Positions 1 to 64,000 of a stretch of 64,000 bases of DNA are shown piece by piece; position 1 is the first letter of the stretch; the number at the start of each line of letters is the position of its first letter. Under the pieces are notes generated by a model. It was not told where the DNA came from. It searched no databases and worked only from the letters and a program-made list of their open reading frames with translations. The stretch comes from a virus: positions 1 through 64,000 of the IMG/VR virus record IMGVR_UViG_3300027896_000033, one strand, 5' to 3'. Position numbers and translations under genes: made by a program.

Positions 1-174
1 CCTGTAAATTTCAGCATCGTACTCTTCTCTAGTTTCGTATACAGGGAAGGGGTTACTGAAATTTACAGGGTCTGTAATAATCGACGTTGGATCTAATATA
101 AGCGTCCTAATTAAAGCACCACATGTATTAAATATATCGCTATATAAGTATTGTGTATCGCAAACAATTCCCAT
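1..174 (-). CDS. Partial protein of unknown function, C-terminus beyond left edge
   Basis: An ATG at 174-172 opens a frame that runs without a stop to the left edge, so only about 58 residues are visible. It begins MGIVCDTQYLYSDIFNTC. The start codon shares its A with the TAA stop of the upstream gene (TAATG junction), which is good evidence for translational coupling and for this start. I do not recognise a family. Position at the end of a run of virion-type genes suggests a structural or assembly role, but that is inference only. Confidence 0.6.
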   Translation of the reverse strand, partial: MGIVCDTQYLYSDIFNTCGALIRTLILDPTSIITDPVNFSNPFPVYETREEYDAEIYR

Positions 175-923
175 TATAGTGTCCTTGATCCTGATGGGTA
201 ATCAATCCATACATCATAACTCATAGCATCACTTAGCATTATATACACAAAAGCAACTTGTAAAGGAGTAGAATTATACATATTATCATATAAAGCAAGA
301 ACATCAAGTTTTGCAGAACCGTTGTCGTCATGCATAGCACTTGATGTAATTACACCTAATCGGTTTAGAATTTTTTCTTGATTATTTAGGTATGTTTCAA
401 TTATTTCTTGATTAATAAAAAGATAGTATGCTTTGAATTGATTAACAATTGTTGGTGGAGATTGAATACGAATATCAAAAGACTCCCCATGGTACACATA
501 GAATTGATCCTCGTATACAAAAGATCCAGGTTGAATTGTACGTAAATAATCACAATTACATTCTGAACCGGTTAAATATATACCTTCTGATATTCTATTT
601 GATGTCCATTTTAAAACTTGTGTAATAAATGCATTTAAATTTGAAGATGCATAAAAAGGGTTTTCAGCACCTTCCGAATAATAAACAAATTGTACATATT
701 GCCCAATTATTGATGGTGCGACATAAACAGCACATTTATCTTCATCAATTGCAAATTGTGTATTAAAAAGAGAAACTGTTAAGGTAGATATTCTTTCTAA
801 TGATTGTATAACTTGATGTAAAGCATTATCATACAGAGATGCTTTCACTATACTGCTGGCAAGGATGTACTTTAAATATGTGACGGGACTACTAATGAGG
901 ACTATTTCGGTTTTAGTATACAT
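174..923 (-). CDS. Hypothetical virion-region protein
   Basis: About 249 residues, no recognised domain and no signal peptide or membrane segment. I prefer the ATG at 923-921; a TTG at 932-930 would add three residues, and neither has a clear SD. A stem-loop terminator (935-962) lies immediately upstream, so expression probably depends on read-through from the gene at 994-1695. The stop overlaps the start of the next gene by one base. Composition is soluble and mixed alpha/beta with several aromatic-rich stretches. Location among late-type genes suggests a virion component; the function is unknown. Confidence 0.75.
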   Translation of the reverse strand: MYTKTEIVLISSPVTYLKYILASSIVKASLYDNALHQVIQSLERISTLTVSLFNTQFAIDEDKCAVYVAPSIIGQYVQFVYYSEGAENPFYASSNLNAFITQVLKWTSNRISEGIYLTGSECNCDYLRTIQPGSFVYEDQFYVYHGESFDIRIQSPPTIVNQFKAYYLFINQEIIETYLNNQEKILNRLGVITSSAMHDDNGSAKLDVLALYDNMYNSTPLQVAFVYIMLSDAMSYDVWIDYPSGSRTL

Positions 924-934
924 TTTTATCAAAA

Positions 935-962
935 AATAATGGGTGTTTGAGCACCCATTATT
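935..962 (-). terminator. Intrinsic terminator after gene 994-1695
   Basis: An 11-bp perfect stem, AATAATGGGTG (935-945) pairing with 952-962, with a 6-base loop. In minus orientation it is followed by six T. It lies 32 bases past the stop of the 994-1695 gene and only 12 bases before the ATG of the next gene, so it probably reduces rather than abolishes downstream expression. Confidence 0.8.
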
Positions 963-993
963 TTATAAAGATTAATTGCTACCTAATAGTTAC

Positions 994-1695
994 TTAGAAA
1001 CCTACAGAAGTTAACAGTTCCTGAACAATGTTATTCAGAAGGCTAGGAGTAGGATCCATATCGTAGTATAAATGACCATTAGTCATTTCAGCTCTACCAT
1101 TCTGCCAATTAAACGAGAAATTGTACGAAGTATCACCTAAGCCAGCTGTACCAAAACCTAAAAATGTAATAGAACCGCCCTGCCAATCAGTAGCTGATGT
1201 TTGAGAAGTAATATCGGAGAAAATCCAATCAAGATTACCAGTCAGACCGCCACCTACGTTTTGACATTTGTTTAAAAGAAGCGCCATAACTGCTTGATAA
1301 TTAGTATTCAATTTATCAATGTTTGCCTGACATTTGCCAGAGGCTTGGCCTTCAGTATATGTATAAATAGAAGCACCTTCACCAGCACAGTCTGTTGCAA
1401 CTGTAATAACGGTACCAGCAGGCATTCCTGAATTTACACCAGTTTTAGCGACCCAGTTAACAACTGATTGATCTTTCCAGTTAACTTGTCCTGATTGTAG
1501 ACAAACGTCACTACCAATCAATGCATCTGAAATTGTGCCACATCCAATTGTTTTGATACCATAATCAAGTGTGACATTAGTAATGAACATAGTAGCGCAC
1601 CCATGTCCACAACGAAAAAGCTCTCTTCCTGTGTTGAAACTTAATTCTTTGGCTCCACCTGTTGGGATACCATAATTTACAGTGGGACAAGTCAT
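994..1695 (-). CDS. Putative virion structural protein
   Basis: 233 residues, rich in Gly/Thr/Ser/Asn with several Cys, no recognised family. A strong SD (GGAGGT, 7 bases before the ATG), its own late-type TAAAACAT motif upstream (1748-1755) and a dedicated terminator downstream (935-962) indicate a separately and strongly expressed late gene, as is typical of an abundant virion protein. Which virion part it forms cannot be told from the sequence. The many Cys in the N-terminal half (CGHGC, two further near residues 50 and 68) are unusual for a cytosol-assembled phage protein. Confidence 0.8.
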   Translation of the reverse strand: MTCPTVNYGIPTGGAKELSFNTGRELFRCGHGCATMFITNVTLDYGIKTIGCGTISDALIGSDVCLQSGQVNWKDQSVVNWVAKTGVNSGMPAGTVITVATDCAGEGASIYTYTEGQASGKCQANIDKLNTNYQAVMALLLNKCQNVGGGLTGNLDWIFSDITSQTSATDWQGGSITFLGFGTAGLGDTSYNFSFNWQNGRAEMTNGHLYYDMDPTPSLLNNIVQELLTSVGF

Positions 1696-1747
1696 AGTGA
1701 ACCTCCATGATTTTTATTTAGTGCATAATAAAAAATTTGATATATTA

Positions 1748-1755
1748 ATGTTTTA
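1748..1755 (-). promoter_or_regulatory. Late-type motif TAAAACAT for gene 994-1695
   Basis: Sense reading AATAAAACATTAATATATC, about 53 bases before the ATG at 1695. One of a family of identical octamers found upstream of virion transcription units; see the finding on the candidate late promoter. Confidence 0.6.
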
Positions 1756-1775
1756 TTAAAGTATGTTATTTTCCA

Positions 1776-3161
1776 CTAACCATAATAACCAACTAGTAAA
1801 ATTTCATTAACTACTAAATAACGATAGGGGTAAGCCCACTTTAAACTTATATTGACATCATTCGTATCTAAAATTCCTTTATATGCATATATTGTGATTG
1901 GTAGTTTTGTAAGAGCTGGGACATCAAACACTTTACCTATATTTAGAGGAACTTCTTCTCCTGCAATCATAACTTTTAAATAACCAACACTTTGAAGATA
2001 TTCAACATATTCCTCAGAAGTGTCATATATGTCTGTTGTTGAAACTATAAAATCCATTTTAATAAATGTTGTATCTTTTAACGTTACGAACTCTCCGTTA
2101 TATACATATGTGTTTGTATCTTCAAATTGTGTAAAATGTATACGAGATATTGAAGTATCTCCAGTATAGATTGGAGGGATTTCAGGATTTGAGTTAATTA
2201 TAATTAACTCATTTGAAACTGATGTTGTGTCAATTGGAATGGTAGTGAATGTTGTTGTATCGCTAACTACAGTTTCATTTTCGAATAATGTTACTCCATC
2301 GTTTCCAATAGTTATATTGTAAGTTACATATGCAGGATTAATTATAAATGAGTATGATAATGCACAAACTTCTAACCATACTAATCTAATAGTTTCAAAA
2401 ACTTCTAATGACACCTGTACAAAAGAATATCGTTGATCGGCATATGTTGTTTTTGCTTTAGCAAATGTTGCTATCCATCGTTCAGTAGGGTACCATACTT
2501 TGTAGAAACATGTTCTGTATGTATTGTATTTAGTGAGAAGGTAGCCACTCCTTTCAGTATTAATAGTTAGTAATTGTTCACAAACTATAGTTCTTTCAGA
2601 TGTGCTAATATCAAATACATTAAATTTACTTGATCTTTGAGAAAAAGATGATGTGAAAGATGATAGGATTATCCTTCTATCATTTGAAAGAGATGTGTAT
2701 TTTGCATAAGCATTATACCTCTCTGAATATAATAAAGTGAAAGCTACAAATATATTTTTACTAGAATATATAGGATAGTATCTAGCATACGAACATTGAA
2801 CCTCAGTAGTAAATGTATTATATAGTTTTAAAAATGTTTGTTTTTCATCATACACAATATCCCAAACATTCCAACACCCTGCTTCTCTTTCACTTATACC
2901 TAAAACACCTGAATTGGAAAGGGTGTAAGAAGATAGAAAAGATTTCTCAATAATAGTGTAAGATAAAGTTGCATAAGATGACAAATGTACTGCTTCAATT
3001 GTTCCTAATAACTCAAAATTTGATGAAACATTAGTAGCATAACTTATATCATAATATATAGCACTGCTTTGAGCAGGGACTAATACTGTGGTAGGATCAC
3101 CATAAGTTGCCCCTAGTTTAGTCGCATTAAGGATTTTCGGTGTTTTAGGTTTTCTTGCCAT
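1776..3161 (-). CDS. SER-repeat virion-type protein (461 aa)
   Basis: Residues about 89-262 consist of repeats of 12-16 (mostly 14) residues, each ending in a turn with consensus [S/T/N/D]ER or QR/DR and otherwise alternating hydrophobic and polar residues, for example LLYSER, SLSNDR, SSFSQR, ISTSER, LTINTER, WYPTER, YADQR. This predicts stacked beta strands or hairpins with an Arg at every turn. The C-terminal third is non-repetitive and Thr/Asp-rich. The protein at 17814-19034 has the same repeat. The start at 3161 lies 5 bases past the upstream stop and has no clear SD, so translation is probably coupled. No known family was recognised; a tail, fibre or baseplate-associated role is inferred from context. 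Confidence 0.85.
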   Translation of the reverse strand: MARKPKTPKILNATKLGATYGDPTTVLVPAQSSAIYYDISYATNVSSNFELLGTIEAVHLSSYATLSYTIIEKSFLSSYTLSNSGVLGISEREAGCWNVWDIVYDEKQTFLKLYNTFTTEVQCSYARYYPIYSSKNIFVAFTLLYSERYNAYAKYTSLSNDRRIILSSFTSSFSQRSSKFNVFDISTSERTIVCEQLLTINTERSGYLLTKYNTYRTCFYKVWYPTERWIATFAKAKTTYADQRYSFVQVSLEVFETIRLVWLEVCALSYSFIINPAYVTYNITIGNDGVTLFENETVVSDTTTFTTIPIDTTSVSNELIIINSNPEIPPIYTGDTSISRIHFTQFEDTNTYVYNGEFVTLKDTTFIKMDFIVSTTDIYDTSEEYVEYLQSVGYLKVMIAGEEVPLNIGKVFDVPALTKLPITIYAYKGILDTNDVNISLKWAYPYRYLVVNEILLVGYYG

Positions 3162-3165
3162 TTAA

Positions 3166-4188
3166 TTACACTATTGAGCGACCATTAAATGCAATGGTCG
3201 TATTATTATTTGATTTAGAAGAAGCACTTGGTACAACAGTTCTCTTTAACCAGATAGAAGCTGTCGATGAATGTGTAACAAAATGCACTACATCGTTTAC
3301 AGCGAAAGTACCTCCCCATGCAGTATTTATAAGAGAGAAGTAATTATGGCCAGAAAAATTGGAATTAGCATATGTATATGTTGCAGCAATTGAACCATTA
3401 GGAAGGCTACCAAGTTGTGTACTTACAACTGAAAAGGTCGTACCACCTGTAAGAATAGTGCATGTGATTGTATCATCAATAGTGCCTATGTTATCAAGTG
3501 TTAATCCAGTTTGGTCACATGTTCCTCCGGTTGATGTCACTGTCCATCCTGTTACATGTGCTTGTATATTGCCTAAAGGTAATAAACTCGATATTTTAGC
3601 ATTGTTAGAAACTTGATATGCATGAGTTGTCGGAGTACTAATCCCAACTAACATATTCAGATCAGTTGTATTATCTATTGATGTTACAGTCATCCATTCT
3701 TCATTACCAGAGTCATTAGGAGTCAATTTGTCAGATATACGTATACTATCACCGACTTGAATAATTGATGATGCGCCTCCAACTAATAATTCTGAGTTTT
3801 CAACAGTGACTAGAATTGAAGAAGTGCTAATTGAAATACTATTAGTTAATAAAACTACCCCATACATACGAGTGGGTGTTATAGTTGCCTGAGTATCTGA
3901 AGCAGTGCCAAGAAAAATAGTAAAATAGTCTCCAGTAGCAGGAGTAGGCTTATCAATCCATGCTTTTGAAGAGTACAGTATGTTACCAGCAGCATTCTCA
4001 TTTTTGCAGAACAGTTTTCTATATACAGCACTGCCAATTGTACTTTCTTCTTTTAATACATCATCAAAAAGATTATTAATGACATTACTGGAATCTAACT
4101 GTACATTACTTAAATAGCCTCCATTAGTTAGAGAGTTATTAGTAACTATTGATTTATATAATTTAAGATCAATTGTTTGTATTTGCAT
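3166..4188 (-). CDS. Putative virion protein, first gene of its late unit
   Basis: 340 residues, beta-rich and Thr/Ser/Asn-rich, with Gly-Gly-Thr segments typical of phage tail or capsid surface proteins. No confident family. It is the first gene after the late-type motif at 4226-4233 and is followed 5 bases later by the SER-repeat gene, so the two are probably co-transcribed. SD is weak (AGAGAA, 5 bases before the ATG). Residues about 45-100 (KLFCKNENAAGN ... FTIFLGTASDTQ) and a central Thr-rich beta region could be two domains; this is by eye only. Confidence 0.8.
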   Translation of the reverse strand: MQIQTIDLKLYKSIVTNNSLTNGGYLSNVQLDSSNVINNLFDDVLKEESTIGSAVYRKLFCKNENAAGNILYSSKAWIDKPTPATGDYFTIFLGTASDTQATITPTRMYGVVLLTNSISISTSSILVTVENSELLVGGASSIIQVGDSIRISDKLTPNDSGNEEWMTVTSIDNTTDLNMLVGISTPTTHAYQVSNNAKISSLLPLGNIQAHVTGWTVTSTGGTCDQTGLTLDNIGTIDDTITCTILTGGTTFSVVSTQLGSLPNGSIAATYTYANSNFSGHNYFSLINTAWGGTFAVNDVVHFVTHSSTASIWLKRTVVPSASSKSNNNTTIAFNGRSIV

Positions 4189-4225
4189 GAGATTCTCTGT
4201 AAAGTTGAAAACTTTTAACTTATTG

Positions 4226-4233
4226 ATGTTTTA
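4226..4233 (-). promoter_or_regulatory. Late-type motif TAAAACAT for 4188-1776
   Basis: Sense reading CATAAAACATCAATAAG, 38 bases before the ATG at 4188. Confidence 0.6.
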
Positions 4234-4271
4234 TGTTGTAGGAGATTCAGAATCACTAATTTAAAATATCC

Positions 4272-4300
4272 TTGCACTCATTAGGTAAATATGTTAGATG
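4272..4300 (+). promoter_or_regulatory. Candidate sigma70-type promoter for operon 4334-8237
   Basis: TTGCAC (4272-4277), 17-bp spacer, TAGATG (4295-4300). The -35 is good and matches other promoters in this window; the -10 is weak. Placed 34 bases before the preferred start of the HD hydrolase. Confidence 0.4.
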
Positions 4301-4333
4301 TTTAAAAACTATAAAAATAAGGAGATGATTAGT

Positions 4334-4843
4334 ATGAAGGAGAATGTAAAAAATAAATTAGATAGTGAAACTAAATTCTTGTTGCATCTCTTAGAGATCT
4401 CTATATCTATAGCGGTAACAGCTCACCGAGGGCAGTTTGATAAAGCAGGGATCCCTTACATATTACACCCTCTTAGAATAATGGGAGGTGCTAAAAGACT
4501 TAAAGAAAAAATTGTAGGGGTAATGCATGATACTATTGAGGATACAGATGAATGGTCTGAACTTAATGTAACATTCGAATATTTACGTGAAAATGGGTTC
4601 ACCGAAGAACTAATTGAAGCTATTGATAGTGTAACTCATCGTGAAAATGAATCGTATGAGGATTATATACAGAGAGCAAAAGCTAACCCCATTGGAAGAA
4701 AAATAAAAATATTGGATCTAAGAGACAACAGTGATATTTTTAGATTGCATGAGGTAGAGGATAAACATTTAAGACAAATGAAAAGATATCATGCTGCAAT
4801 GCTTGAATTAAGAAAAGATGGGCAAGTTTATATAACAAGGTAA
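4334..4843 (+). CDS. RelA/SpoT-like HD-domain hydrolase
   Basis: Small HD-superfamily metal-dependent phosphohydrolase resembling the hydrolase domain of RelA/SpoT and small alarmone hydrolases. Visible motifs are AHRGQ, IPYILHPLRI, the HD pair in GVMHDTIED, and LDLRDNSD, the equivalent of the family's conserved DR..N region. At about 169 residues it is a stand-alone hydrolase with no synthetase or regulatory domain. Expected reaction: removal of the 3'-pyrophosphate of (p)ppGpp or a related nucleotide; the substrate is inferred. I chose the ATG at 4334 because AAGGAG ends 9 bases upstream; ATGs at 4298 and 4325 lie upstream of or against that SD. First gene of a plus-strand early/middle-type operon. 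Confidence 0.85.
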   Translation: MKENVKNKLDSETKFLLHLLEISISIAVTAHRGQFDKAGIPYILHPLRIMGGAKRLKEKIVGVMHDTIEDTDEWSELNVTFEYLRENGFTEELIEAIDSVTHRENESYEDYIQRAKANPIGRKIKILDLRDNSDIFRLHEVEDKHLRQMKRYHAAMLELRKDGQVYITR

Positions 4844-4848
4844 GAAAA

Positions 4849-5115
4849 ATGAAAAGACACGAATTTTTAGAACTAGTAAAGTGCTACATTGAGACTGACC
4901 CTGAAGCGGCTGCATACGTATCGGATCATGTTCAATTAGGTTTAAGTGCAGCATTAACAGAAGCTAGAGAACGTGCGGCTGATATGGAAATTGCACTAGC
5001 TACTTTAGCGTCAAAGAAAACAAAAAATAGTGATCATTTTGTAAATGAGGTTCTCGGGAGGTGGAAAGGTAAGACATCTTTAAAATGGGATTGGTTAGAA
5101 GACGAATTAAAATAA
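4849..5115 (+). CDS. Hypothetical protein, 88 aa
   Basis: Small, mostly helical, acidic protein starting 5 bases after the HD hydrolase stop; AAGG lies upstream of the ATG. It contains an Ala/Glu-rich helix (LTEARERAADMEIALATLA) and ends WLEDELK. No family recognised. Operon position suggests an accessory host-takeover or nucleotide-metabolism role, without direct support. Confidence 0.75.
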   Translation: MKRHEFLELVKCYIETDPEAAAYVSDHVQLGLSAALTEARERAADMEIALATLASKKTKNSDHFVNEVLGRWKGKTSLKWDWLEDELK

Positions 5116-5131
5116 AAGGAGAAAACCAAAA

Positions 5132-5980
5132 ATGACAAAAACAAGAAGCAGAGATACATACACTTCAAATCTTCCGGAAGCTCTTATTTTATATTTATTT
5201 GAACATAAAGAGTGTTCGTTAATTGAATTTTTATTTCATTACATTTTGTACTTGCATCCCACTAGGAGAATTAACCATAAATCACTTTATGCTATTGTGC
5301 TTACCGAATTTAATCCCGATATCCCTTTTAGTAGTCTAACTGGAAGAATGGCAGACTTAATGAGCACCCCAGGGATGACTTCTTTATTATCTCTTCAAAA
5401 AGAAACAGGTCTAAACTCTAAAGAATATATGTATGTTAGAAGGGATACTTCAAAGGAATCGATAATAGCATTTTCAGATGTACAAGATCATTTGAAAACT
5501 CTTGCATCAAAAGGTAATTTTAAACAAGAAGAAAATAAACAAGCAAAAGTATGTGCATTACAAAATCCTCTTAAAATGGCAATTAATGAAGAGGATCGAG
5601 ATTTCAAAATAATGGTGAGTATTGCAAAAAATATTGATGCACTTCTCCCTGATACTGTAAAAATATGTTTATTGCTTATGAGTCTGCCTAAATTTTTTAC
5701 GGCAACTGATATAGCAATAGGTAATTGTTTAGGGGTCACATCTTGCCAACCGAGAATATGGGAATTTGTCAATGCACTTGCTAACCACCCTGAGTATATA
5801 GGTAATGTCACATATGTTAATAGCATTGTTCGAATACATATTGACCCTAGCGAATGGCATATGACAACAGAAGAATGCATAGCATTAATTAATGCATGTA
5901 AAAAACAGACTACAATTAACAATAGAATGATGTCAGATATAGCTGAAAGTCGAACAAGTGCTGGGTTCGGTTTTAAATAA
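5132..5980 (+). CDS. Hypothetical protein, 282 aa
   Basis: Good SD (AAAGGAG) before the ATG. Soluble, helix-rich; two halves (1-130 and 145-260) separated by a charged linker. The C-terminal half, ending in an extended strand near NVTYVNSIVRIHI, is compatible with a winged-helix-like fold, but I cannot assign a family. It is the third gene of the plus-strand operon and is followed directly by a strong internal promoter at 5988-6016. Confidence 0.75.
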   Translation: MTKTRSRDTYTSNLPEALILYLFEHKECSLIEFLFHYILYLHPTRRINHKSLYAIVLTEFNPDIPFSSLTGRMADLMSTPGMTSLLSLQKETGLNSKEYMYVRRDTSKESIIAFSDVQDHLKTLASKGNFKQEENKQAKVCALQNPLKMAINEEDRDFKIMVSIAKNIDALLPDTVKICLLLMSLPKFFTATDIAIGNCLGVTSCQPRIWEFVNALANHPEYIGNVTYVNSIVRIHIDPSEWHMTTEECIALINACKKQTTINNRMMSDIAESRTSAGFGFK

Positions 5981-5987
5981 ATTTTTG

Positions 5988-6016
5988 TTGCATTTATTTT
6001 AAAAATAGTGTATAGT
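5988..6016 (+). promoter_or_regulatory. Sigma70-type promoter
   Basis: TTGCAT (5988-5993), 17-bp spacer, TATAGT (6011-6016). Predicted transcript start near 6023, about 30 bases before the SD of the gene at 6066. Confidence 0.75.
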
Positions 6017-6065
6017 TATTCTTAATTGAATGAGTATACACTATTCTATTTTAAAGGAGAACAAT

Positions 6066-7088
6066 ATGAATTTGTACGATATTAAAGAGGGTCTTGAAGA
6101 CGGAAGTATTGTTCTCGATATAAATGGGCATAGTAATATAGAGTATATTACTAAGATGATTCTACATAAAATTAATTGGAATATTGATTCAATTGAAACG
6201 AATGGAGCAAACTGGAACCGACCTGATAATGAAAAACCTGGAAATTTGCTAAGAATAAATCCAAAAGATGAAAAATTAATACTGTATTATATGAGACAAC
6301 TTGAATTTGAGTACGGTATTATGGATTACATTTGGGATATAGATGCTGTTGAATGTGGTAACTGCGGTGAACGTTTACATGTTTTCATAAAAGATCAACA
6401 TACATTAGTACTCTATGGAATAGAGTACTTAAATGCATCGTTAAAAGATTTCAGTAAAACTATTATTAAAGATTGTTGTATGTGTGCTACACAACCACCT
6501 ACAAAAGTACATATTAATGTAAATTCACCACTATATTTCTGTAATCACTTTGGGGATTTTCCAGAATGTCCTACAGATAATGATGAATCTGAGTACGATA
6601 GAGCGTTCAATCTTAATACATGGATTGGTGTGTTGAATAGAACTAAGTATCTCGCACATCAAAATATTGGGTACTGCCAAGTCGGAAATACAAGTATTGA
6701 AATTTATCTTAGAAAAGATAAAAAGAAAATTATTGTAGCTGAATGGGCGAACTCAGTGATAGAAGACTATGAGTATAAAATTCAAGATCCTGAAAGTACT
6801 TTCGTTCCTACTGATGAAGAGACACGTATGTACACAGAGTTTAACAAAAAATTTGAAGCGTATGATTTAATAGGCACTATTTCACTTGGAGTTTGGAGAT
6901 GGATGTGTGCTGATTTTGACACCATCAAAAAGCATGGTTTAAAAATCGATAATGACATTAAGTACATGAGTGATGAAGTCGTTGTGTGCGATGCTGCTCA
7001 TGGAAAATGGGAAATAACAAACTACGAACATTCAGATATAGCTAAGTTTGACGGCTATACTGTTTCAGAAATGGAGCTTGTAAAATGA
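6066..7088 (+). CDS. Hypothetical protein with zinc-ribbon-like cysteines
   Basis: 340 residues from the ATG at 6066, chosen because AAAGGAG lies 6 bases upstream; an in-frame ATG at 6030 sits almost at the predicted transcript start and lacks an SD. Two CxxC pairs (ECGNCGERLH and KDCCMCAT, about 40 residues apart) could bind one zinc. No family recognised. The stop overlaps the next start (ATGA), so the two genes are translationally coupled. Confidence 0.8.
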   Translation: MNLYDIKEGLEDGSIVLDINGHSNIEYITKMILHKINWNIDSIETNGANWNRPDNEKPGNLLRINPKDEKLILYYMRQLEFEYGIMDYIWDIDAVECGNCGERLHVFIKDQHTLVLYGIEYLNASLKDFSKTIIKDCCMCATQPPTKVHINVNSPLYFCNHFGDFPECPTDNDESEYDRAFNLNTWIGVLNRTKYLAHQNIGYCQVGNTSIEIYLRKDKKKIIVAEWANSVIEDYEYKIQDPESTFVPTDEETRMYTEFNKKFEAYDLIGTISLGVWRWMCADFDTIKKHGLKIDNDIKYMSDEVVVCDAAHGKWEITNYEHSDIAKFDGYTVSEMELVK

Positions 7089-7369
7089 GTGTATATATAT
7101 TTGCTAAAAGTATTGAACACTTTAATAAATTATATCCTTTGTTTTATTTTTGCGAACCATTTATATTTGTTGCAAATATCGAAGATTTTAGTCATTATGA
7201 TAAAAATACCGATGCACTTGGATTCCATGAAGGGTATGAAGAGAATAAAGCCTACAATAAATCTTTAGTCGGTGCTCTATTAACTACAATTCATTTTGAT
7301 GGAGAATCGAATAAATTTATAACAAAAAAGTTTAATTACTTATACGAACATTATGAGCAAAACATATAG
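7085..7369 (+). CDS. Hypothetical protein, 94 aa
   Basis: Starts inside the ATGA overlap with the upstream gene and overlaps the next gene by 17 bases, so it is embedded in a tightly coupled operon. Aromatic-rich (FYFCEPFIFVANIEDFSHY). No family recognised. Confidence 0.7.
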   Translation: MSVYIFAKSIEHFNKLYPLFYFCEPFIFVANIEDFSHYDKNTDALGFHEGYEENKAYNKSLVGALLTTIHFDGESNKFITKKFNYLYEHYEQNI

Positions 7370-8237
7370 AAGATCTAAGAGTTTTTATGATTACGAGAGT
7401 GGTGTATGTGATAGATGCCAACAATTTTTAACTGATTGCGTTTGTAATGATATTGCTGCTTTAAATAAAGGTGGATTTAATTTAGAAGAGAGTGGTATAT
7501 GTGAAGAGTGTTTTCAATCTTTAGATAATTGCTTATGTAATCTGTATACTGATACTGAAGTCGATCACAATTACACCTATCCTGTACATTATGAAAAATT
7601 ACAAGGTAAATCTTTCGAATTTGAAAAGTATGATGATATAATCTATAAATATGGAGTAATTAGCAATCCTTTTGAGTATGACAGTTTCGAAGATTTAAAA
7701 AAGAAGATAACTTCGAATCACTATACAATCGAGCATGTATATACAGGGTCACACATATCAGTTATTGCCCCTCATGGAGGGTGTATCGAAGAAGGAACAA
7801 CTGAACTTGCAAAAATGATTGCAGAAACTGAGTATAATTTTTATTCGTTTGTCGGCATAGGTAGAGAAGAAACAGATTTACATATCACAAGTCATAAATT
7901 CAATGAACCGACATGTATTAAATTAGTCGAACAGTCACATACTGTAATATCAATACATGGGTGTCCAGGAATGGACGAGAAAATATATGTTGGTGGAAGA
8001 GATGCAAAATTAAAAAAGAAGGTAAGTAAAAAACTTTCACTTAAAGGTTTTAAAGTGTATACTGAAGGGCATATTTACCCTGGAACACATCCCGAAAACG
8101 TATGTAACTTAGGATTACGTAAAAAAGGATTACAGCTTGAATTTACTCAAGGTATTAGAAAAAATCAAGAGCATTTACGCACTATTTCAAAAGTAGTACA
8201 TCAAGTTTTAGGGTCTTCTATTCGAACCAGGGCCTGA
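7353..8237 (+). CDS. Poly-gamma-glutamate hydrolase family protein with duplicated N-terminal Cys knuckle
   Basis: Residues about 105-290 match the phage poly-gamma-glutamate hydrolase family (PghP type, zinc-dependent, carboxypeptidase-like fold): APHGG with H141, E146, LHITS with H177 and VISIHG with H202 are plausible metal or catalytic residues. Such enzymes cleave poly-gamma-glutamate capsule or related gamma-glutamyl polymers. The N-terminus is unusual: two copies, 31 residues apart, of C-x2-C-x6-C-x-C (C19/22/29/31 and C50/53/60/62), which look like zinc knuckles. No signal peptide is visible, so release would need lysis. It starts inside the upstream gene without a clear SD (coupled) and its last 30 bases overlap the convergent GNAT gene. 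Confidence 0.85.
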   Translation: MSKTYRRSKSFYDYESGVCDRCQQFLTDCVCNDIAALNKGGFNLEESGICEECFQSLDNCLCNLYTDTEVDHNYTYPVHYEKLQGKSFEFEKYDDIIYKYGVISNPFEYDSFEDLKKKITSNHYTIEHVYTGSHISVIAPHGGCIEEGTTELAKMIAETEYNFYSFVGIGREETDLHITSHKFNEPTCIKLVEQSHTVISIHGCPGMDEKIYVGGRDAKLKKKVSKKLSLKGFKVYTEGHIYPGTHPENVCNLGLRKKGLQLEFTQGIRKNQEHLRTISKVVHQVLGSSIRTRA

Positions 8238-9332
8238 ATAATCGCTACTAGGTATTAATGTTTTCACATAAATCGAAACATTTTTACCAGAAGGGCCCTT
8301 AACACTGCTTATTTCCTGAAAGCCTCTTGCTTTAGCTATTAATTTCATCTGTGGTGTTTTACTTGCAAACATTGCAGCTGATGAAGGTACCTGTGTTTCT
8401 ATATGTTGTAAAGTTTTTTGCCCAAACCCCATATGTCTGTATTCGCCCATGACTGTAAGGTGTTTTACTTCTGACATATACCAACCAACTTTATTTACTT
8501 CTCCTACTGCTACAGTAGTTTCACCACTTGAGGATTTAAGAGCATGAAATGTTGAAGTTTCGGGGAACTTATAAAGACCTTGTGCTCCATACTGTGTCTC
8601 AATGAAGGTTTTTGCTGTAGAAGAGTGTACTTCTTGAAATCTCCCAGTTCCTACAGCTGGTGATTCTGGTCTTCCTGTAGCTACATGATTAGTACTTTGT
8701 GTAGATAGAGAAGCATGTTCTGAACTTGGGTCCAATGTTTTTATATATGTTGCTAAGTTATCCCCTGAACTACCTCGTGCATTACTAACTTCATTATATC
8801 CATTAGTATCCATTACTCTTTTTATTTGAGGGAGTTTTGAAACTAGCATCGCAAGAGGTGATTCAGTTTTTGATTCTAAATAAGTTAAAAGACCTCTCCC
8901 CAATCCAACTCCTCGAGAACCATTACCAACAACAACATGGCGTATTTCTGAAGTGTGCCATGAGAATCTATTTATTTCACCAGCTGCCTTTATATTACCA
9001 TCAGATCCTGTAATACCAAAAAATTTAGTAGTACTAGGGTATGTAAAGCTCATAGGACTACCGTATTCGTGTTCTATGAAATTCTTTGCTTTTCGTACAT
9101 CCTCCGGAGATGTAAGTTCTTTGTAATTATGCCCAGGAGGAAGTGTTGGCAGTGTCATGATTCGAGTACTTGGTGGGGTAGGTGCTGCGCCATGCTGTCC
9201 ACCAGCTGGAGTGTCTCTATCAGCAACATGTACAGTTGCATTAACTACACTAGTGTCTCCTGAACCACTAGTTCTAACATAGTTAGTTTCTCGTGGAGTT
9301 AATGGATGCGCTGATCCTGGTCGACCCGGCAT
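8208..9332 (-). CDS. Tandem GNAT acetyltransferase-like protein
   Basis: Two GNAT-fold domains in one chain: about 68-200 and 232-360, each with the acetyl-CoA pyrophosphate-binding loop ([RQ]xxGxG type) at SRGVGLGRGLL (139-149) and YRHMGFGQK (298-306). The halves are recognisably similar (GEINRFSWHTSEIRHVVV against GEVNKVGWYMSEVKHLTV), so this is an internal duplication. The first 60 residues are a Pro/Thr/Gly-rich disordered tail. Substrate unknown; acylation of a protein, metabolite or cell-wall amine is possible. SD AAGG upstream. The 3' end overlaps the convergent hydrolase gene by 30 bases; the lysozyme gene lies just upstream on the same strand. Confidence 0.8.
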   Translation of the reverse strand: MPGRPGSAHPLTPRETNYVRTSGSGDTSVVNATVHVADRDTPAGGQHGAAPTPPSTRIMTLPTLPPGHNYKELTSPEDVRKAKNFIEHEYGSPMSFTYPSTTKFFGITGSDGNIKAAGEINRFSWHTSEIRHVVVGNGSRGVGLGRGLLTYLESKTESPLAMLVSKLPQIKRVMDTNGYNEVSNARGSSGDNLATYIKTLDPSSEHASLSTQSTNHVATGRPESPAVGTGRFQEVHSSTAKTFIETQYGAQGLYKFPETSTFHALKSSSGETTVAVGEVNKVGWYMSEVKHLTVMGEYRHMGFGQKTLQHIETQVPSSAAMFASKTPQMKLIAKARGFQEISSVKGPSGKNVSIYVKTLIPSSDYSGPGSNRRP

Positions 9333-9414
9333 AATTGAACCTTATTTAAATATTTTATTGAAATCGTAAAAGATTACGAAATAAATACTTTATCACACAA
9401 TAATTCGTATATTC

Positions 9415-9885
9415 TTACGATTTCCACAATACGATTTCTGCATTTCTTCGATTAAGAAGGCCCTGATTTACTTCACCATTAGCATGTGTCCATCGTAGCA
9501 TTTGAGTAGGTACATCATTATATTTTCGTTGATTTAATACTGTTAATAAAGTACTTGTTTTAAAAGCATGTGCCCCTACATTAAAAGTAAAATCTACTAA
9601 TGCATTAAATTGATTCTGCGTAAGAGGTACTTTTACTAATGCATTAACACAATTCACAGCAAATGCTACATCTTGTTTATTTAAATTTTGGCATTGCTCT
9701 AAAGTTAAACCGTTTTTGTAATGAACTTGTTCTCCATTAATATTGATTACATTAGAACTTTTTTCAGCATCAGTAAGTAAATGACCTATACCAATAGTTG
9801 GATACCCATTACTATCATTGTATGTTTGTGTTTTACAACCTTCGGCTTTACATAAGAAATCAAAAAACGTTTTATCAGTTTCCAT
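9415..9885 (-). CDS. Endolysin, T4-type lysozyme (GH24)
   Basis: 156 residues. The catalytic triad E15, D24, T30 has exactly the E-x8-D-x5-T spacing of T4 lysozyme (E11, D20, T26), followed by the conserved IGIGH. It hydrolyses the N-acetylmuramic acid to N-acetylglucosamine bond of peptidoglycan. No signal peptide or SAR segment, so it needs a holin, which I did not identify in the window. SD AGGAG lies upstream and a late-type motif sits at 9913-9920, the expected timing for lysis. Confidence 0.95.
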   Translation of the reverse strand: METDKTFFDFLCKAEGCKTQTYNDSNGYPTIGIGHLLTDAEKSSNVININGEQVHYKNGLTLEQCQNLNKQDVAFAVNCVNALVKVPLTQNQFNALVDFTFNVGAHAFKTSTLLTVLNQRKYNDVPTQMLRWTHANGEVNQGLLNRRNAEIVLWKS

Positions 9886-9912
9886 AGTATACTCCTATTT
9901 TGTATGTATACT

Positions 9913-9920
9913 ATGTTTTA
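9913..9920 (-). promoter_or_regulatory. Late-type motif TAAAACAT for the lysozyme gene
   Basis: Sense reading AATAAAACATAGTATACATAC, 28 bases before the ATG at 9885, the shortest leader of the set. Confidence 0.6.
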
Positions 9921-9925
9921 TTATC

Positions 9926-9954
9926 TTGCTTATTATGAATAGATGCAGTACTAT
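9926..9954 (+). promoter_or_regulatory. Candidate sigma70-type promoter for the HU gene
   Basis: TTGCTT (9926-9931), 17-bp spacer, TACTAT (9949-9954), on the strand opposite the lysozyme promoter and 72 bases before the HU start codon. Confidence 0.5.
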
Positions 9955-10025
9955 TACATTTTGAAGTGCAATAGTATTATATGTTTAAAGTAGTTTAACG
10001 GTTAATTTTATTAAAAAGGTGAGAA

Positions 10026-10289
10026 ATGAATAAAACAGAATTGATTGAATCTGTATCAAGTACTACTGATACGAAAGCAGAAAAAGTAGTTAATGCAGTT
10101 TTCGAGGCATTTGTTGCAGAGTTGAAAAAGGGAGGGGATATTACTATTAAGGGATTTGGATCCTTTTCCGTTAAAGAAACGGCAGCTCGCAAAGGCCGGA
10201 ATCCTAAAACAGGTGAATCAATCTCTATCCCCGCTGGAAAGAAAGTGTCTTTTAAAGTAAGTCCTACATTGAAAGAAGTACTGAAATAA
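10026..10289 (+). CDS. HU-family DNA-binding protein
   Basis: 87 residues, full-length HU/IHF family. The signature GFGSFSVKETAARKGRNPKTG covers the beta arms and the conserved GRNPxTG tip that inserts into the DNA minor groove. Expected to bend and compact DNA as a dimer. SD AAAGGTGAG precedes the ATG. It is a single-gene unit with its own promoter and strong terminator, unlike the divergent HU-like gene at 49668-49976, which sits within a late unit. Confidence 0.95.
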   Translation: MNKTELIESVSSTTDTKAEKVVNAVFEAFVAELKKGGDITIKGFGSFSVKETAARKGRNPKTGESISIPAGKKVSFKVSPTLKEVLK

Positions 10290-10305
10290 ATTACAGTTTC
10301 TACGT

Positions 10306-10344
10306 AAAAAGCCTCTATGTAAGTTGATTACATAGAGGCTTTTT
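10306..10344. terminator. Bidirectional intrinsic terminator between HU and radical SAM genes
   Basis: Perfect 17-bp stem (10306-10322 with 10328-10344), 5-base loop, with A5 on one flank and T5 on the other, so it works on both strands. It lies between the convergent genes ending at 10289 and 10356. Confidence 0.95.
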
Positions 10345-10355
10345 ATTTACAAAAA

Positions 10356-11138
10356 TTATATTTTGTTATGATTTTTTAAAACAACATTAATACTATCTTT
10401 CCATCTTATTTTTGGGTTATCTTTAAGTTGTTCATACATCCATAATATTAATTCATCTCTTTGAAAAGAATGTACTAAAGAAATAGCTTCCGCAATCTCA
10501 GAATTAGTTATAGTTATTCTAAGATCTGCTTTATTCATTTTCCCTATCCAAATAGTATCAGTGACATGAGGGTCTACAGCTTTTACAACTTCAATAGCAC
10601 TATGTACTCCTGATAGCATTGGTTCAATAGATACCGATGTACTGTAATTGAGTGCGTTTGTTACTTGCAAACATTCAATCCTTTCTTTTGGTGTGGATGC
10701 ACCTGGTTCCCAAAAAGCACAAAGTTCTGCATTAATACTACCAATAGTAAATCTAAATAAAATTTGATTTCTCCAATTATATAGATGTAATGCTATTTTT
10801 TCAATACACTCTATTCTGGGTTTGCTAACAATCAATAATTTATTACCTTTAGCTAACATTAATTGAGCAACCTCAATAAATTTATCAACATTAAAAGGAG
10901 TTATATCATGAGAACTTGGAAACATGATTACACCATCTTTAGCTGGATAGGATTTTATATTAGCTCTCTTAGTAAATTCTTCATTAGCCCATTCAGAACG
11001 TGGTTTAGTTCCAAATCTATCAGCATTGTGTGCAGCGTAGCAATAGAGACAATTATTTGCACAACCTAAACAGATATTTTCAGTAGTATCGGCCCATTCC
11101 ATTGTACCGGTACCTTTTCTTTTAGCATCGAAATCCAT
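10356..11138 (-). CDS. Radical SAM protein (phage DUF5131 / Gp37-Gp68-like)
   Basis: 260 residues. The cluster motif C26-x3-C30-x2-C33 (CANNCLYCYAAH) binds the radical SAM 4Fe-4S cluster; an extra C23 precedes it. Later segments (MFPSSHDITP, SIEPMLSG) resemble the phage Gp37/Gp68-type radical SAM family, distantly related to spore photoproduct lyase. Substrate unknown; DNA or RNA modification or repair is a reasonable inference for a phage. It ends 12 bases from the bidirectional terminator and is the last gene of the 16672-10356 operon. SD AAAAGG upstream. Confidence 0.85.
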   Translation of the reverse strand: MDFDAKRKGTGTMEWADTTENICLGCANNCLYCYAAHNADRFGTKPRSEWANEEFTKRANIKSYPAKDGVIMFPSSHDITPFNVDKFIEVAQLMLAKGNKLLIVSKPRIECIEKIALHLYNWRNQILFRFTIGSINAELCAFWEPGASTPKERIECLQVTNALNYSTSVSIEPMLSGVHSAIEVVKAVDPHVTDTIWIGKMNKADLRITITNSEIAEAISLVHSFQRDELILWMYEQLKDNPKIRWKDSINVVLKNHNKI

Positions 11139-11154
11139 TTTATTAGCCTTTTTG

Positions 11155-11313
11155 TTAATCGTCTAAATCTTCTTCTATTTTCTTTATACCTTTCGCAGTA
11201 TTTTCCAAAAGGTGATCTTCTCCTTCCATTAATTTTAACGGAAGTTTTACAACATCGACAGCTATCCTGAGAGGCATCGAAACAACATCAACAAGTGCAT
11301 TAAAAAGACCCAT
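11155..11313 (-). CDS. Small amphipathic protein, 52 aa
   Basis: ATG at 11313 with a strong SD (GAGGAG, 6 bases upstream) and stop at 11155, 17 bases before the radical SAM gene. It begins MGLFNALVDVVSMPLRIAVD and continues as alternating hydrophobic/basic segments, then an acidic tail (KKIEEDLDD). The pattern is an amphipathic helix rather than a true membrane segment and resembles small proteins common in large phages. Function unknown. Confidence 0.75.
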   Translation of the reverse strand: MGLFNALVDVVSMPLRIAVDVVKLPLKLMEGEDHLLENTAKGIKKIEEDLDD

Positions 11314-11323
11314 TATCTACTCC

Positions 11324-11488
11324 TCATTTTTGAAAATTTCCATTACATTTTATACTATTTAACAGGGATTCTTTTGTAGTTATAATCCCATCTAATGCAT
11401 CTTTAGATATTTTCTGTATATCATCAAGTACTAAACTTGGAATACATGTTCTATAACAAAGAATTAATTTCGATGCATTACGTAAAAA
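11324..11488 (-). pseudogene. Start-less coding-like frame, possible -1 frameshift extension or broken gene
   Basis: A 54-codon open frame ends in a TGA that overlaps the SD of the next gene, the usual packing here, and its translation looks like protein (CYRTCIPSLVLDDIQKISKD ... ending NGNFQK). It has no ATG, GTG or TTG in frame. It lies in the -1 frame relative to the gene at 11464-11745 and overlaps its last codons at a run of five T (sense ATTTTTAC), so it may be reached by frameshifting, start at a rare ATT codon, or be a decayed gene. Confidence 0.4.
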
Positions 11489-11745
11489 TCATTATTTACA
11501 GGAAAAATTAAATGAGGGAAGATGCTTACTTTGTCTTTAAACGCACTACGGTAATCGTCAATCGGTTTACCGTATAAGAAATGTTTAACATTAGTGACTT
11601 TTAACGTAACTCGCCCTGTTTTAGTTTCTTGTATTGCAGTACCCACTAATGTATGCGCAAAGCCACTTTTGCTAATAGAATAGCCATAGGAATTTCCTAC
11701 AATTATTTTATCTCCTAATGCATCAATAATATTCAATGTTTCCAT
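11464..11745 (-). CDS. Hypothetical protein, 93 aa
   Basis: Small beta-rich protein (DKIIVGNSYGYSISKSGFAH, then alternating Val/Thr strands), with SD AAAGAG. No family recognised. It lies 10 bases after the 213-residue conserved gene. Its 3' end contains a T5 run where a -1 shift would enter the coding-like frame at 11324-11488. Confidence 0.75.
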   Translation of the reverse strand: METLNIIDALGDKIIVGNSYGYSISKSGFAHTLVGTAIQETKTGRVTLKVTNVKHFLYGKPIDDYRSAFKDKVSIFPHLIFPVNNDFYVMHRN

Positions 11746-11754
11746 AAATGCTCT

Positions 11755-12396
11755 TTAATCCCAGAGTCCAGAATAGTAGAATCCAAAAAGCCTTAAACCG
11801 TTTTGGATTCTATCGCTATGCTTTTTATATCCTTCCTTATCAAATGTATGTGTATCTTTCGGCCCATTTACCATTTCGAATAATGAAGGTTCTCCTTTGT
11901 CATCAAACTTAATAGGATTAAACTGCATATCGATTTCTCCTGTGTGATACAGGTCTTCCCAATTATTATCGGGGTGTATTTGACTAAATGTCCAAATAAT
12001 TTCATCTAAAACCCAATCCCATCTTTTAAAATGGAGGTCGTCAGTATCATACTCATTTTCTTTAGGAGGTGCATTGTATGATCTTAATTCTTCTGGAACA
12101 TCAGAATCTTCAGTAAAAGGTGCTCCGTGTTGTTGTTCTTTTAATTTAATTAATGCTGGGAGTATGACGTAAGCAAGTGTCGCATCAAGATTCCAGACAT
12201 CATAATTATCGATATGTACCTTTACTTTTCTTTTCCTTTTTGAATCAATCCATTGACATACTGACAATACCCAAGTATCTGCTAACCATTCTCCTATAGC
12301 ATGACATCGATCTTCTGACACACCTACTTTTTGAAGCTGATCAGCTAACTGAAAAGGTCCTACCCAAGAGCGAAATGGCCCTAGAAAAATTTTCAT
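11755..12396 (-). CDS. Conserved phage protein of unknown function
   Basis: 213 residues. Segments such as HIDNYDVWNLDATLAYVILP, KLKEQQHGAP and HFKRWDWVLDEIIWTF are recurrent in uncharacterised proteins of large tailed phages, so I regard it as a conserved phage family without a known role. Trp-rich and acidic, soluble, no metal-binding cysteines. It lies 9 bases from dnaJ in a compact operon; SD AGGATG. Confidence 0.8.
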   Translation of the reverse strand: MKIFLGPFRSWVGPFQLADQLQKVGVSEDRCHAIGEWLADTWVLSVCQWIDSKRKRKVKVHIDNYDVWNLDATLAYVILPALIKLKEQQHGAPFTEDSDVPEELRSYNAPPKENEYDTDDLHFKRWDWVLDEIIWTFSQIHPDNNWEDLYHTGEIDMQFNPIKFDDKGEPSLFEMVNGPKDTHTFDKEGYKKHSDRIQNGLRLFGFYYSGLWD

Positions 12397-12404
12397 TTTA
12401 CATC

Positions 12405-13457
12405 CTATAAACTCTTTTCGAATTCAATAAGTAATTCTTTTTGTTTCTCAGTTAGGTTTGTAGGTGTTTCCACATGTAACTCAACAAGCATATCACCACG
12501 GTTAGCACTTCTTAGACTTTGAACACCCTCATTAGCTAATGTAAAAACAGTTTTATTTTGACTACCAGCAATAATTTCTAAATTTCGTCTACCATGAATA
12601 GTAAGTACTTCGATAGAACACCCTAATGCTGCTTTCACCATGGATACTGAAAGTTGATAAAGAATAGTATCTCCATTTCGTTTAAAAACTGGGTGCTCTT
12701 CTACATGGATAATTACATGCAAATCACCAGAAGGTCCACCGCTACGACTTCCTTCCCCTTCACTTTTTAAGCACATATGAACCCCGGTATCAACTCCAGG
12801 AGGGATTTTAATAGATAGTGTTTTACTTTTTTCAACAAGTCCTAACCCATGACAATCATTACATGGATCAGTAACAATTTTTCCTTCACCTTGACAGTGT
12901 GTGCAAGTTGAACTCATTTGGAAGAAACCTTGAGATTGAATAATCTGCCCTCTCCCACCACAACTCGGGCAATTAGTTTTTTGATATCCTGGGCGACAAC
13001 CTGTGCCTTCACAAGTCCCACAAGTATCATGCTTAGTAATTTGTATTTCTTTAGCTGTGCCATGCACAGCTTCCATAAAAGGAAGAACTAAATCGTAACG
13101 TAGATCATTTCCAGGAAGTGGCCCGTTGTTCCTAAAAGGTTGACCGTTAAATTCAAACCCAAAAGTACTGCCAAACATATCTTTGAAATGCGAAAACATA
13201 TCTTTGAAATTCTCGGGTCCACGATATCCACTATTTTTTAATCCATCATGACCGTATGTGTTGTATATCTGTCGCTTTTTATCGTCACTAAGAACTTCGT
13301 AAGCCTCAGTACATTCCTTAAAATTGTCTTCAGCTCCTTTATTATCAGGGTTACGATCTGGATGATACTGCATTGCTAATTTACGGTATGCTTTCTTAAT
13401 CTCGTTAATGTCTGCATTTCTATCTACTGCTAATATCTCGTAATAATCTCTTGTCAT
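12405..13457 (-). CDS. dnaJ: DnaJ (Hsp40) co-chaperone, full length
   Basis: 350 residues with all type I DnaJ parts in order: J domain (1-70) with H32-P33-D34; Gly/Phe-rich linker (about 76-120); zinc domain with four CxxC pairs (C146/149, C163/166, C185/188, C199/202) separated as in bacterial DnaJ; and C-terminal substrate-binding domains ending near TEKQKELL. It should stimulate the ATPase of the host DnaK and deliver clients to it; no DnaK or GrpE is present here. Phages more often encode only J-domain fragments, so the complete protein is notable. Its ATG overlaps the stop of the zinc-ribbon gene upstream (ATGA). Confidence 0.97.
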
Positions 13458-13840
13458 TTATTGCCGCCGCTCATATTTCCCTTATTATCGATTTGAAACC
13501 CTGTCATTTTATGGTACTCTTTTAACAAATCAAACATATTGTCACCGAGAATAATACAATAACCTAAAGCTGTAAGATTAAGATATTGTTCACCACATTT
13601 TTCGCACATATGCCAAGGGGCTATAGGTATTTCTCCATCTTCTCCATATATTTTTGATTCAATTTCAGTATTAGGACCTCTATATCTATCAAAAACAACA
13701 CATTCTGATCCTATTGAAATCAGTTCTTTACAAGAACAGCATCTTTTTCTTTTAGATGTCTCCAATATGGAGAATTTGTCGTCACTCATCCAATACCAAC
13801 CATCTCCATCCCACTCTCCGCAAGAACATGATAATGCCAT
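13454..13840 (-). CDS. Zinc-ribbon-like conserved phage protein
   Basis: 128 residues with several metal-binding-type cysteine pairs: [13 protein letters not shown] at the N-terminus, [20 protein letters not shown] centrally, and [11 protein letters not shown]. Likely one or two structural zinc sites. The central part recalls uncharacterised zinc-ribbon proteins of large phages. Coupled to dnaJ by a 4-base overlap, which may only reflect packing. Confidence 0.8.
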
Positions 13841-13848
13841 AATTTCCC

Positions 13849-14529
13849 TTATTCGTCGTTTCCGTTTAAGTCATCTGGGTGTACACCAAACAATGTTGCC
13901 ATCGGCTCTTTTAATGCACTTCGTAGATTTTCCAATTCGTTTTCAAGATATGCTATTCTAGCGTCTTTCTCGTTAGTATCAAGTTCATACATTGCAAAGG
14001 CAGTGTTGTAAGCCTTATCAGTTACATAACTTCGAAGCTCCCCATAACCGCTTAATGAGTACCCTATTAGCTGTGCAAACTGTTGACGTTCTTCTTTGTC
14101 AAAATCCATACAAGCTAATTTATTCATATCACATATATGATGAGCAGTTGCAACATCCAAGAGGTGACGTACAATTCTGTTTTCTTTAAAACGAAGAACC
14201 CCTGCTGAATCTAAATAAAGAGGTTGGATTGGATGATGCGATTCTTTTAGTGTACTTTGTGTTTTCATAGTTTGCATTTTATCCCATACATCTTTAATTA
14301 TTCTTGCACTAATTGCGTCAGGGTGATCCTCTGAACAATCAACACCATTCACAAGTTTTGGAGTCCAAGGAACTTCCCAAAGTTTAAGATTATTACGGAT
14401 TTGTGTTCCTATTGTGTGATGAAATCCAATTAAATCATTCTCAGGGGTTTCTTTAAACTTCTTCTGAGCATTTACAGGAGCACCCTTTATCCATTCAAGT
14501 ACTTCGTTTACTTGTTCTTCGAAAGTCAT
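13849..14529 (-). CDS. Conserved phage protein, two-part
   Basis: About 226 residues from the ATG at 14529 (an adjacent GTG at 14532 is too close to the AAGGAT SD). The N-terminal part (FHHTIGTQIRNNLKLWEVPW, then VDCSEDHPDAISARII) resembles a small domain found as a separate protein in bacteria and phages (possibly DUF6794). The second part (FKENRIVRHLLD, MDFDKEERQQFAQLIGYS) is common in large phages. The C-terminus is a short coiled coil (ARIAYLENELENLRSAL). Function unknown. Confidence 0.8.
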   Translation of the reverse strand: MTFEEQVNEVLEWIKGAPVNAQKKFKETPENDLIGFHHTIGTQIRNNLKLWEVPWTPKLVNGVDCSEDHPDAISARIIKDVWDKMQTMKTQSTLKESHHPIQPLYLDSAGVLRFKENRIVRHLLDVATAHHICDMNKLACMDFDKEERQQFAQLIGYSLSGYGELRSYVTDKAYNTAFAMYELDTNEKDARIAYLENELENLRSALKEPMATLFGVHPDDLNGNDE

Positions 14530-14538
14530 CACTTATCC

Positions 14539-14820
14539 TTATTCGTTATCATTATAGAAATTATAAAAAGAAGTCCACTCAGCTTCAGTCACAGAGACGT
14601 TTTTAGGGCATGAAGTTTGTGGTTCATTATGTGCTAGACAATTTCGATCACCGCAAATTACACACGAATATGAAGGGTTCATAGGGTCAAGATCATCAGC
14701 TCTTAAACCTCTGTAACGTTCTTGAAGCTCTTTAATTGTCTGTAATCCTTCAGTAGTTAGAGCATAGTTCCCACTTGTTCTAGCAGGTGAATCTGAAGAT
14801 ATAACTTTTGCAATCTGCAT
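14539..14820 (-). CDS. Small Cys-containing protein, 93 aa
   Basis: Very strong SD (AAAGGAGG) and two tandem sigma70-type promoters just upstream indicate high expression. An N-terminal stretch (SGNYALTTEGLQTIKELQERY) looks like a winged-helix fragment; a C-terminal cluster SCVICGDRNCLAH plus a later Cys could bind zinc. No family recognised. Confidence 0.75.
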   Translation of the reverse strand: MQIAKVISSDSPARTSGNYALTTEGLQTIKELQERYRGLRADDLDPMNPSYSCVICGDRNCLAHNEPQTSCPKNVSVTEAEWTSFYNFYNDNE

Positions 14821-14838
14821 AACAATCCTCCTTTATAA

Positions 14839-14868
14839 TGTATACTCTTTTAAGAGAAAAATGTGCAA
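14839..14868 (-). promoter_or_regulatory. Sigma70-type promoter, proximal of a tandem pair
   Basis: Sense TTGCAC (14868-14863), 18-bp spacer, TATACA (14844-14839). Reads into the gene at 14820. Confidence 0.6.
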
Positions 14869-14870
14869 TT

Positions 14871-14899
14871 AGTATACAAAAAAATGTATCAAAGAGCAA
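14871..14899 (-). promoter_or_regulatory. Sigma70-type promoter, distal of a tandem pair
   Basis: Sense TTGCTC (14899-14894), 17-bp spacer, TATACT (14876-14871). Better -10 than the proximal promoter 32 bases downstream. Confidence 0.65.
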
Positions 14900-14911
14900 T
14901 GGTTAATTATG

Positions 14912-15040
14912 TTATTTAATAATGGACTGTTCTATTGTCTGTAATTTCTCATTGGTAGTATTAAGTTTAGTATTAATTGCACATGTTTGTAGTAAAATTA
15001 AAATCACCATAATATACAATCCTACTCGTTCTTTACCCAT
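14912..15040 (-). CDS. Small membrane protein, 42 aa
   Basis: ATG at 15040 with SD AAGGAG 7 bases upstream; stop at 14912. MGKERVGLYIMVILILLQTC forms one N-terminal transmembrane helix, followed by a polar tail (TNEKLQTIEQSIIK). The Cys after the hydrophobic core is lipobox-like but lacks the usual small residues at -1/-2, so lipidation is doubtful. It could be a spanin- or holin-accessory-like or membrane-anchored regulatory peptide; the function is unknown. Confidence 0.7.
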   Translation of the reverse strand: MGKERVGLYIMVILILLQTCAINTKLNTTNEKLQTIEQSIIK

Positions 15041-15066
15041 TTATTGCTCCTTTTTATATGGTGTTT

Positions 15067-15756
15067 CTAATTTTTCAAAATTGTGTCTATATACTGCTTT
15101 GCATCTTCGATACTGTGTGCATGAATGAGTTTGTCTCCTTTGGTTACGTTCTCATCAGGGAATAACTCTTTAGCAGTTTTTGTATTGACAGTTCTAGACC
15201 AGTCAATCTGAATCACTCTTTTTCTCCACCCGATTGTAAAACGGCCCATGTGAGTAGTAACATCATACCAAGGAAGATGACGACAACAATAATCAGGACA
15301 GTATCCATTAGGGATAGCTTCATGGAATATTTTATCAGGAAAGAGTCCAAGTAATTGTTGTTTTTCAGCTTCAGTACGTTTCTTCGATTTAGGATCAGCT
15401 GCAATAATTGCAGCTTTTATTTCAGCTGATATAGTTTCTTCTGCTCTATATACAGCTGATGAGATAGCTTTTTGTTTTAGATCAGGTAGGCTTGGTGTAG
15501 CAGCAACAGAAATCTTAAGACCAAAACCTCCATGACCTCCAAAACTCTCTGTACTATACAGAGATGTATATTCCAACCCATTAAGGTGGCTGTTATCCAA
15601 TACATGACGGGCCACTTCAAGCCACCCTTCTTGATATCTTAATTCAAGATTGTCGAAATGAGTACAATACGTATCCTGTATTGAATTAACTTTATTTTGA
15701 TGAATGTTAAATAACTCACTTGCTTTAGCTTTTTCAATCTCTTTTTTGGTGGACAT
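15067..15756 (-). CDS. Conserved phage protein of unknown function
   Basis: 229 residues, with a charged helical N-terminus and a C-terminal segment (NGYCPDYCCRHLPWYDVTTH, then TIGWRKRVIQIDWS) of a kind seen in uncharacterised proteins of large phages. The CxxxCC triplet may bind metal. Soluble. SD AGAGG. Part of the 16672-10356 operon. Confidence 0.8.
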   Translation of the reverse strand: MSTKKEIEKAKASELFNIHQNKVNSIQDTYCTHFDNLELRYQEGWLEVARHVLDNSHLNGLEYTSLYSTESFGGHGGFGLKISVAATPSLPDLKQKAISSAVYRAEETISAEIKAAIIAADPKSKKRTEAEKQQLLGLFPDKIFHEAIPNGYCPDYCCRHLPWYDVTTHMGRFTIGWRKRVIQIDWSRTVNTKTAKELFPDENVTKGDKLIHAHSIEDAKQYIDTILKN

Positions 15757-15783
15757 CTTCGGGCCTCTTATTAAAATAATAGG

Positions 15784-16011
15784 TTATTTTGTTGGTTTAT
15801 CAGGGTATACTATTTCATGAAACAGAAAGTCATGTGGTATTTTACTCCATAATGTATAATAGGATGATCCTTGCCATACTGTAATTCGATTTCCACGTAC
15901 CGATGTAGTACCCTCAATCTGGACAGATGACACCCATCGCACATTATTATAAAGTACGAATTGTTGTCCTTCTTTTTCAGGGAGCCTAGTCCAGTTAGTT
16001 ATATTACTCAT
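15784..16011 (-). CDS. Hypothetical protein, 75 aa
   Basis: Small Trp-rich, all-beta-looking protein (NNVRWVSSVQIEGTTSVRG). Its start overlaps the upstream gene by 8 bases. No family recognised. Confidence 0.7.
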   Translation of the reverse strand: MSNITNWTRLPEKEGQQFVLYNNVRWVSSVQIEGTTSVRGNRITVWQGSSYYTLWSKIPHDFLFHEIVYPDKPTK

Positions 16012-16261
16012 TTTGAGGTTTATCTATATATAGACGGAAATAATCGTGATTGTATTCGCTTTTATCAGGATCAAAGTGCATATCAATTTGAGAAACAAGG
16101 TCCATAGGGATTACTTTAATCTTTCCAAAATCCCAAAATGAAACTATAGTTTCATTTGTACCCATCATGTTTGTAGGTACATCTCGGCAAATAAACTGTT
16201 TACCGTCTTTAAGATATACATCAATCGTAACATGATCGTAATCCTCAGGGTCTTTCATCAT
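16004..16261 (-). CDS. Hypothetical protein, 85 aa
   Basis: Acidic small protein with a strong SD (AGGAGG). Two ATGs are adjacent; the first has the better spacing. It begins MMKDPEDYDHVTIDVYLKDG. No family recognised; overlaps the next gene by 8 bases. Confidence 0.75.
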   Translation of the reverse strand: MMKDPEDYDHVTIDVYLKDGKQFICRDVPTNMMGTNETIVSFWDFGKIKVIPMDLVSQIDMHFDPDKSEYNHDYFRLYIDKPQNE

Positions 16262-16297
16262 AATGTTATCCTCCTGTAATATACTTTGTGTATCTTC

Positions 16298-16672
16298 TTA
16301 TTTAATCTTTTCACCTGTTATATCTTCATCATCCTTAACCCTCTTGAGAAATCCTGCTATCAAATCATTTACATCATTATTTACTAATGTCTTAGCAAGA
16401 TTTGTAAAATCGACAAGCTTTTGAAATTTACCATCGATCTGCTTGTTAACTCGTTTTTTCATGCTTTCAATTTCATCTCTTACAGAAAAACGCCCTATTA
16501 TATACATGCACACTAATAAAGCACATAAAATCACTAAAGATATTGGATAATTAATAAATATTGTATTGTCTTTACTATTACCCACATATGATAATACTAC
16601 TATTATGTGAAGTGTTGCACAAAATGCAACTAAAAGTACAAAAGGCATTTTTAACTCTTTAATAATTTTCAT
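16298..16672 (-). CDS. Membrane protein with two transmembrane helices and a helical tail
   Basis: 124 residues. Hydrophobic segments at about 10-30 (PFVLLVAFCATLHIIVVLSY) and 43-63, then a basic/charged helical tail (about 65-124) that probably lies in the cytoplasm. First gene after the sigma70-type promoter at 16743-16771, with SD AAGGG, so early or middle expression is likely. An inner-membrane effector such as superinfection exclusion is possible but unproven. Confidence 0.75.
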   Translation of the reverse strand: MKIIKELKMPFVLLVAFCATLHIIVVLSYVGNSKDNTIFINYPISLVILCALLVCMYIIGRFSVRDEIESMKKRVNKQIDGKFQKLVDFTNLAKTLVNNDVNDLIAGFLKRVKDDEDITGEKIK

Positions 16673-16742
16673 ATTAGTATCCCTTATGTTATTTAACTAG
16701 TAGAAACACAATACATCTTTTATTTACGCTTTATTTAAAAAC

Positions 16743-16771
16743 AATATACTATATAATATTTGAAAATGCAA
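16743..16771 (-). promoter_or_regulatory. Sigma70-type promoter for the 16672-10356 operon
   Basis: Sense TTGCAT (16771-16766), 17-bp spacer, TATATT (16748-16743). The -35 is identical to the promoter at 5988. Confidence 0.75.
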
Positions 16772-16800
16772 CTAAAAAATACAACTAAAACTAACAAAAA

Positions 16801-16831
16801 TGCCCTAGATGTGTAAGTTACACCTAGGGCA
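16801..16831 (-). terminator. Intrinsic terminator after the virion operon
   Basis: TGCCCTAG (16801-16808) pairs with 16824-16831, extended by GTGT/ACAC across a 2-base bulge. In minus orientation it is followed by five T. It separates the late operon from the accessory operon promoter at 16743-16771. Confidence 0.85.
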
Positions 16832-16839
16832 TTCGGGAG

Positions 16840-16860
16840 CTGCCAACAGGGGGTTAGCAG
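16840..16860 (-). other. GC-rich hairpin in the 3' leader to the terminator
   Basis: Sense CTGCTAAC, loop of 5, GTTGGCAG: an 8-bp stem with one G-U pair, between the stop at 16885 and the terminator. No T-run, so probably an mRNA-stabilising structure rather than a terminator. Confidence 0.5.
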
Positions 16861-16884
16861 AATCTTTGTTACAGAGTTAGAGCC

Positions 16885-17451
16885 TTACTGCACATCGCTT
16901 TCCATTCGTGTGACAAACAAAGTAGATGCACCTGTGCTTGTAGGACTGATACTCATTCCTGCATAAAAACTATGTGTAGTAGCTGAAGTCAATGCAGTAC
17001 CAAGACTTAATGCAGCAGCTCTACCACCAGGAGTCGACCAAGTTGTATTTGTTAATGCAAAAGCTTGAAATGTTACATTAGCAGGAGGATTATTTACATT
17101 GGAACCATCATACGCATACAATCTTGTTCCAATAACTGCAATGCTTGTATCGGATGTAACAGTAATTCTAATACAATTTGCTTGTACAACAGATGTTAAT
17201 GCAACAGGAGAGCCACCTGAAATTGAGACTTGATTACTTGAAACATACTTTAAATTTGTAAGATGTGGAGCAGAGCATGCATCAGTATCATCAGAAGTCG
17301 ATGTTCTAATATGTGTCGCATCATTATAATTACCTACTTGGATAGGTGATCCGTACCCACCAGATCCATAAAAAGCAATGACATTTGTAGTACTTACTGT
17401 AAAATTCCAACCAGCTCCGTCATTGCCCTTCCAATCAAATGTAATGGCCAT
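16885..17451 (-). CDS. Putative virion surface protein
   Basis: 188 residues, beta-rich, Thr/Ser/Ala/Gly-rich, starting MAITFDWKGNDG. Strong SD (AGGAGG), its own late-type motif at 17504-17511 and its own terminator mark an abundant late protein such as a capsid decoration or tail component. No family recognised. Confidence 0.8.
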   Translation of the reverse strand: MAITFDWKGNDGAGWNFTVSTTNVIAFYGSGGYGSPIQVGNYNDATHIRTSTSDDTDACSAPHLTNLKYVSSNQVSISGGSPVALTSVVQANCIRITVTSDTSIAVIGTRLYAYDGSNVNNPPANVTFQAFALTNTTWSTPGGRAAALSLGTALTSATTHSFYAGMSISPTSTGASTLFVTRMESDVQ

Positions 17452-17503
17452 TCGTGTATCCTCCTAAAAATTAACAAGGTTAAGAAAAATTATATACTAT
17501 TGT

Positions 17504-17511
17504 ATGTTTTA
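17504..17511 (-). promoter_or_regulatory. Late-type motif TAAAACAT for gene 16885-17451
   Basis: Sense reading CCTAAAACATACAATAGTATA, 53 bases before the ATG. A second copy in plus orientation lies at 17530-17537 with no plus-strand gene after it. Confidence 0.6.
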
Positions 17512-17529
17512 GGAAAGATATGTTAAAAG

Positions 17530-17537
17530 TAAAACAT
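17530..17537 (+). promoter_or_regulatory. Orphan late-type motif in plus orientation
   Basis: TAAAACAT facing into the 3' end of the minus-strand gene 17566-17778. It forms an inverted pair with 17504-17511; any transcript would be antisense. Confidence 0.35.
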
Positions 17538-17565
17538 GAAATTAAAAGTACTCAGTACATATACA

Positions 17566-17778
17566 CTAGAACCAACTACAAATATCGTTTTCAATTTGTG
17601 TCATATCGGGGTATATACCTGCAAAAACACGGCCTGTAATACTAGTAGCTTGTATGTTTTCTATAACAATATCAGATAGATTCATTCTAGACTCAAGGTT
17701 TAACAAATTCATAGATCTAGCATCATATGCTATATTTTTTAAATCTCTAAATTGTGTACCGACAAGATTAATAGCCAT
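17566..17778 (-). CDS. Hypothetical small virion-region protein, 70 aa
   Basis: SD AAGGGTAG, 36 bases downstream of the SER-repeat gene in the same operon. Short, Asn/Asp-rich. No family recognised. It is the last gene of the operon running from 24466. Confidence 0.7.
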   Translation of the reverse strand: MAINLVGTQFRDLKNIAYDARSMNLLNLESRMNLSDIVIENIQATSITGRVFAGIYPDMTQIENDICSWF

Positions 17779-17813
17779 TTTATTTCTACCCTTTACTAAT
17801 AAAAATCACATTA

Positions 17814-19034
17814 TTATATAATAGTTATATTTAAATTACAAATAATGCTATTTAATAATACTTTTTTAACCTCGATAGCATTAACTGATATTGAAGCACC
17901 TGTATAGTCAACAATCGATATCGTATATGTTTTATTACTCGAAGTTAATATTGTCTTGCCTGATTCAATTCCATTGTAACTTTGTTGTTGTGTAATATTG
18001 GTACCGACAATCGTCATTTCTCTATCAGAATTAACTGATATATTAACTGACGTATCTTTTGATGACATTAAAGTACTTGTATCAGTAAGACTGTAAGGTT
18101 TTTTGGAGACATAAATACTTCTAGTTTCTAGAAAAATGGATCGTTCATCATACAGTTGATTATATTTTGCACATATCTTTCTTTCAGATACCATTGGGAA
18201 TGCTTGTACCATTGCAACTGAATAAAGTATAAATGGTCTATATACTGATAATGAAATATTCCTCTCATCAAATATTAAAAGTTTAATAAATGTAAACCTT
18301 TCCGAACATGGCATTGTGTATAATACTATGTATCTTTCTGAATGTGTGAGTTCAGTTAATACAGACATATGCCTTTCAGTTATTAGATTATCTAGACGTA
18401 AATGTACATCGAATGTAGAAATTAATACCTTCTCAGGACTGCTTACAAACGACTTTCTTTCTGACATAGTTGCCAAAACAAACATAACACGTCGAATATC
18501 GTAGTTTTGTAATAATTGTATACGTACATGCCGTTCACTATTAAAAGTGAGAGAGGAGCTAATATACGTTGAATTAACATATACTCTGCTGACTCTTTTA
18601 ATGTATGTGCTTCTTTCAGAATATATACCGAGACGAAAACATGTTCTTCTCTGTGTTATTGCATTCTGATTTAGTAAACACGAACGTCCATCAACATAAG
18701 TGAAGACTAAAGGTATTCTTGCACTATGTAAAATTATTTTTGCATTAACTTTAAAATAACATGTCCTCTCAGCTGTATTTGCGCCTATAATAAAACTACA
18801 AAAACGAGCATCAAAAGCAATAATTCTACAGATATTATACATACCGAATCGTTCAGTATGTGGACCTTCTGTACAAATAAAAGATTTTCTAAAATCACCT
18901 ATACTTTTTATGTAATTAATGATAATTCTTCTATCATCAGAAATAGTCAATGGGAAAAAAATTCTTCTAAAAGTATATAGGTATGGTGCTATATTTACAA
19001 AAGAACTTCTTTCATCACTTTCAGTATTATACAT
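17814..19034 (-). CDS. SER-repeat virion-type protein (406 aa)
   Basis: Residues about 5-310 are almost entirely a repeat of 11-16 residues with an Arg-containing turn, most often SER, TER or DER (for example ATMSER, LITER, TMPCSER, LLIFDER, FPMVSER, YNQLYDER), separated by hydrophobic beta-like strands. Some units have drifted to SAR, DGR, IRR or QRR, and a few 27-28-residue gaps look like two units with one lost turn. The last 95 residues are Thr/Ser-rich and non-repetitive. Same repeat as 1776-3161. It lies between the Kelch protein and a small gene in one late operon, suggesting a tail or fibre part. No named family recognised. Confidence 0.85.
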   Translation of the reverse strand: MYNTESDERSSFVNIAPYLYTFRRIFFPLTISDDRRIIINYIKSIGDFRKSFICTEGPHTERFGMYNICRIIAFDARFCSFIIGANTAERTCYFKVNAKIILHSARIPLVFTYVDGRSCLLNQNAITQRRTCFRLGIYSERSTYIKRVSRVYVNSTYISSSLTFNSERHVRIQLLQNYDIRRVMFVLATMSERKSFVSSPEKVLISTFDVHLRLDNLITERHMSVLTELTHSERYIVLYTMPCSERFTFIKLLIFDERNISLSVYRPFILYSVAMVQAFPMVSERKICAKYNQLYDERSIFLETRSIYVSKKPYSLTDTSTLMSSKDTSVNISVNSDREMTIVGTNITQQQSYNGIESGKTILTSSNKTYTISIVDYTGASISVNAIEVKKVLLNSIICNLNITII

Positions 19035-19072
19035 AGTAGTTGCTTAGATAGAGACTTAAATGTTGTACACAA

Positions 19073-22000
19073 TTATGCAAATGCATACACTCCTCGAACT
19101 ACTAAATCAGTTGAATGTGGACGCTCATCAATATTAACAGCTCTAATATATACAATAACACTCCCTCCAGGATTAATAGTAGTAGCAACTGGAAAAGGAT
19201 TATTCTCATCCCTGATAGTCCATGCATCAGGAGTTAATGTAGGGTTTAAATTAAATTGGATCCATGTGTTACCAAAAGCATACATAACAACATTAGTTGC
19301 AGGATTATCCCCTTCATTTTTAACGTACACTGCAAATTGATTAGAATATTCATCATTTATTGTTAATGGTTCCATATGTACAATAGCTAAAGGAACTGTA
19401 CCTAATGCAGTGTCATAAGAATCAACAATCGTTTGGTTTGATATCAATTCTACTTGATTAATATGTGATACATAATTGCTATTTGAAGGTGTGTTTTTAT
19501 AATAAATCCTGATGTTTGAAATTGGTTGTTGTGAAGGTAAACCAGTCAGTAAATTTACTGATACGTAATTTGGTGGTAATGTGGCATATTTGTGTGCTAC
19601 ATTACCTTGAGCATCAATAAACATATGTACATAACGTCGTGTGTAGTCACCGTCCCAATCCCAACCGGTTTCATTTATTACAGTTGAATATGACGTATTT
19701 GGAATTGTTACCCACCCTGAAGTTACTCCAAATACCTGCACAACAATATTAAGATCATTCTGGATTAATGTGTAATCACCATAAATCCTAATTTCAGATC
19801 CATCATAGAAGTCTTGTAATTGAAAGTCAACATCATACACACCATCTATTCTCAACCATGTGTATAAGATATGCCCTAATTGGTTCATCGTATACATACG
19901 TTTTCTTCTTAAGAAAGTAGGCCACAATTTATTCTCAACTACTGAAGGGAAACTTGTTGAGACACTGCTTGTTTTCCTCATATCTAAGAAAAAATTGTCC
20001 CATTGTTGTTCGTATATATTTAATACTTTTCCAGAAATACCGCCTAAATCATACAAATATAATTCTTGGTTAGATAATTCAGATCCTGCTATTAATTTAG
20101 CTCCTTTAGTCGGTGGTAAAGGTGCAGAAGATTTATCTAAGTACCAAACAAAAGTATTTGTATCCATACGTGCAATTCTACCATTACTCGAAATCAATGT
20201 AAGATAATTTGGTAATGTGAAAAAAGAATTCCAAGGATCAGTAGAAGATGTATTTGTTCTTGATTCTCCTAAGAAATTACAATCCAAACAAGGAGGACAT
20301 TGATACCAATATGATCCAGAGGAATCGTTTAAAACTCCTTTAAAGTCTAATCTCCAAATATTGTATTTATTGTATATTGCGTAAATATATCTTGACCCAT
20401 CATACGATATAGTCACAGGTGATAGTGGTAATGGATAACTATATGAAATAGTATGCATTACTCTATTTGCATCAGGTAAGTCTAAATCTACATACCAAAA
20501 ACGTAATTGACACTCAACATAACCTTGGGCTACATCTTGAAGATGCGTTATACCCGTATTAGCTGCCATTTCTCCAATAATAAACATAAATTTATGATTA
20601 TATTGCCCATATTCTTCAACCCAGCAATATCTAAACCTAAAATTTGTCTGTGTGTAACTGAAATTAATTATATCATTTAATGTGATATTTGATGACCCTG
20701 AAGTTACAGCTATTTGTTCAATAATACTTTGTAGGGTAGGTGTTGCAAATGGAGAGTACTCAGTTAAAATCTCAGATGTTGGAATAATAGGTAGAGGATT
20801 AATAACACCTTTCACTAAATCCCATTCAAGTGCTTTAAGTATTAAGCTACCATGAGGTGTTACTTCTGGAGATACTGATAATGAATACGCTTTATTATCA
20901 GTTGGTAACCCTACATAAAATGAATCCTTCGCAACTAACGAAGCCTTAATATCAATATCTTCAAATGCTTTATACATAATATTACTTCTTTTATCATATA
21001 TCCAAGCATCGTTTATAGGTAGGTGATGATATGTATATGAGGGACATCCATCTCCTGGATTAAATGAGGGGTATGTGTACATACCATACATTATTAATAA
21101 TTTATCATCGTCTAACCATCTCACTAAAGGTAGTGCTCTAGGTAAATAATTGGAAGGTACACCTTGAAGATTCTCGTATGTATTGTTAGCTACATCATAA
21201 ATCGTAATAAGAGAACTGATACCAGTACAATTAACATCAGTATATCCTCCAACTATGTATATAAATAAACCATTAGTTGAAGGGACAGCTGATGCCATAT
21301 AACGCCAATTCACTAATGGTGTTAATGTTGTCCATTTTTTAGCATCCATATCGAAACAAACAGCTAATCGGGCTTCATTCTGTATGTTATATATAGGTGA
21401 TTGCCCATGGAAAACACGTAATGAATTTGACATAGTTCCGGGCATACTTGTATCCCAAGGACTTTGGAAATGTCCCCCAGCACATGAATCAGCCTGTACA
21501 CATTCACAACCTCCAAACATATACAGTTTATTCCCTATTTGTGTATAAGCACTAAAAGCCCTAGCTGAAGGGCGAGTACCGTCCTCGAGAATAAAATCGA
21601 ATTGAGATAGATCATCTACTATAGGTTGCGAAGAAAGATATACTTGTTCTTTAATAGCATCTAATGAATTAGTAGCAGTGTTATTAGCATATCCTTCAAT
21701 ATATGTACGTATTTGATTAACTAAATAGTCTCTTACTATAGGGTAGTCTACAACAGTGGCGTTATTAGTTTTCTGATAAGATTGAATTGAATTAATATTC
21801 ATCTCATTAATATTCAGATTGAATTGAATTAATCCATTATGTGTTTTTTCAACATTTGCTGATCCGTCAGTATTAGCAAAACTAAGAGACGGTGAAAGAA
21901 TACCATCTTGCATGTATACTGCTCTACTATTTCTAATACCACCAAAAGCATATATAATATTTTGTGATTTATGATACCCGAATGCAGATCCTTCCCATAG

Positions 22001-24466
22001 AGATGTATAGTACGTAAAAAAGGTATTATCAGCTGAGTTAAGTTTTAATGTATTCCCATTCTGATATACTACATACAAGTCATTAGTTTTGTCATTATAT
22101 AGAGTAGTTTGCGCCCCTTTGAAAATATTTAGAGTCGATGTTGATTGCCCGTATAGAAACCAAGGAGTTACAGGATAAGTAGTAGGCTGCCCCATCGCAT
22201 TAATCGTTTGATTTAACACAACAGAAGGATCTGCAAAATTAATTCCTGGTAAAGCACTTGTTAACCCAGCAAACGATACATCTCCTTTGTATAAGAGTGT
22301 AGCTTTATCAACAGGAAGATATTCACCTTGTATTGGAAAGACACCTGAATTATCTTGATATGTCAATTGCACATCTGCATTTCCAGGCACTGAATAAATA
22401 ATAGCATTAGGAATAGGAATATTACTATCTCTATGATTAAATGAATTTGGTAATTGATTTTGAGTTAACGGAATTAGTGAACTGATATTAGTATAGTATG
22501 AGGCCATACTAGTAGTACCTATTCCAACATAACTATCAAGCCAGTAGATAGTTTCAGTAATTCCATATTGAGTAGTTAAGTTTAACACTTCTTTACTGTC
22601 AAGATCAACATCAAACAATAACGTACTATTCTGCACTAAAAGATGCCCATTAATACATGTTACACTGACTGGAGTATTCATGTATTGCTTTGCATTAATA
22701 AGAGATAACAAAGGATCTATTGCATTCGTATTATTAGCAAATGTTGAGGTACCGTTGATTAGAAAAGGTTGTGCTACAAATTGCTTAATTGTATCAAAAT
22801 ACTTATAAAGTTGCTGTCCATTAAATAAGTACAAATAATCTTGCCATTCAAAAATGGAGTAAACTGAACCCCAAGGTATATTATCAGCTGGATGTATTTG
22901 TTCCCATACATCATTTGATATATTGTACACCCACAAATCATTAAAGGAGTTAGAATCAGAATACCCTCCTAAAATATAGATGTAGTTACTATTAACTATT
23001 GCCATCCCAGCCTTTTGTCTAGGAGGTGGATACACATCGACTAAATTATCATCCTGTGCATGTACTAATGTCCATGTTCGTAAACCAAGATCAAAATACC
23101 ATAAGTCATTATAAAATTTAGTACCGTCAAATCCTCCAAATAACCAAACACGTCCATTATAACTGTCATATGACAATGAAGTATACACTCTTGCAGTAGG
23201 TCTTTGAGTACCACTGAATGTATATTCTTGCACATTTAATGTTGTATTATTTAATACATATGTACCTTCATTAAACGTATTATTGCCTTGATAAGAATAC
23301 ATACCTCCATAAAAAAAGGTCTGTGCATTATTTATATTAATTGAAGGCATTTGTATGCCAACAGGAGGTAATGTAATGGTTTTAGTTGATTGTAAAGCAG
23401 CGGAGGTATTGTATAGTTTCGCAACTGAAACATTATAGGTGCCCATACCTATATTATTTCCATAATATGTTGGTGTACTTACAATAGTCCAATAAAAACT
23501 ATTATACGGATTAACAGCAGCAATACCACTTCTTACAAGAACAAATTGTGCGCCTGTATCATCCCATCGATATACAGAACCGTTATTCAAAAATACATTA
23601 ATATAACTGCCGATAAGCAAACAACAATTATTAGCTGCCGGAACAAAAGGTGCTGTTATAGTGGTTGAAGTTACCGCATTAGTTATCTTATTTACTGTAT
23701 AGATAGCATTAGGCTCAACAACCCCTATATCATTAAGTCCCCCAGCAATATAAATCTTTATGTTTGTCGCATCATTAAAAATTATATGCCCTTGTCTATT
23801 TGGTAGGATTCTGTTTGGGTCAAAATTAGTCCAGATACCGGTAGCTAAATTGTAAGACCATACATCGTTTAAAGGTACAATAAACGATGATGTATTAGCG
23901 GTATTAATTGTTAGTGTATCAGTCTCTCCTCCAAATAATAATAATTCAGTTGAAGTTGCTACTATATTACTTTTACGTCTTCTAGAAGGCATTTGATTTC
24001 CACTTTTCTCTATAAGTGAAAAATTTAAATTTACCCATTGATCTGTATTAATATTGTACTGCCACAAATCATTCATACATCTATTATCAGAGTACCCACC
24101 TAATATGTATAAATTAGTCCCATCGTACGAATATGCATAATTAGTACGACCTTGTGGGTATGAATTTCCTGCAAATTTGTATTGTACATATCGAGCGTTA
24201 TCAGCAAACTCAATAAAAACAAATCTAGCATCAGTTCTATTTAATAATCCAAATAGCCTATGAATGTTATTTTGATCAAAGAAAGGTATATAACAATCAA
24301 CTGCTGGTGCATAAGGGTTAATAGTTTTTGATACGTCAACTAGATTTTGAGCAGGGTAATACGGTACATCAACAATGTTTCTAGTTTCCTCGGTAATTAT
24401 ATCGTAGTTACTGTAATTATGAGTTGTATATGGGATATTAGACAATACTCTACTTTCTGTTGTCAT
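19073..24466 (-). CDS. Kelch-repeat giant virion protein (1797 aa)
   Basis: Contains many Kelch/galactose-oxidase-type blades with the usual GG, Y and W positions: NLYILGGYSD ... NDLWQYNI..W (about 107-145), ELLLFGGETD (165-215), RVWLFGGFDG and YIYILGGYSD (about 425-525), and a second group with KLYMFGGCEC and FIYIVGGYTD (about 960-1100). At least two beta-propellers are likely. The C-terminal part is beta-sandwich-like and ends GVYAFA. Such proteins in phages are usually receptor- or glycan-binding fibres, which I infer here. SD GAGGT; first gene of a late operon behind the motif at 24521-24528. Confidence 0.9.
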   Translation of the reverse strand: MTTESRVLSNIPYTTHNYSNYDIITEETRNIVDVPYYPAQNLVDVSKTINPYAPAVDCYIPFFDQNNIHRLFGLLNRTDARFVFIEFADNARYVQYKFAGNSYPQGRTNYAYSYDGTNLYILGGYSDNRCMNDLWQYNINTDQWVNLNFSLIEKSGNQMPSRRRKSNIVATSTELLLFGGETDTLTINTANTSSFIVPLNDVWSYNLATGIWTNFDPNRILPNRQGHIIFNDATNIKIYIAGGLNDIGVVEPNAIYTVNKITNAVTSTTITAPFVPAANNCCLLIGSYINVFLNNGSVYRWDDTGAQFVLVRSGIAAVNPYNSFYWTIVSTPTYYGNNIGMGTYNVSVAKLYNTSAALQSTKTITLPPVGIQMPSININNAQTFFYGGMYSYQGNNTFNEGTYVLNNTTLNVQEYTFSGTQRPTARVYTSLSYDSYNGRVWLFGGFDGTKFYNDLWYFDLGLRTWTLVHAQDDNLVDVYPPPRQKAGMAIVNSNYIYILGGYSDSNSFNDLWVYNISNDVWEQIHPADNIPWGSVYSIFEWQDYLYLFNGQQLYKYFDTIKQFVAQPFLINGTSTFANNTNAIDPLLSLINAKQYMNTPVSVTCINGHLLVQNSTLLFDVDLDSKEVLNLTTQYGITETIYWLDSYVGIGTTSMASYYTNISSLIPLTQNQLPNSFNHRDSNIPIPNAIIYSVPGNADVQLTYQDNSGVFPIQGEYLPVDKATLLYKGDVSFAGLTSALPGINFADPSVVLNQTINAMGQPTTYPVTPWFLYGQSTSTLNIFKGAQTTLYNDKTNDLYVVYQNGNTLKLNSADNTFFTYYTSLWEGSAFGYHKSQNIIYAFGGIRNSRAVYMQDGILSPSLSFANTDGSANVEKTHNGLIQFNLNINEMNINSIQSYQKTNNATVVDYPIVRDYLVNQIRTYIEGYANNTATNSLDAIKEQVYLSSQPIVDDLSQFDFILEDGTRPSARAFSAYTQIGNKLYMFGGCECVQADSCAGGHFQSPWDTSMPGTMSNSLRVFHGQSPIYNIQNEARLAVCFDMDAKKWTTLTPLVNWRYMASAVPSTNGLFIYIVGGYTDVNCTGISSLITIYDVANNTYENLQGVPSNYLPRALPLVRWLDDDKLLIMYGMYTYPSFNPGDGCPSYTYHHLPINDAWIYDKRSNIMYKAFEDIDIKASLVAKDSFYVGLPTDNKAYSLSVSPEVTPHGSLILKALEWDLVKGVINPLPIIPTSEILTEYSPFATPTLQSIIEQIAVTSGSSNITLNDIINFSYTQTNFRFRYCWVEEYGQYNHKFMFIIGEMAANTGITHLQDVAQGYVECQLRFWYVDLDLPDANRVMHTISYSYPLPLSPVTISYDGSRYIYAIYNKYNIWRLDFKGVLNDSSGSYWYQCPPCLDCNFLGESRTNTSSTDPWNSFFTLPNYLTLISSNGRIARMDTNTFVWYLDKSSAPLPPTKGAKLIAGSELSNQELYLYDLGGISGKVLNIYEQQWDNFFLDMRKTSSVSTSFPSVVENKLWPTFLRRKRMYTMNQLGHILYTWLRIDGVYDVDFQLQDFYDGSEIRIYGDYTLIQNDLNIVVQVFGVTSGWVTIPNTSYSTVINETGWDWDGDYTRRYVHMFIDAQGNVAHKYATLPPNYVSVNLLTGLPSQQPISNIRIYYKNTPSNSNYVSHINQVELISNQTIVDSYDTALGTVPLAIVHMEPLTINDEYSNQFAVYVKNEGDNPATNVVMYAFGNTWIQFNLNPTLTPDAWTIRDENNPFPVATTINPGGSVIVYIRAVNIDERPHSTDLVVRGVYAFA

Positions 24467-24520
24467 TTTTAAAACCTCGTGTATTTTAGTAACTAATCAT
24501 AAATGTTGTAATTATAATTG

Positions 24521-24528
24521 ATGTTTTA
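24521..24528 (-). promoter_or_regulatory. Late-type motif TAAAACAT for the Kelch operon
   Basis: Sense reading TGATAAAACATCAATTATAA, 55 bases before the ATG at 24466; divergent from the copy at 24555-24562. Confidence 0.6.
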
Positions 24529-24554
24529 TCACTCGAAAGGAAAGCATGGAAAAG

Positions 24555-24562
24555 TAAAACAT
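24555..24562 (+). promoter_or_regulatory. Late-type motif TAAAACAT for the Cas4-like nuclease
   Basis: Sense reading AAGTAAAACATTTATACAAAG, 45 bases before the ATG at 24607. Confidence 0.55.
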
Positions 24563-24606
24563 TTATACAAAGAATGTTATTTGTTAATTTTTGAGATGGT
24601 ATAATT

Positions 24607-25446
24607 ATGGATGTGTCTTACTCACAGTTACGAAATATAACCTGCCCTATTAGGCACTATTTCACATTAACAAAAAATAAAAGTTCTGAATTATTTAGAC
24701 CTGCTACTTTAGGGCATCTCGTCCATAGAATTTATGCAAAAGCATTTAAGAATAGAAATTTTAAATTTGTCACACCTGATTTTGTACAGAAAGAATTAAT
24801 TAATATTAGTGGGGCTAATATTAATATGTACAACCTAGTTACTGAACATATTCATGAAAGTGTATTAAAAAAATTCCCAAAAAAATTAGAAATTGAAGCG
24901 CAACATACTGTGGTAACTGATAAATTACCACATATCGATTCAGAAGTTGTTATATACAACAAACCAGATATATCATACATACAGAAAAATGTTGCTACAG
25001 TATGTGAGATAAAAACTGGAGGGTATAAGAAGTTCGATCCGTTGCAGCTACAATATTATGCTTGGGGATTATCACTTAAAAATAATACAATAGATCATTT
25101 CGTGACTAAAGTCTTTTATACTGCAACAAACAATATAGATGTTATTAATTTATTTACTAGGGATGAACTTCAAACAGCTATTGATAGATATTTGTATAGC
25201 TCATGTAAAGCATACGATTTTTTGGGTATAAAAAGTAGTAAAGAAGTAGCTTCGGTACTTCCATTTCTAATAGCCACAAATTCAGAGAAATTAACGGGTC
25301 TTTTTAACATTATCCATCCAGAACAATGTGCTTCTTGTAATTCATCAATAATATGCCCTGCATATTTACAAGAAGTGACTAAAACATTTGAAAAAAAGAT
25401 GTCTAATCTAACTAGTAGTGATATAATGATTCAAGTAAATGTGTAA
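24607..25446 (+). CDS. Cas4/RecB-type PD-(D/E)XK nuclease with Fe-S cysteines
   Basis: 279 residues. RecB-family motifs in order: SYSQLRNITCPIRHYF with C13; GHLVH (36-40); D121 in KPDI; E134-x-K136 in VCEIKTG; and Q147-x3-Y151. A C-terminal C241-x2-C244-x5-C250, with C13, forms the four-Cys pattern that holds a 4Fe-4S cluster in Cas4 and AddB. Expected activity: single-strand DNA exonuclease or end processing. No cas genes or CRISPR array are nearby, so a recombination or DNA-processing role is more likely. SD is weak. It carries a late-type motif and lies just ahead of the sigma-like gene. Confidence 0.85.
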   Translation: MDVSYSQLRNITCPIRHYFTLTKNKSSELFRPATLGHLVHRIYAKAFKNRNFKFVTPDFVQKELINISGANINMYNLVTEHIHESVLKKFPKKLEIEAQHTVVTDKLPHIDSEVVIYNKPDISYIQKNVATVCEIKTGGYKKFDPLQLQYYAWGLSLKNNTIDHFVTKVFYTATNNIDVINLFTRDELQTAIDRYLYSSCKAYDFLGIKSSKEVASVLPFLIATNSEKLTGLFNIIHPEQCASCNSSIICPAYLQEVTKTFEKKMSNLTSSDIMIQVNV

Positions 25447-25471
25447 ATTTAAAAGTATATGCATTATTTGT

Positions 25472-25500
25472 TTGTAAACTATTTAAAATTACTTTATAGT
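25472..25500 (+). promoter_or_regulatory. Sigma70-type promoter for the sigma-like gene
   Basis: TTGTAA (25472-25477), 17-bp spacer, TATAGT (25495-25500). It would let the host polymerase make the putative late regulator separately from the nuclease upstream. Confidence 0.7.
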
Positions 25501-25538
25501 ATGCATTATATTTAATTTTTTAAGGAGTTTACAAAAAC

Positions 25539-26609
25539 ATGTTGCTATCATTAGAACTCGAAATACCATGCGGCGATCAAAGAAATATTCATTTACAGTT
25601 AGTAAATAATAAACGAAGATTAAAAAGAGGATGTAAAAAGAAAAAAACAAGTACAAAACCCCTTATTGATAGAGCAATGCACATATTCAATAATGGTAGT
25701 CTTAATGATTATACCCATCCAAAAGAAGTTGACCCTTATTGGGATACACTTTATCGACAATACGAAGCTCTTGTTTATATCGAACTACTTTACAAAAATA
25801 ATGTAAAAAAGTGTGAAGTTATATTAGATAATAACAATATTCGTTCTATTCTTTATGATCTAGAAAGAATTAAACAGCAGAAAAAAATACTTCTACATTA
25901 CTTAATGAATTTTATGAACATTATGTACGGTTCAGTAATTCAGAGAAGATTTTATGGGTGGAAATATTACATAGAAGATTTTGTTAGTAAATTTAACGAA
26001 GTAGCTATCGTAAATTTAACAAAATTAAGATTTGATGTTGATCAAACAAGATGCTCAGTTTATTTTTATCAGGCTTTCTGGTTATCAGGATTATCAATAA
26101 TCAATAAAATATCTGACGATTTAAAAAGAAACGAAAGTGATAGTGCTAAAAGCAGCAAACATAATTTCGATTCAGAAGACGACTTTGATACATTGTATGA
26201 TATGTATGGTTCAGATGCTATTGATACTTTTAACACTATTGATAGTAATAATACTATAGCAGCTATAGTGGAGGAGGTAGTTGATCCTAATATTGAAGTT
26301 ATTGTTATTCACAATTCTATAGTTGAAGAGAAATTGGAAGAAGTGACAGAAATTGTAGCAGTTGATAGGTATGTAAATATGGGAGTTGCAGAAATTGTAG
26401 AGGATGTTGATTTTAATATCTTCTGCACTCTTAAAAAATTATTGTATCAATTAGGTATAAACCATACTTCAATACATACATTTTCAGATAAGAAAATTTC
26501 AAAACTAGGTAGGATTATACGTAAAAAAATAACAAATGGTGAACTAGTGCTAAATAACACAGATAAGCAATCACTCGTTATGCTGTTTTCATCGCCACTG
26601 TTGAATTAG
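25539..26609 (+). CDS. Putative T4 gp55-like late sigma factor
   Basis: 356 residues. Residues about 115-197 look like sigma region 2 as found in gp55-type phage late sigma factors: a helical block ending QRRFYGWKYYIEDFVSKF, then a segment placed like the conserved D..F..Y.TQ..W region (RCSVYFYQAFWLSGLSIINK) and a basic helix. The N-terminus is Lys/Arg-rich, the middle (200-300) acidic and probably disordered, and the C-terminus has a basic Lys/Ile helix that could contact clamp or polymerase. SD AAGGAG and a sigma70-type promoter precede it. The similarity was judged by eye and is moderate; a generic DNA-binding protein is the alternative. Confidence 0.45.
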   Translation: MLLSLELEIPCGDQRNIHLQLVNNKRRLKRGCKKKKTSTKPLIDRAMHIFNNGSLNDYTHPKEVDPYWDTLYRQYEALVYIELLYKNNVKKCEVILDNNNIRSILYDLERIKQQKKILLHYLMNFMNIMYGSVIQRRFYGWKYYIEDFVSKFNEVAIVNLTKLRFDVDQTRCSVYFYQAFWLSGLSIINKISDDLKRNESDSAKSSKHNFDSEDDFDTLYDMYGSDAIDTFNTIDSNNTIAAIVEEVVDPNIEVIVIHNSIVEEKLEEVTEIVAVDRYVNMGVAEIVEDVDFNIFCTLKKLLYQLGINHTSIHTFSDKKISKLGRIIRKKITNGELVLNNTDKQSLVMLFSSPLLN

Positions 26610-27163
26610 ATAAATGTTTTCTGTGCTACAGTAGCGTTTACAGTAGCACAGATCGCATCATCAGTGGCATTTAGTACACGTTGTATTAAATCATCAATAT
26701 TTATAAAACCTGCATTAAAAAACATTTCACCTAACATCTGGACCTGTTCAGGTATAAGTACATACCCAAACAGTAGATGAGGATGAATAACTGAGTGTTG
26801 CATTAGAAATAAAAATGCAGCTTGATTCATATCATTTAATGTTGCATTATTAGGGCTTTCGAGTATCTGTTGAAATTTCCTTCCTGCAAATGCATAATGT
26901 AACTCATTAGTTTTCCCATATAAATAAGCGAGACTATCATGGTACCCTTGATTATCGCCTATCCATTCAGTATGAGATTTCCAAAAATCTCTAACAATTT
27001 CATAAGGGTTTTGGTATACACATTTAACATCAGCACCATAAGAATCACACAGTACAAACAGCATGTTAGGTGTAAATTCCTTAACCATTACTGAATCTAT
27101 ATAACTATCAAGATGGCTAAGATCATTAAGTATATTTGTACTTTCAATAGTAGTATTAGACAT
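26606..27163 (-). CDS. Hypothetical protein, last gene of the amidoligase operon
   Basis: About 185 residues from the ATG at 27163, chosen because AAGGGA lies 9 bases upstream; an in-frame ATG at 27181 lacks an SD. Mostly helical, soluble, acidic. It overlaps the upstream gene by 8 bases and, at its 3' end, the convergent sigma-like gene by 4 bases. No family recognised. Confidence 0.75.
   Translation of the reverse strand: MSNTTIESTNILNDLSHLDSYIDSVMVKEFTPNMLFVLCDSYGADVKCVYQNPYEIVRDFWKSHTEWIGDNQGYHDSLAYLYGKTNELHYAFAGRKFQQILESPNNATLNDMNQAAFLFLMQHSVIHPHLLFGYVLIPEQVQMLGEMFFNAGFINIDDLIQRVLNATDDAICATVNATVAQKTFI
26620..26652. other. 10-bp inverted repeat at a convergent gene end
   Basis: TCTGTGCTAC (26620-26629) pairs perfectly with 26643-26652 across a 13-base loop, just inside the end of the minus gene and 11 bases past the stop of the plus gene. 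No T-run on either side; it could still shield 3' ends of the plus-strand mRNA. Confidence 0.45.
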
Positions 27164-27569
27164 TTGTAATTGTCCCTTCATATTTAGTAAAATACTTTAA
27201 CATTTCTGGGTATTCAAAAGGAGTAAATGCATGCCCATGTTTATTTTGATATTCTTGAATCATTCTGTGTCTTATTGTACTCCAATTTTCTGGGGTCATC
27301 TCATATTGATAAGGAAATAATTTAGTAGTTAAACGTTTTAATAATTCTGGTGATTTTAATGTTGCTTTTAATTTCTTTTTTATAATTTTAGGATTTAATT
27401 TTAATACATCTGGTGTTAAAATATAATCATTAAACCACGCAACAAAATCGAATGTTAATCCCAACTCAAAAGAAGTAAAAAATATATCAAATACTGATAT
27501 TGGATTCTTATCAAATTTTTCTTTATCTATGGACAGTATAGCACTTTCATTTATAAATACAAGGATCAT
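27156..27569 (-). CDS. Hypothetical protein, 137 aa
   Basis: Starts directly after the stop of the amidoligase-like gene (TAAATG), with GGAG upstream, so translation is coupled. Contains aromatic/acidic segments (FDIFFTSFELGLTFDFVAWF) followed by a basic Lys/Leu helix. Not a membrane protein by pattern. No family recognised. Confidence 0.75.
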   Translation of the reverse strand: MILVFINESAILSIDKEKFDKNPISVFDIFFTSFELGLTFDFVAWFNDYILTPDVLKLNPKIIKKKLKATLKSPELLKRLTTKLFPYQYEMTPENWSTIRHRMIQEYQNKHGHAFTPFEYPEMLKYFTKYEGTITNV

Positions 27570-28994
27570 TTACGTCTCCAAACATTTTTTGTTTATTTGT
27601 TTAGCAATTCCTTTAGATAAAGGATCATGTATTCCTAATATGTCCATTGTATTATCAAACCACTCATTCATTGCATCATGGGCAGGATTTTGAGGATCAT
27701 GTAAAGCACCTAAAACCGAGGGTCCTCCTGAATTACGTCCTCCTATAGTCATACTATAACTTGGTAGAATATTATGCAAACGTTGTGTTCCACCCATATG
27801 CTCAACGTAGTGATCTACATCACTACTAATTTTATTAGCTATTACAACTTGGTTTGCAATAAATCCTATATCAAAAACACCTCCATGGAATCTTGTTTCA
27901 AGTCTCTGAGTACCTGCCTGTATTCTAAAATCAGCTCTACCCTCATCATACTCACTTGAAAGACCTAAATGTGCTGTTGATTGCCAACGTGTTTTATTTT
28001 TTGCTAAAATATCAAGCATTAAACCCATATGATTTAAATAATTAGAAGCAGTTTTTTGTATATCGTATGAGTTACCTGATCCAGGTTGTAAACATCCTAA
28101 AGTTGTACTTACATGTACTCCATATTTGGGCCCAAGAATTCTATCAGAATCTTTTATTGCTTTTTGAGCATCTAATGCAGCAAATGATAAATGGGTCGCA
28201 TATAATAAATTAGTCATAGGCGCTGCACCAATAACTATTTCCCTAGTAGCAATACCACCAGGTAATGAACAATCAGAACATGTTCTAGTTGAATATGAAC
28301 CTCCAGCAGTATGTGTAAGAAGATTTCTTGGATCAATGCCAAACAATCGTCTTGATGGTTCTGCTATCATGGTTTCAAAAGTCTGTCCGTTTGCACCAGG
28401 ACCATTACCTCTATCTTTTTGAACATAGGCTGTTTCGTATTCTAAAGAATTAAATGTTGAATCTTTTAAAGCATGATTAGGTAAAAATAAACCATTTTTT
28501 GAATTTAAAGGAAGTATTCCTCCGATCTTCATTAATTCCTGTAATACACTTTTATGTAAAGGGACATTACTAATATTATTAACTGTAAAGTTATCTAAAT
28601 TAAGCCCATTAGAAAAAGCAGCTTTATTTATTTTAGGAATTTCAGATTTGAAACCTGACATGTTAATAGGATGAATTTGATTAGTTAGTAATGATTTACT
28701 TGATAAATGTTGAGTAGCAGGTTCAAATGTGGAAATTTCAATTTTATTGTCATTACCTATGTGTGTTATTACAGGCATTGAAGTAATACCTGCAGGAATC
28801 TTAAAATCTTTTCCAGAAACTGTGTTTATAGTATGTATAGAGGTTCTTTGAGACACATTAGGATGAGATGTATGATTTGACTCATAAATATTTTTCATAA
28901 TTGAAGCACTCAAACGAACTTCAGAATGAGCAGGATTTATATCCTTTAGTATCTTTTTACTATACTCAGTATATGCATTAATATCAATAGTCAT
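27570..28994 (-). CDS. Amidoligase-like protein (474 aa)
   Basis: Residues about 180-470 show the motif order of the GCS/glutamine-synthetase-fold amidoligases (Amidoligase_2 type): LEYET (about 185), a second Glu strand ATREIVIGA (about 250), YGVHVSTT at the HxHV position (about 295) and RLETRFHGG at the vEFR position (about 368). These enzymes use ATP to form amide bonds between carboxylates and amines on peptides or metabolites. The N-terminal 180 residues are non-conserved. The ATG at 28994 is preceded by AGAGAT and overlaps the upstream gene by 11 bases. The assignment is by motif pattern, and the first His of HxH is kept while the second is Ser. Confidence 0.6.
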   Translation of the reverse strand: MTIDINAYTEYSKKILKDINPAHSEVRLSASIMKNIYESNHTSHPNVSQRTSIHTINTVSGKDFKIPAGITSMPVITHIGNDNKIEISTFEPATQHLSSKSLLTNQIHPINMSGFKSEIPKINKAAFSNGLNLDNFTVNNISNVPLHKSVLQELMKIGGILPLNSKNGLFLPNHALKDSTFNSLEYETAYVQKDRGNGPGANGQTFETMIAEPSRRLFGIDPRNLLTHTAGGSYSTRTCSDCSLPGGIATREIVIGAAPMTNLLYATHLSFAALDAQKAIKDSDRILGPKYGVHVSTTLGCLQPGSGNSYDIQKTASNYLNHMGLMLDILAKNKTRWQSTAHLGLSSEYDEGRADFRIQAGTQRLETRFHGGVFDIGFIANQVVIANKISSDVDHYVEHMGGTQRLHNILPSYSMTIGGRNSGGPSVLGALHDPQNPAHDAMNEWFDNTMDILGIHDPLSKGIAKQINKKCLET

Positions 28995-31900
28995 ATGTAT
29001 CTCTATGTTTACAACGTCTGTAATAATCAAAAGCAAAATTTTGAGAAGTAGCATCTTTGATACCGAGGCATGACCCAAGTATCTCGTTGAAAGTGCCTTT
29101 TGTCCTTTCATTCCATCCATTAGTAGGAGGTATAAGTGTATCAGTTAAAGCTACATTACCCGTATCACCACTAGATGCACCCTGTACTAAATCAGACATT
29201 ATTTTTGTTGCGAACGCTAATTGTGCTACTGGGTGTGCTCCACCTGGAATATATTGTGCATGTCTCATCTCTAGTACGCCATGTGTCTGTACTTTGTGTA
29301 ATCCTCCAGTTGTATATTTTGCTAATTTTTGTAATCCAGATGTTTCTATATGTCCTGATTGATTAGATAAATTACTTAAATCCCCCCAAAAAGAGCCATT
29401 TTCTCGATAAAATGAGTACATATTTGTTTCAACACCATTATTGTGTTCTGCTCCCACTATACGTTCTTGACTCATATTCTGAGACCAACATTGCCCTGAA
29501 TTTGCAGCATGTGTTCTTGCACCTGATGAAAGAGATTCTGGTTGGATAGCCGCACCATACAAATAATCACTTGTACTACCTTGAAGAGTATAACCATAAC
29601 GTTCAGGAGATGATGTAGTGCTTTTAATTACGTTTTCAAATAAACGAAAATAATCAGCTCCAAATTTTAAAACATCTTGTCTACCACTTTCAGGTACTGC
29701 ACCGACATTAATGTGTATCCCAGGAGGATCATTAGGCCCTCTTGTCGCACCGTAATTTCCACCTTCAGCACGTCCTCCTAAATCACGTAATGCTTCACCG
29801 ATATGATATAGAGCTTTTACACCTCTAATCCCTTGCATTTTAGCAGTCACATATTCGGTACCATCACCATGTAGAGATGGCTCGTCATCTTTATGTAGTG
29901 ATCCTTCAAAACCCATTTTGTTTATATCATATCCATATTTATCTTTTATGTGAGAGGCTATTTCAGTAGCACTTTTAAAAACTCCTGGGGTTTCAAATTC
30001 GGCACCAAAAGTATGGTTAAGGTTTGTAAAAGAAGGTGCAAATATAGCTTTATTCTGAGCAACAGGAATAACATACCCATTACCTAATGCTTCTCTCATA
30101 GATAAACTAGTATTCATTAATTGCATATGTTCTGGATTAAGATCCATTTCTGGAGTAGGGGAATCTGCAACATTGAATGAATTCGTAGGATAGTTATGGC
30201 TAGTATATGAAGCATTTTCTCCTCCATCACTTATAGGTGATAATGATACAGTACGTCCACGCTGTACTACACTTGTTGGAGGGGCTGTTTTATTAATCTG
30301 ATGTTGGACCATGTCATCTACCATCCATTTATATGTACCATCCGCATTCTTACCTACTAAAGCACCTCCAAAAGATAGCATTTTTTTAGTTTCAGGAGTC
30401 ATATTGTTATGATCAACATCCATAATTCTATATTCGTTTGCTGGTACCGATCCATGTCCTATATTTTGATAAAATTTACGATCATCTGCAAGTCCAGCAC
30501 TTGCATCCAATCTTTCCCTCATTGCACCTAATGCTTCGATAGTTCTTGAAGTAGCTGTTAAGTTACCAGGAGTTGCAGGTGTTACCGAACCTCCACCCGT
30601 AGAATATCGTTGCTCAAATGTTTTAAAGGTAGAATCAGGCATTACTTCTATCATACCGGGATTAGTATATGTACTTGTTCTTGTTGGAGCAGGTGTTGTG
30701 TCTGTGTTGTTGTAAGCATTAACAACAGTGGTGCCATATCGCCCTGAACCGATACTTTCTAACATTGCTGAGACATCAGTTATGTGAGGAGTGGGTGGAT
30801 TTTCTGTAATGCTACTTGTTGTATGTGCTGTATTATTATTTAATGCGTCTTGTACATTGGATCCCGGTGTAGTTAAAATACGTAAAGGATCAAAAGGCGC
30901 TGCCCCTGTTGAACGTGTACCTGCTATAGAACTGTTAGGGTTAACCTCAACACCAGCTTGTTGTGCATTAAAAATTTCCCCATCATCATCTACAGAATTC
31001 CAATTAGGTTCGGATGTAGAGGTTGTTGAAGCTGCTTGATGAGTTTCTGGAGGTGTTGTTTGTACTGATGGAGTGGTAGCTGCCGGAGCAGGGGTTACAG
31101 GGGCTGTTGTAGGTGTTGGTGAAACTGGATTTGTAGAAGATACAGGAGTTAGCCTAGGGGTGCTTGTATTAAAAATAGTATTGTCATAAGCACCTGAAAC
31201 TATTGCACTAAGCCCTGGATTTGTAGCAGTTAAATGATTTAAATATTGATCCACATTATTATTTGAAAATCCAAATGAGTTTATGTCACCTGGTCTCGGT
31301 GTGTTTCCAGTGCCTTGACTGCTATGTATATTAGCATATTGATTATCCATTGCAGAATTGTATGTCCGCATAGCTAATTGGTAAATACCTTGATCGCTCC
31401 TTGCTATACCAAATGTATCTTTTAATGTTCCAATGGAGGGAGTAATTTTGCGTTCTAAACTAGATACAGTATATGAATTATGTACACCTTGTATAGTTTC
31501 TCTAATAAAACCAAAGTCATATCCATGATTAGTGCCGTACATACTCATCAATCCAGTAAAACTGGAAAGATACGCCATGCCTTTTTCCGCATTATCCTGA
31601 AAAGGTGCTTCTCCTTCATGTCCTGGAGTTGCATTTTTTACAAATGGCTTAATTTTATCATTAATTGCAGTTATGTTTTCTAAATATCCTTTCCCTATGC
31701 TATTTTGTAAAAGGAGACCTTTTAAAGAATTATGTTTCTCTATTGCTGTATTTCCTACAAGCTTCATGTCACTGTGTTCTGGAAACATTAAACTATGCAG
31801 AGTAGCAGTATTTAATGCATGAGTAGCTAATCCACTATTTGATCCAGGAGTGATTTTTGTGACTACATGATATGCATGTTCCTCAGCTCCATATCTAGTA

Positions 31901-32157
31901 CCTTGGAGACCATGTGTTGGAACGCCTGAAAGCACTGATGCTGCTCTAGCTAAACTTCTTTGTGCTGATGGAGTGCTTATTAATACATTTGATAGTGTAA
32001 TATCTCTACTAGGATAAAGTGAAGTAACATAATAATCACCAATTGTTTGATGAATACCTCTTTCTTCAATTAAAGGTACAATATGATCACTAGACGAAGC
32101 TCCAGGAGTAGCTGATGCTGCTGAAGACATTCTTTTGAATCTACTATAAAAACTCAT
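28984..32157 (-). CDS. Large amidoligase-domain protein (1057 aa)
   Basis: C-terminal region (about 700-1000) carries amidoligase motifs in order: TFGAEFETPG (about 712), HGDGTEYVTAKMQG (about 769), PPGIHINVGAV at the HxHV position (about 814) and GVLEMRHAQYIPGG at the vEFR position (about 960). Residues about 335-520 are a Pro/Thr/Ser-rich linker; the N-terminal 330 residues are helical and unassigned. SD AAAGGTG. First gene of a late-type operon, behind the motif at 32202-32209. The size, linker and late promoter suggest a virion or assembly-associated enzyme acting on a peptide or polymer, but the substrate is unknown. Confidence 0.6.
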   Translation of the reverse strand: MSFYSRFKRMSSAASATPGASSSDHIVPLIEERGIHQTIGDYYVTSLYPSRDITLSNVLISTPSAQRSLARAASVLSGVPTHGLQGTRYGAEEHAYHVVTKITPGSNSGLATHALNTATLHSLMFPEHSDMKLVGNTAIEKHNSLKGLLLQNSIGKGYLENITAINDKIKPFVKNATPGHEGEAPFQDNAEKGMAYLSSFTGLMSMYGTNHGYDFGFIRETIQGVHNSYTVSSLERKITPSIGTLKDTFGIARSDQGIYQLAMRTYNSAMDNQYANIHSSQGTGNTPRPGDINSFGFSNNNVDQYLNHLTATNPGLSAIVSGAYDNTIFNTSTPRLTPVSSTNPVSPTPTTAPVTPAPAATTPSVQTTPPETHQAASTTSTSEPNWNSVDDDGEIFNAQQAGVEVNPNSSIAGTRSTGAAPFDPLRILTTPGSNVQDALNNNTAHTTSSITENPPTPHITDVSAMLESIGSGRYGTTVVNAYNNTDTTPAPTRTSTYTNPGMIEVMPDSTFKTFEQRYSTGGGSVTPATPGNLTATSRTIEALGAMRERLDASAGLADDRKFYQNIGHGSVPANEYRIMDVDHNNMTPETKKMLSFGGALVGKNADGTYKWMVDDMVQHQINKTAPPTSVVQRGRTVSLSPISDGGENASYTSHNYPTNSFNVADSPTPEMDLNPEHMQLMNTSLSMREALGNGYVIPVAQNKAIFAPSFTNLNHTFGAEFETPGVFKSATEIASHIKDKYGYDINKMGFEGSLHKDDEPSLHGDGTEYVTAKMQGIRGVKALYHIGEALRDLGGRAEGGNYGATRGPNDPPGIHINVGAVPESGRQDVLKFGADYFRLFENVIKSTTSSPERYGYTLQGSTSDYLYGAAIQPESLSSGARTHAANSGQCWSQNMSQERIVGAEHNNGVETNMYSFYRENGSFWGDLSNLSNQSGHIETSGLQKLAKYTTGGLHKVQTHGVLEMRHAQYIPGGAHPVAQLAFATKIMSDLVQGASSGDTGNVALTDTLIPPTNGWNERTKGTFNEILGSCLGIKDATSQNFAFDYYRRCKHRDTYDY

Positions 32158-32171
32158 ACTTCACCTTTTAT

Positions 32172-32211
32172 CTTAAAACATCATATAACGCATATTATAT
32201 GATGTTTTAAG
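32172..32211. repeat. 17-bp perfect inverted repeat containing two late-type motifs
   Basis: CTTAAAACATCATATAA (32172-32188) and its exact complement (32195-32211), 6-base spacer. Each arm contains TAAAACAT (plus copy 32174-32181, minus copy 32202-32209). Only the minus copy faces a gene start (32157). Confidence 0.8.
32202..32209 (-). promoter_or_regulatory. Late-type motif TAAAACAT for the amidoligase operon
   Basis: Sense reading CCTTAAAACATCATATAATA, 45 bases before the ATG at 32157, inside a 17-bp inverted repeat. Confidence 0.6.
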
Positions 32212-32253
32212 GCACATAAAAGATATAAACAAAAATGAAGTATTATAATGCTT

Positions 32254-33081
32254 TTATTGTACTAAATCAGTAAATTCATTTAATAAACGTTTTCGATAAC
32301 CTAATATATTATTAATAGTATGTGTACTGAATGTTTTCGCTTCAATTTGTTCCGCTAATGCGATGAGTAAAGCAGATACCGGTGCTGATAATCCTTTACT
32401 TGTTAATTTTGTCATTTTTCGTTTATCTGCATTTTTGCTAAAGATATTAGCAGGGTTTTCAAATTCAATCTCGACTATTTTTTTAATAACTGCATAATCG
32501 GAATGCCTCATTAGTAATTCGTAAATAAAAGCACCTAATTTTGACAATCCAGGATGTTTAGCATTAGTATGTGTTCCTAAATCATCAAACATTTTTTTAT
32601 CTTTTTCATTAATATCAAGTAGTAATGATTGAGGTGCTTTAATTTGCCAGGTAGAAGGAATACTGATTTTACAAACTGTCATTTTACTATTCCAAGAACT
32701 TGCAAAAACACGCCCTACTCTTTCTAATTCTATTATAATGTTTTCATTAAATAGATGTTTTCTTATCTCAGTTCGATCTTCATTAATTAATGCTACATTC
32801 GCATGTAGAGTGTCTTTGAGTGCAGGAGCACTCAAAATTGAGTTAGGCATGACTGTGTCAGTACTATGATGAGTAAATTTTATTTTTTCTTTTATATACG
32901 CAACTACTTCTTCTTCTGGTCTGGATAGAGTCTCTTCTGACAAAGGAATACCAATTCTAATAAAATTACTCCTGATTTTCATAAAATCAGCAAGTTCAGC
33001 TGGGACAAGTTTATAAATATTTTTATAATAATGTTTCATTTTCGAAACTATCGCATTAATATCTGCTTCTGTATATGTCAT
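32254..33081 (-). CDS. Hypothetical protein, 275 aa
   Basis: Soluble, helix-rich, Lys-rich protein with no recognised motif; SD AAAGGA. Unlike its neighbours it has no TAAAACAT motif upstream but a candidate sigma70-type promoter (33139-33167), so it may be expressed earlier. Lies head-to-tail with the amidoligase operon. Confidence 0.75.
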   Translation of the reverse strand: MTYTEADINAIVSKMKHYYKNIYKLVPAELADFMKIRSNFIRIGIPLSEETLSRPEEEVVAYIKEKIKFTHHSTDTVMPNSILSAPALKDTLHANVALINEDRTEIRKHLFNENIIIELERVGRVFASSWNSKMTVCKISIPSTWQIKAPQSLLLDINEKDKKMFDDLGTHTNAKHPGLSKLGAFIYELLMRHSDYAVIKKIVEIEFENPANIFSKNADKRKMTKLTSKGLSAPVSALLIALAEQIEAKTFSTHTINNILGYRKRLLNEFTDLVQ

Positions 33082-33138
33082 ATGGAGTTCCTTTTAAAAG
33101 TTAACTATTTTAGTACTGATTTTCGTATATAAATTATA

Positions 33139-33167
33139 TAAATAGCACACAAATTAAGAATGTACAA
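33139..33167 (-). promoter_or_regulatory. Candidate sigma70-type promoter
   Basis: Sense TTGTAC (33167-33162), 17-bp spacer, TATTTA (33144-33139), 58 bases before the start at 33081. Very AT-rich surroundings make this less certain. Confidence 0.4.
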
Positions 33168-33190
33168 TATGTAAAATGTATTAAAATAAA

Positions 33191-33224
33191 AAAGTGGTAT
33201 ATATCGTTAGACATATACCACTTT
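33191..33224 (-). terminator. Intrinsic terminator of the 33935 unit / structured RNA
   Basis: 12-bp perfect stem (AAAGTGGTATAT, 33191-33202, with 33213-33224), 10-base loop; in minus orientation followed by T6. It ends transcripts coming from 33935 through the structured region. Confidence 0.85.
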
Positions 33225-33232
33225 AATTCTAA

Positions 33233-33366
33233 AATCGGATGCAATTGACAACCAACACGGGTTATCTTTTTGGGCGTTCTGCCTTTTTACCTTTAGTTCA
33301 ACCGTAACGTATCACTCTAGGTACATCGCCCCTTCTGCGTTGTTTTTCAACTGGTATATCCGATCT
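33233..33366 (-). ncRNA. Candidate structured RNA with cloverleaf-like fold
   Basis: A gene-free stretch of clearly higher GC than its surroundings. Hand folding of the minus strand gives an outer 7-bp stem ATCGGAT/ATCCGAT (33358-33364 with 33234-33240), a 5' hairpin GTTG-A5-CAAC, a central arm GGGCG/CGCCC (33331-33327 with 33286-33282) enclosing ACCT/AGGT, and a 3' hairpin AACC/GGTT. It lies between the stop at 33393 and the terminator at 33191-33224, so it could be a 3' UTR-derived RNA of the upstream virion gene. It matches no tRNA, tmRNA, riboswitch or self-cleaving ribozyme I know. Strand is inferred from the terminator. Confidence 0.45.
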
Positions 33367-33392
33367 AATTTTTACACAATAAATAAACATAA

Positions 33393-33935
33393 TTACTGAG
33401 CAATTACAAATTGGATAGTACAAGTAATTGCAGCAGCACCACCGGCGGTAGCTAATTTCAATCCTTTAACAGGAGTTGATTGTAAATCATTAGTTGAGAA
33501 AGTTAATGATCCTAGTACATTTGAAACTAAAACTGGAATTTCTTTATTTACACTAGCATTATTAGCTACATATATTAATTCAACTTCCTTAATCCATGTA
33601 TCTGCTGAAACTGCTTGAGAAGCAATAGTTGATGATGCTTCAGAGATATACGTATTTTCAGTTTCATACCAATCAAGTTTACCTGCAACTGATGAGGTAC
33701 AGAATGTTGTATTGTCAGTTTTAAAAATTTTAAATTTAAAACCAGTCAAAGCACCACCACCATCAACACCAGTTACATTGCCAGCTAATAGATCAAAAAA
33801 CAATGCAGCGTAGAAATTTGAATCGATATTTGACAACGTAGTATTAGTACTGTCAAGTTTAAATTTAACATCGAAATTGTTTGTAGCTTGAGTAATTCTG
33901 ATAAAACCGTTTACTTGAAGTCCTGATAATTGCAT
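33393..33935 (-). CDS. Putative virion structural protein, 180 aa
   Basis: Beta-rich, Thr/Ser/Ala/Asn-rich, begins MQLSGLQVNGFIRITQ. SD AGAGGT and its own late-type motif (33997-34004). Its transcript appears to include the structured RNA region and to end at the terminator at 33191-33224. No family recognised. Confidence 0.8.
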   Translation of the reverse strand: MQLSGLQVNGFIRITQATNNFDVKFKLDSTNTTLSNIDSNFYAALFFDLLAGNVTGVDGGGALTGFKFKIFKTDNTTFCTSSVAGKLDWYETENTYISEASSTIASQAVSADTWIKEVELIYVANNASVNKEIPVLVSNVLGSLTFSTNDLQSTPVKGLKLATAGGAAAITCTIQFVIAQ

Positions 33936-33996
33936 AGTATTACCTCTTAAATAAGTTTTTGTGTTTTAGAAAATTTAATTTAACCTTATATTACTT

Positions 33997-34004
33997 ATGT
34001 TTTA
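33997..34004 (-). promoter_or_regulatory. Late-type motif TAAAACAT for gene 33393-33935
   Basis: Sense reading TATGTAAAACATAAGTAATA, 62 bases before the ATG at 33935. It overlaps the last codons of the giant adhesin gene only by proximity (stop at 34013). Confidence 0.6.
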
Positions 34005-34012
34005 CATATAAT

Positions 34013-37000
34013 TTAATTTCTATAATTAAGTAACCTTCCAAAACCATAACAACCATTTTTAATTAAATCCGAACATGGGAACTTTTTCCAACTTTCTAAA
34101 AATATAGCATCGTGATTTAAATCAGCATTACTTGCAATTAATGCTGTGATAGCTGATACATTAGCTGCATGTACATTTGAAGTAGTGGTATCAATAAAGT
34201 ACCAATCACTTCGAATATTAGCAACTAGTAATTCCAAATCAGCAAGTCTTAATTGTACTGGTTCAAGAGGTGCATATGCTCTACCTCTAATCCATTTCAC
34301 TATCACTTTATTTGTGTCAATACCTGTACTTGCAGTAATTCCAAGACTTCCTGTACTTGGAGTAGCTACATTAATGCCTGTGACTGTATCAGACATTGCA
34401 TATGGATCACTAAGTAATGTTCTTCTGTATGAGACATTTCCATTTGCAGGACAGAATGACAAAATAGTATCAGTTCTATGCGTATCAATATACCTCATAG
34501 AATGTCCATTTTTTATTGTTCTTTGTATCCTAATATTAGCTAAACTATTAAATTGAGCTTGTTTAATACGGAATACGACCCCAGTATCTGCATCATCAGT
34601 AGTTACTGTTAATTTTTTCCTATTAGTAAATGTGAATGTGTCAACTACCCATGATCCTGACTCTTCAGCACCCCAAATGTATGAAATTGCTGATTTACTT
34701 CTCTCCCATGCAGCTACCCAATTACATACTGTATTTATAGCTGTCCCTGAATCGGTTGAGTAGTGAGGAGATGTACCGATACGAATGTTACCTGTAATTC
34801 TTGATAATGCGAAAGGATTACGTGCATTAGCCCAGCCGTTACCCCAATTTGGAGGGTATACACCGTTAGCTGAATCAACTCTTCCTGATGTTCCATAAAC
34901 TGTTAATATAGTACGCTTATCATTATCAAATTCATGATTGTGCATTACCATAGTAAAAGGAGTTGCTGGAGTATTAGTATATATATTACCTAATTCTAAA
35001 TTAGTAGTCTCCCCGTATTTAAAACCGACAGGGTATACATCAGTTGCTTGCCAGTATATATCACCATAAAAATCAACACTGTTATTCCAAATACCTAAAA
35101 TTGAATTTTGAACTACAGTAGACTGAACACTACCTCTTGTCATAAGAGAATATTGACCAGTTAGTAGATAATGTGATCTTAAATGTGCAGGAGTACTAAC
35201 AGCAGTATATTGATTAGCTGCTATCAGGTAACCTGTTCCTGCATGTGTACCTACTTTCCATTTTGATACGTCTAAAGTACCTGATGCAAAATCATCATAA
35301 AAATTAAAAACATTCGCACCATTACTTAAAGCTGTTGAACTACTTGTATAATATACATATAGTGTATTATCACCTTTTGAAAGATCGGTTTTAATAAATG
35401 CATTCTCAGTATCAGAAGCTGTCATCCAATAAGGAATCAATTCAGTACTTCCTGATGCAATTCCTACTATATTTTGTTTCTTAGTACCCAATCCAATAGA
35501 TAATGCAGTATTTTCACTGAATGCTTCTAATGCAGTGGTACTTGTTATACGTAATGTAGTATTATTTGAAAAATTAGTCCTATCAAACTTAATAACACAA
35601 TTAGTATCAGTACTGGTCGAGGTAAATTTCACTTTAGTTCTATTTGTGAATACGAATCCATCTATTGTCCATGAACCTGTCTCCATTGCTGAGTATACTG
35701 GTGGCCAATTGACTGATTTTGGAGCTTTATATACCGCTGCAAAAGTAAAGTTCATTGCATTAGTAACATCATTATTAAGACCTACATATTGAGACCAAGA
35801 ACCGCCCAAATTTACAAAAGCTTCGCTTCCACCGCCATGACGTTGTAATCTACCAAAATCATTTTCACATGTGTAATATTTTCCATTGCTTGTACCTGTT
35901 AATAAATTTTCAGCAGATACAAGATTATCTTGATGTACAGTCAGTACATAGGTACTAGCTGTAGCAGTGGGTTTCCCACATCCTATACCATTGTTTGAAT
36001 CGAACAATTCTCCTACATAACGCATGGTAGAATTTATACCAACAGCTAAACCACTATAAGCATGGTCGCTTGTTGATAAAGAAACTAAAATGGATGAATA
36101 ATCGGTTACAGTTGCACTTACTCGTACAATTGCACCGTAAGAATATTTTGGAGATATACAATTCAAACATTGAATTCGAGCCTGTGTGCTAGTAACTGCC
36201 ATATTTCCAGAAGTTATTGTCATTTTTCCAGAATTGTATTTAACCCATCCTGGAATAGATGTAACACTAAAATCTTGATATACATTAAATATAGTGTTTG
36301 TACTCGCATTAGTAGCTGTGCCACTAGTGTAATAAACATAAAAATAGTTATCACCTGTATGCAAATCAGTTTTAACAAAAGTATATTTAGTATCTACAGT
36401 TTCATTAAAATGTGGTAACGGTGCGGTATAACTAATATTTGTTAATGCACCAAAAGCTACCTCTAGATTTGAAGTATCGTTTGCACTATATTTAATTTCA
36501 TATTGATTTGTATTTGCTAAATTTGATACATTAGAAATAACACTTGTTGATTCTTGTCCAGTTAATTGTAATGCATTATTAACTACATTGATTGATAGAT
36601 TATGACACATCGCTGAAACTCGCTCAGTCGAAGCTTGTCCAGGAGGGGTGACACTCGTATCAGTTGCTGACATTGATGTGCCGTCTAATTTACTGTATGT
36701 AAGATTAGCTACATCAAGAGTATTAAATCCTTCGTAAAATGAAAATACATCTGAAATTACAAACGAATTTGTAGTATTTGTCAATATCAAGACAATTGTT
36801 GCATTTGCCCCTATATATGGAATATTAATCCATAAACCTTTTCCATTAAAGTCGCCTAGATTATTTGAGACATGCCCATCAGTATCCTTTTCATATAATG
36901 TAGGAATAGATGTTAAACTCACTGTTTTTGCTACTATACCAGAAGTAAAACTAGTAAAAGTATAGTCGCTTACATCAATTCTTATTGAGTACTGAGAAAG

Positions 37001-40000
37001 AGAAGATGCATTTGGGTTATATATCTTAACCTCTGAAGCTGAAACATTACTTACTAAATCAGTTTTAGTCGCACTCATTAAACTTGAGATTTTATTTACA
37101 TAACACCAATCAGGTCTAGTATAATGAGAAGCATTAGAAAATTCAATTTCTACTGACATACCTTTAAAAACACACAACATATTAGTATTAGTACTATAAA
37201 TAATAAATCCTAATTGTAATGTGTATATAGTACTGTTAAAAACACTAAGAAGAGAATTAAATCCTTCATATGTAAAACAATTTGATCTATAGTTATTTAA
37301 TAATATGTTAATATTATTAACAGTTAATGCATTCACCATTGAAGTAATATCAAGTGGCGTACCGTACACTATATGTTGTCCATATATGGTTGATATAGAC
37401 GTATTTGTATTTGTTACTTTAATAATAGGGACATATGTAAATGCACCTGATCCGTATTCATTAGTATAATTCTGTATGGAGAACTTTCCTAATCTAGTGA
37501 TATCATGCACAAGTAAATTTGTACTATCAAATACAATATTTATTCTTGTATTTGATTTAGCAATTACTTTACTATCAACATAAATAGCATCGTTTATTGT
37601 TACCCCAGTTTTATATGTTTGTGTACCACTAGTGCTCAATGATACTTGAATAGGTGCAGTTGTATTACCAACCTGTCCAGGTGTACCAAATACATCCCAT
37701 GCAGTACAATTAAAGTGTGTATTTATATAAAGTTCATCTAGATTATAGTTATTGAAATAAGGGTATTGTGTAAAACACATACCCGTCCATCCACTATTTG
37801 AAGTGATACTAGCATCAGGATATACATGTTTTTGATAATTATTAACTATAAATGTTAAATATTTTATGTTATCCATAAAATATGACATAGTATCGGTTTT
37901 AATATTATTGTAGATATCTTTGTAAGCAGTTAATTGATGTCTCTCTACTCCAGTTAAAGCACCAATTGCTATTTGACGAGATCCAAACATAGGTGCTTCA
38001 ATTACAATAGTATTAGTTTGAGATCCTGTATATACTGTTCCTTTAGTTAGTACATCAGATGCTGCATATGTATCATTAACATACCCAATAGTATAAGGGA
38101 ATACAAGGTTGTTAGTATTTAAAATACTAATTAATTCTGCATTTTTAGTGAATGCACATTTATAAGCAGAATGAGATTTCAACATGAATCTATTGCTTAA
38201 CAATACCTCGTATGAAAGAGCAGCAGCACTATTACTTAACAAGTGAGTACCTGCAGAATTCACATAAGGTTGTACTAAATATGTATATGCACTTGGTACA
38301 TATGTAACAATATCTATATTAGCAGTATTTGTTATAGCTGTATTACTTATTTTAAATACTGAAGTGTCCCCAGGATTTATTGATTTGTTTGTTGTATACA
38401 AAAATTGAGTAGGATTTGTAGACATGTCAGTAATATCTATCAAATTACTATTAAGAACAGTGTATTCTGAATTTGAAACAATAGAAACTTTTGGTCCTGA
38501 ATTTGTGTCTACATATGAAGGTGTTAACAACCCAGGTTCTGTATAATATAAATCGAGAGCTGAGGTTGTGAATAATGAATTGATCTTTTGATATTGAATT
38601 AATCCGGTTACAGAACTATTACCAGATCTTGCAGAACTATCAAAATGATGATCCATCATAATGTTTACTAAAAATCCAAGATATGCTAAATTAGCATTTA
38701 TAGGACTTGCAACGTAATGTGCAGTAGTTATTTTATTATTAGTACTCAGTACCCCTGATGATGTTGGGTAGGCTGTAAATTGAGCTGTGTACTTTTGTGT
38801 AGTTCTATTATTCGAATCAAAACATGCACAGACAAGAGAAGATGAAACATTTTGTTGAGCTTCAATTAGTAAAGAAGTATTTGCTGCCTTCACTTCTACA
38901 ATAGTATTACTAAGTAACTTTGAATAGTTTACATTTAAACCTGTTAAACTTCCCTGATTATACGTACAATGATCTTCATCAATCAAAGTGTAATATTGCG
39001 GTGTCGACGATGACGATATTATTTGAGCTGCATTATATGCATTTATAAATATAGATGAAGAACCTACTGATTTTGGAGTACCAGAAGTTACTATTTGTAC
39101 TGATGCTACATTAGAGTCTGGGATTTCAATCGTATCTTTAAACTTATATCCAAGACTTTTGTATTTAGCATTTGTTAAATACCCATAAATATTACCGGTA
39201 GTCATAACACTATAAGCTCTATGAGGTTTCATTCCTACTAATGAATGTGCTAAAGATCTAGAACCCTTATCAAAGCAGCAACTAAGCCCCATGTATAAAC
39301 CGCTCATCCCCCCATCTAGGAAATAAGAACCTCTTGTTCGTATAGGAAGTTCTATATAGCTTACTCTAGTATTATTATTTGTAATACCAGTAATAGTAGA
39401 TGCTTTAAGATATAAAATATTACTAAACCCAATATCGGTTAACTGTCTATTAAAAGGGTCTGATTGGAAAAATGTCACATCACTTCCATCATTACTATTA
39501 ATTACATTAATATTTTGATCAAATGCTATAGGTAATTCAATAGGAATTAAAGCTGTAGGTTTATATTGTATTCCTATAGTATCAAGGTTACTTGAACCCC
39601 AAGGATATGCGGGAGGAATGAACTCTTCTAACCATAAAGCACCTTTAGTTACATGAATTTCAGCAAGGTATCCAATAAAACCAGTAGTAGAATCTCCAAA
39701 ACGTAAACCAGCACCAGTTTCTAATGACATTTTTACTGAAGCTTCGCATGTTCCATTTATGTAGATATTTAGAAACCCTTCGCTCATAACTAATGCGACA
39801 TGGTACCAGGTATATGTAGTTAAAGGATGCAGCCCAGTATCAGTGCAAGCCACACTCCCGGCATTGCCTTGTACTGTAGTTCCATGTACTGCATCATCTC
39901 CATAATGGAATAAAAGTTGTGCTGTCCCAGCACCATACCCTGTGTATAATTCTAACCACCACCCACACTGATAGCTAACTTGATATCCCATGGAAAGGTT

Positions 40001-43000
40001 GTAGCTTGTTACTAGAGTTTGAGAGGCAGCAAGATTAGTAGGGAACATCCAAAAATCAATAGTTTTGTCACTTCCTGAAATAAGATTTCCAGATCCAAGA
40101 GAGTTCGCTATTTGTATGTAAGAAGTATTATTGGGTATAAAGAAACTCCCCAATCCTAACATAGTATGAGCATAAGTAGTGTATATACTTGAACTAGATG
40201 TTGTGATAGTCACACCATTGGGCAAAGAGGCACTATTTGTGATAGTCAAAGCACCTTCAGTACCATTTGCATGAAGTAGCACTAATGTATTAATACCATT
40301 GTTATCTGTATAATTTGTTGGGAATATACTTCGTATGTCTACATTATAAGGTAACCAATTTGATCTATTTTTAGCTTGTACATACGCATACACAATCACA
40401 GTCGTATTAACAGGGTACAACTGTGATAGTACTGTTCTATTTAAGACAAGTTCCCAAGAATATCGAGGGCTATTTAATGTTAATTTTTGTTGTTGTGCAT
40501 GATCAGGATTAAGACTCCAAGGAATTACATGTATCCCATCAGTTACATAAACTGATTGTACATTAGTCAATAACTGAATAGAACTCCTGGTAATTACTTT
40601 TGGTATATGGATTGCTGGATATTGTGAAGTGCTAGAATTCCATGATACAGTAAATGTTAATACATGAGTATAGTCAGAATTACCTTCAACCTGTACAGTA
40701 CTTAAAGGTAATTGTACATCATAAGGAATTGCTTCTCCTGTGTTTACATAAAGTTCATTTGTTTTAGTGATATCAGTATCTGAAGGGTCAATTAATGCAT
40801 CAGATCCAACACATCTAGCAAGAATACTATCATCAAATCTACTTTTAGGAATATTTGCTGTATTTACTAAATTCCATGTTTCTAATGAATCCATAATAAG
40901 AGTATTTTTTGAACAGAAAGGAAAACTAAAATACTCATTTGTTGCAAAAATTGAGGTAGGATCAATACTGAGATGAAGTACATCTATATTCTCTGATGTT
41001 TGAAGAACAGTTTCAAATTCATAAGTTGCACCACCCCATACAACTGTTGGAGTTCCTTCTACATAAGTACACAAGTTCTCAGGCAATTGATATGTATAAT
41101 TACCACCACCTTGTTGTCTAAATACCCTTAGTTTTAAATCATCTAATCTTCGTGTAGTACTTTTGTATACACATGGAGCAGCATTATTGTAAGATAGAGT
41201 TCTTGCACCAACATTGATTGTAATTGCAGGATTACAAGCTGATGTATAAATTGATTCGTAATATGCAGGATTTACATGAAATGTATTACTACGTAGTATA
41301 TCAGCTTGTGCTCCTGGTACATAATTCTGACCACTCCCATATCCAGTAGTCCCTATATTAACTCTGTAAAAAGCTAGTCCAAAATGAACATAGTTACTTG
41401 AAGTTACATAATAAGGAATACAGTTATATCGAGCAAGTGCGTAACCGGCATCAGGCCAACTTAAAAGACTATATACCCATCCTATATTATTTTTAGATAC
41501 TATACCAGCTAATGAAGCAGCTTGTGCTTGTGTTACAGAAATATTATATTGATATTTAACCGATGACATTGCTACTGATAATGAAGTATTCTGAATAGTT
41601 GTTATGGAATGTGCATCAGATGCATTACTTAAAGCAGCAGTTAGATTTGTATCGACTCCATTTACATTTACACAAGCAGGAGATACCCACCCAGATGTTA
41701 TTGTGCTTGAATTTAATGACATCATTCCTCCATAAGGAATGATGTATGAATACATATTTGTACACAAGATTAATTTATCTGGTACCGCAGGGAATATATA
41801 ATTATATTGATTCCATGTATAAGTACTTACAGGTTCATTTATCCTAAGTACCATGACTCCAGAACCAGAAGAAGGCAATCCTGTTAAAGTAAACGTATAT
41901 TTAAGCCATCCTCCACCATACCCATCATATGTGCCTACTGTGGTAGGCAATGCGGAGGTAAATAATGTTCCATTAATATACGCGGATAATGCTTTTTTAT
42001 CAATTACTTGCCAATACGCACCTCCTAAAGGGCAGTTTACATACACTGTTAATGTGGGTGCTGCATCCCAATACATTATTTGTACATGTTGCCAACAGCT
42101 ATTAGCATACCCATCAGGACCTACGCTAAGTACATCTGATGTTAATGGAGGAGCTGAATTATGATACAGAAGTACATTTATATGTCCATCAGGAGTGTTC
42201 CATGGAGGTCCAGGAACGCCACCTCCATCAGTAGTACCCCATGCTAATGAAGTAAATGTTAGATAAGGCTCGATTAAAGTTGTGAAAGAAGGATATTTTA
42301 CTTGAAAAGGGTAAATTGATGTATCAGTATCATTTGTACATGTTATTGTGCATGGAGAAGTATATCTTTCTACTGTTAATGGATCAAGAGATTGACCAGA
42401 CCACCCTCTAACTAATCCACCGTTACTCATTGCGTAGGTAGTTGTTTGATCTAATAAATAAGATACATTAGAATTTACTTGTATTTGTACTGTATCAGTA
42501 TAACTAGCTGTATTTATATATGTATTTACTAATGAGGGAATTATGAATCGTGAAACAACTGCACCCCCAGGACTTCCTGATGAAAGACACTTGTAGAAAA
42601 TTTCAGCTGTGTAATTATTGTATATACTATATGAAGAGAAATTAGTATTTGTTACCGTAATAATAAGATTAGAAATAAAAGAAGTGTCGTTTATATTTGA
42701 TCCTGGATATACACTTGTTTTGATAAATAATCTTGACAACTTATAAGATCTAAGATTATCTGAAATATTTTCTCGTAGTCCTGAAAATATCTTATTAACA
42801 TTTTGAGTACTATTAACTGTTGTGCTTGCTAGTACAACAGGAGTAGCAACATCATATGTTATTTTGTAATTTCCTATAGCTGTACTTCCAGGAAGAATTA
42901 CAATTGGGTTACTCGACATGTCAAAAACTGTATACACTAATGATGCATCAGTGTAAGATACTAAACCATACAGTGTGACAGCACTACCAGTATTATTGTA

Positions 43001-43306
43001 CCAACTAAAGCTTAATTGGTATATATTGCCTGTTAATGTAAATGCAGATGAAAGTAAATTAGCTCTTAAATTCGAGAGTTCAGTATGACTTGTTTTAATT
43101 AATGAAGGGAGTGATACTCCATATATTAATGACACATCATGAGTTATAAAATCCAATGAAAGGGTCCCAGAAACAGGGGTATTTATTTTAGCCCATAAAG
43201 TCTCTGCATTTTTATCAGTTATACTTGCAGTAATGTTCCCTTCTTCATCAATTACATGTAAAGTAACTTCAGTATTAAAATTAGCAATTGAATTAACTTC
43301 CGGCAT
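34013..43306 (-). CDS. Giant virion adhesin with LamG and DUF2341-like domains (3097 aa)
   Basis: The largest gene of the window. Residues about 1000-1225 form a LamG/concanavalin-like domain (LLHANGTEG ... KTIDFWMFP ... TYTWYHVALVMSEG ... LNIYINGTCEASV ... GYLAEIHVTKGALW). Two tandem modules near 2280-2640 and 2600-2960 resemble DUF2341: each has GDNxxYVYYTSxTA followed by VFNFYDDF or IFNVYQDF, and a GSWxxDxFxFTNRxK segment. The rest is beta-rich, Asn/Ser/Thr/Tyr-rich. Probably a host- or glycan-binding tail fibre or whisker. SD AGGTG; late-type motif at 43357-43364. Single-gene unit. Confidence 0.9.
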   Translation of the reverse strand: MPEVNSIANFNTEVTLHVIDEEGNITASITDKNAETLWAKINTPVSGTLSLDFITHDVSLIYGVSLPSLIKTSHTELSNLRANLLSSAFTLTGNIYQLSFSWYNNTGSAVTLYGLVSYTDASLVYTVFDMSSNPIVILPGSTAIGNYKITYDVATPVVLASTTVNSTQNVNKIFSGLRENISDNLRSYKLSRLFIKTSVYPGSNINDTSFISNLIITVTNTNFSSYSIYNNYTAEIFYKCLSSGSPGGAVVSRFIIPSLVNTYINTASYTDTVQIQVNSNVSYLLDQTTTYAMSNGGLVRGWSGQSLDPLTVERYTSPCTITCTNDTDTSIYPFQVKYPSFTTLIEPYLTFTSLAWGTTDGGGVPGPPWNTPDGHINVLLYHNSAPPLTSDVLSVGPDGYANSCWQHVQIMYWDAAPTLTVYVNCPLGGAYWQVIDKKALSAYINGTLFTSALPTTVGTYDGYGGGWLKYTFTLTGLPSSGSGVMVLRINEPVSTYTWNQYNYIFPAVPDKLILCTNMYSYIIPYGGMMSLNSSTITSGWVSPACVNVNGVDTNLTAALSNASDAHSITTIQNTSLSVAMSSVKYQYNISVTQAQAASLAGIVSKNNIGWVYSLLSWPDAGYALARYNCIPYYVTSSNYVHFGLAFYRVNIGTTGYGSGQNYVPGAQADILRSNTFHVNPAYYESIYTSACNPAITINVGARTLSYNNAAPCVYKSTTRRLDDLKLRVFRQQGGGNYTYQLPENLCTYVEGTPTVVWGGATYEFETVLQTSENIDVLHLSIDPTSIFATNEYFSFPFCSKNTLIMDSLETWNLVNTANIPKSRFDDSILARCVGSDALIDPSDTDITKTNELYVNTGEAIPYDVQLPLSTVQVEGNSDYTHVLTFTVSWNSSTSQYPAIHIPKVITRSSIQLLTNVQSVYVTDGIHVIPWSLNPDHAQQQKLTLNSPRYSWELVLNRTVLSQLYPVNTTVIVYAYVQAKNRSNWLPYNVDIRSIFPTNYTDNNGINTLVLLHANGTEGALTITNSASLPNGVTITTSSSSIYTTYAHTMLGLGSFFIPNNTSYIQIANSLGSGNLISGSDKTIDFWMFPTNLAASQTLVTSYNLSMGYQVSYQCGWWLELYTGYGAGTAQLLFHYGDDAVHGTTVQGNAGSVACTDTGLHPLTTYTWYHVALVMSEGFLNIYINGTCEASVKMSLETGAGLRFGDSTTGFIGYLAEIHVTKGALWLEEFIPPAYPWGSSNLDTIGIQYKPTALIPIELPIAFDQNINVINSNDGSDVTFFQSDPFNRQLTDIGFSNILYLKASTITGITNNNTRVSYIELPIRTRGSYFLDGGMSGLYMGLSCCFDKGSRSLAHSLVGMKPHRAYSVMTTGNIYGYLTNAKYKSLGYKFKDTIEIPDSNVASVQIVTSGTPKSVGSSSIFINAYNAAQIISSSSTPQYYTLIDEDHCTYNQGSLTGLNVNYSKLLSNTIVEVKAANTSLLIEAQQNVSSSLVCACFDSNNRTTQKYTAQFTAYPTSSGVLSTNNKITTAHYVASPINANLAYLGFLVNIMMDHHFDSSARSGNSSVTGLIQYQKINSLFTTSALDLYYTEPGLLTPSYVDTNSGPKVSIVSNSEYTVLNSNLIDITDMSTNPTQFLYTTNKSINPGDTSVFKISNTAITNTANIDIVTYVPSAYTYLVQPYVNSAGTHLLSNSAAALSYEVLLSNRFMLKSHSAYKCAFTKNAELISILNTNNLVFPYTIGYVNDTYAASDVLTKGTVYTGSQTNTIVIEAPMFGSRQIAIGALTGVERHQLTAYKDIYNNIKTDTMSYFMDNIKYLTFIVNNYQKHVYPDASITSNSGWTGMCFTQYPYFNNYNLDELYINTHFNCTAWDVFGTPGQVGNTTAPIQVSLSTSGTQTYKTGVTINDAIYVDSKVIAKSNTRINIVFDSTNLLVHDITRLGKFSIQNYTNEYGSGAFTYVPIIKVTNTNTSISTIYGQHIVYGTPLDITSMVNALTVNNINILLNNYRSNCFTYEGFNSLLSVFNSTIYTLQLGFIIYSTNTNMLCVFKGMSVEIEFSNASHYTRPDWCYVNKISSLMSATKTDLVSNVSASEVKIYNPNASSLSQYSIRIDVSDYTFTSFTSGIVAKTVSLTSIPTLYEKDTDGHVSNNLGDFNGKGLWINIPYIGANATIVLILTNTTNSFVISDVFSFYEGFNTLDVANLTYSKLDGTSMSATDTSVTPPGQASTERVSAMCHNLSINVVNNALQLTGQESTSVISNVSNLANTNQYEIKYSANDTSNLEVAFGALTNISYTAPLPHFNETVDTKYTFVKTDLHTGDNYFYVYYTSGTATNASTNTIFNVYQDFSVTSIPGWVKYNSGKMTITSGNMAVTSTQARIQCLNCISPKYSYGAIVRVSATVTDYSSILVSLSTSDHAYSGLAVGINSTMRYVGELFDSNNGIGCGKPTATASTYVLTVHQDNLVSAENLLTGTSNGKYYTCENDFGRLQRHGGGSEAFVNLGGSWSQYVGLNNDVTNAMNFTFAAVYKAPKSVNWPPVYSAMETGSWTIDGFVFTNRTKVKFTSTSTDTNCVIKFDRTNFSNNTTLRITSTTALEAFSENTALSIGLGTKKQNIVGIASGSTELIPYWMTASDTENAFIKTDLSKGDNTLYVYYTSSSTALSNGANVFNFYDDFASGTLDVSKWKVGTHAGTGYLIAANQYTAVSTPAHLRSHYLLTGQYSLMTRGSVQSTVVQNSILGIWNNSVDFYGDIYWQATDVYPVGFKYGETTNLELGNIYTNTPATPFTMVMHNHEFDNDKRTILTVYGTSGRVDSANGVYPPNWGNGWANARNPFALSRITGNIRIGTSPHYSTDSGTAINTVCNWVAAWERSKSAISYIWGAEESGSWVVDTFTFTNRKKLTVTTDDADTGVVFRIKQAQFNSLANIRIQRTIKNGHSMRYIDTHRTDTILSFCPANGNVSYRRTLLSDPYAMSDTVTGINVATPSTGSLGITASTGIDTNKVIVKWIRGRAYAPLEPVQLRLADLELLVANIRSDWYFIDTTTSNVHAANVSAITALIASNADLNHDAIFLESWKKFPCSDLIKNGCYGFGRLLNYRN

Positions 43307-43356
43307 GTAAGCACCTATTTGTATTTTTAATATAGTGTGTAAGCTGTTTGTATTGA

Positions 43357-43364
43357 ATGTTTTA
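43357..43364 (-). promoter_or_regulatory. Late-type motif TAAAACAT for the giant adhesin
   Basis: Sense reading GGATAAAACATTCAATACAA, 51 bases before the ATG at 43306. Confidence 0.6.
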
Positions 43365-43377
43365 TCCCTCTCAGAAA

Positions 43378-43385
43378 TAAAACAT
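43378..43385 (+). promoter_or_regulatory. Late-type motif TAAAACAT for 43428-46054
   Basis: Sense reading AAATAAAACATTACAAAACAG, 43 bases before the ATG at 43428; divergent partner of 43357-43364. Confidence 0.6.
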
Positions 43386-43427
43386 TACAAAACAGCTAAA
43401 ACTAATAAAAACTAAGAGATTATATCT

Positions 43428-44411
43428 ATGCGTAATAAAGTGACTTTACATATATCAACCACTAATGAATTAAATGTAGTTGGGGCAGATATTGTTGATA
43501 CTAATAGGTATATTAGTCCTAATTTAGCAGGACTGTATGTATTGCCCTCTTCTAACATGCACATAAACACGCCGTTAGGGGCTATTTTTTTAAAATATTT
43601 AATAAATACTGTTCCATACAGAGCAGTCTCATCGTGTCTGATAGACGGCAGTGTGTACTATGGCACCATATTAGAAAACCCCTCAATAACTGTGTACAGT
43701 AATAATATACCTTTTTCATCGTTGATGGGAGTTGCACTTGATGAAACGGCTACTTGTGCTACCATTAATATTAGTAGTCAATCAATTACTACACCAAATA
43801 AAATAAAGAGCTATGCTGTTTTTAATTACAATAAAATCATTGAATATGCGACTAAAGCTGTAAATAATGGAACTGAATTTATGTATTTTCAAAATTGCAT
43901 ACTTCAGCAATATGTAAATTTTAAATATACTACACTAGTACATCCTTTGGCCTTGACTCATTTTAGACCAGTTTACAATGCTCTTGAGATTGGGCAGAAT
44001 GACAGTTTGAATTTTAAAATTTATGGTGCCTCGAATTATTTATCAAGTATAACTAAAATAACCCTTAGAAGTCTTAAAATGCTTTTTAGTGCTGATAATA
44101 CGAATTGGTATACGTACAATACTGGAACATCTGCTTTTGTTTCAGCGACACCTTCAGGCAGTTATTTTACATATAGTGAATTATGTTCATTAGGCACGAC
44201 ATTTAGTACATATCAGAGGATTCCATTGTCTGCTTTTGTAACTACTTTTGGATCTCCTAATATAGTAAAAATATCAGTTCTAACAAACGGTTGGACTCTT
44301 CCAAGATACATAAAACACGCATTGTATAACGATCAATTAGATTCGAGCAATTTTATTTGGGTTAATACTACTTCTACTACAAAAAGAAGTATATATTCCG
44401 GAAATATATAA
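43428..44411 (+). CDS. Putative virion protein, 327 aa
   Basis: First of four plus-strand genes behind one late-type motif. Beta-rich, Ser/Thr/Asn/Tyr-rich, no recognised domain. The segment ALEIGQNDSLNFKIYG and following strands look like a carbohydrate-binding-type beta sandwich, a guess from pattern only. SD AAGAG. Only 2 bases separate its stop from the next start. Confidence 0.8.
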   Translation: MRNKVTLHISTTNELNVVGADIVDTNRYISPNLAGLYVLPSSNMHINTPLGAIFLKYLINTVPYRAVSSCLIDGSVYYGTILENPSITVYSNNIPFSSLMGVALDETATCATINISSQSITTPNKIKSYAVFNYNKIIEYATKAVNNGTEFMYFQNCILQQYVNFKYTTLVHPLALTHFRPVYNALEIGQNDSLNFKIYGASNYLSSITKITLRSLKMLFSADNTNWYTYNTGTSAFVSATPSGSYFTYSELCSLGTTFSTYQRIPLSAFVTTFGSPNIVKISVLTNGWTLPRYIKHALYNDQLDSSNFIWVNTTSTTKRSIYSGNI

Positions 44412-44413
44412 AC

Positions 44414-45232
44414 ATGTCAAATATTTATATTTCAAAATTAGGAGTACGCTATGAAGTTGTTTATTATTATAAACAAAAAATAGTAAATTGGGATTTTGTA
44501 GCACCTAGTGCTTATGAATGCCTCTTTTCAACGATACCTGAATCACAAAACAAATACAGTAACATATTATCATACAGTATGTACCAATCTGATGAATTCC
44601 TGTCATCAGATTTAGCTATATACATAACTGATGAAAGTTACAGAAATAACATAGTATATTACGAATTGACATTAAGTAATAACTTTTTTCCTTCTATACC
44701 TTGTGTATTTCAAGGTTTTACAAACACAAGCATAGAAACACTACCAATTAATGTTTCAGATAATATAGTTTTTCCAGCATTGACTACAAAAACACTTCAG
44801 GCAACTCCTGTACAATTTAAAACACCAATTAAATACCCAATTGTTGATTCTCTTATAACTAAGATATATTCTCTTATCCCTATCGGTACATACACTCGTA
44901 CTATCGAATTCATTAAAAATACTGTTGATTGTAGGGTGAATTTTAGTACATTACGTGAACCTACGATTAACACACCTATAGTCTCTTCCAATTTAAAATC
45001 ATATCAAAACCTCCTATCATTAGGGCACATAATTGATGCATTAATGACAGGTATTGGCACTATTGTGAATAGCTATACACAAGTCGTATCAATTAACACA
45101 AATATTTTACCTTTACATACTCAATACATTGTAGGTAATGCAGATACTATTACTTATACATTTTCAAATGGCAATACATATAATTCTATATCTAGCTGTA
45201 GTCTCTCTAGTCATACTAGCATTTCACATTAA
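44414..45232 (+). CDS. Putative virion protein, 272 aa
   Basis: Second gene of the unit; starts 2 bases after the upstream stop, with only a GGAAA-type weak SD, so translation is probably coupled. Beta-rich and Ser/Thr/Ile-rich. No family recognised. Confidence 0.8.
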   Translation: MSNIYISKLGVRYEVVYYYKQKIVNWDFVAPSAYECLFSTIPESQNKYSNILSYSMYQSDEFLSSDLAIYITDESYRNNIVYYELTLSNNFFPSIPCVFQGFTNTSIETLPINVSDNIVFPALTTKTLQATPVQFKTPIKYPIVDSLITKIYSLIPIGTYTRTIEFIKNTVDCRVNFSTLREPTINTPIVSSNLKSYQNLLSLGHIIDALMTGIGTIVNSYTQVVSINTNILPLHTQYIVGNADTITYTFSNGNTYNSISSCSLSSHTSISH

Positions 45233-45254
45233 TACGTATAGAGGTTTTAAATAA

Positions 45255-45644
45255 ATGCCTATATTTTTGTCATATACTAATACATTTCCATACAGTGTGA
45301 TTACTGATTTACGAATTAATGATGAGATGGATGTGTCATTAACACATGGTACTAATGTTGAAGAGATTATTACTCCTATTTATATTATAGCTACAAAAGA
45401 GTTATTCCCTAATCTTGAAATTAAAGTAGAAAATGAGAATAGTTCTGGAGCGTCATTATACATAAGTCCTGTTGACTCAATAGGTGTTCCTACACATTGG
45501 GGGAAACTTATTACATTAACGAATATTGATGCAACAATAAGTGATGTAAAAATACTGATTAATTACAAATGGAGTGTGATTAATAATATATACATCCTGA
45601 AGAAGCTAAATGTTTCAGGGAATATAAATATCTATGCTGTTTAA
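45255..45644 (+). CDS. Putative virion protein, 129 aa
   Basis: SD AGAGGT. Small beta-sandwich-like protein. Its end (DVKILINYKWSVINNIYIL) resembles the end of the SER-repeat protein at 1776-3161 (DVNISLKWAYPYRYLVVNEI), so the two may share a C-terminal attachment or trimerisation domain. That similarity is short and judged by eye. Confidence 0.8.
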   Translation: MPIFLSYTNTFPYSVITDLRINDEMDVSLTHGTNVEEIITPIYIIATKELFPNLEIKVENENSSGASLYISPVDSIGVPTHWGKLITLTNIDATISDVKILINYKWSVINNIYILKKLNVSGNINIYAV

Positions 45645-45655
45645 AGAGGGTAGTG

Positions 45656-46054
45656 ATGATTTCAGGCGTATATATAGGTAAAAGCAGTACAGGAAGCTAT
45701 GATCTTGTTTCTACAGGGGACTATATAAGCCCTGTTACAACTACATTTAAATTAAAGGACTCTCAAACTTCGATTGTGAAAGATGTTCCTTTATACTTGA
45801 TAATTAATGACATCGATATTGATATTATTAAGGTTATGGTCATAGGTAAAGTTACTGCTATTAGACAATTTGTATCGTGGGATGGGATTACTTGGTCTAC
45901 TTCAATTGAAAGTACTAACAATATTAATGTTATAGGGTCTTTAATGATTAGGCCTTTTTATACAAGAATCATAGTTGATGACTTTCTAGAATATTTTAAT
46001 GTAAGTCAAGAGTCCTCGTATAAACAGTATAAACTAAAACTAATGTATTCATAA
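45656..46054 (+). CDS. Putative virion protein, 132 aa
   Basis: Start at the ATG 45656, 5 bases after AGAGGG; an in-frame GTG at 45653 is too close to the SD. Beta-rich (GVYIGKSSTGSYDLVSTGDY). Last gene of the plus-strand unit, converging with the gene ending at 46056 with 1 base between stops and no terminator visible. Confidence 0.78.
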   Translation: MISGVYIGKSSTGSYDLVSTGDYISPVTTTFKLKDSQTSIVKDVPLYLIINDIDIDIIKVMVIGKVTAIRQFVSWDGITWSTSIESTNNINVIGSLMIRPFYTRIIVDDFLEYFNVSQESSYKQYKLKLMYS

Positions 46055-46055
46055 T

Positions 46056-47438
46056 TTACGAAGCATATGTATATGTAACATCGTATGTTCCTGTTTCTTT
46101 AATTGAATCATATGACATATTTGCTGTCTTTATACCTAGTCCATTAACTGAATTATAGAAATTACTTATCGCAATTTTTACATTTTCTGCATAGAATTTA
46201 TACGAAGCTGATGCTTGTGTGATATTTTTTGGACATGCATTATATACCCGTATTATGTCCTCCCAATTAGTTGTGGGGAGTTGTACACGACTATACATCA
46301 GATTAGGATTATTTGTTGCGGGAGTTAATGCAGGCCCTGTAGGCCATGATAAATTACGTTTTAATGGAGAAGCATTTTTTATTAATCCTTCAGAAGCTAC
46401 TGAATGCGATGTTGACCCTATTTGAGAAGTACCACCAGCCTCGTTTAAAGAATGTGTAACTGTTGTAACTGTTGAGATAGGTCCTCTAATATTATATTTG
46501 GTAATTTTTGAAGATAGTAATGTATAAATTAATCTTGGAGGATTTGCAGCACACATCTTAGCTAAATTTTTATATCTCGCTATGTTTTTCATTGCTGCCA
46601 TATAATTCTGAATATCAGAAGGATTAACGCCGGCTGCTTTAGCCATAGTTATATTTTTTGGATCATTATTAGTGAAAATTTGTTTATTAATACGAGAAGC
46701 AATGTGCCCCATTAGGCCTGTTTGTTCCTCAGCTGTTTGAAATGCATTCTTAAGACTCACATTAATACTACCACCTGATTGATGTAGCCATTTAAAAACA
46801 TTAGCTTCTCCAGCAGACGCATAAGCAGACAATGTCCATATAGCAGGTAATTTATAATCAATAAATATTCGAGAACACGCAACATTAATCATTGCTGTAT
46901 AGGCTCCTCTGGAACCTTCAACAATATTATAGTATTTAAACATAGGTTTGGCTTCAGTTGGATCAACTAACGCCACGTCCCAATCAAGAGTAACTAAAAC
47001 AGGCCCATATTTTTCACTTTTATTCTTACTAGGGACAGCTACTAAATCAGTCAATGTTGAATACGAATCACTAATTGTTTCAGAGATAGTTCTATATGGA
47101 TCGAAAGAAGATCCTGAATTTAATTCAGGAGAAGTTAAATAGGTATTAAAAGAAATACCTGTTTTTTTATAAGGTAAAAAAGTAGCAATAATAAAATTAA
47201 TGTAAGGGTCATCATAAATTGTATTTTGTTTAGTTGTATCATGAAATCCTTGTGCGTAACGATTAGGATCACCATAAAAAGAACTTTCCGATACAATTTT
47301 CTTCGATGATATTTTATTTACCCACCCTGACTGAACCCCTACACCATATTTAAAAGCAGCGCCGGCAATGCCCATGACATAACCAATAATTTTCATTGCT
47401 CCTTTATCATCATCTTGAGGAGGTATAGCAGTACTCAT
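46056..47438 (-). CDS. Putative virion protein, 460 aa
   Basis: N-terminus has a Gly/Ala-rich hydrophobic segment (KIIGYVMGIAGAAFKYGVGV) that could insert in a membrane or pack in a virion core. The remainder is mixed, with a Ser/Thr-rich region near 320-380. No family recognised. SD AAGGTGA; late-type motif at 47482-47489. A tail tube, sheath or baseplate protein cannot be excluded. Confidence 0.8.
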   Translation of the reverse strand: MSTAIPPQDDDKGAMKIIGYVMGIAGAAFKYGVGVQSGWVNKISSKKIVSESSFYGDPNRYAQGFHDTTKQNTIYDDPYINFIIATFLPYKKTGISFNTYLTSPELNSGSSFDPYRTISETISDSYSTLTDLVAVPSKNKSEKYGPVLVTLDWDVALVDPTEAKPMFKYYNIVEGSRGAYTAMINVACSRIFIDYKLPAIWTLSAYASAGEANVFKWLHQSGGSINVSLKNAFQTAEEQTGLMGHIASRINKQIFTNNDPKNITMAKAAGVNPSDIQNYMAAMKNIARYKNLAKMCAANPPRLIYTLLSSKITKYNIRGPISTVTTVTHSLNEAGGTSQIGSTSHSVASEGLIKNASPLKRNLSWPTGPALTPATNNPNLMYSRVQLPTTNWEDIIRVYNACPKNITQASASYKFYAENVKIAISNFYNSVNGLGIKTANMSYDSIKETGTYDVTYTYAS

Positions 47439-47481
47439 AAGTCACCTTAATTGTAAGTTAGTAAAGTGTGTATGTTTTTAA

Positions 47482-47489
47482 ATGTTTTA
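47482..47489 (-). promoter_or_regulatory. Late-type motif TAAAACAT for gene 46056-47438
   Basis: Sense reading TTATAAAACATTTAAAAACA, 44 bases before the ATG at 47438. Confidence 0.6.
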
Positions 47490-47526
47490 TAAAAAATTAA
47501 CATATGCTCATATTTCACTACAAAGG

Positions 47527-47535
47527 TAAAAACAT
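47527..47535 (+). promoter_or_regulatory. Variant late-type motif TAAAAACAT for gene 47586-48242
   Basis: One extra A compared with the consensus; 51 bases before the ATG at 47586 and divergent from 47482-47489. Confidence 0.4.
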
Positions 47536-47585
47536 AAGATATGAATGTTTAATTTTTCATGCACTTTCTACAAAGGTAAATTAGA

Positions 47586-48242
47586 ATGGCAGATGACGGC
47601 ATAATCATAATAGGTAACCAAACAATAGGTTATACTGAAAGGCAAACATACATCTATTGGGATATTACTCCCAATATGGTGGATGAAAGGCATATGTTTA
47701 TTGCTAGTCCTTACTATTTAGTATCAAATAGTCGGTATACTGCTCAAAATTATTTACTTACTATATATAGTACTAGATGGACAGGTTTAGATTACACACC
47801 TATCCCTATGTCAGAAGTTACTATATTTTTACATTATTCTCAATGTGTGTGGTCAGAAAGATCAGTATCGTATCATCCTGAAACAGGTAATAGAATGATG
47901 TTTGTTGAAGGTTTAATGACAAATACACCACTATTAATGAAATATCCTAAATACTATAATTGGAGTTATGTTCCACAGATAGTTAATCCTCAATTTATTC
48001 TTTGGTCATTTTATCCATTAGCGACTAATGATATAACAGTTAAATTAACATCTGATACAGGTGCTTCAGTTTCAGTGAATTCTGGTACGGATCCAGATAA
48101 ATTCTCTATTGTACCTCTTTCAAATAAACAGTATCAAATAACTGCAAATGTAGATCATACATTTGCAACAGGGGATCATGTAACATGTTACCTTACATGT
48201 TATGATACCAAAGGGAATTATCTAAAACCGGGAATGTGGTAA
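47586..48242 (+). CDS. Putative virion protein, 218 aa
   Basis: SD AAAGG. Begins MADDGIIIIGNQTIGYTERQ and contains Trp/Tyr-rich strands (RQTYIYWDITPNMVDERHMF); the C-terminal half (DITVKLTSDTGASVSVNSGT onward) is an Ig-like beta sandwich by pattern. Its stop abuts the convergent gene (48243) with no spacer. No family recognised. Confidence 0.8.
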   Translation: MADDGIIIIGNQTIGYTERQTYIYWDITPNMVDERHMFIASPYYLVSNSRYTAQNYLLTIYSTRWTGLDYTPIPMSEVTIFLHYSQCVWSERSVSYHPETGNRMMFVEGLMTNTPLLMKYPKYYNWSYVPQIVNPQFILWSFYPLATNDITVKLTSDTGASVSVNSGTDPDKFSIVPLSNKQYQITANVDHTFATGDHVTCYLTCYDTKGNYLKPGMW

Positions 48243-48590
48243 TTACGATATAAAATCTTTGTATACACTCGATGCATGTAAACACAACGAATTATTATTC
48301 TTATCAATTTCAAATGATGGTTCGATAGAATAAATAGACTTGTTTCTATCGAGGTTTCGAATTAAAACAGTATGTGTATCTTTAAAATCAAGTAAATATG
48401 ATTTAATGGTTGCAAGTCTATTTGCTTTTTTATCTAAAAATGTATTAACTTCTAAGTATATTACATTCCTAGTTTTCTTATCAAATATAGCATTAAGAAC
48501 AATTAACGGCTCTACGTAAAATTCAGAGTGGACTGTAATTTTAACAATATTGTTTTCTAGTAACAAATTTTTAAGTATTCCTAATTTCAT
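48243..48590 (-). CDS. Hypothetical protein, 115 aa
   Basis: Start at the ATG 48590 because AAAAGGA lies about 9 bases upstream; an in-frame TTG at 48620 has no SD. Small mixed alpha/beta, Lys-rich. A variant late-type motif (TAAAACCT, 48632-48639) lies 42 bases upstream. No family recognised. Confidence 0.75.
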   Translation of the reverse strand: MKLGILKNLLLENNIVKITVHSEFYVEPLIVLNAIFDKKTRNVIYLEVNTFLDKKANRLATIKSYLLDFKDTHTVLIRNLDRNKSIYSIEPSFEIDKNNNSLCLHASSVYKDFIS

Positions 48591-48631
48591 TGTATATTTC
48601 CTTTTTAAATTAAAAAACAAATTCTTTTAAT

Positions 48632-48639
48632 AGGTTTTA
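48632..48639 (-). promoter_or_regulatory. Variant late-type motif TAAAACCT
   Basis: Sense reading GTATAAAACCTATTAAAAG, one mismatch to TAAAACAT, 42 bases before the ATG at 48590. Confidence 0.35.
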
Positions 48640-48649
48640 TACCTCTGAT

Positions 48650-48658
48650 TAAAAACAT
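48650..48658 (+). promoter_or_regulatory. Variant late-type motif TAAAAACAT for 48720-49976
   Basis: Sense reading ATTAAAAACATATACAAG, 62 bases before the ATG at 48720, divergent from 48632-48639. Confidence 0.4.
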
Positions 48659-48719
48659 ATACAAGTATATGTAATGTACAAACCAACAAGCAAATGTTAA
48701 TTAAAATGGAGAAAACGTT

Positions 48720-49073
48720 ATGAGTGAGGAAAAAGAAGTCGGTACTTTAGCGAGTTATGTTATTCCTATGTATGCAATGGTTGCATTTCTACATAATACC
48801 GACTCAACTGATTCAATTAACCCTTCAGTTGTTGAATTAATGAAGAAGATCGATAATAACCAACAAATCAAAGAATTACTAGGTTTAATGTCAGGTAAGT
48901 TAACTGAAATTATAGCAGGACTTGATTCTAGTTTTGCAGCAACAATTTTTATTCCTAATGCTTTTATTCCTATAAAAGAACAAAAGGATAGTGATCTTGT
49001 AATTGACTTTGTAAGTAGATTGAATGATGAGATAGCAAAAAGAATGGACGGTACACAAGAAAATGAACAATAA
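48720..49073 (+). CDS. Hypothetical protein, 117 aa
   Basis: SD TGGAGA. Mostly helical with a short hydrophobic stretch (LASYVIPMYAMVAFL) near the N-terminus. First of four small plus-strand genes ending with the HU-like gene. No family recognised. Confidence 0.75.
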   Translation: MSEEKEVGTLASYVIPMYAMVAFLHNTDSTDSINPSVVELMKKIDNNQQIKELLGLMSGKLTEIIAGLDSSFAATIFIPNAFIPIKEQKDSDLVIDFVSRLNDEIAKRMDGTQENEQ

Positions 49074-49089
49074 TATTATGGAGTACTCA

Positions 49090-49428
49090 ATGGCTGACGA
49101 CACTTATACAGAATTACCTGATGAACCGCAGTTATCAGGCATTGGTAAGTATAAAAAAACTATCGCTTACATTGAAGAAGAATTGTACACCACTTTAAAC
49201 TATTTAAACAATCAATTGGATTTAATTGATGAGCAAATAGGGGATACAGGAGAGCATGCAGCACCTCTCCCTTTTAACAGAAATGTGTATGATTCAAAGA
49301 AACAAATTGTGGAACAGAAATTAGTGGCATTACGTTCATTAGCTGGTGTTGCATCAGAACAAGTTAAGGTAACTGATAAAACTAAAGGGTCAGAAATTGC
49401 AAGTATTACTGAATTATTTCAAAATTAA
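49090..49428 (+). CDS. Hypothetical protein with coiled coil, 112 aa
   Basis: Start at the ATG 49090, just after GGAG; in-frame ATGs at 49063 and 49078 overlap the upstream gene or the SD. Helical, acidic, with a coiled-coil-like stretch (IAYIEEELYTTLNYLNNQLD). No family recognised. Confidence 0.75.
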   Translation: MADDTYTELPDEPQLSGIGKYKKTIAYIEEELYTTLNYLNNQLDLIDEQIGDTGEHAAPLPFNRNVYDSKKQIVEQKLVALRSLAGVASEQVKVTDKTKGSEIASITELFQN

Positions 49429-49440
49429 TTTGTAATTAAG

Positions 49441-49647
49441 ATGAAAATCATTGCAGTTAAATCATTATTACCAGATGTAAAATCGGTTCTTCTTTTTTCC
49501 GAGAATAAAAAAGAAGATTATTTGTATGCACATCAATTGTCAATTGCGGAAGATGTAACTGACGATGCGGAAGAAATACAAGCACGAAAATATGATAGTA
49601 TCCCTGATGAAACAAATGTTAGTGATAGATATTGCTATTTTAAATAA
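49441..49647 (+). CDS. Hypothetical protein, 68 aa
   Basis: Small acidic protein between two operon members, 12 bases after the upstream stop, without a good SD. It is retained because it fills the gap in frame with typical spacing. No family recognised. Confidence 0.6.
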   Translation: MKIIAVKSLLPDVKSVLLFSENKKEDYLYAHQLSIAEDVTDDAEEIQARKYDSIPDETNVSDRYCYFK

Positions 49648-49667
49648 AGTTATTTTGGAGAGTACTG

Positions 49668-49976
49668 ATGAATAAGTTAGGATTAAGAGATGTAGCATAT
49701 ACTTCAATTAAGAAAAAATATCCAAAACTCACAAAAATACAGATTACGGATATTCTTGAAACAGTTATTGAGTCTATGATTGATGCATTAGTTGACACTA
49801 AGAGATTATCAATGCGAGGATTTGGTATTTTAGAAGTGACATACTTAAAAGAAAGGCCCGGGTTTCACCCTAAATTTCTTAAACCCATAATTATCCCTGC
49901 AAGAGCTAAAATAAAATTCGTCCCTGCACAGACATTAAGAAATAGAATAAATAGTAAGCCTAAGAGTCAAAAGTAA
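49668..49976 (+). CDS. Divergent HU/IHF-family DNA-binding protein
   Basis: 102 residues. HU fold recognised from the N-terminal helices (KKKYPKLTKIQITDILETVI), the SMRGFGILEV strand at the HU GFG position, and IIIPARAKIKFVPAQTLRNRIN at the C-terminus. The beta-arm tip is altered (ERPGFHPKF rather than GRNPxTG). SD TGGAGAG. It sits in a late-type unit, so it may act on packaged or condensed DNA, in contrast with the canonical HU at 10026. Its 3' end overlaps the convergent gene by 17 bases. Confidence 0.85.
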   Translation: MNKLGLRDVAYTSIKKKYPKLTKIQITDILETVIESMIDALVDTKRLSMRGFGILEVTYLKERPGFHPKFLKPIIIPARAKIKFVPAQTLRNRINSKPKSQK

Positions 49977-51660
49977 TCGAATTTATTGGGTTATATGCTA
50001 GTACCTTATTATTTCTTTGTAATATAATATTATTTGATTTAAGTATACCTGCGACCGCATATTTTTCAGACGTAGTATTATCTGGTAGTATATCTAATAC
50101 CATAGCTGGATGCATTCTAATAAACAATTGTTGATCAGCAGTTACAGTGTTAGGAGCTACTATACCTACTCTAACATCATTAGTTCTCATATACTTATGA
50201 GATGCATAAAAATTTTGTAGTAAATCAACATGTCTATCTGTTATTTCTTTAGCCACTTTCATTGCTAATACTGATGTGAATGCATCGTCTTTAAACATGT
50301 GCATTTCATTATAAGGAACATAATGAGATTTTAAAGATCTTGAAGCGATTAATTGTGTTACTAAATAACTAAAAGGATCATTAGTGCCTTGTTCCAGAGT
50401 ACTATACATAATCCTTTCAGGAGAAAAAAAGTAAGGTGCGATAGTATTAACTAATCTATATGAAGAATCAGAATTTAAATGATTAGTGTATGCTGCAATT
50501 AGAGATGTACTCCAATTTGTATTATTTTTTAAATATGCATTATGTGCCATTTCTATAATATGGTGTTTATTATTTGTTATATCATTATTATTTAATGAAA
50601 CAATGTATAATAGCTTTTCTTTCGGGCTTAGGACTGTGCCATTAATAACATTTTCGATATTATTAGAATTTGATAGTATATGTGCAATTGTAGGGTCTGA
50701 TACACTTGAATGTAGTGCAAAAAACCTTTTCTTATCAATATTCCTAAGCATCAAGTTTGAATATAACACAGAGTTACGGTGTATATTGGTATTAACCCCA
50801 CTATAATATTGAATTAGATCGTGTGATAATGCATCACTCCAGTATTCAGGATCATGTTTATATATATTGGGTTGTAAAATTAAATTTTTTGCAAGGTCAG
50901 CACGATCTTCAGCTTTACCAGTTAAGGCCTTATGTAAATTAACAATTTTTGAAGGGGAAGGGTTTACAAAATTAAGAAACGATGACATTTCGTTCCCTAC
51001 CTTAGTATGTTCAAAAATATCGACAGTTGTTTTTGATTTAGTAAGAATTTTTCCATAATCAGGGGGTTCAATATCTGCATCAGCTGCTATTAAAGCTTTT
51101 TTATTGTGTATCATGGGGAGTACAACAGGTTTTAATAATTCATCTTCCTCTTGTATTGGTTTTAATGATACCTTTTCAGTTACTGCAATTGAAGTGTTCT
51201 TGATTTCTTTATTTTTTTTCTGTTCAGATTCTTTATGTTGAATAACTGTTTGTTTTCTAATTGAAGAGATAGCTGAATGCTTTTTTATAACTGGTTCAAA
51301 TACTGAATCTTGAGAAAGTATATGCGCATATACACTCTGCATTAACTTTTGTTTTGATTTATTATGATGAGGCTCTGTTTTAATATGCCTATCTACAAGT
51401 AACTTCCATACAATTGAATCTTTTGAAAATAGATCCCTGAGATGTGTAATATCATTATGCTGTATTGATTTTGACAGTTTAGAATACAGTTTAATGAAAG
51501 GAATGTGTATTTTATCTGGAACAGTTGTAGCTTTCTTTAAAGCTTCTTCTAGCTGCTCAGGTCTAACATGGTACGTTCTAAATATTAAACCTTTCGCAGG
51601 ATCACTAACACCTTTAATAACAGGAACTAAATGTGTTTTTGGTGTTGTTTTTGAGTGCAT
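49960..51660 (-). CDS. Hypothetical protein, 566 aa
   Basis: Lys/Ser/His-rich, no recognised domain. Residues about 120-200 are charged and probably disordered; the C-terminal 350 residues are helical with conserved-looking aromatic positions. SD AGG upstream. Second gene behind the late-type motif at 52108-52115 and next to the portal gene, so a role in head assembly or an ejected internal protein is possible but not shown. Confidence 0.78.
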   Translation of the reverse strand: MHSKTTPKTHLVPVIKGVSDPAKGLIFRTYHVRPEQLEEALKKATTVPDKIHIPFIKLYSKLSKSIQHNDITHLRDLFSKDSIVWKLLVDRHIKTEPHHNKSKQKLMQSVYAHILSQDSVFEPVIKKHSAISSIRKQTVIQHKESEQKKNKEIKNTSIAVTEKVSLKPIQEEDELLKPVVLPMIHNKKALIAADADIEPPDYGKILTKSKTTVDIFEHTKVGNEMSSFLNFVNPSPSKIVNLHKALTGKAEDRADLAKNLILQPNIYKHDPEYWSDALSHDLIQYYSGVNTNIHRNSVLYSNLMLRNIDKKRFFALHSSVSDPTIAHILSNSNNIENVINGTVLSPKEKLLYIVSLNNNDITNNKHHIIEMAHNAYLKNNTNWSTSLIAAYTNHLNSDSSYRLVNTIAPYFFSPERIMYSTLEQGTNDPFSYLVTQLIASRSLKSHYVPYNEMHMFKDDAFTSVLAMKVAKEITDRHVDLLQNFYASHKYMRTNDVRVGIVAPNTVTADQQLFIRMHPAMVLDILPDNTTSEKYAVAGILKSNNIILQRNNKVLAYNPINSITFDS

Positions 51661-51679
51661 TATAAAAACCTATATCAAA

Positions 51680-52060
51680 TTACATATTACAAAAAAACTG
51701 TTTAGCTGCGGCAGGATCAATACCATGTTTACCAAAATCTTCAAAATCTTTGATATTTGAAAAATCAGTAGGTAATTTAGTACTATCTTTTGAAGAAGGT
51801 TCATTTTTATTTTTTAAATTTTCTTCTTCCGGGTTATTTTTTACAGGCTCGGCAGGTGCTGTTTCTTTATTATTAGTATTCGGTTCTGGTTCACCTAATC
51901 CTGGTTTTCTAACGTTATTGGGCTCTTCTTTTTTAAGAGGCTTTACAGGAGTCGGTTTTTCAGGACTAACATAGTATGTCTCATCATTAATACTACCAGT
52001 TTTTTTATTAGTAATCAGTTTTTTTGTAGGGACTAACCGACCTAAATTTTTTTCTGCCAT
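51680..52060 (-). CDS. Disordered Pro/Glu/Lys-rich protein, 126 aa
   Basis: Low-complexity acidic/basic protein (KPTPVKPLKKEEPNNVRKPG, then PAEPVKNNPEEENLKNKNEP) with a short ordered C-terminus (DFGKHGIDPAAAKQFFCNM). SD AAGG. Divergent from the portal gene and sharing its symmetric promoter region, so a head-assembly, scaffold or linker role is possible. Confidence 0.75.
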   Translation of the reverse strand: MAEKNLGRLVPTKKLITNKKTGSINDETYYVSPEKPTPVKPLKKEEPNNVRKPGLGEPEPNTNNKETAPAEPVKNNPEEENLKNKNEPSSKDSTKLPTDFSNIKDFEDFGKHGIDPAAAKQFFCNM

Positions 52061-52107
52061 TATAAATAAACCTTATATGAGTGTAATAAAAAGAATGACT
52101 TTACTGT

Positions 52108-52115
52108 ATGTTTTA
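52108..52115 (-). promoter_or_regulatory. Late-type motif TAAAACAT for 52060-49960
   Basis: Sense reading ACAATAAAACATACAGTAAA, 48 bases before the ATG at 52060. With 52134-52141 it makes an 11-bp perfect inverted repeat (TGTTTTATTGT, 52109-52119). Confidence 0.6.
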
Positions 52116-52133
52116 TTGTATTCATACAAACAA

Positions 52134-52141
52134 TAAAACAT
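52134..52141 (+). promoter_or_regulatory. Late-type motif TAAAACAT for the portal unit
   Basis: Sense reading ACAATAAAACATCATTTATA, 44 bases before the ATG at 52185. Confidence 0.65.
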
Positions 52142-52184
52142 CATTTATATAGTTCGCTATTCATAACAACAAAAGGATAAGCAT

Positions 52185-54011
52185 ATGTTTGATTTTTTAA
52201 AGAGAAAAAAGACTAACGATGAAGTTGGAGTAGGTTTTGATTCCGACAAATTTGTTCAGTCGTTAATGAAGACAGGCCTTAACGAGAATGTCGCAACAAC
52301 ACTTGCTGAAGAAGTAAATGACTCGATAAAAAACCAAGTAGTTGAAAAAACTACTCAAACATATGACGCTTTCATGAATGCTGTATCGACTAATATTGAA
52401 GGTTTATCAATATTACCTACAGAAAGAATTCAAGCATGTCGAGAATTAAAAAGTTTCCTATCTGAGAATCCTGAAGTTAATAACTCAATTGGGTTATATG
52501 CCTCATATATTGCATACGGTGCAGCTGAAACAACATTAGAAGAATACAAAGTTACAATTTTAGGTAGTGATGCCAAATCTATTAAAGCAGCTACACAATT
52601 TATTAAAAAATGGGAAAAGAAATCAAAAATTAAACGTACTATTTTTAGATTAGCTAAAGATTTAATTCCTTTTGGCGATGCTTTTTTAGAGAAACTATAT
52701 GTAAAAATGCCTGATGGTAAAAAGAACTTTTCAGGTGTCGCATATATTCCTACTCATACAATGTACCCTAAATTAAATAATAAAGGGTATTCTACTAAAT
52801 ATTATCAAATAATCGATTCAAAAGATGACAAATTTGCTGACGCAGACGCTTTAGGTATTGCATCGCTAGTTAAAGAAGGCATCGTTGTAGAATTTGAACC
52901 AAAAGAAATTATACATTTTAATGATGGATCAGCTGTCGGAGTAACTGATACACCTTATTTTAACTTAATTATTTTATGGCGTTACTTAAAAATGTTGGAA
53001 GAGTCTCTAGTCATTCACAAAATGACTCGTGCTCGACGTTTTATTATTTTTATGCTTGATGTCACTGGTAAAACTAAAGGTGAAGTACGTTCAGCTATTA
53101 CTAATTTTACGCAAAGTGTAAAATCAGTTTTTAAAATGAATGTTAAACAAGGTAGTATAACCAGTAATAAATCAACTGTCCCATCATCTTCAGATTTAGT
53201 TATACCAGTCACTAAAGATTCAGCAACAAAAATACAAAATATACCATCTGATCCTTCAGCTACCAATGTTGATGATTTAAGTTTTTACTTAAATAGAATT
53301 ACAACTAACATGTTTACATCACATGTTTTTTCACATGCAAAATCAACAGGTAATGAAAAATATATTGAAAAATCATTCATGCGATTAGTTAAAATATACC
53401 AACGTCAAATGGAATATGAGTTGGAAGATGTGTATAATGAATTACTTATAAGTAATAATTTTATTAATTTAGACGTTAAAATTCAATTCCCTTCTCCTGA
53501 TGCTGATCAAGAGGTGCGTATAGTAGATAGTATTGTACGACGTATGATGATAGTAAATCAACTGACCGCAACAATTGGTGTTACACCTCCTATTCAATGG
53601 ATAGTTGATTACGTATTTAAAGACTTAGCACAATATGAGATTGAAGAATTAATTGCAATGCTTAATCAAGCTATTGACGAACAAACAAAAAATCAACAGA
53701 GTGATGAATATCCTGATGTGTTTAATGAAAATCAAGGTACTTCTAACAATAGTACGAATTCTGCAAATGCCAACAACACTTCTTCTAATTCAAATAATGA
53801 TGCATCTTTGAGAGACCAAAGTAGTGTGCAGCAAAATGGTCAGAAAAAAACAACAGAATCACAATCAGATATGTATGGTATGTTTGATGTGCTTGCGAAT
53901 GAGCACATACAAAGAGTAACTGAACAGACAGTAGCTAACCCAGAACGTATGGCAGCATCGATCAAATTAGCTCTAGATTATCTAAAAATGAATAATTTTA
54001 AAAATGAATAA
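52185..54011 (+). CDS. Portal protein, T4 gp20-like
   Basis: 608 residues, close to the usual length of T4-type portals. The central stretch (VIHKMTRARRFIIFMLDVTG ... KGEVRSAITNFTQSVKSVFK, then DLVIPVTKD ... IQNIPSDPSATNVDDLSFYLN) corresponds to the gp20 portal core with its conserved basic R-A-R-R and DxxG. The last 110 residues are Asn/Ser/Gln-rich and disordered. As a dodecamer it should form the DNA entry/exit channel at one capsid vertex. No terminase or major capsid gene is in the window. SD AAAGGA; late-type motif 44 bases upstream. Confidence 0.9.
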   Translation: MFDFLKRKKTNDEVGVGFDSDKFVQSLMKTGLNENVATTLAEEVNDSIKNQVVEKTTQTYDAFMNAVSTNIEGLSILPTERIQACRELKSFLSENPEVNNSIGLYASYIAYGAAETTLEEYKVTILGSDAKSIKAATQFIKKWEKKSKIKRTIFRLAKDLIPFGDAFLEKLYVKMPDGKKNFSGVAYIPTHTMYPKLNNKGYSTKYYQIIDSKDDKFADADALGIASLVKEGIVVEFEPKEIIHFNDGSAVGVTDTPYFNLIILWRYLKMLEESLVIHKMTRARRFIIFMLDVTGKTKGEVRSAITNFTQSVKSVFKMNVKQGSITSNKSTVPSSSDLVIPVTKDSATKIQNIPSDPSATNVDDLSFYLNRITTNMFTSHVFSHAKSTGNEKYIEKSFMRLVKIYQRQMEYELEDVYNELLISNNFINLDVKIQFPSPDADQEVRIVDSIVRRMMIVNQLTATIGVTPPIQWIVDYVFKDLAQYEIEELIAMLNQAIDEQTKNQQSDEYPDVFNENQGTSNNSTNSANANNTSSNSNNDASLRDQSSVQQNGQKKTTESQSDMYGMFDVLANEHIQRVTEQTVANPERMAASIKLALDYLKMNNFKNE

Positions 54012-54762
54012 TCAATTAGCTACTATTTTTACAGGCACTTATCGAATTATCTCTCCGTTGCATCATTACAATAACGATGCAACCGAAGATGTTGTTATTA
54101 TAATTACTGCTCCGTATGATGGTATAAATTACATAGCTATAAATAATATAAACAATACAGTAATCTCTAGAGTATCATTACCCTGCATGGATAAATTAAA
54201 GGATACAATATTAGAGAATGATTCCTCAATTACACGAAATGACTTGAGTATTACATCTGTTTTTGGGATATATAATAGTTCGATATCTGTAAATATTAAA
54301 ATCGCGACTGTATTTTTTGTATTAGTAAATATGCATACATTGGAAAACTATTTAGTACAAGTTGATGTAACTAATCATGATCCTAATAACTTAATAATCA
54401 CCCCTATTACAAAATTTTTTAATTCAAATAATGTATATTTTGACACTACAGTGACTACAAATGTAACTGTAAATGATTATACAAATGTTTCTGAAATTGA
54501 TGCTTACATAACTTTTGTTGATGCTGGGCCAACTAATACATTGAGTTCAGCAAGTATTGAAGGGATTCGTATTTTAGTAAGCGATGCTGAGAAACAGCTC
54601 TTTGCAGTTGGTAATAATATAGTTTTACCTGATACTATTTACCCTCTTGTTGATATATGGTCCAATCAACATCGTCAGTTTTTTCAATTAACAGAAGACA
54701 CAGAAAAAATTAAATTAAATTTTTCAACAGGTTTAGGTTTTATTGGTTTTAAAAATCAATAA
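54004..54762 (+). CDS. Putative virion protein, 252 aa
   Basis: Starts 8 bases before the end of the portal gene, so translation is coupled. Beta-rich, Asn/Thr/Ile-rich, no recognised domain. Location after the portal is compatible with a neck or head protein, but there is no motif support. Confidence 0.8.
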   Translation: MNNQLATIFTGTYRIISPLHHYNNDATEDVVIIITAPYDGINYIAINNINNTVISRVSLPCMDKLKDTILENDSSITRNDLSITSVFGIYNSSISVNIKIATVFFVLVNMHTLENYLVQVDVTNHDPNNLIITPITKFFNSNNVYFDTTVTTNVTVNDYTNVSEIDAYITFVDAGPTNTLSSASIEGIRILVSDAEKQLFAVGNNIVLPDTIYPLVDIWSNQHRQFFQLTEDTEKIKLNFSTGLGFIGFKNQ

Positions 54763-54774
54763 AAAGGCAATTTT

Positions 54775-54948
54775 ATGGCAATAGATCTTGATTTTTTTGA
54801 GAATGAAAAGAACATAGGAACAGAGAAAAGGATTTTTATAAATCCATATAAAGAATTACTCGAAATACATGAAAAACTGGAAGCTATTGCTACTATTATT
54901 CCTGAAAACTTTCTTTTAGAACATTCGTTTCAATCAAAGGATAAATAA
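54775..54948 (+). CDS. Small acidic protein, 57 aa
   Basis: ATG at 54775 with AAAAAGG 6 bases upstream, 12 bases past the previous stop; ends TAA at 54948. Predicted helical (YKELLEIHEKLEAIATIIPE). Last gene of the portal unit, ahead of the replication promoter. Function unknown. Confidence 0.7.
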   Translation: MAIDLDFFENEKNIGTEKRIFINPYKELLEIHEKLEAIATIIPENFLLEHSFQSKDK

Positions 54949-54959
54949 GCACTTTTCTC

Positions 54960-54988
54960 TTTACATTCCTTTTATTTCTGTGTATATT
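54960..54988 (+). promoter_or_regulatory. Sigma70-type promoter for the replication module
   Basis: TTTACA (54960-54965), 17-bp spacer, TATATT (54983-54988), 55 bases before the helicase start. The only promoter-like sequence found ahead of genes 55043-61507, which are otherwise tightly packed. Confidence 0.65.
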
Positions 54989-55042
54989 ATGTTTCAGTTG
55001 AAATGTAGTACTATGCAAAAATTCTAGGAGTGTACATACCTT

Positions 55043-57586
55043 ATGAAAATTAGTATTCAAGAGTTTTTAAAAGAACAAAAAATAGATTTTTATATGGGTA
55101 GAGTTGCTGAAAAAAGCCCTTATCATTTATTCACATTAGTTACCTTAAACCCCTCAATTAAATTGATGCTAGTCACTCATTCAATTGATATGAGTGCAGT
55201 AGTCATTTATTGGCATTCAAATCTTAATTATGCAATTCAAAGTACTTCTTTTACTCATTATAATGAAGCATTACCATTACTTAAAGCGATGGTTTGTACT
55301 ACTACTGTTAATGAGTTAATACACGAGCCTCCTGAAAACTTGTATTTGAATCTCATTTTAACACATTCAATATTAAAAGAAATGTCTTTTGCACAATCAA
55401 TGGCAAAACAATTTCTGGAAAGAGGTAAATTATCGGATAAACAATTATTATATATTGTGGGACCTACTCCTAATGGGCGACCTCCAATTCAATCAAACGT
55501 ATTAAATGCTATAAATATATTCACAGCATATGCTGAAAAAGTTATAAAAGAAAAGGGTAAACAGGTATCAACTATAGTAACACGTAATTTCAATCTAAAA
55601 GCAACAAAAGGGGATGATGTTACATTAGTCCCAACAACTGAATATAAATCACATCAATACACTTTTCCTAATTTTAATCCAGTGCAATCATTAGTATTCC
55701 CACATATTAATTCAGACAATAATTTAGTTATTGGAGCTAACACAAGTTCAGGTAAAACTATTTGCGCTGAAATGTTGATGGATGGAATATTAGCTAACAA
55801 AAAGAAAATTGTGTACCTTTCACCACTTAAATCATTAACACAAGAAAAATACAGTGATTGGCAGAAAAGGTTCCCTGACAAAACAATTGAAATTATGACA
55901 GGGGATTACAATTTATCCGAATCTCAGGCAAACAAATTAAAAACAGTTGATATTATTTGTATGACATCTGAGATGTTAGATAGTAGAACTCGAAAATTCG
56001 AATCAGAGAAAAATACATGGTTATACAATGTAGGGTTACTAATTGTAGACGAATCTCACATAACAGGAGTTGAAGGGCGTGGTCCTTCTTGCGAAGTAGG
56101 AATTATGCGTTTTACTCAAATCAATCCTGATGCCAGAGTATTATTGCTATCTGCTACTATGCCTAATGTTGAAGAATTTGGTGAATGGCTTAGTATATTA
56201 AACGGTAAGAAGACTGATATAGTTCTTTGTGACTGGCGCCCAGTAGTATTGAAAATGCATTATATTGAATATACTACGCAAGGTGATTATTATGACAATC
56301 GTAATGCTAAAATGGCCGAAGCTGTAGATCTAGTATTGCAAAAACCTGAAGAAAAGTTTCTTATATTTGTACACGATAAAACTACAGGTAGAGAGATTAT
56401 TAAACTCCTTAAAGCAAAGAATGTAACAGCAATGTTTCATAATGCAGATCTCAATATTACTGATAGACTTAAAATAGAAGAACAATTCAAAATTAAAAAA
56501 GGTGGGCTACAAACACTTGTAGCAACTTCAACACTTGCCTGGGGTGTAAATTTACCAGCTAGAAATGTCATTATAGTTGGTGTACATAGAGGCATGAATG
56601 AAGTTGATGAACTTGACATAGTGCAAATGTTGGGCCGGGCCGGGAGGTATGGAATTGACACCGAAGGTTTTGTATATATGGTGTTACCTGAAAGAACCAT
56701 TGAAAAATGGAAATCTCGTATTAGAAATCCTAGAGCAGTAACATCTTGTCTTAAAAAATTAGATGTTCTTGCTTTTCATGTACTTAGTGAGATCAATACT
56801 AAAAACATAATAAATGAAGCAAATGTTAAATCATGGTATTCAAGATCATTGGCTTCGGTACAGCAAATAGATATGCATGAGGACGAATCAGCACATGTTA
56901 TTCAGGATTTGATTAACATGAAAATGGTTAAACGACAAAAAATGGGTAATATGCTAAACATTACCAACATGGGTATAGTTAGTGCATTAATGTATTACAA
57001 TCCTTATGATATATATGATTGGTATAGGAATTTTGAACAAATAAATTCAAAGGGTAGTATATCTGATGTAGCAATGGCTTGGGCTATAGCTGATATCCCT
57101 TCAAATAGATTAACATACGTTCCAAAGAATATGATTGAAAAAGTTGCTGAATATAAAAAACTACTTATAGCTAATGGAATTGATATGTCGTATACTGATC
57201 TTACTTCAATTAATTCAATATATGCAGCTTATCATTGTTTACAAGGAAGCGATCCTATAGACGGAATGATTAAATCAACAATGCGTTCATTTCAATATGA
57301 TGCCCCTAGAATGATATCATCACTAGAGATGATTGATGCTAACTACAGTAGATGGGGTATGGATTGGAATGAAATTGGAACACGAGCTATTTATGGTGTC
57401 CGTAAAGAGATGCTTAATTTAGTTAAAATTGAAGGGGTAGGAAGAGCACGAGCTGAAAAGTTGTATAGTCTAGGTTTTACAGATGCTGCATCACTCGCAA
57501 AAACAGATGCTTCAAAACTTCAGCCAGCATTTACACTTAAATTAGCAAAAGAAATCATTAAGAATGCACAAGAAATCAACAAGTAA
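55043..57586 (+). CDS. Ski2-like / Hel308-type superfamily 2 DNA helicase
   Basis: 847 residues. Superfamily 2 motifs in order: Walker A GANTSSGKT (about 231), DESH box in LIVDESH (about 336), SATMPN (about 370), HNADL and TLAWGVNLP, and Q-x-x-GRAGR motif VI (about 530). A C-terminal helix-hairpin-helix (IEGVGRARAEKLYSLGF, about 797 on) is typical of Hel308/Brr2-like enzymes. The N-terminal 200 residues are phage-specific. Expected to unwind forked or recombination intermediates during replication. SD AGGAG at a rather long spacing. Confidence 0.92.
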   Translation: MKISIQEFLKEQKIDFYMGRVAEKSPYHLFTLVTLNPSIKLMLVTHSIDMSAVVIYWHSNLNYAIQSTSFTHYNEALPLLKAMVCTTTVNELIHEPPENLYLNLILTHSILKEMSFAQSMAKQFLERGKLSDKQLLYIVGPTPNGRPPIQSNVLNAINIFTAYAEKVIKEKGKQVSTIVTRNFNLKATKGDDVTLVPTTEYKSHQYTFPNFNPVQSLVFPHINSDNNLVIGANTSSGKTICAEMLMDGILANKKKIVYLSPLKSLTQEKYSDWQKRFPDKTIEIMTGDYNLSESQANKLKTVDIICMTSEMLDSRTRKFESEKNTWLYNVGLLIVDESHITGVEGRGPSCEVGIMRFTQINPDARVLLLSATMPNVEEFGEWLSILNGKKTDIVLCDWRPVVLKMHYIEYTTQGDYYDNRNAKMAEAVDLVLQKPEEKFLIFVHDKTTGREIIKLLKAKNVTAMFHNADLNITDRLKIEEQFKIKKGGLQTLVATSTLAWGVNLPARNVIIVGVHRGMNEVDELDIVQMLGRAGRYGIDTEGFVYMVLPERTIEKWKSRIRNPRAVTSCLKKLDVLAFHVLSEINTKNIINEANVKSWYSRSLASVQQIDMHEDESAHVIQDLINMKMVKRQKMGNMLNITNMGIVSALMYYNPYDIYDWYRNFEQINSKGSISDVAMAWAIADIPSNRLTYVPKNMIEKVAEYKKLLIANGIDMSYTDLTSINSIYAAYHCLQGSDPIDGMIKSTMRSFQYDAPRMISSLEMIDANYSRWGMDWNEIGTRAIYGVRKEMLNLVKIEGVGRARAEKLYSLGFTDAASLAKTDASKLQPAFTLKLAKEIIKNAQEINK

Positions 57587-57597
57587 AAGGTGAATTA

Positions 57598-57909
57598 ATG
57601 TTATTAAACGGTAGAGATTTAATTAAACAAGCAGCAGAAGATATCAATGCAACTAAGGTACTTCCTTTTAAAATAGAAGTTACTGATATTGAAAATGCAC
57701 AGGGAGACGATCTTAAAAATATTATTAATTATTTTCTTGATAGCATTGAGACTATTTCTGAAACTAAAGAACATTTAATCCCTCAAAATGTTATTAGTTT
57801 ATATAACAACATAGTTGATAAATCTGTAAATTTCGATGTTATAGAGAATGGCGTCGATGTATTTGATATAGATAGCATTGTGTTTAGAAGAACTAAATTT
57901 AATGAGTAG
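57598..57909 (+). CDS. Hypothetical protein between two helicase genes, 103 aa
   Basis: SD AAAGGTG. Acidic, helical protein with no recognised motif, located between the Hel308-like and SNF2 genes and overlapping the latter by 8 bases. A helicase accessory subunit is possible by position only. Confidence 0.75.
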   Translation: MLLNGRDLIKQAAEDINATKVLPFKIEVTDIENAQGDDLKNIINYFLDSIETISETKEHLIPQNVISLYNNIVDKSVNFDVIENGVDVFDIDSIVFRRTKFNE

Positions 57910-59986
57910 TATCGAAATACACAAACTCTCTCGACGCATTGCTGTACATGATAGGTATGCATTAGGTGCAGCAATGCAGGCATTAAAACTTAATCTATTT
58001 AAGGGTAATGATGCGATATGTGAGAAGATAGCACGACAATATTTAAGTAATCCTAATATGAAGATAAACAATCTTCAGTTGGATACATTAAAGAAAAGAA
58101 TGGTGCCCTATAGTTTAGTTCTTTTTGAAAATGGAGGGATTCCTGAGAATATACTAGAACATGCAGCTAATTGTACATACACAATTACACAAAATAAAGG
58201 CACAAATAAAAATGTAATTGAAAGGAAGTATGCTTCTATAAAAATAAGTAAATACCCTTCTATTTATCTAGCTTTTAAATTTGATCCAGGTGTTATTGAA
58301 CAAATAAGAAAATTAGATACTCCTAAATTTGATACTCTAACCAAATCATGGAAAATTAGAGCAACCATTCGTAACTGTGAAGAACTATTAAAAATTGAAT
58401 TCACTTTTAGTCCTGAGTTAGAGGAATGGTATCATACACATTCATATAAATTCTACCCAACTCCTCAAAAACACATAAAAATAAAAGGTCTCCAGAAAGA
58501 ATTACGACCTTTTCAAGAAGAAGGTATTGCGTATGTCGTAAGTAGGCATAATAGAGCTCTTATTGGGGACGATATGGGGCTAGGAAAAACTGTACAAGGT
58601 ATAGGATGGATGCAATATTTAATAAAAGCGCGTCCAGCACTTATAGTTTGCCCAGCATCACTAAAATATAACTGGGCAAAGGAAATTCTTTTATGGGTTG
58701 AGAACCCTTCTATTTATGTATTAAATGGTTCTCCCACATCAAAAACACCAGATCAAATATTTACTAAACAACATCTGTATCATCAAGGTGATAAAAAAAA
58801 TAAATTTATTATTATAAATTATGATATTATCCCTAATGATTTTAAACGAAAAATTAGTTCCGAAGGTAAAAAAATAAAAACTGAAATTAAGTATTCAAAA
58901 TGGGTGGATTACTTAAAAGAACTAGAAATACAATGTGTTGCCCTTGATGAGGTGCAATATATTAAAAATAAAGAAGCTGTTAGAACAATAGCAACTCTTG
59001 CATTGTGTAAAGAAATACCGAATATAGTTGCACTATCAGGTACACCAATTGAAAATAGACCGATTGAATTTTTTACATTATTAAATCTTCTAAATCCATA
59101 TCAATTCTCAAATAAACTTGAATATGCAATGCGTTATTGTAATGCACAACATAATGGTTTCGGTTGGGATTTTAAAGGTTTTTCAAACTTAAAGGAACTC
59201 CATACTATTGTATCTCAATCTGTAATGATAAGAAGGCTTAAAGAAGAAGTATTAACTGAACTGCCTCCAAAAATTCGTATTACAGTAGATATGGAAATTG
59301 ACAACAGGAAAGAATACGATAAAGCAAAAGCTGATGTTACTGCATGGTTTAGGAGTAAAGGACTTAATTCAAAAGCTGATTCTTCAGAGAAAGCAAAAGC
59401 GTTAGTGAAAATTAACACCCTTCTTCAATTAAGTGCTAAGGGAAAACTTAGAAATTGTATTGAGTGGATTAACACGTATCTTGAAAGTGGTAAAAAACTA
59501 GTAGTATTTGCAACACATCAGGCAACTATTGATATGTTGCTTAAAGAATTTGGACATGTTATAAGAGACAAAGAAGGAATTGCTGTTGAAGTTGATGGAC
59601 GTACTTCATTAAAAGTGCGACAACAACATGTAGAAATATTTCAAACTAATGACAAATGTAGGCTTTTTTTAGGTAATTTACAAGCAGCAGGAGTAGGTTT
59701 AACATTGACAGCCGCTTCAGCTACATGTTCCATTGAACTTGGTTTAGTACCAGGTCATCATTTACAAGCAGAAGACAGAGTGCATAGAATTGGGCAATTA
59801 TCAGATTCAGTTTTTGCTTATTATTTAATAGCTAGAAGAACTATAGAAGAAGATATAGCACAACTTTTAAGCACAAAACACGATACCTTAAAATCAACAC
59901 TAGATGGTATTGAAATTAGCAATAGTGATGTAGATATGCAACAGCATAGCATGCTGTCTGATATTGCACAGAGGATAGTATTTTAA
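57902..59986 (+). CDS. SNF2-family helicase/translocase (SMARCAL1-like)
   Basis: 694 residues from the ATG at 57902 (an in-frame TTG at 57878 has no SD). SNF2 motifs: LRPFQEEGIAYV as the Q-like entry, Walker A GDDMGLGKT (about 223), motif II LDEVQ in place of DEAH (about 347), SGTPIENR motif III (about 378) and AEDRVHRIGQ motif VI (about 625). The single-gene layout with LRPFQ and an N-terminal substrate-recognition-like region is closest to SMARCAL1/HARP-type annealing helicases. Likely acts in fork remodelling or recombination with the neighbouring helicase. Confidence 0.9.
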   Translation: MSSIEIHKLSRRIAVHDRYALGAAMQALKLNLFKGNDAICEKIARQYLSNPNMKINNLQLDTLKKRMVPYSLVLFENGGIPENILEHAANCTYTITQNKGTNKNVIERKYASIKISKYPSIYLAFKFDPGVIEQIRKLDTPKFDTLTKSWKIRATIRNCEELLKIEFTFSPELEEWYHTHSYKFYPTPQKHIKIKGLQKELRPFQEEGIAYVVSRHNRALIGDDMGLGKTVQGIGWMQYLIKARPALIVCPASLKYNWAKEILLWVENPSIYVLNGSPTSKTPDQIFTKQHLYHQGDKKNKFIIINYDIIPNDFKRKISSEGKKIKTEIKYSKWVDYLKELEIQCVALDEVQYIKNKEAVRTIATLALCKEIPNIVALSGTPIENRPIEFFTLLNLLNPYQFSNKLEYAMRYCNAQHNGFGWDFKGFSNLKELHTIVSQSVMIRRLKEEVLTELPPKIRITVDMEIDNRKEYDKAKADVTAWFRSKGLNSKADSSEKAKALVKINTLLQLSAKGKLRNCIEWINTYLESGKKLVVFATHQATIDMLLKEFGHVIRDKEGIAVEVDGRTSLKVRQQHVEIFQTNDKCRLFLGNLQAAGVGLTLTAASATCSIELGLVPGHHLQAEDRVHRIGQLSDSVFAYYLIARRTIEEDIAQLLSTKHDTLKSTLDGIEISNSDVDMQQHSMLSDIAQRIVF

Positions 59987-59988
59987 AC

Positions 59989-60930
59989 ATGTCTACGTAT
60001 AATAAACATATTACATTCAATGCAAAAGCATTCTTACAAGCAGTACATATTGATCACACAGATGTCGGTCCTAAAGCCACTAAAAATAGAGTGCAAGTAC
60101 ATTGCCCTTTTTGCCCAGGTTCAAAAAACTTTCATTTAGGTATACATGTAACTAATGCATATGCTAATTGTTGGAGGTGTGGACCACACTCTTTAATATC
60201 AACAATTAGAGAGTTATTGCATATTACCTGGAAAGAGGTATACTCGATAATCGAAGAATATGGAGATATTAGTAGTATTAAAACTTCTAAGCATATTAAA
60301 GTATCAGGATCTAAATTAGTACTTCCTGGATTAATAGAACCTTTAAAAAACAAACATCGAAAATATTTAATAGAAAGACATTTTGATCCTGATGATATAA
60401 TTAATACATGGAATGTACAGAGTGTAGGTCCTGTAGGTAGGTGTAGTCATAGAATATATATTCCTATTTATTACAGAGGCGAGGTAGTTAGTTATCAATG
60501 CAGATCCACTCAAAAAGGAAATGATATTGTACGCTACATAACGTGTGATCGAGATAAAGAAACTGTTTTTCACAAAAGTATTTTATATGGTCTTGATTAT
60601 GCTATTTCAGATAATGTTGCGGTGGTAGAAGGTGCTACTGATACATGGCGATTAGGACCTGGATCACTTGCCACTTTCGGAATGGAATTCATGAAAGAGC
60701 AGATATATCAATTATCGCGTTTTAAAAAAGTATACCTTATGTATGATCCTGAACCTGCCGCTATCAGACAAGCTGAGAAAATGGCAAATGAACTTGCTTT
60801 TATGGGTAAATGTGAACCTTATGTAATTGATATTAAAACATTAGGTGTAGAAGACCCAGGTGATCTAGATCAAAGAGATGCGAATGAATTAATGCTTGAT
60901 ATAACAAGAGGTACATTAAAATGTATATAG
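59989..60930 (+). CDS. DNA primase with CHC2-type zinc finger and TOPRIM domain
   Basis: 313 residues, short for a DnaG-type primase. Zinc site C39, C42, C61, C64 (HCPFCPGSKN ... CWRCG), then a middle region and a TOPRIM core with the Glu strand VVEGATDTW (about 211), the acidic pair in MYDPEPA (about 250) and DPGDLD. It should make RNA primers for the phage replisome; the helicase-binding C-terminal domain of bacterial DnaG is absent. It follows the SNF2 gene by 2 bases and overlaps the next gene by 10 bases. Confidence 0.9.
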   Translation: MSTYNKHITFNAKAFLQAVHIDHTDVGPKATKNRVQVHCPFCPGSKNFHLGIHVTNAYANCWRCGPHSLISTIRELLHITWKEVYSIIEEYGDISSIKTSKHIKVSGSKLVLPGLIEPLKNKHRKYLIERHFDPDDIINTWNVQSVGPVGRCSHRIYIPIYYRGEVVSYQCRSTQKGNDIVRYITCDRDKETVFHKSILYGLDYAISDNVAVVEGATDTWRLGPGSLATFGMEFMKEQIYQLSRFKKVYLMYDPEPAAIRQAEKMANELAFMGKCEPYVIDIKTLGVEDPGDLDQRDANELMLDITRGTLKCI

Positions 60931-61289
60931 CAGTTGATTTTGATGGGTCTGTAGTCACCCATGAGTACCCTAAAGTAGGAAGAGATATAGGAGCAGTTGA
61001 CACATTACGTAAACTTGTATTTAAAGGACACCAATTAATTCTCTGGACAATGCGTTCAGGAAAAGAGTTACAAGAAGCAGTTGATTGGTTTACAGCTAAT
61101 TCTATCCCTCTCTTCGGAATAAATGAGAACCCTACACAAAAATCATGGACCAAAAGCCCAAAAGCGTATGCACAATTGTATATAGACGATGCAGCACTCG
61201 GCGCCCCTCTTAAACAAGAAGAAGGTGGTCGCTCGTATCTTGATTGGGATATGACGACTGAGTACTTTAAAATGGTTGGGATGCTATGA
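60921..61289 (+). CDS. HAD-superfamily phosphatase, small
   Basis: 122 residues. DFDGSVV carries the nucleophile/acid pair D6/D8; LILWTMRSGKEL has the motif II Thr; YIDDAAL is the motif IV acidic pair. Resembles small stand-alone HAD hydrolases of phages, thought to act on nucleotides or polynucleotide ends. SD AGAGGT; overlaps the primase by 10 bases and the next gene by 4. Confidence 0.88.
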   Translation: MYIAVDFDGSVVTHEYPKVGRDIGAVDTLRKLVFKGHQLILWTMRSGKELQEAVDWFTANSIPLFGINENPTQKSWTKSPKAYAQLYIDDAALGAPLKQEEGGRSYLDWDMTTEYFKMVGML

Positions 61290-61507
61290 AACTAACTGTG
61301 GGCGAACTAAAGAATTGGATTGATACTTTTAATGTCAGTGACGAAACAGAAATTTGGATCGAATACCCAAAACGTTACGGTTTAGTCACTGACGCTAAAG
61401 TAATTACACATTTTGGGGATAACGATTCTGACTTTATCGAATGCCTTTCAATTGGTGGCGGAGCAGGAAAAGATAAAGATAAATTATATCTGTTCCATCA
61501 CTACTAA
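61286..61507 (+). CDS. Small conserved phage protein, 73 aa
   Basis: Coupled to the HAD gene by an ATGA overlap. Begins MKLTVGELKNWIDTFNVSDE, a pattern common in small phage proteins, with a Gly-rich loop (SIGGGAGKDKDK) near the C-terminus. Function unknown. Converges with the minus-strand gene ending at 61513. Confidence 0.75.
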   Translation: MKLTVGELKNWIDTFNVSDETEIWIEYPKRYGLVTDAKVITHFGDNDSDFIECLSIGGGAGKDKDKLYLFHHY

Positions 61508-61512
61508 ATCAA

Positions 61513-61701
61513 CTACTGAGTATCTGTTTTTACACAGTAACCGTTAATGTTGTAAGGATCAAAAGCATTTGAGCAGGTATCTTTATCTTTACAATTATAA
61601 CATGTAAAATCATCAATTTTAAGATGTATGTCTTTTAGAAATCCTTTAAACTGATCCGATGTTACTAGTTTATCAATATTAGGACTTTTACTATTTGCCA
61701 T
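61513..61701 (-). CDS. Small Cys-rich protein, 62 aa
   Basis: Very strong SD (AGGAGG, 6 bases upstream). Four cysteines in C-x2-C-x5-C and a distal Cys (FTCYNCKDKDTCSNAFDPY) suggest a metal or Fe-S site. The start overlaps the DUF488-like gene by 11 bases. Function unknown. Confidence 0.75.
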   Translation of the reverse strand: MANSKSPNIDKLVTSDQFKGFLKDIHLKIDDFTCYNCKDKDTCSNAFDPYNINGYCVKTDTQ

Positions 61702-62035
61702 TACTTACCTCCTGAATATCTATACCCAATTCATCTTTTAACCATTTTGCAACTATGTGCCTGTGACAAAATTTCTCTGACGATTCATAGCAGATTAAAA
61801 TTGCATCTTCTCCTAAATCAGCATAAACTTCAGCTGAGTCTAATTTGTCAAGCACCTCTTTTATGTACCTTTCAGTGTACCTTGTATCATTTCCAGATTC
61901 TTTCCACTCTTTAAAAATACCCCAAGTAGGTGCTAATTTCTTGTATCGTTTCCCTTTGTAAAAATTAGGGACAGTAGCACAAATTGCTACAGCGTCAGGG
62001 TGTTGTCCATTTATTGCAAAATAACTAGTCTTCAA
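61691..62035 (-). CDS. DUF488-family protein
   Basis: 114 residues. The C-terminal signature CYESSEKFCHRHIVAKWL is the hallmark of DUF488, and the N-terminal part (LAPTWGIFKEWK) fits the family. Activity not established. Starts with TTG (62035), supported by AGGAG about 9 bases upstream and a TTGA overlap with the loader gene's stop; there is no ATG alternative near. Confidence 0.85.
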   Translation of the reverse strand: MKTSYFAINGQHPDAVAICATVPNFYKGKRYKKLAPTWGIFKEWKESGNDTRYTERYIKEVLDKLDSAEVYADLGEDAILICYESSEKFCHRHIVAKWLKDELGIDIQEVSNGK

Positions 62036-62823
62036 TTATTCTTTCTCCTATCGTTCCCAAGAGCTTCCATGGCAGTGTATAAAGAAAATCTAGAAGATAA
62101 ACGTTCTGAAAATGCAGTTTCTATATCACTTATACTAGATAAGTTAGATGTAATTATAGTAAACTTTTGCTGCTCTAATCGTTCATTAATTAATACATAC
62201 ATTTGAGACACATTCCAATCACTTGATTTTTCAGTTCCTAAATCGTCTAACACTAAAAAATCAACATCCATACATTTTCGTAGAATGGATTTGCCTTCTT
62301 TAATATTACTACGCATATTTTCTTGTAATTGAAGGAACAATGTACTAACATTGATAAATTTGTATGACGTCTGTTTTACTTTTTGACCTTCTAAAACTAA
62401 TTTTTTCAACATTGAAACAGCCATGTAAGTTTTCCCTGCACCTACTTTACCAATTATAAATATACCAGGAGTATTTAAAACACCTGGTGCAAACGATTTA
62501 ATAGGAAGTACATTTTTATATAAAGGTGGAACATTAATACTTTCAATTAACTGTGTCTTCCTTTTTTTCAATCCACTTTTAATACATTCTTTATTTGAGC
62601 ACACTAAAGGTGGCAATACGATAGTAACTTCTTCACCATTACACAAATTATCAATTTCATCAAAAGATAAATGAGATTCAATATATTCGACAATAGTATC
62701 AATGTCTGCCTCATTTTTTTTGTAAAATTGAGACATAACAAATTCCTGAACAATATCTTTCCCACATTCAGTACATTGAAATGCTAAAAATACATTACTA
62801 AGATTTTTTTCAATTGTATCCAA
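62032..62823 (-). CDS. DnaC/IstB-like helicase-loader ATPase
   Basis: 263 residues. AAA+ ATPase with Walker A GKVGAGKT (125-132), Walker B LVLDDLG (190-196), sensor I IITSNLS and a C-terminal Arg region (SERLSSRF). N-terminal cysteines C17-x2-C20 and C75-x4-C80 may bind zinc. The start is TTG (62823), with SD AAGGAG 7 bases upstream. It should load a replicative helicase at the origin; no DnaB-type helicase is in the window, so it may load one encoded elsewhere or by the host. It follows the initiator gene, as in phage lambda O-P order. Confidence 0.9.
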   Translation of the reverse strand: MDTIEKNLSNVFLAFQCTECGKDIVQEFVMSQFYKKNEADIDTIVEYIESHLSFDEIDNLCNGEEVTIVLPPLVCSNKECIKSGLKKRKTQLIESINVPPLYKNVLPIKSFAPGVLNTPGIFIIGKVGAGKTYMAVSMLKKLVLEGQKVKQTSYKFINVSTLFLQLQENMRSNIKEGKSILRKCMDVDFLVLDDLGTEKSSDWNVSQMYVLINERLEQQKFTIITSNLSSISDIETAFSERLSSRFSLYTAMEALGNDRRKNN

Positions 62824-62861
62824 TTTGTAACTCCTTTAAAATTATTAACTTCTTTATAACA

Positions 62862-64000
62862 TTATAAATTCTCTAACACCTTTACTCGATTATAGAAACT
62901 ATCAACTGTTTTAGCAGGAGAAGGCAAACCTTGTTTAATCATATCGACGGCTACATCATATGTTAAAAACTTATTATCATCGGGTTCTTCTACTGTAAAA
63001 TACTGTACAATAAGTTTTTTACTGATCATAACATCTTTAAAAGTGTCATCTACACCATGAGTAATATGAGTGCCTAATTTTAAATTTTGTTGTTTGACAA
63101 ATTCTTCTCGAGTTGTTGATTGTACATTACTTTTTTTACTATTACAACGTTTCATTGCATCTTCAATACGTGAAAAATCTTCCCTAAATGCTCTACCACT
63201 ATGTGCTCTTGGAGTAAACTGATCGGCTATATTCTCAGAAAACCATTCAATAGCAGTATCTATCCTTTTTAATGAAACACCATCTATTCGATGTAATTTT
63301 TCTAAATATGTCCACCATGTATTTACTTGAGATGATTTATTTATATTAATATGAGCTGAAACAATTTCAGCTAAACGTTTAGCCCTATCTATGAAACATT
63401 GCTGTTTTTTACTGATAGTTTTAGTATTTGTATTTACAGTTTGTAACGTTTCATTAGGTGAAGGTACTTTATCATTATTTTCTAAATTAGTACTCTCTAC
63501 TGGAAGCGCCGAAGGCGCAACAGTTAGTGTTTTTACTTCTAATGTATTTACTTCTTCTTTAAAAGCTTTTAACTGCTTCTTATGGGCATGGTTTTCCGGA
63601 TATCCGGAAACACGGTGTACCGGAAAACCGGTACACCGTTCTTCTGTAGTAATTGTTTGCATTTCACTGATTACAGATGTGTCTCCTGCAATATTTGGTC
63701 TTTCCTCTTCCAAAAACTCTGAAATCCATTCTTTATTATTTTCATATATTAAATCTTGATCAGTCCATTCACTCATATATAGTCGAGATTGTCCGAAGTG
63801 CCCTTCACTATCTCGGAATTGTTCTGCTTCTACTAATCTAAGTATTTTAAATATATAGAAGTACTTTGATACTACATCAATATGTCTCCCAGCATATGTA
63901 CATAATGTTCGTTTAAAGCCTCTTATTGGTTTCCCTTCAAAAAAATCACTATCGATTTCACATAATGCGAGATAAATTGACCTGAAATTTGAATAATGCT
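62862..64000 (-). CDS. Replication initiator with winged-helix N-terminus, partial at right edge
   Basis: The frame is open through 63776 to the window edge, so the ATG at 63776 is internal and the true start lies beyond 64000. Visible upstream sequence (YLALCEIDSDFFEGKPIRGF, TYAGRHIDVVSKYFYIFK, LRLVEAEQFRDSEGHFGQS) is a winged-helix domain of the phage replisome-organiser type. A Ser/Thr-rich linker follows, containing a GC-rich double palindrome (63593-63639, coding CTGFPVHRVSGYPENH), then a helical C-terminal domain (about 135-304 counted from 63776) and a basic end. Next to a DnaC-like loader, so it probably melts the origin and recruits loader and helicase. Confidence 0.85.
   Translation of the reverse strand, partial: HYSNFRSIYLALCEIDSDFFEGKPIRGFKRTLCTYAGRHIDVVSKYFYIFKILRLVEAEQFRDSEGHFGQSRLYMSEWTDQDLIYENNKEWISEFLEEERPNIAGDTSVISEMQTITTEERCTGFPVHRVSGYPENHAHKKQLKAFKEEVNTLEVKTLTVAPSALPVESTNLENNDKVPSPNETLQTVNTNTKTISKKQQCFIDRAKRLAEIVSAHININKSSQVNTWWTYLEKLHRIDGVSLKRIDTAIEWFSENIADQFTPRAHSGRAFREDFSRIEDAMKRCNSKKSNVQSTTREEFVKQQNLKLGTHITHGVDDTFKDVMISKKLIVQYFTVEEPDDNKFLTYDVAVDMIKQGLPSPAKTVDSFYNRVKVLENL
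63593..63639. repeat. GC-rich double palindrome inside the initiator gene
   Basis: An 18-bp perfect palindrome (TTTCCGGATATCCGGAAA, 63593-63610), one base, then a 12-bp perfect inverted repeat (ACGGTGTACCGG, 63612-63623, with 63628-63639) around an AAAA spacer. CCGG occurs four times in 47 bp of an otherwise AT-rich gene. Possible origin iterons, an initiator autoregulatory site or a mobile palindromic element in the linker. Confidence 0.75.

Follow-up and report, generated by a model that had tools for sequence, protein, structure and literature searches.

We propose that two adjacent genes of a tailed phage, here called A and B, encode very divergent enzymes that are probably amidoligases of the glutamine-synthetase/GCS type, and that they belong to an ATP-dependent amidoligase module, probably a late one, a reading to which we give a probability of about 0.72. 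The window, the whole stretch of 64,000 nucleotides that was analysed, is tailed phage DNA and comes from a virus record of 67,350 bp. It encodes a T4-type portal (52185-54011), an SNF2 helicase, a DEAD-box helicase and a primase, and the phage is large, poorly known and very distant from all members of the phage collection. A complete DnaJ-type protein is also encoded in this phage, at 12405-13457, with a J domain, CXXCXGXG and C-terminal domains.

Single-sequence searches of Pfam, PHROGs, PDB sequences, 50,697 phages and IMG/VR gave no match for A or B. Only an alignment of the DEAD-box helicase gave access to relatives. It led to 21 loci; of the records behind these, 19 were searched with A and B, and two, of 273,563 bp (G012) and 155,702 bp (G003), proved to encode orthologues of both proteins. 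Later scans of viral contigs with A, B and a 188-aa protein of the window returned G003 and G012 again and no others, and two scans of bacterial and archaeal genomes gave no A or B orthologues. The comparison set for the genes described below is the window's record, G003 and G012, three genomes in all. Together with two small genes, X and Y, genes A and B make up a four-gene module kept in both related contigs (156 and 274 kb), in the order A-B-X-Y in the window and G012 and A-X-Y-B in G003. The module and its neighbour are as follows:

28984-32157, minus strand: gene A, 1057 aa, with a variable N-terminal part, a low-complexity linker and a conserved C-terminal part
27570-28994, minus strand: gene B, 474 aa, by profile alignment a paralogue of A's ligase region
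27156-27569, minus strand: gene X, 137 aa, abutting B and accompanying A and B in each relative
26606-27181, minus strand: gene Y, 191 aa, overlapping X by 26 bp and likewise kept with A and B in G003 and G012
32254-33081, minus strand: 275-aa gene, preceding A in both the window and G012

The two adjacent, overlapping reading frames that the earlier note had described are real, and both lie on the minus strand. The mechanical ORF start of B, at 29120, falls inside A and is too early; the start is at 28994 (MTIDINA..., where the G003 orthologue opens MTIDYND), so that the overlap between A and B amounts to 11 bp. X and Y match no family, and a match to the X profile in G016 was set aside as a lysine-rich ORF with endonuclease-like repeats. 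Because the 275-aa gene sits about 31 kb from A in G003, we regard it as a neighbour and not as part of the module. None of the T4 hub proteins gp26, gp51 and gp28 hit the PHROGs that are hit by the module's neighbours. Between the 275-aa gene and a 180-aa gene, on the minus strand, lies a non-coding stretch (33190-33392) with a folding energy of -57.4 kcal/mol (z=-4.6 versus shuffles); it is closed by an ATCGGAT/ATCCGAT pairing, includes a terminator hairpin of 15 bp, has no Rfam match at gathering score and is possibly an undescribed structured RNA.

The conserved C-terminal part of A begins at about residue 504 and holds the amidoligase-like domain, which is preceded by two more variable regions:

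31156-32157, minus strand: N-terminal region of A, residues 1-334, recognisable in G012 from residue 70 and not in G003
30658-31155, minus strand: Pro/Thr/Ser-rich linker of A, residues 335-500
29008-30156, minus strand: amidoligase-like domain of A, residues 668-1050

In this virus the Pro/Thr linker to which the earlier note drew attention does exist (16% T and 9% P over residues 300-600). Its counterpart in G003 is Glu/Arg-rich, and the composition of the linker is therefore not conserved. The ligase domain of A is 38-41% identical to its G003 and G012 orthologues and B is 34% identical to its own; across the orthologue pairs of the two proteins, identity spans 30-41% and the catalytic residues are unchanged.

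In both A and B the ExE...E...HxN/S...ExR motifs occur in the order that marks glutamine-synthetase/GCS-type amidoligases:

29992-30000, minus strand: A motif 1, E720-x-E722
29854-29856, minus strand: A motif 2, E768 (GTEYVT)
29707-29715, minus strand: A motif 3, H815-x-N817
29263-29319, minus strand: A motif 4, K947-Y948 to E963-x-R965, with the spacing of KY...G..E.R in LUZ24 gp18
28434-28442, minus strand: B motif 1, E185-x-E187
28239-28241, minus strand: B motif 2, E252
28107-28115, minus strand: B motif 3, H294-x-S296
27891-27899, minus strand: B motif 4, E366-x-R368

The catalytic set of A, including K947-Y948, is invariant across the three orthologues, among which just 25% of A positions are invariant; the catalytic set of B is likewise invariant, against just 19% of B positions. 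By eye, the A series also matches that of E. coli GshA, E27-x-E29, E67, H150-Y-N and E328-x-R330 (in the strings GLERET, LLEFITP, SGVHYNFS and YIEVRS), residues that bind metal and ATP in GshA. Overall similarity of A or B to GshA and YbdK is not detectable, and known phage amidoligases show none to these single sequences either.

Profile comparison points in the same direction for A. Aligned by hhalign with a profile of eight annotated phage Amidoligase_2 proteins, the A domain scores 36.1 (P=5.8e-4) with motifs 1-3 in register, above the maximum of 29.9 among 150 column shuffles. The A and B profiles align with each other at a score of 50.8 (P=4.9e-6; shuffle maximum 25.2) with motifs 1-3 matched, and on this evidence the two proteins are paralogues. 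For B itself, direct profile comparison with known amidoligases shows no similarity; it is tied to Amidoligase_2 by its own motifs and otherwise only through A. A combined A+B profile matches phage amidoligases less well (P=0.006) than the A profile does. When 360 ORFs of the three phages were ranked blind with the known-amidoligase profile, the A proteins took ranks 1, 3 and 9, with matches that run through motifs 2 and 4 and with weak individual E-values. A B protein at rank 4 was not counted, as its match lies outside the motifs, and for this reason a 4-of-6 hypergeometric P is not used. An ordered-motif expression, which is loose and was tuned partly on A and B, matches all six A and B proteins and four of the eight known phage amidoligases (that of Bjorn only if read from an upstream start), no other ORF in a 347-ORF set (at least 250 aa) and 9 of 120,000 shuffles. 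A seeming third amidoligase in G003 (130968-133487) was rejected as a chance match. The amidoligase-like motif order reported in the earlier note is upheld by the ordered motifs, their conservation and the in-register alignment of A; the second His of the HxH motif is N in A and S in B.

Family models do not reach these proteins. Neither A nor B is scored by any Pfam or PHROG model, even relaxed, and the Amidoligase_2 (PF12224) profile search suggested by the earlier note leaves both below the 22-bit gathering cut-off, a threshold that LUZ24 gp18, a recognised member, passes with just 24 bits. For COOH-NH2_lig (PF14395) there is no Pfam score or profile-profile similarity. AlphaFold2 models built from three-row alignments have a pLDDT of 34-37, and Foldseek returned no significant match for them; the best for B, an insignificant one from such a low-pLDDT model, was the McsB kinase (E=0.8), which shares its fold class with glutamine synthetase. 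With no family model scoring, pLDDT at this level and no usable fold match, we can only infer the glutamine-synthetase/GCS fold of A and B, and their catalysis likewise.

The setting of the module suggests when it may be expressed. The commonest intergenic 8-mer, TAAAACAT, lies upstream of the module in all three phages (intergenic meaning between predicted genes). Of the 20 copies that the window contains, 15 are intergenic (binomial P=6e-15, an optimistic value, since it was in the window that the motif was chosen), and G003 and G012 provide independent tests, with 25 of 35 (binomial P=2e-18) and 16 of 33 (binomial P=6e-8). Sites with a downstream gene are mostly about 25-60 nt from the gene start. 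The element precedes A by 44 nt in the window and by 38 nt in G003; in G012 it precedes a 180-aa gene upstream of the module, as read in the sequence, where an ORF masks it. Five window sites form inverted repeats, one of them directly upstream of A:

32174-32209, no strand: inverted repeat TAAAACAT...ATGTTTTA, with a minus-strand TAAAACAT copy 44 nt upstream of A
17504-17537, 24521-24562, 43357-43385 and 52108-52141: other intergenic TAAAACAT sites, often inverted repeats

Further copies in the window stand before the portal gene, before the genes for proteins of 180, 188, 1797 and 3097 aa, and before other genes. There is no enrichment of the T4 late motif TATAAATA. We regard TAAAACAT as a promoter-like signal common to the lineage, and from its place before the portal gene we infer that it may be a late promoter; late expression of the module is most likely on the same ground. 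It is probably also what the earlier note had called a virion-type promoter, a reading that these findings support. A copy at the PD-(D/E)XK nuclease gene (24607-25446) indicates that the regulon extends beyond virion genes. The 188-aa protein (16885-17451), which has no family assignment, shows 71-74% identity to its counterparts in G012 and G003, a much higher conservation than that of the rest; its gene has TAAAACAT upstream in the window and in G003.

We propose that A, B, X and Y would be expressed from a single compact operon controlled by the TAAAACAT element of the phage itself, and that A and B would work with the two small proteins as one module. By analogy with the family, A and B would phosphorylate a carboxylate at the expense of ATP, with Mg2+, and an amine would then attack the resulting acyl phosphate to give an amide or isopeptide bond. 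GATase_6 and RimK are undetected in the window's record, G003 and G012 (positive controls worked; the records may be incomplete); with neither partner detected, the substrate is most likely a protein or peptide, either a late or virion protein of the phage or a host envelope peptide, and not an ammonia-fed metabolite. That the substrate is a virion protein we suggest only tentatively. The more specific proposal, in which a late four-gene system of two amidoligases with X and Y ligates amino acids onto the phage's own virion proteins or cross-links them, using ATP-driven isopeptide chemistry during particle assembly, we judge rather unlikely.

The module could instead modify the host envelope (peptidoglycan side chains, surface peptides), for example blocking superinfection, which we judge somewhat unlikely. 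This is the published proposal for the amidoligase cassettes of phiEco32, LUZ24 and PSA-HP1, podophage cassettes thought to alter peptidoglycan side chains against superinfection (PMC5498523; PMC10580990). The podophage locus has more than one amidoligase, as here (PMC5498523), and LUZ24-type phages likewise have two, a PF14395 and a PF12224 gene. The pairing of two amidoligases in one phage operon accordingly has a precedent, although in LUZ24-type phages the two lie one gene apart, a setting unlike that of A-B, and are accompanied by GATase_6 and RimK. The phage Amidoligase_2 proteins (PF12224: LUZ24 gp18, RIO-1, O18-011) share motif order and character with A and B, and their D-x-S-L..G.E.V and KY...G..E.R blocks align with A, whereas the phiEco32-like COOH-NH2 ligase type 2 (PF14395, LUZ24 gp16), the second of the LUZ24 pair, has HxH and ExR motifs and no profile similarity to A and B apart from the His motif. 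In contrast to the phage Amidoligase_2 proteins, A and B fall below every model, A has a long N-terminal part, and the detected partners are X and Y, with a control element shared with the portal gene. The absence of GATase_6 and RimK from what was detected in these possibly incomplete records weighs against an envelope role and makes a LUZ24-type cassette unlikely. The expression context also differs: the portal-shared element suggests late expression, whereas the LUZ24 amidoligases stand among forward-strand replication-side genes.

It is improbable that A and B are dead enzymes, virion components that keep an enzyme-like fold for a structural role. The promoter-like element in common with the portal gene and the long variable N-terminus and low-complexity linker of A would fit such a role, but every catalytic position is invariant in both proteins, against 19-25% of positions overall. 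We find it equally doubtful that A and B are not amidoligases at all and that the motif series arose by chance or convergence, as the missing curated family match and confident structure might suggest; against this, the profile alignment is in register and beyond shuffles, and the motif series is absent from all other background ORFs. Very improbable is the link drawn in the earlier note to the window's poly-gamma-glutamate hydrolase and tandem GNAT, acting with A-B on a gamma-glutamyl polymer: both genes are present in the window, yet at a distance of about 20 kb, and the two relatives in which A-B-X-Y is kept gave no detectable match to either. The hydrolase gene (7353-8237; PF05908, E=2e-50) adjoins the tandem GNAT gene (8208-9332).

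Amidoligases are already known in phages, even two per phage operon. The novelty lies in how far A and B have diverged, in their forming a pair of paralogues, in the long N-terminal part that A carries, in the constant company of X and Y, and in a control element shared with the portal gene. The known phage amidoligases have glutamine amidotransferase and ATP-grasp genes as cassette partners, and their proposed target is the cell wall; a pair that is retained together with X and Y and has an element in common with the portal gene would point elsewhere, possibly to the virion. A-B-X-Y offers one defined, testable module, and A and B show that amidoligase-like enzymes can diverge beyond the reach of current family models.
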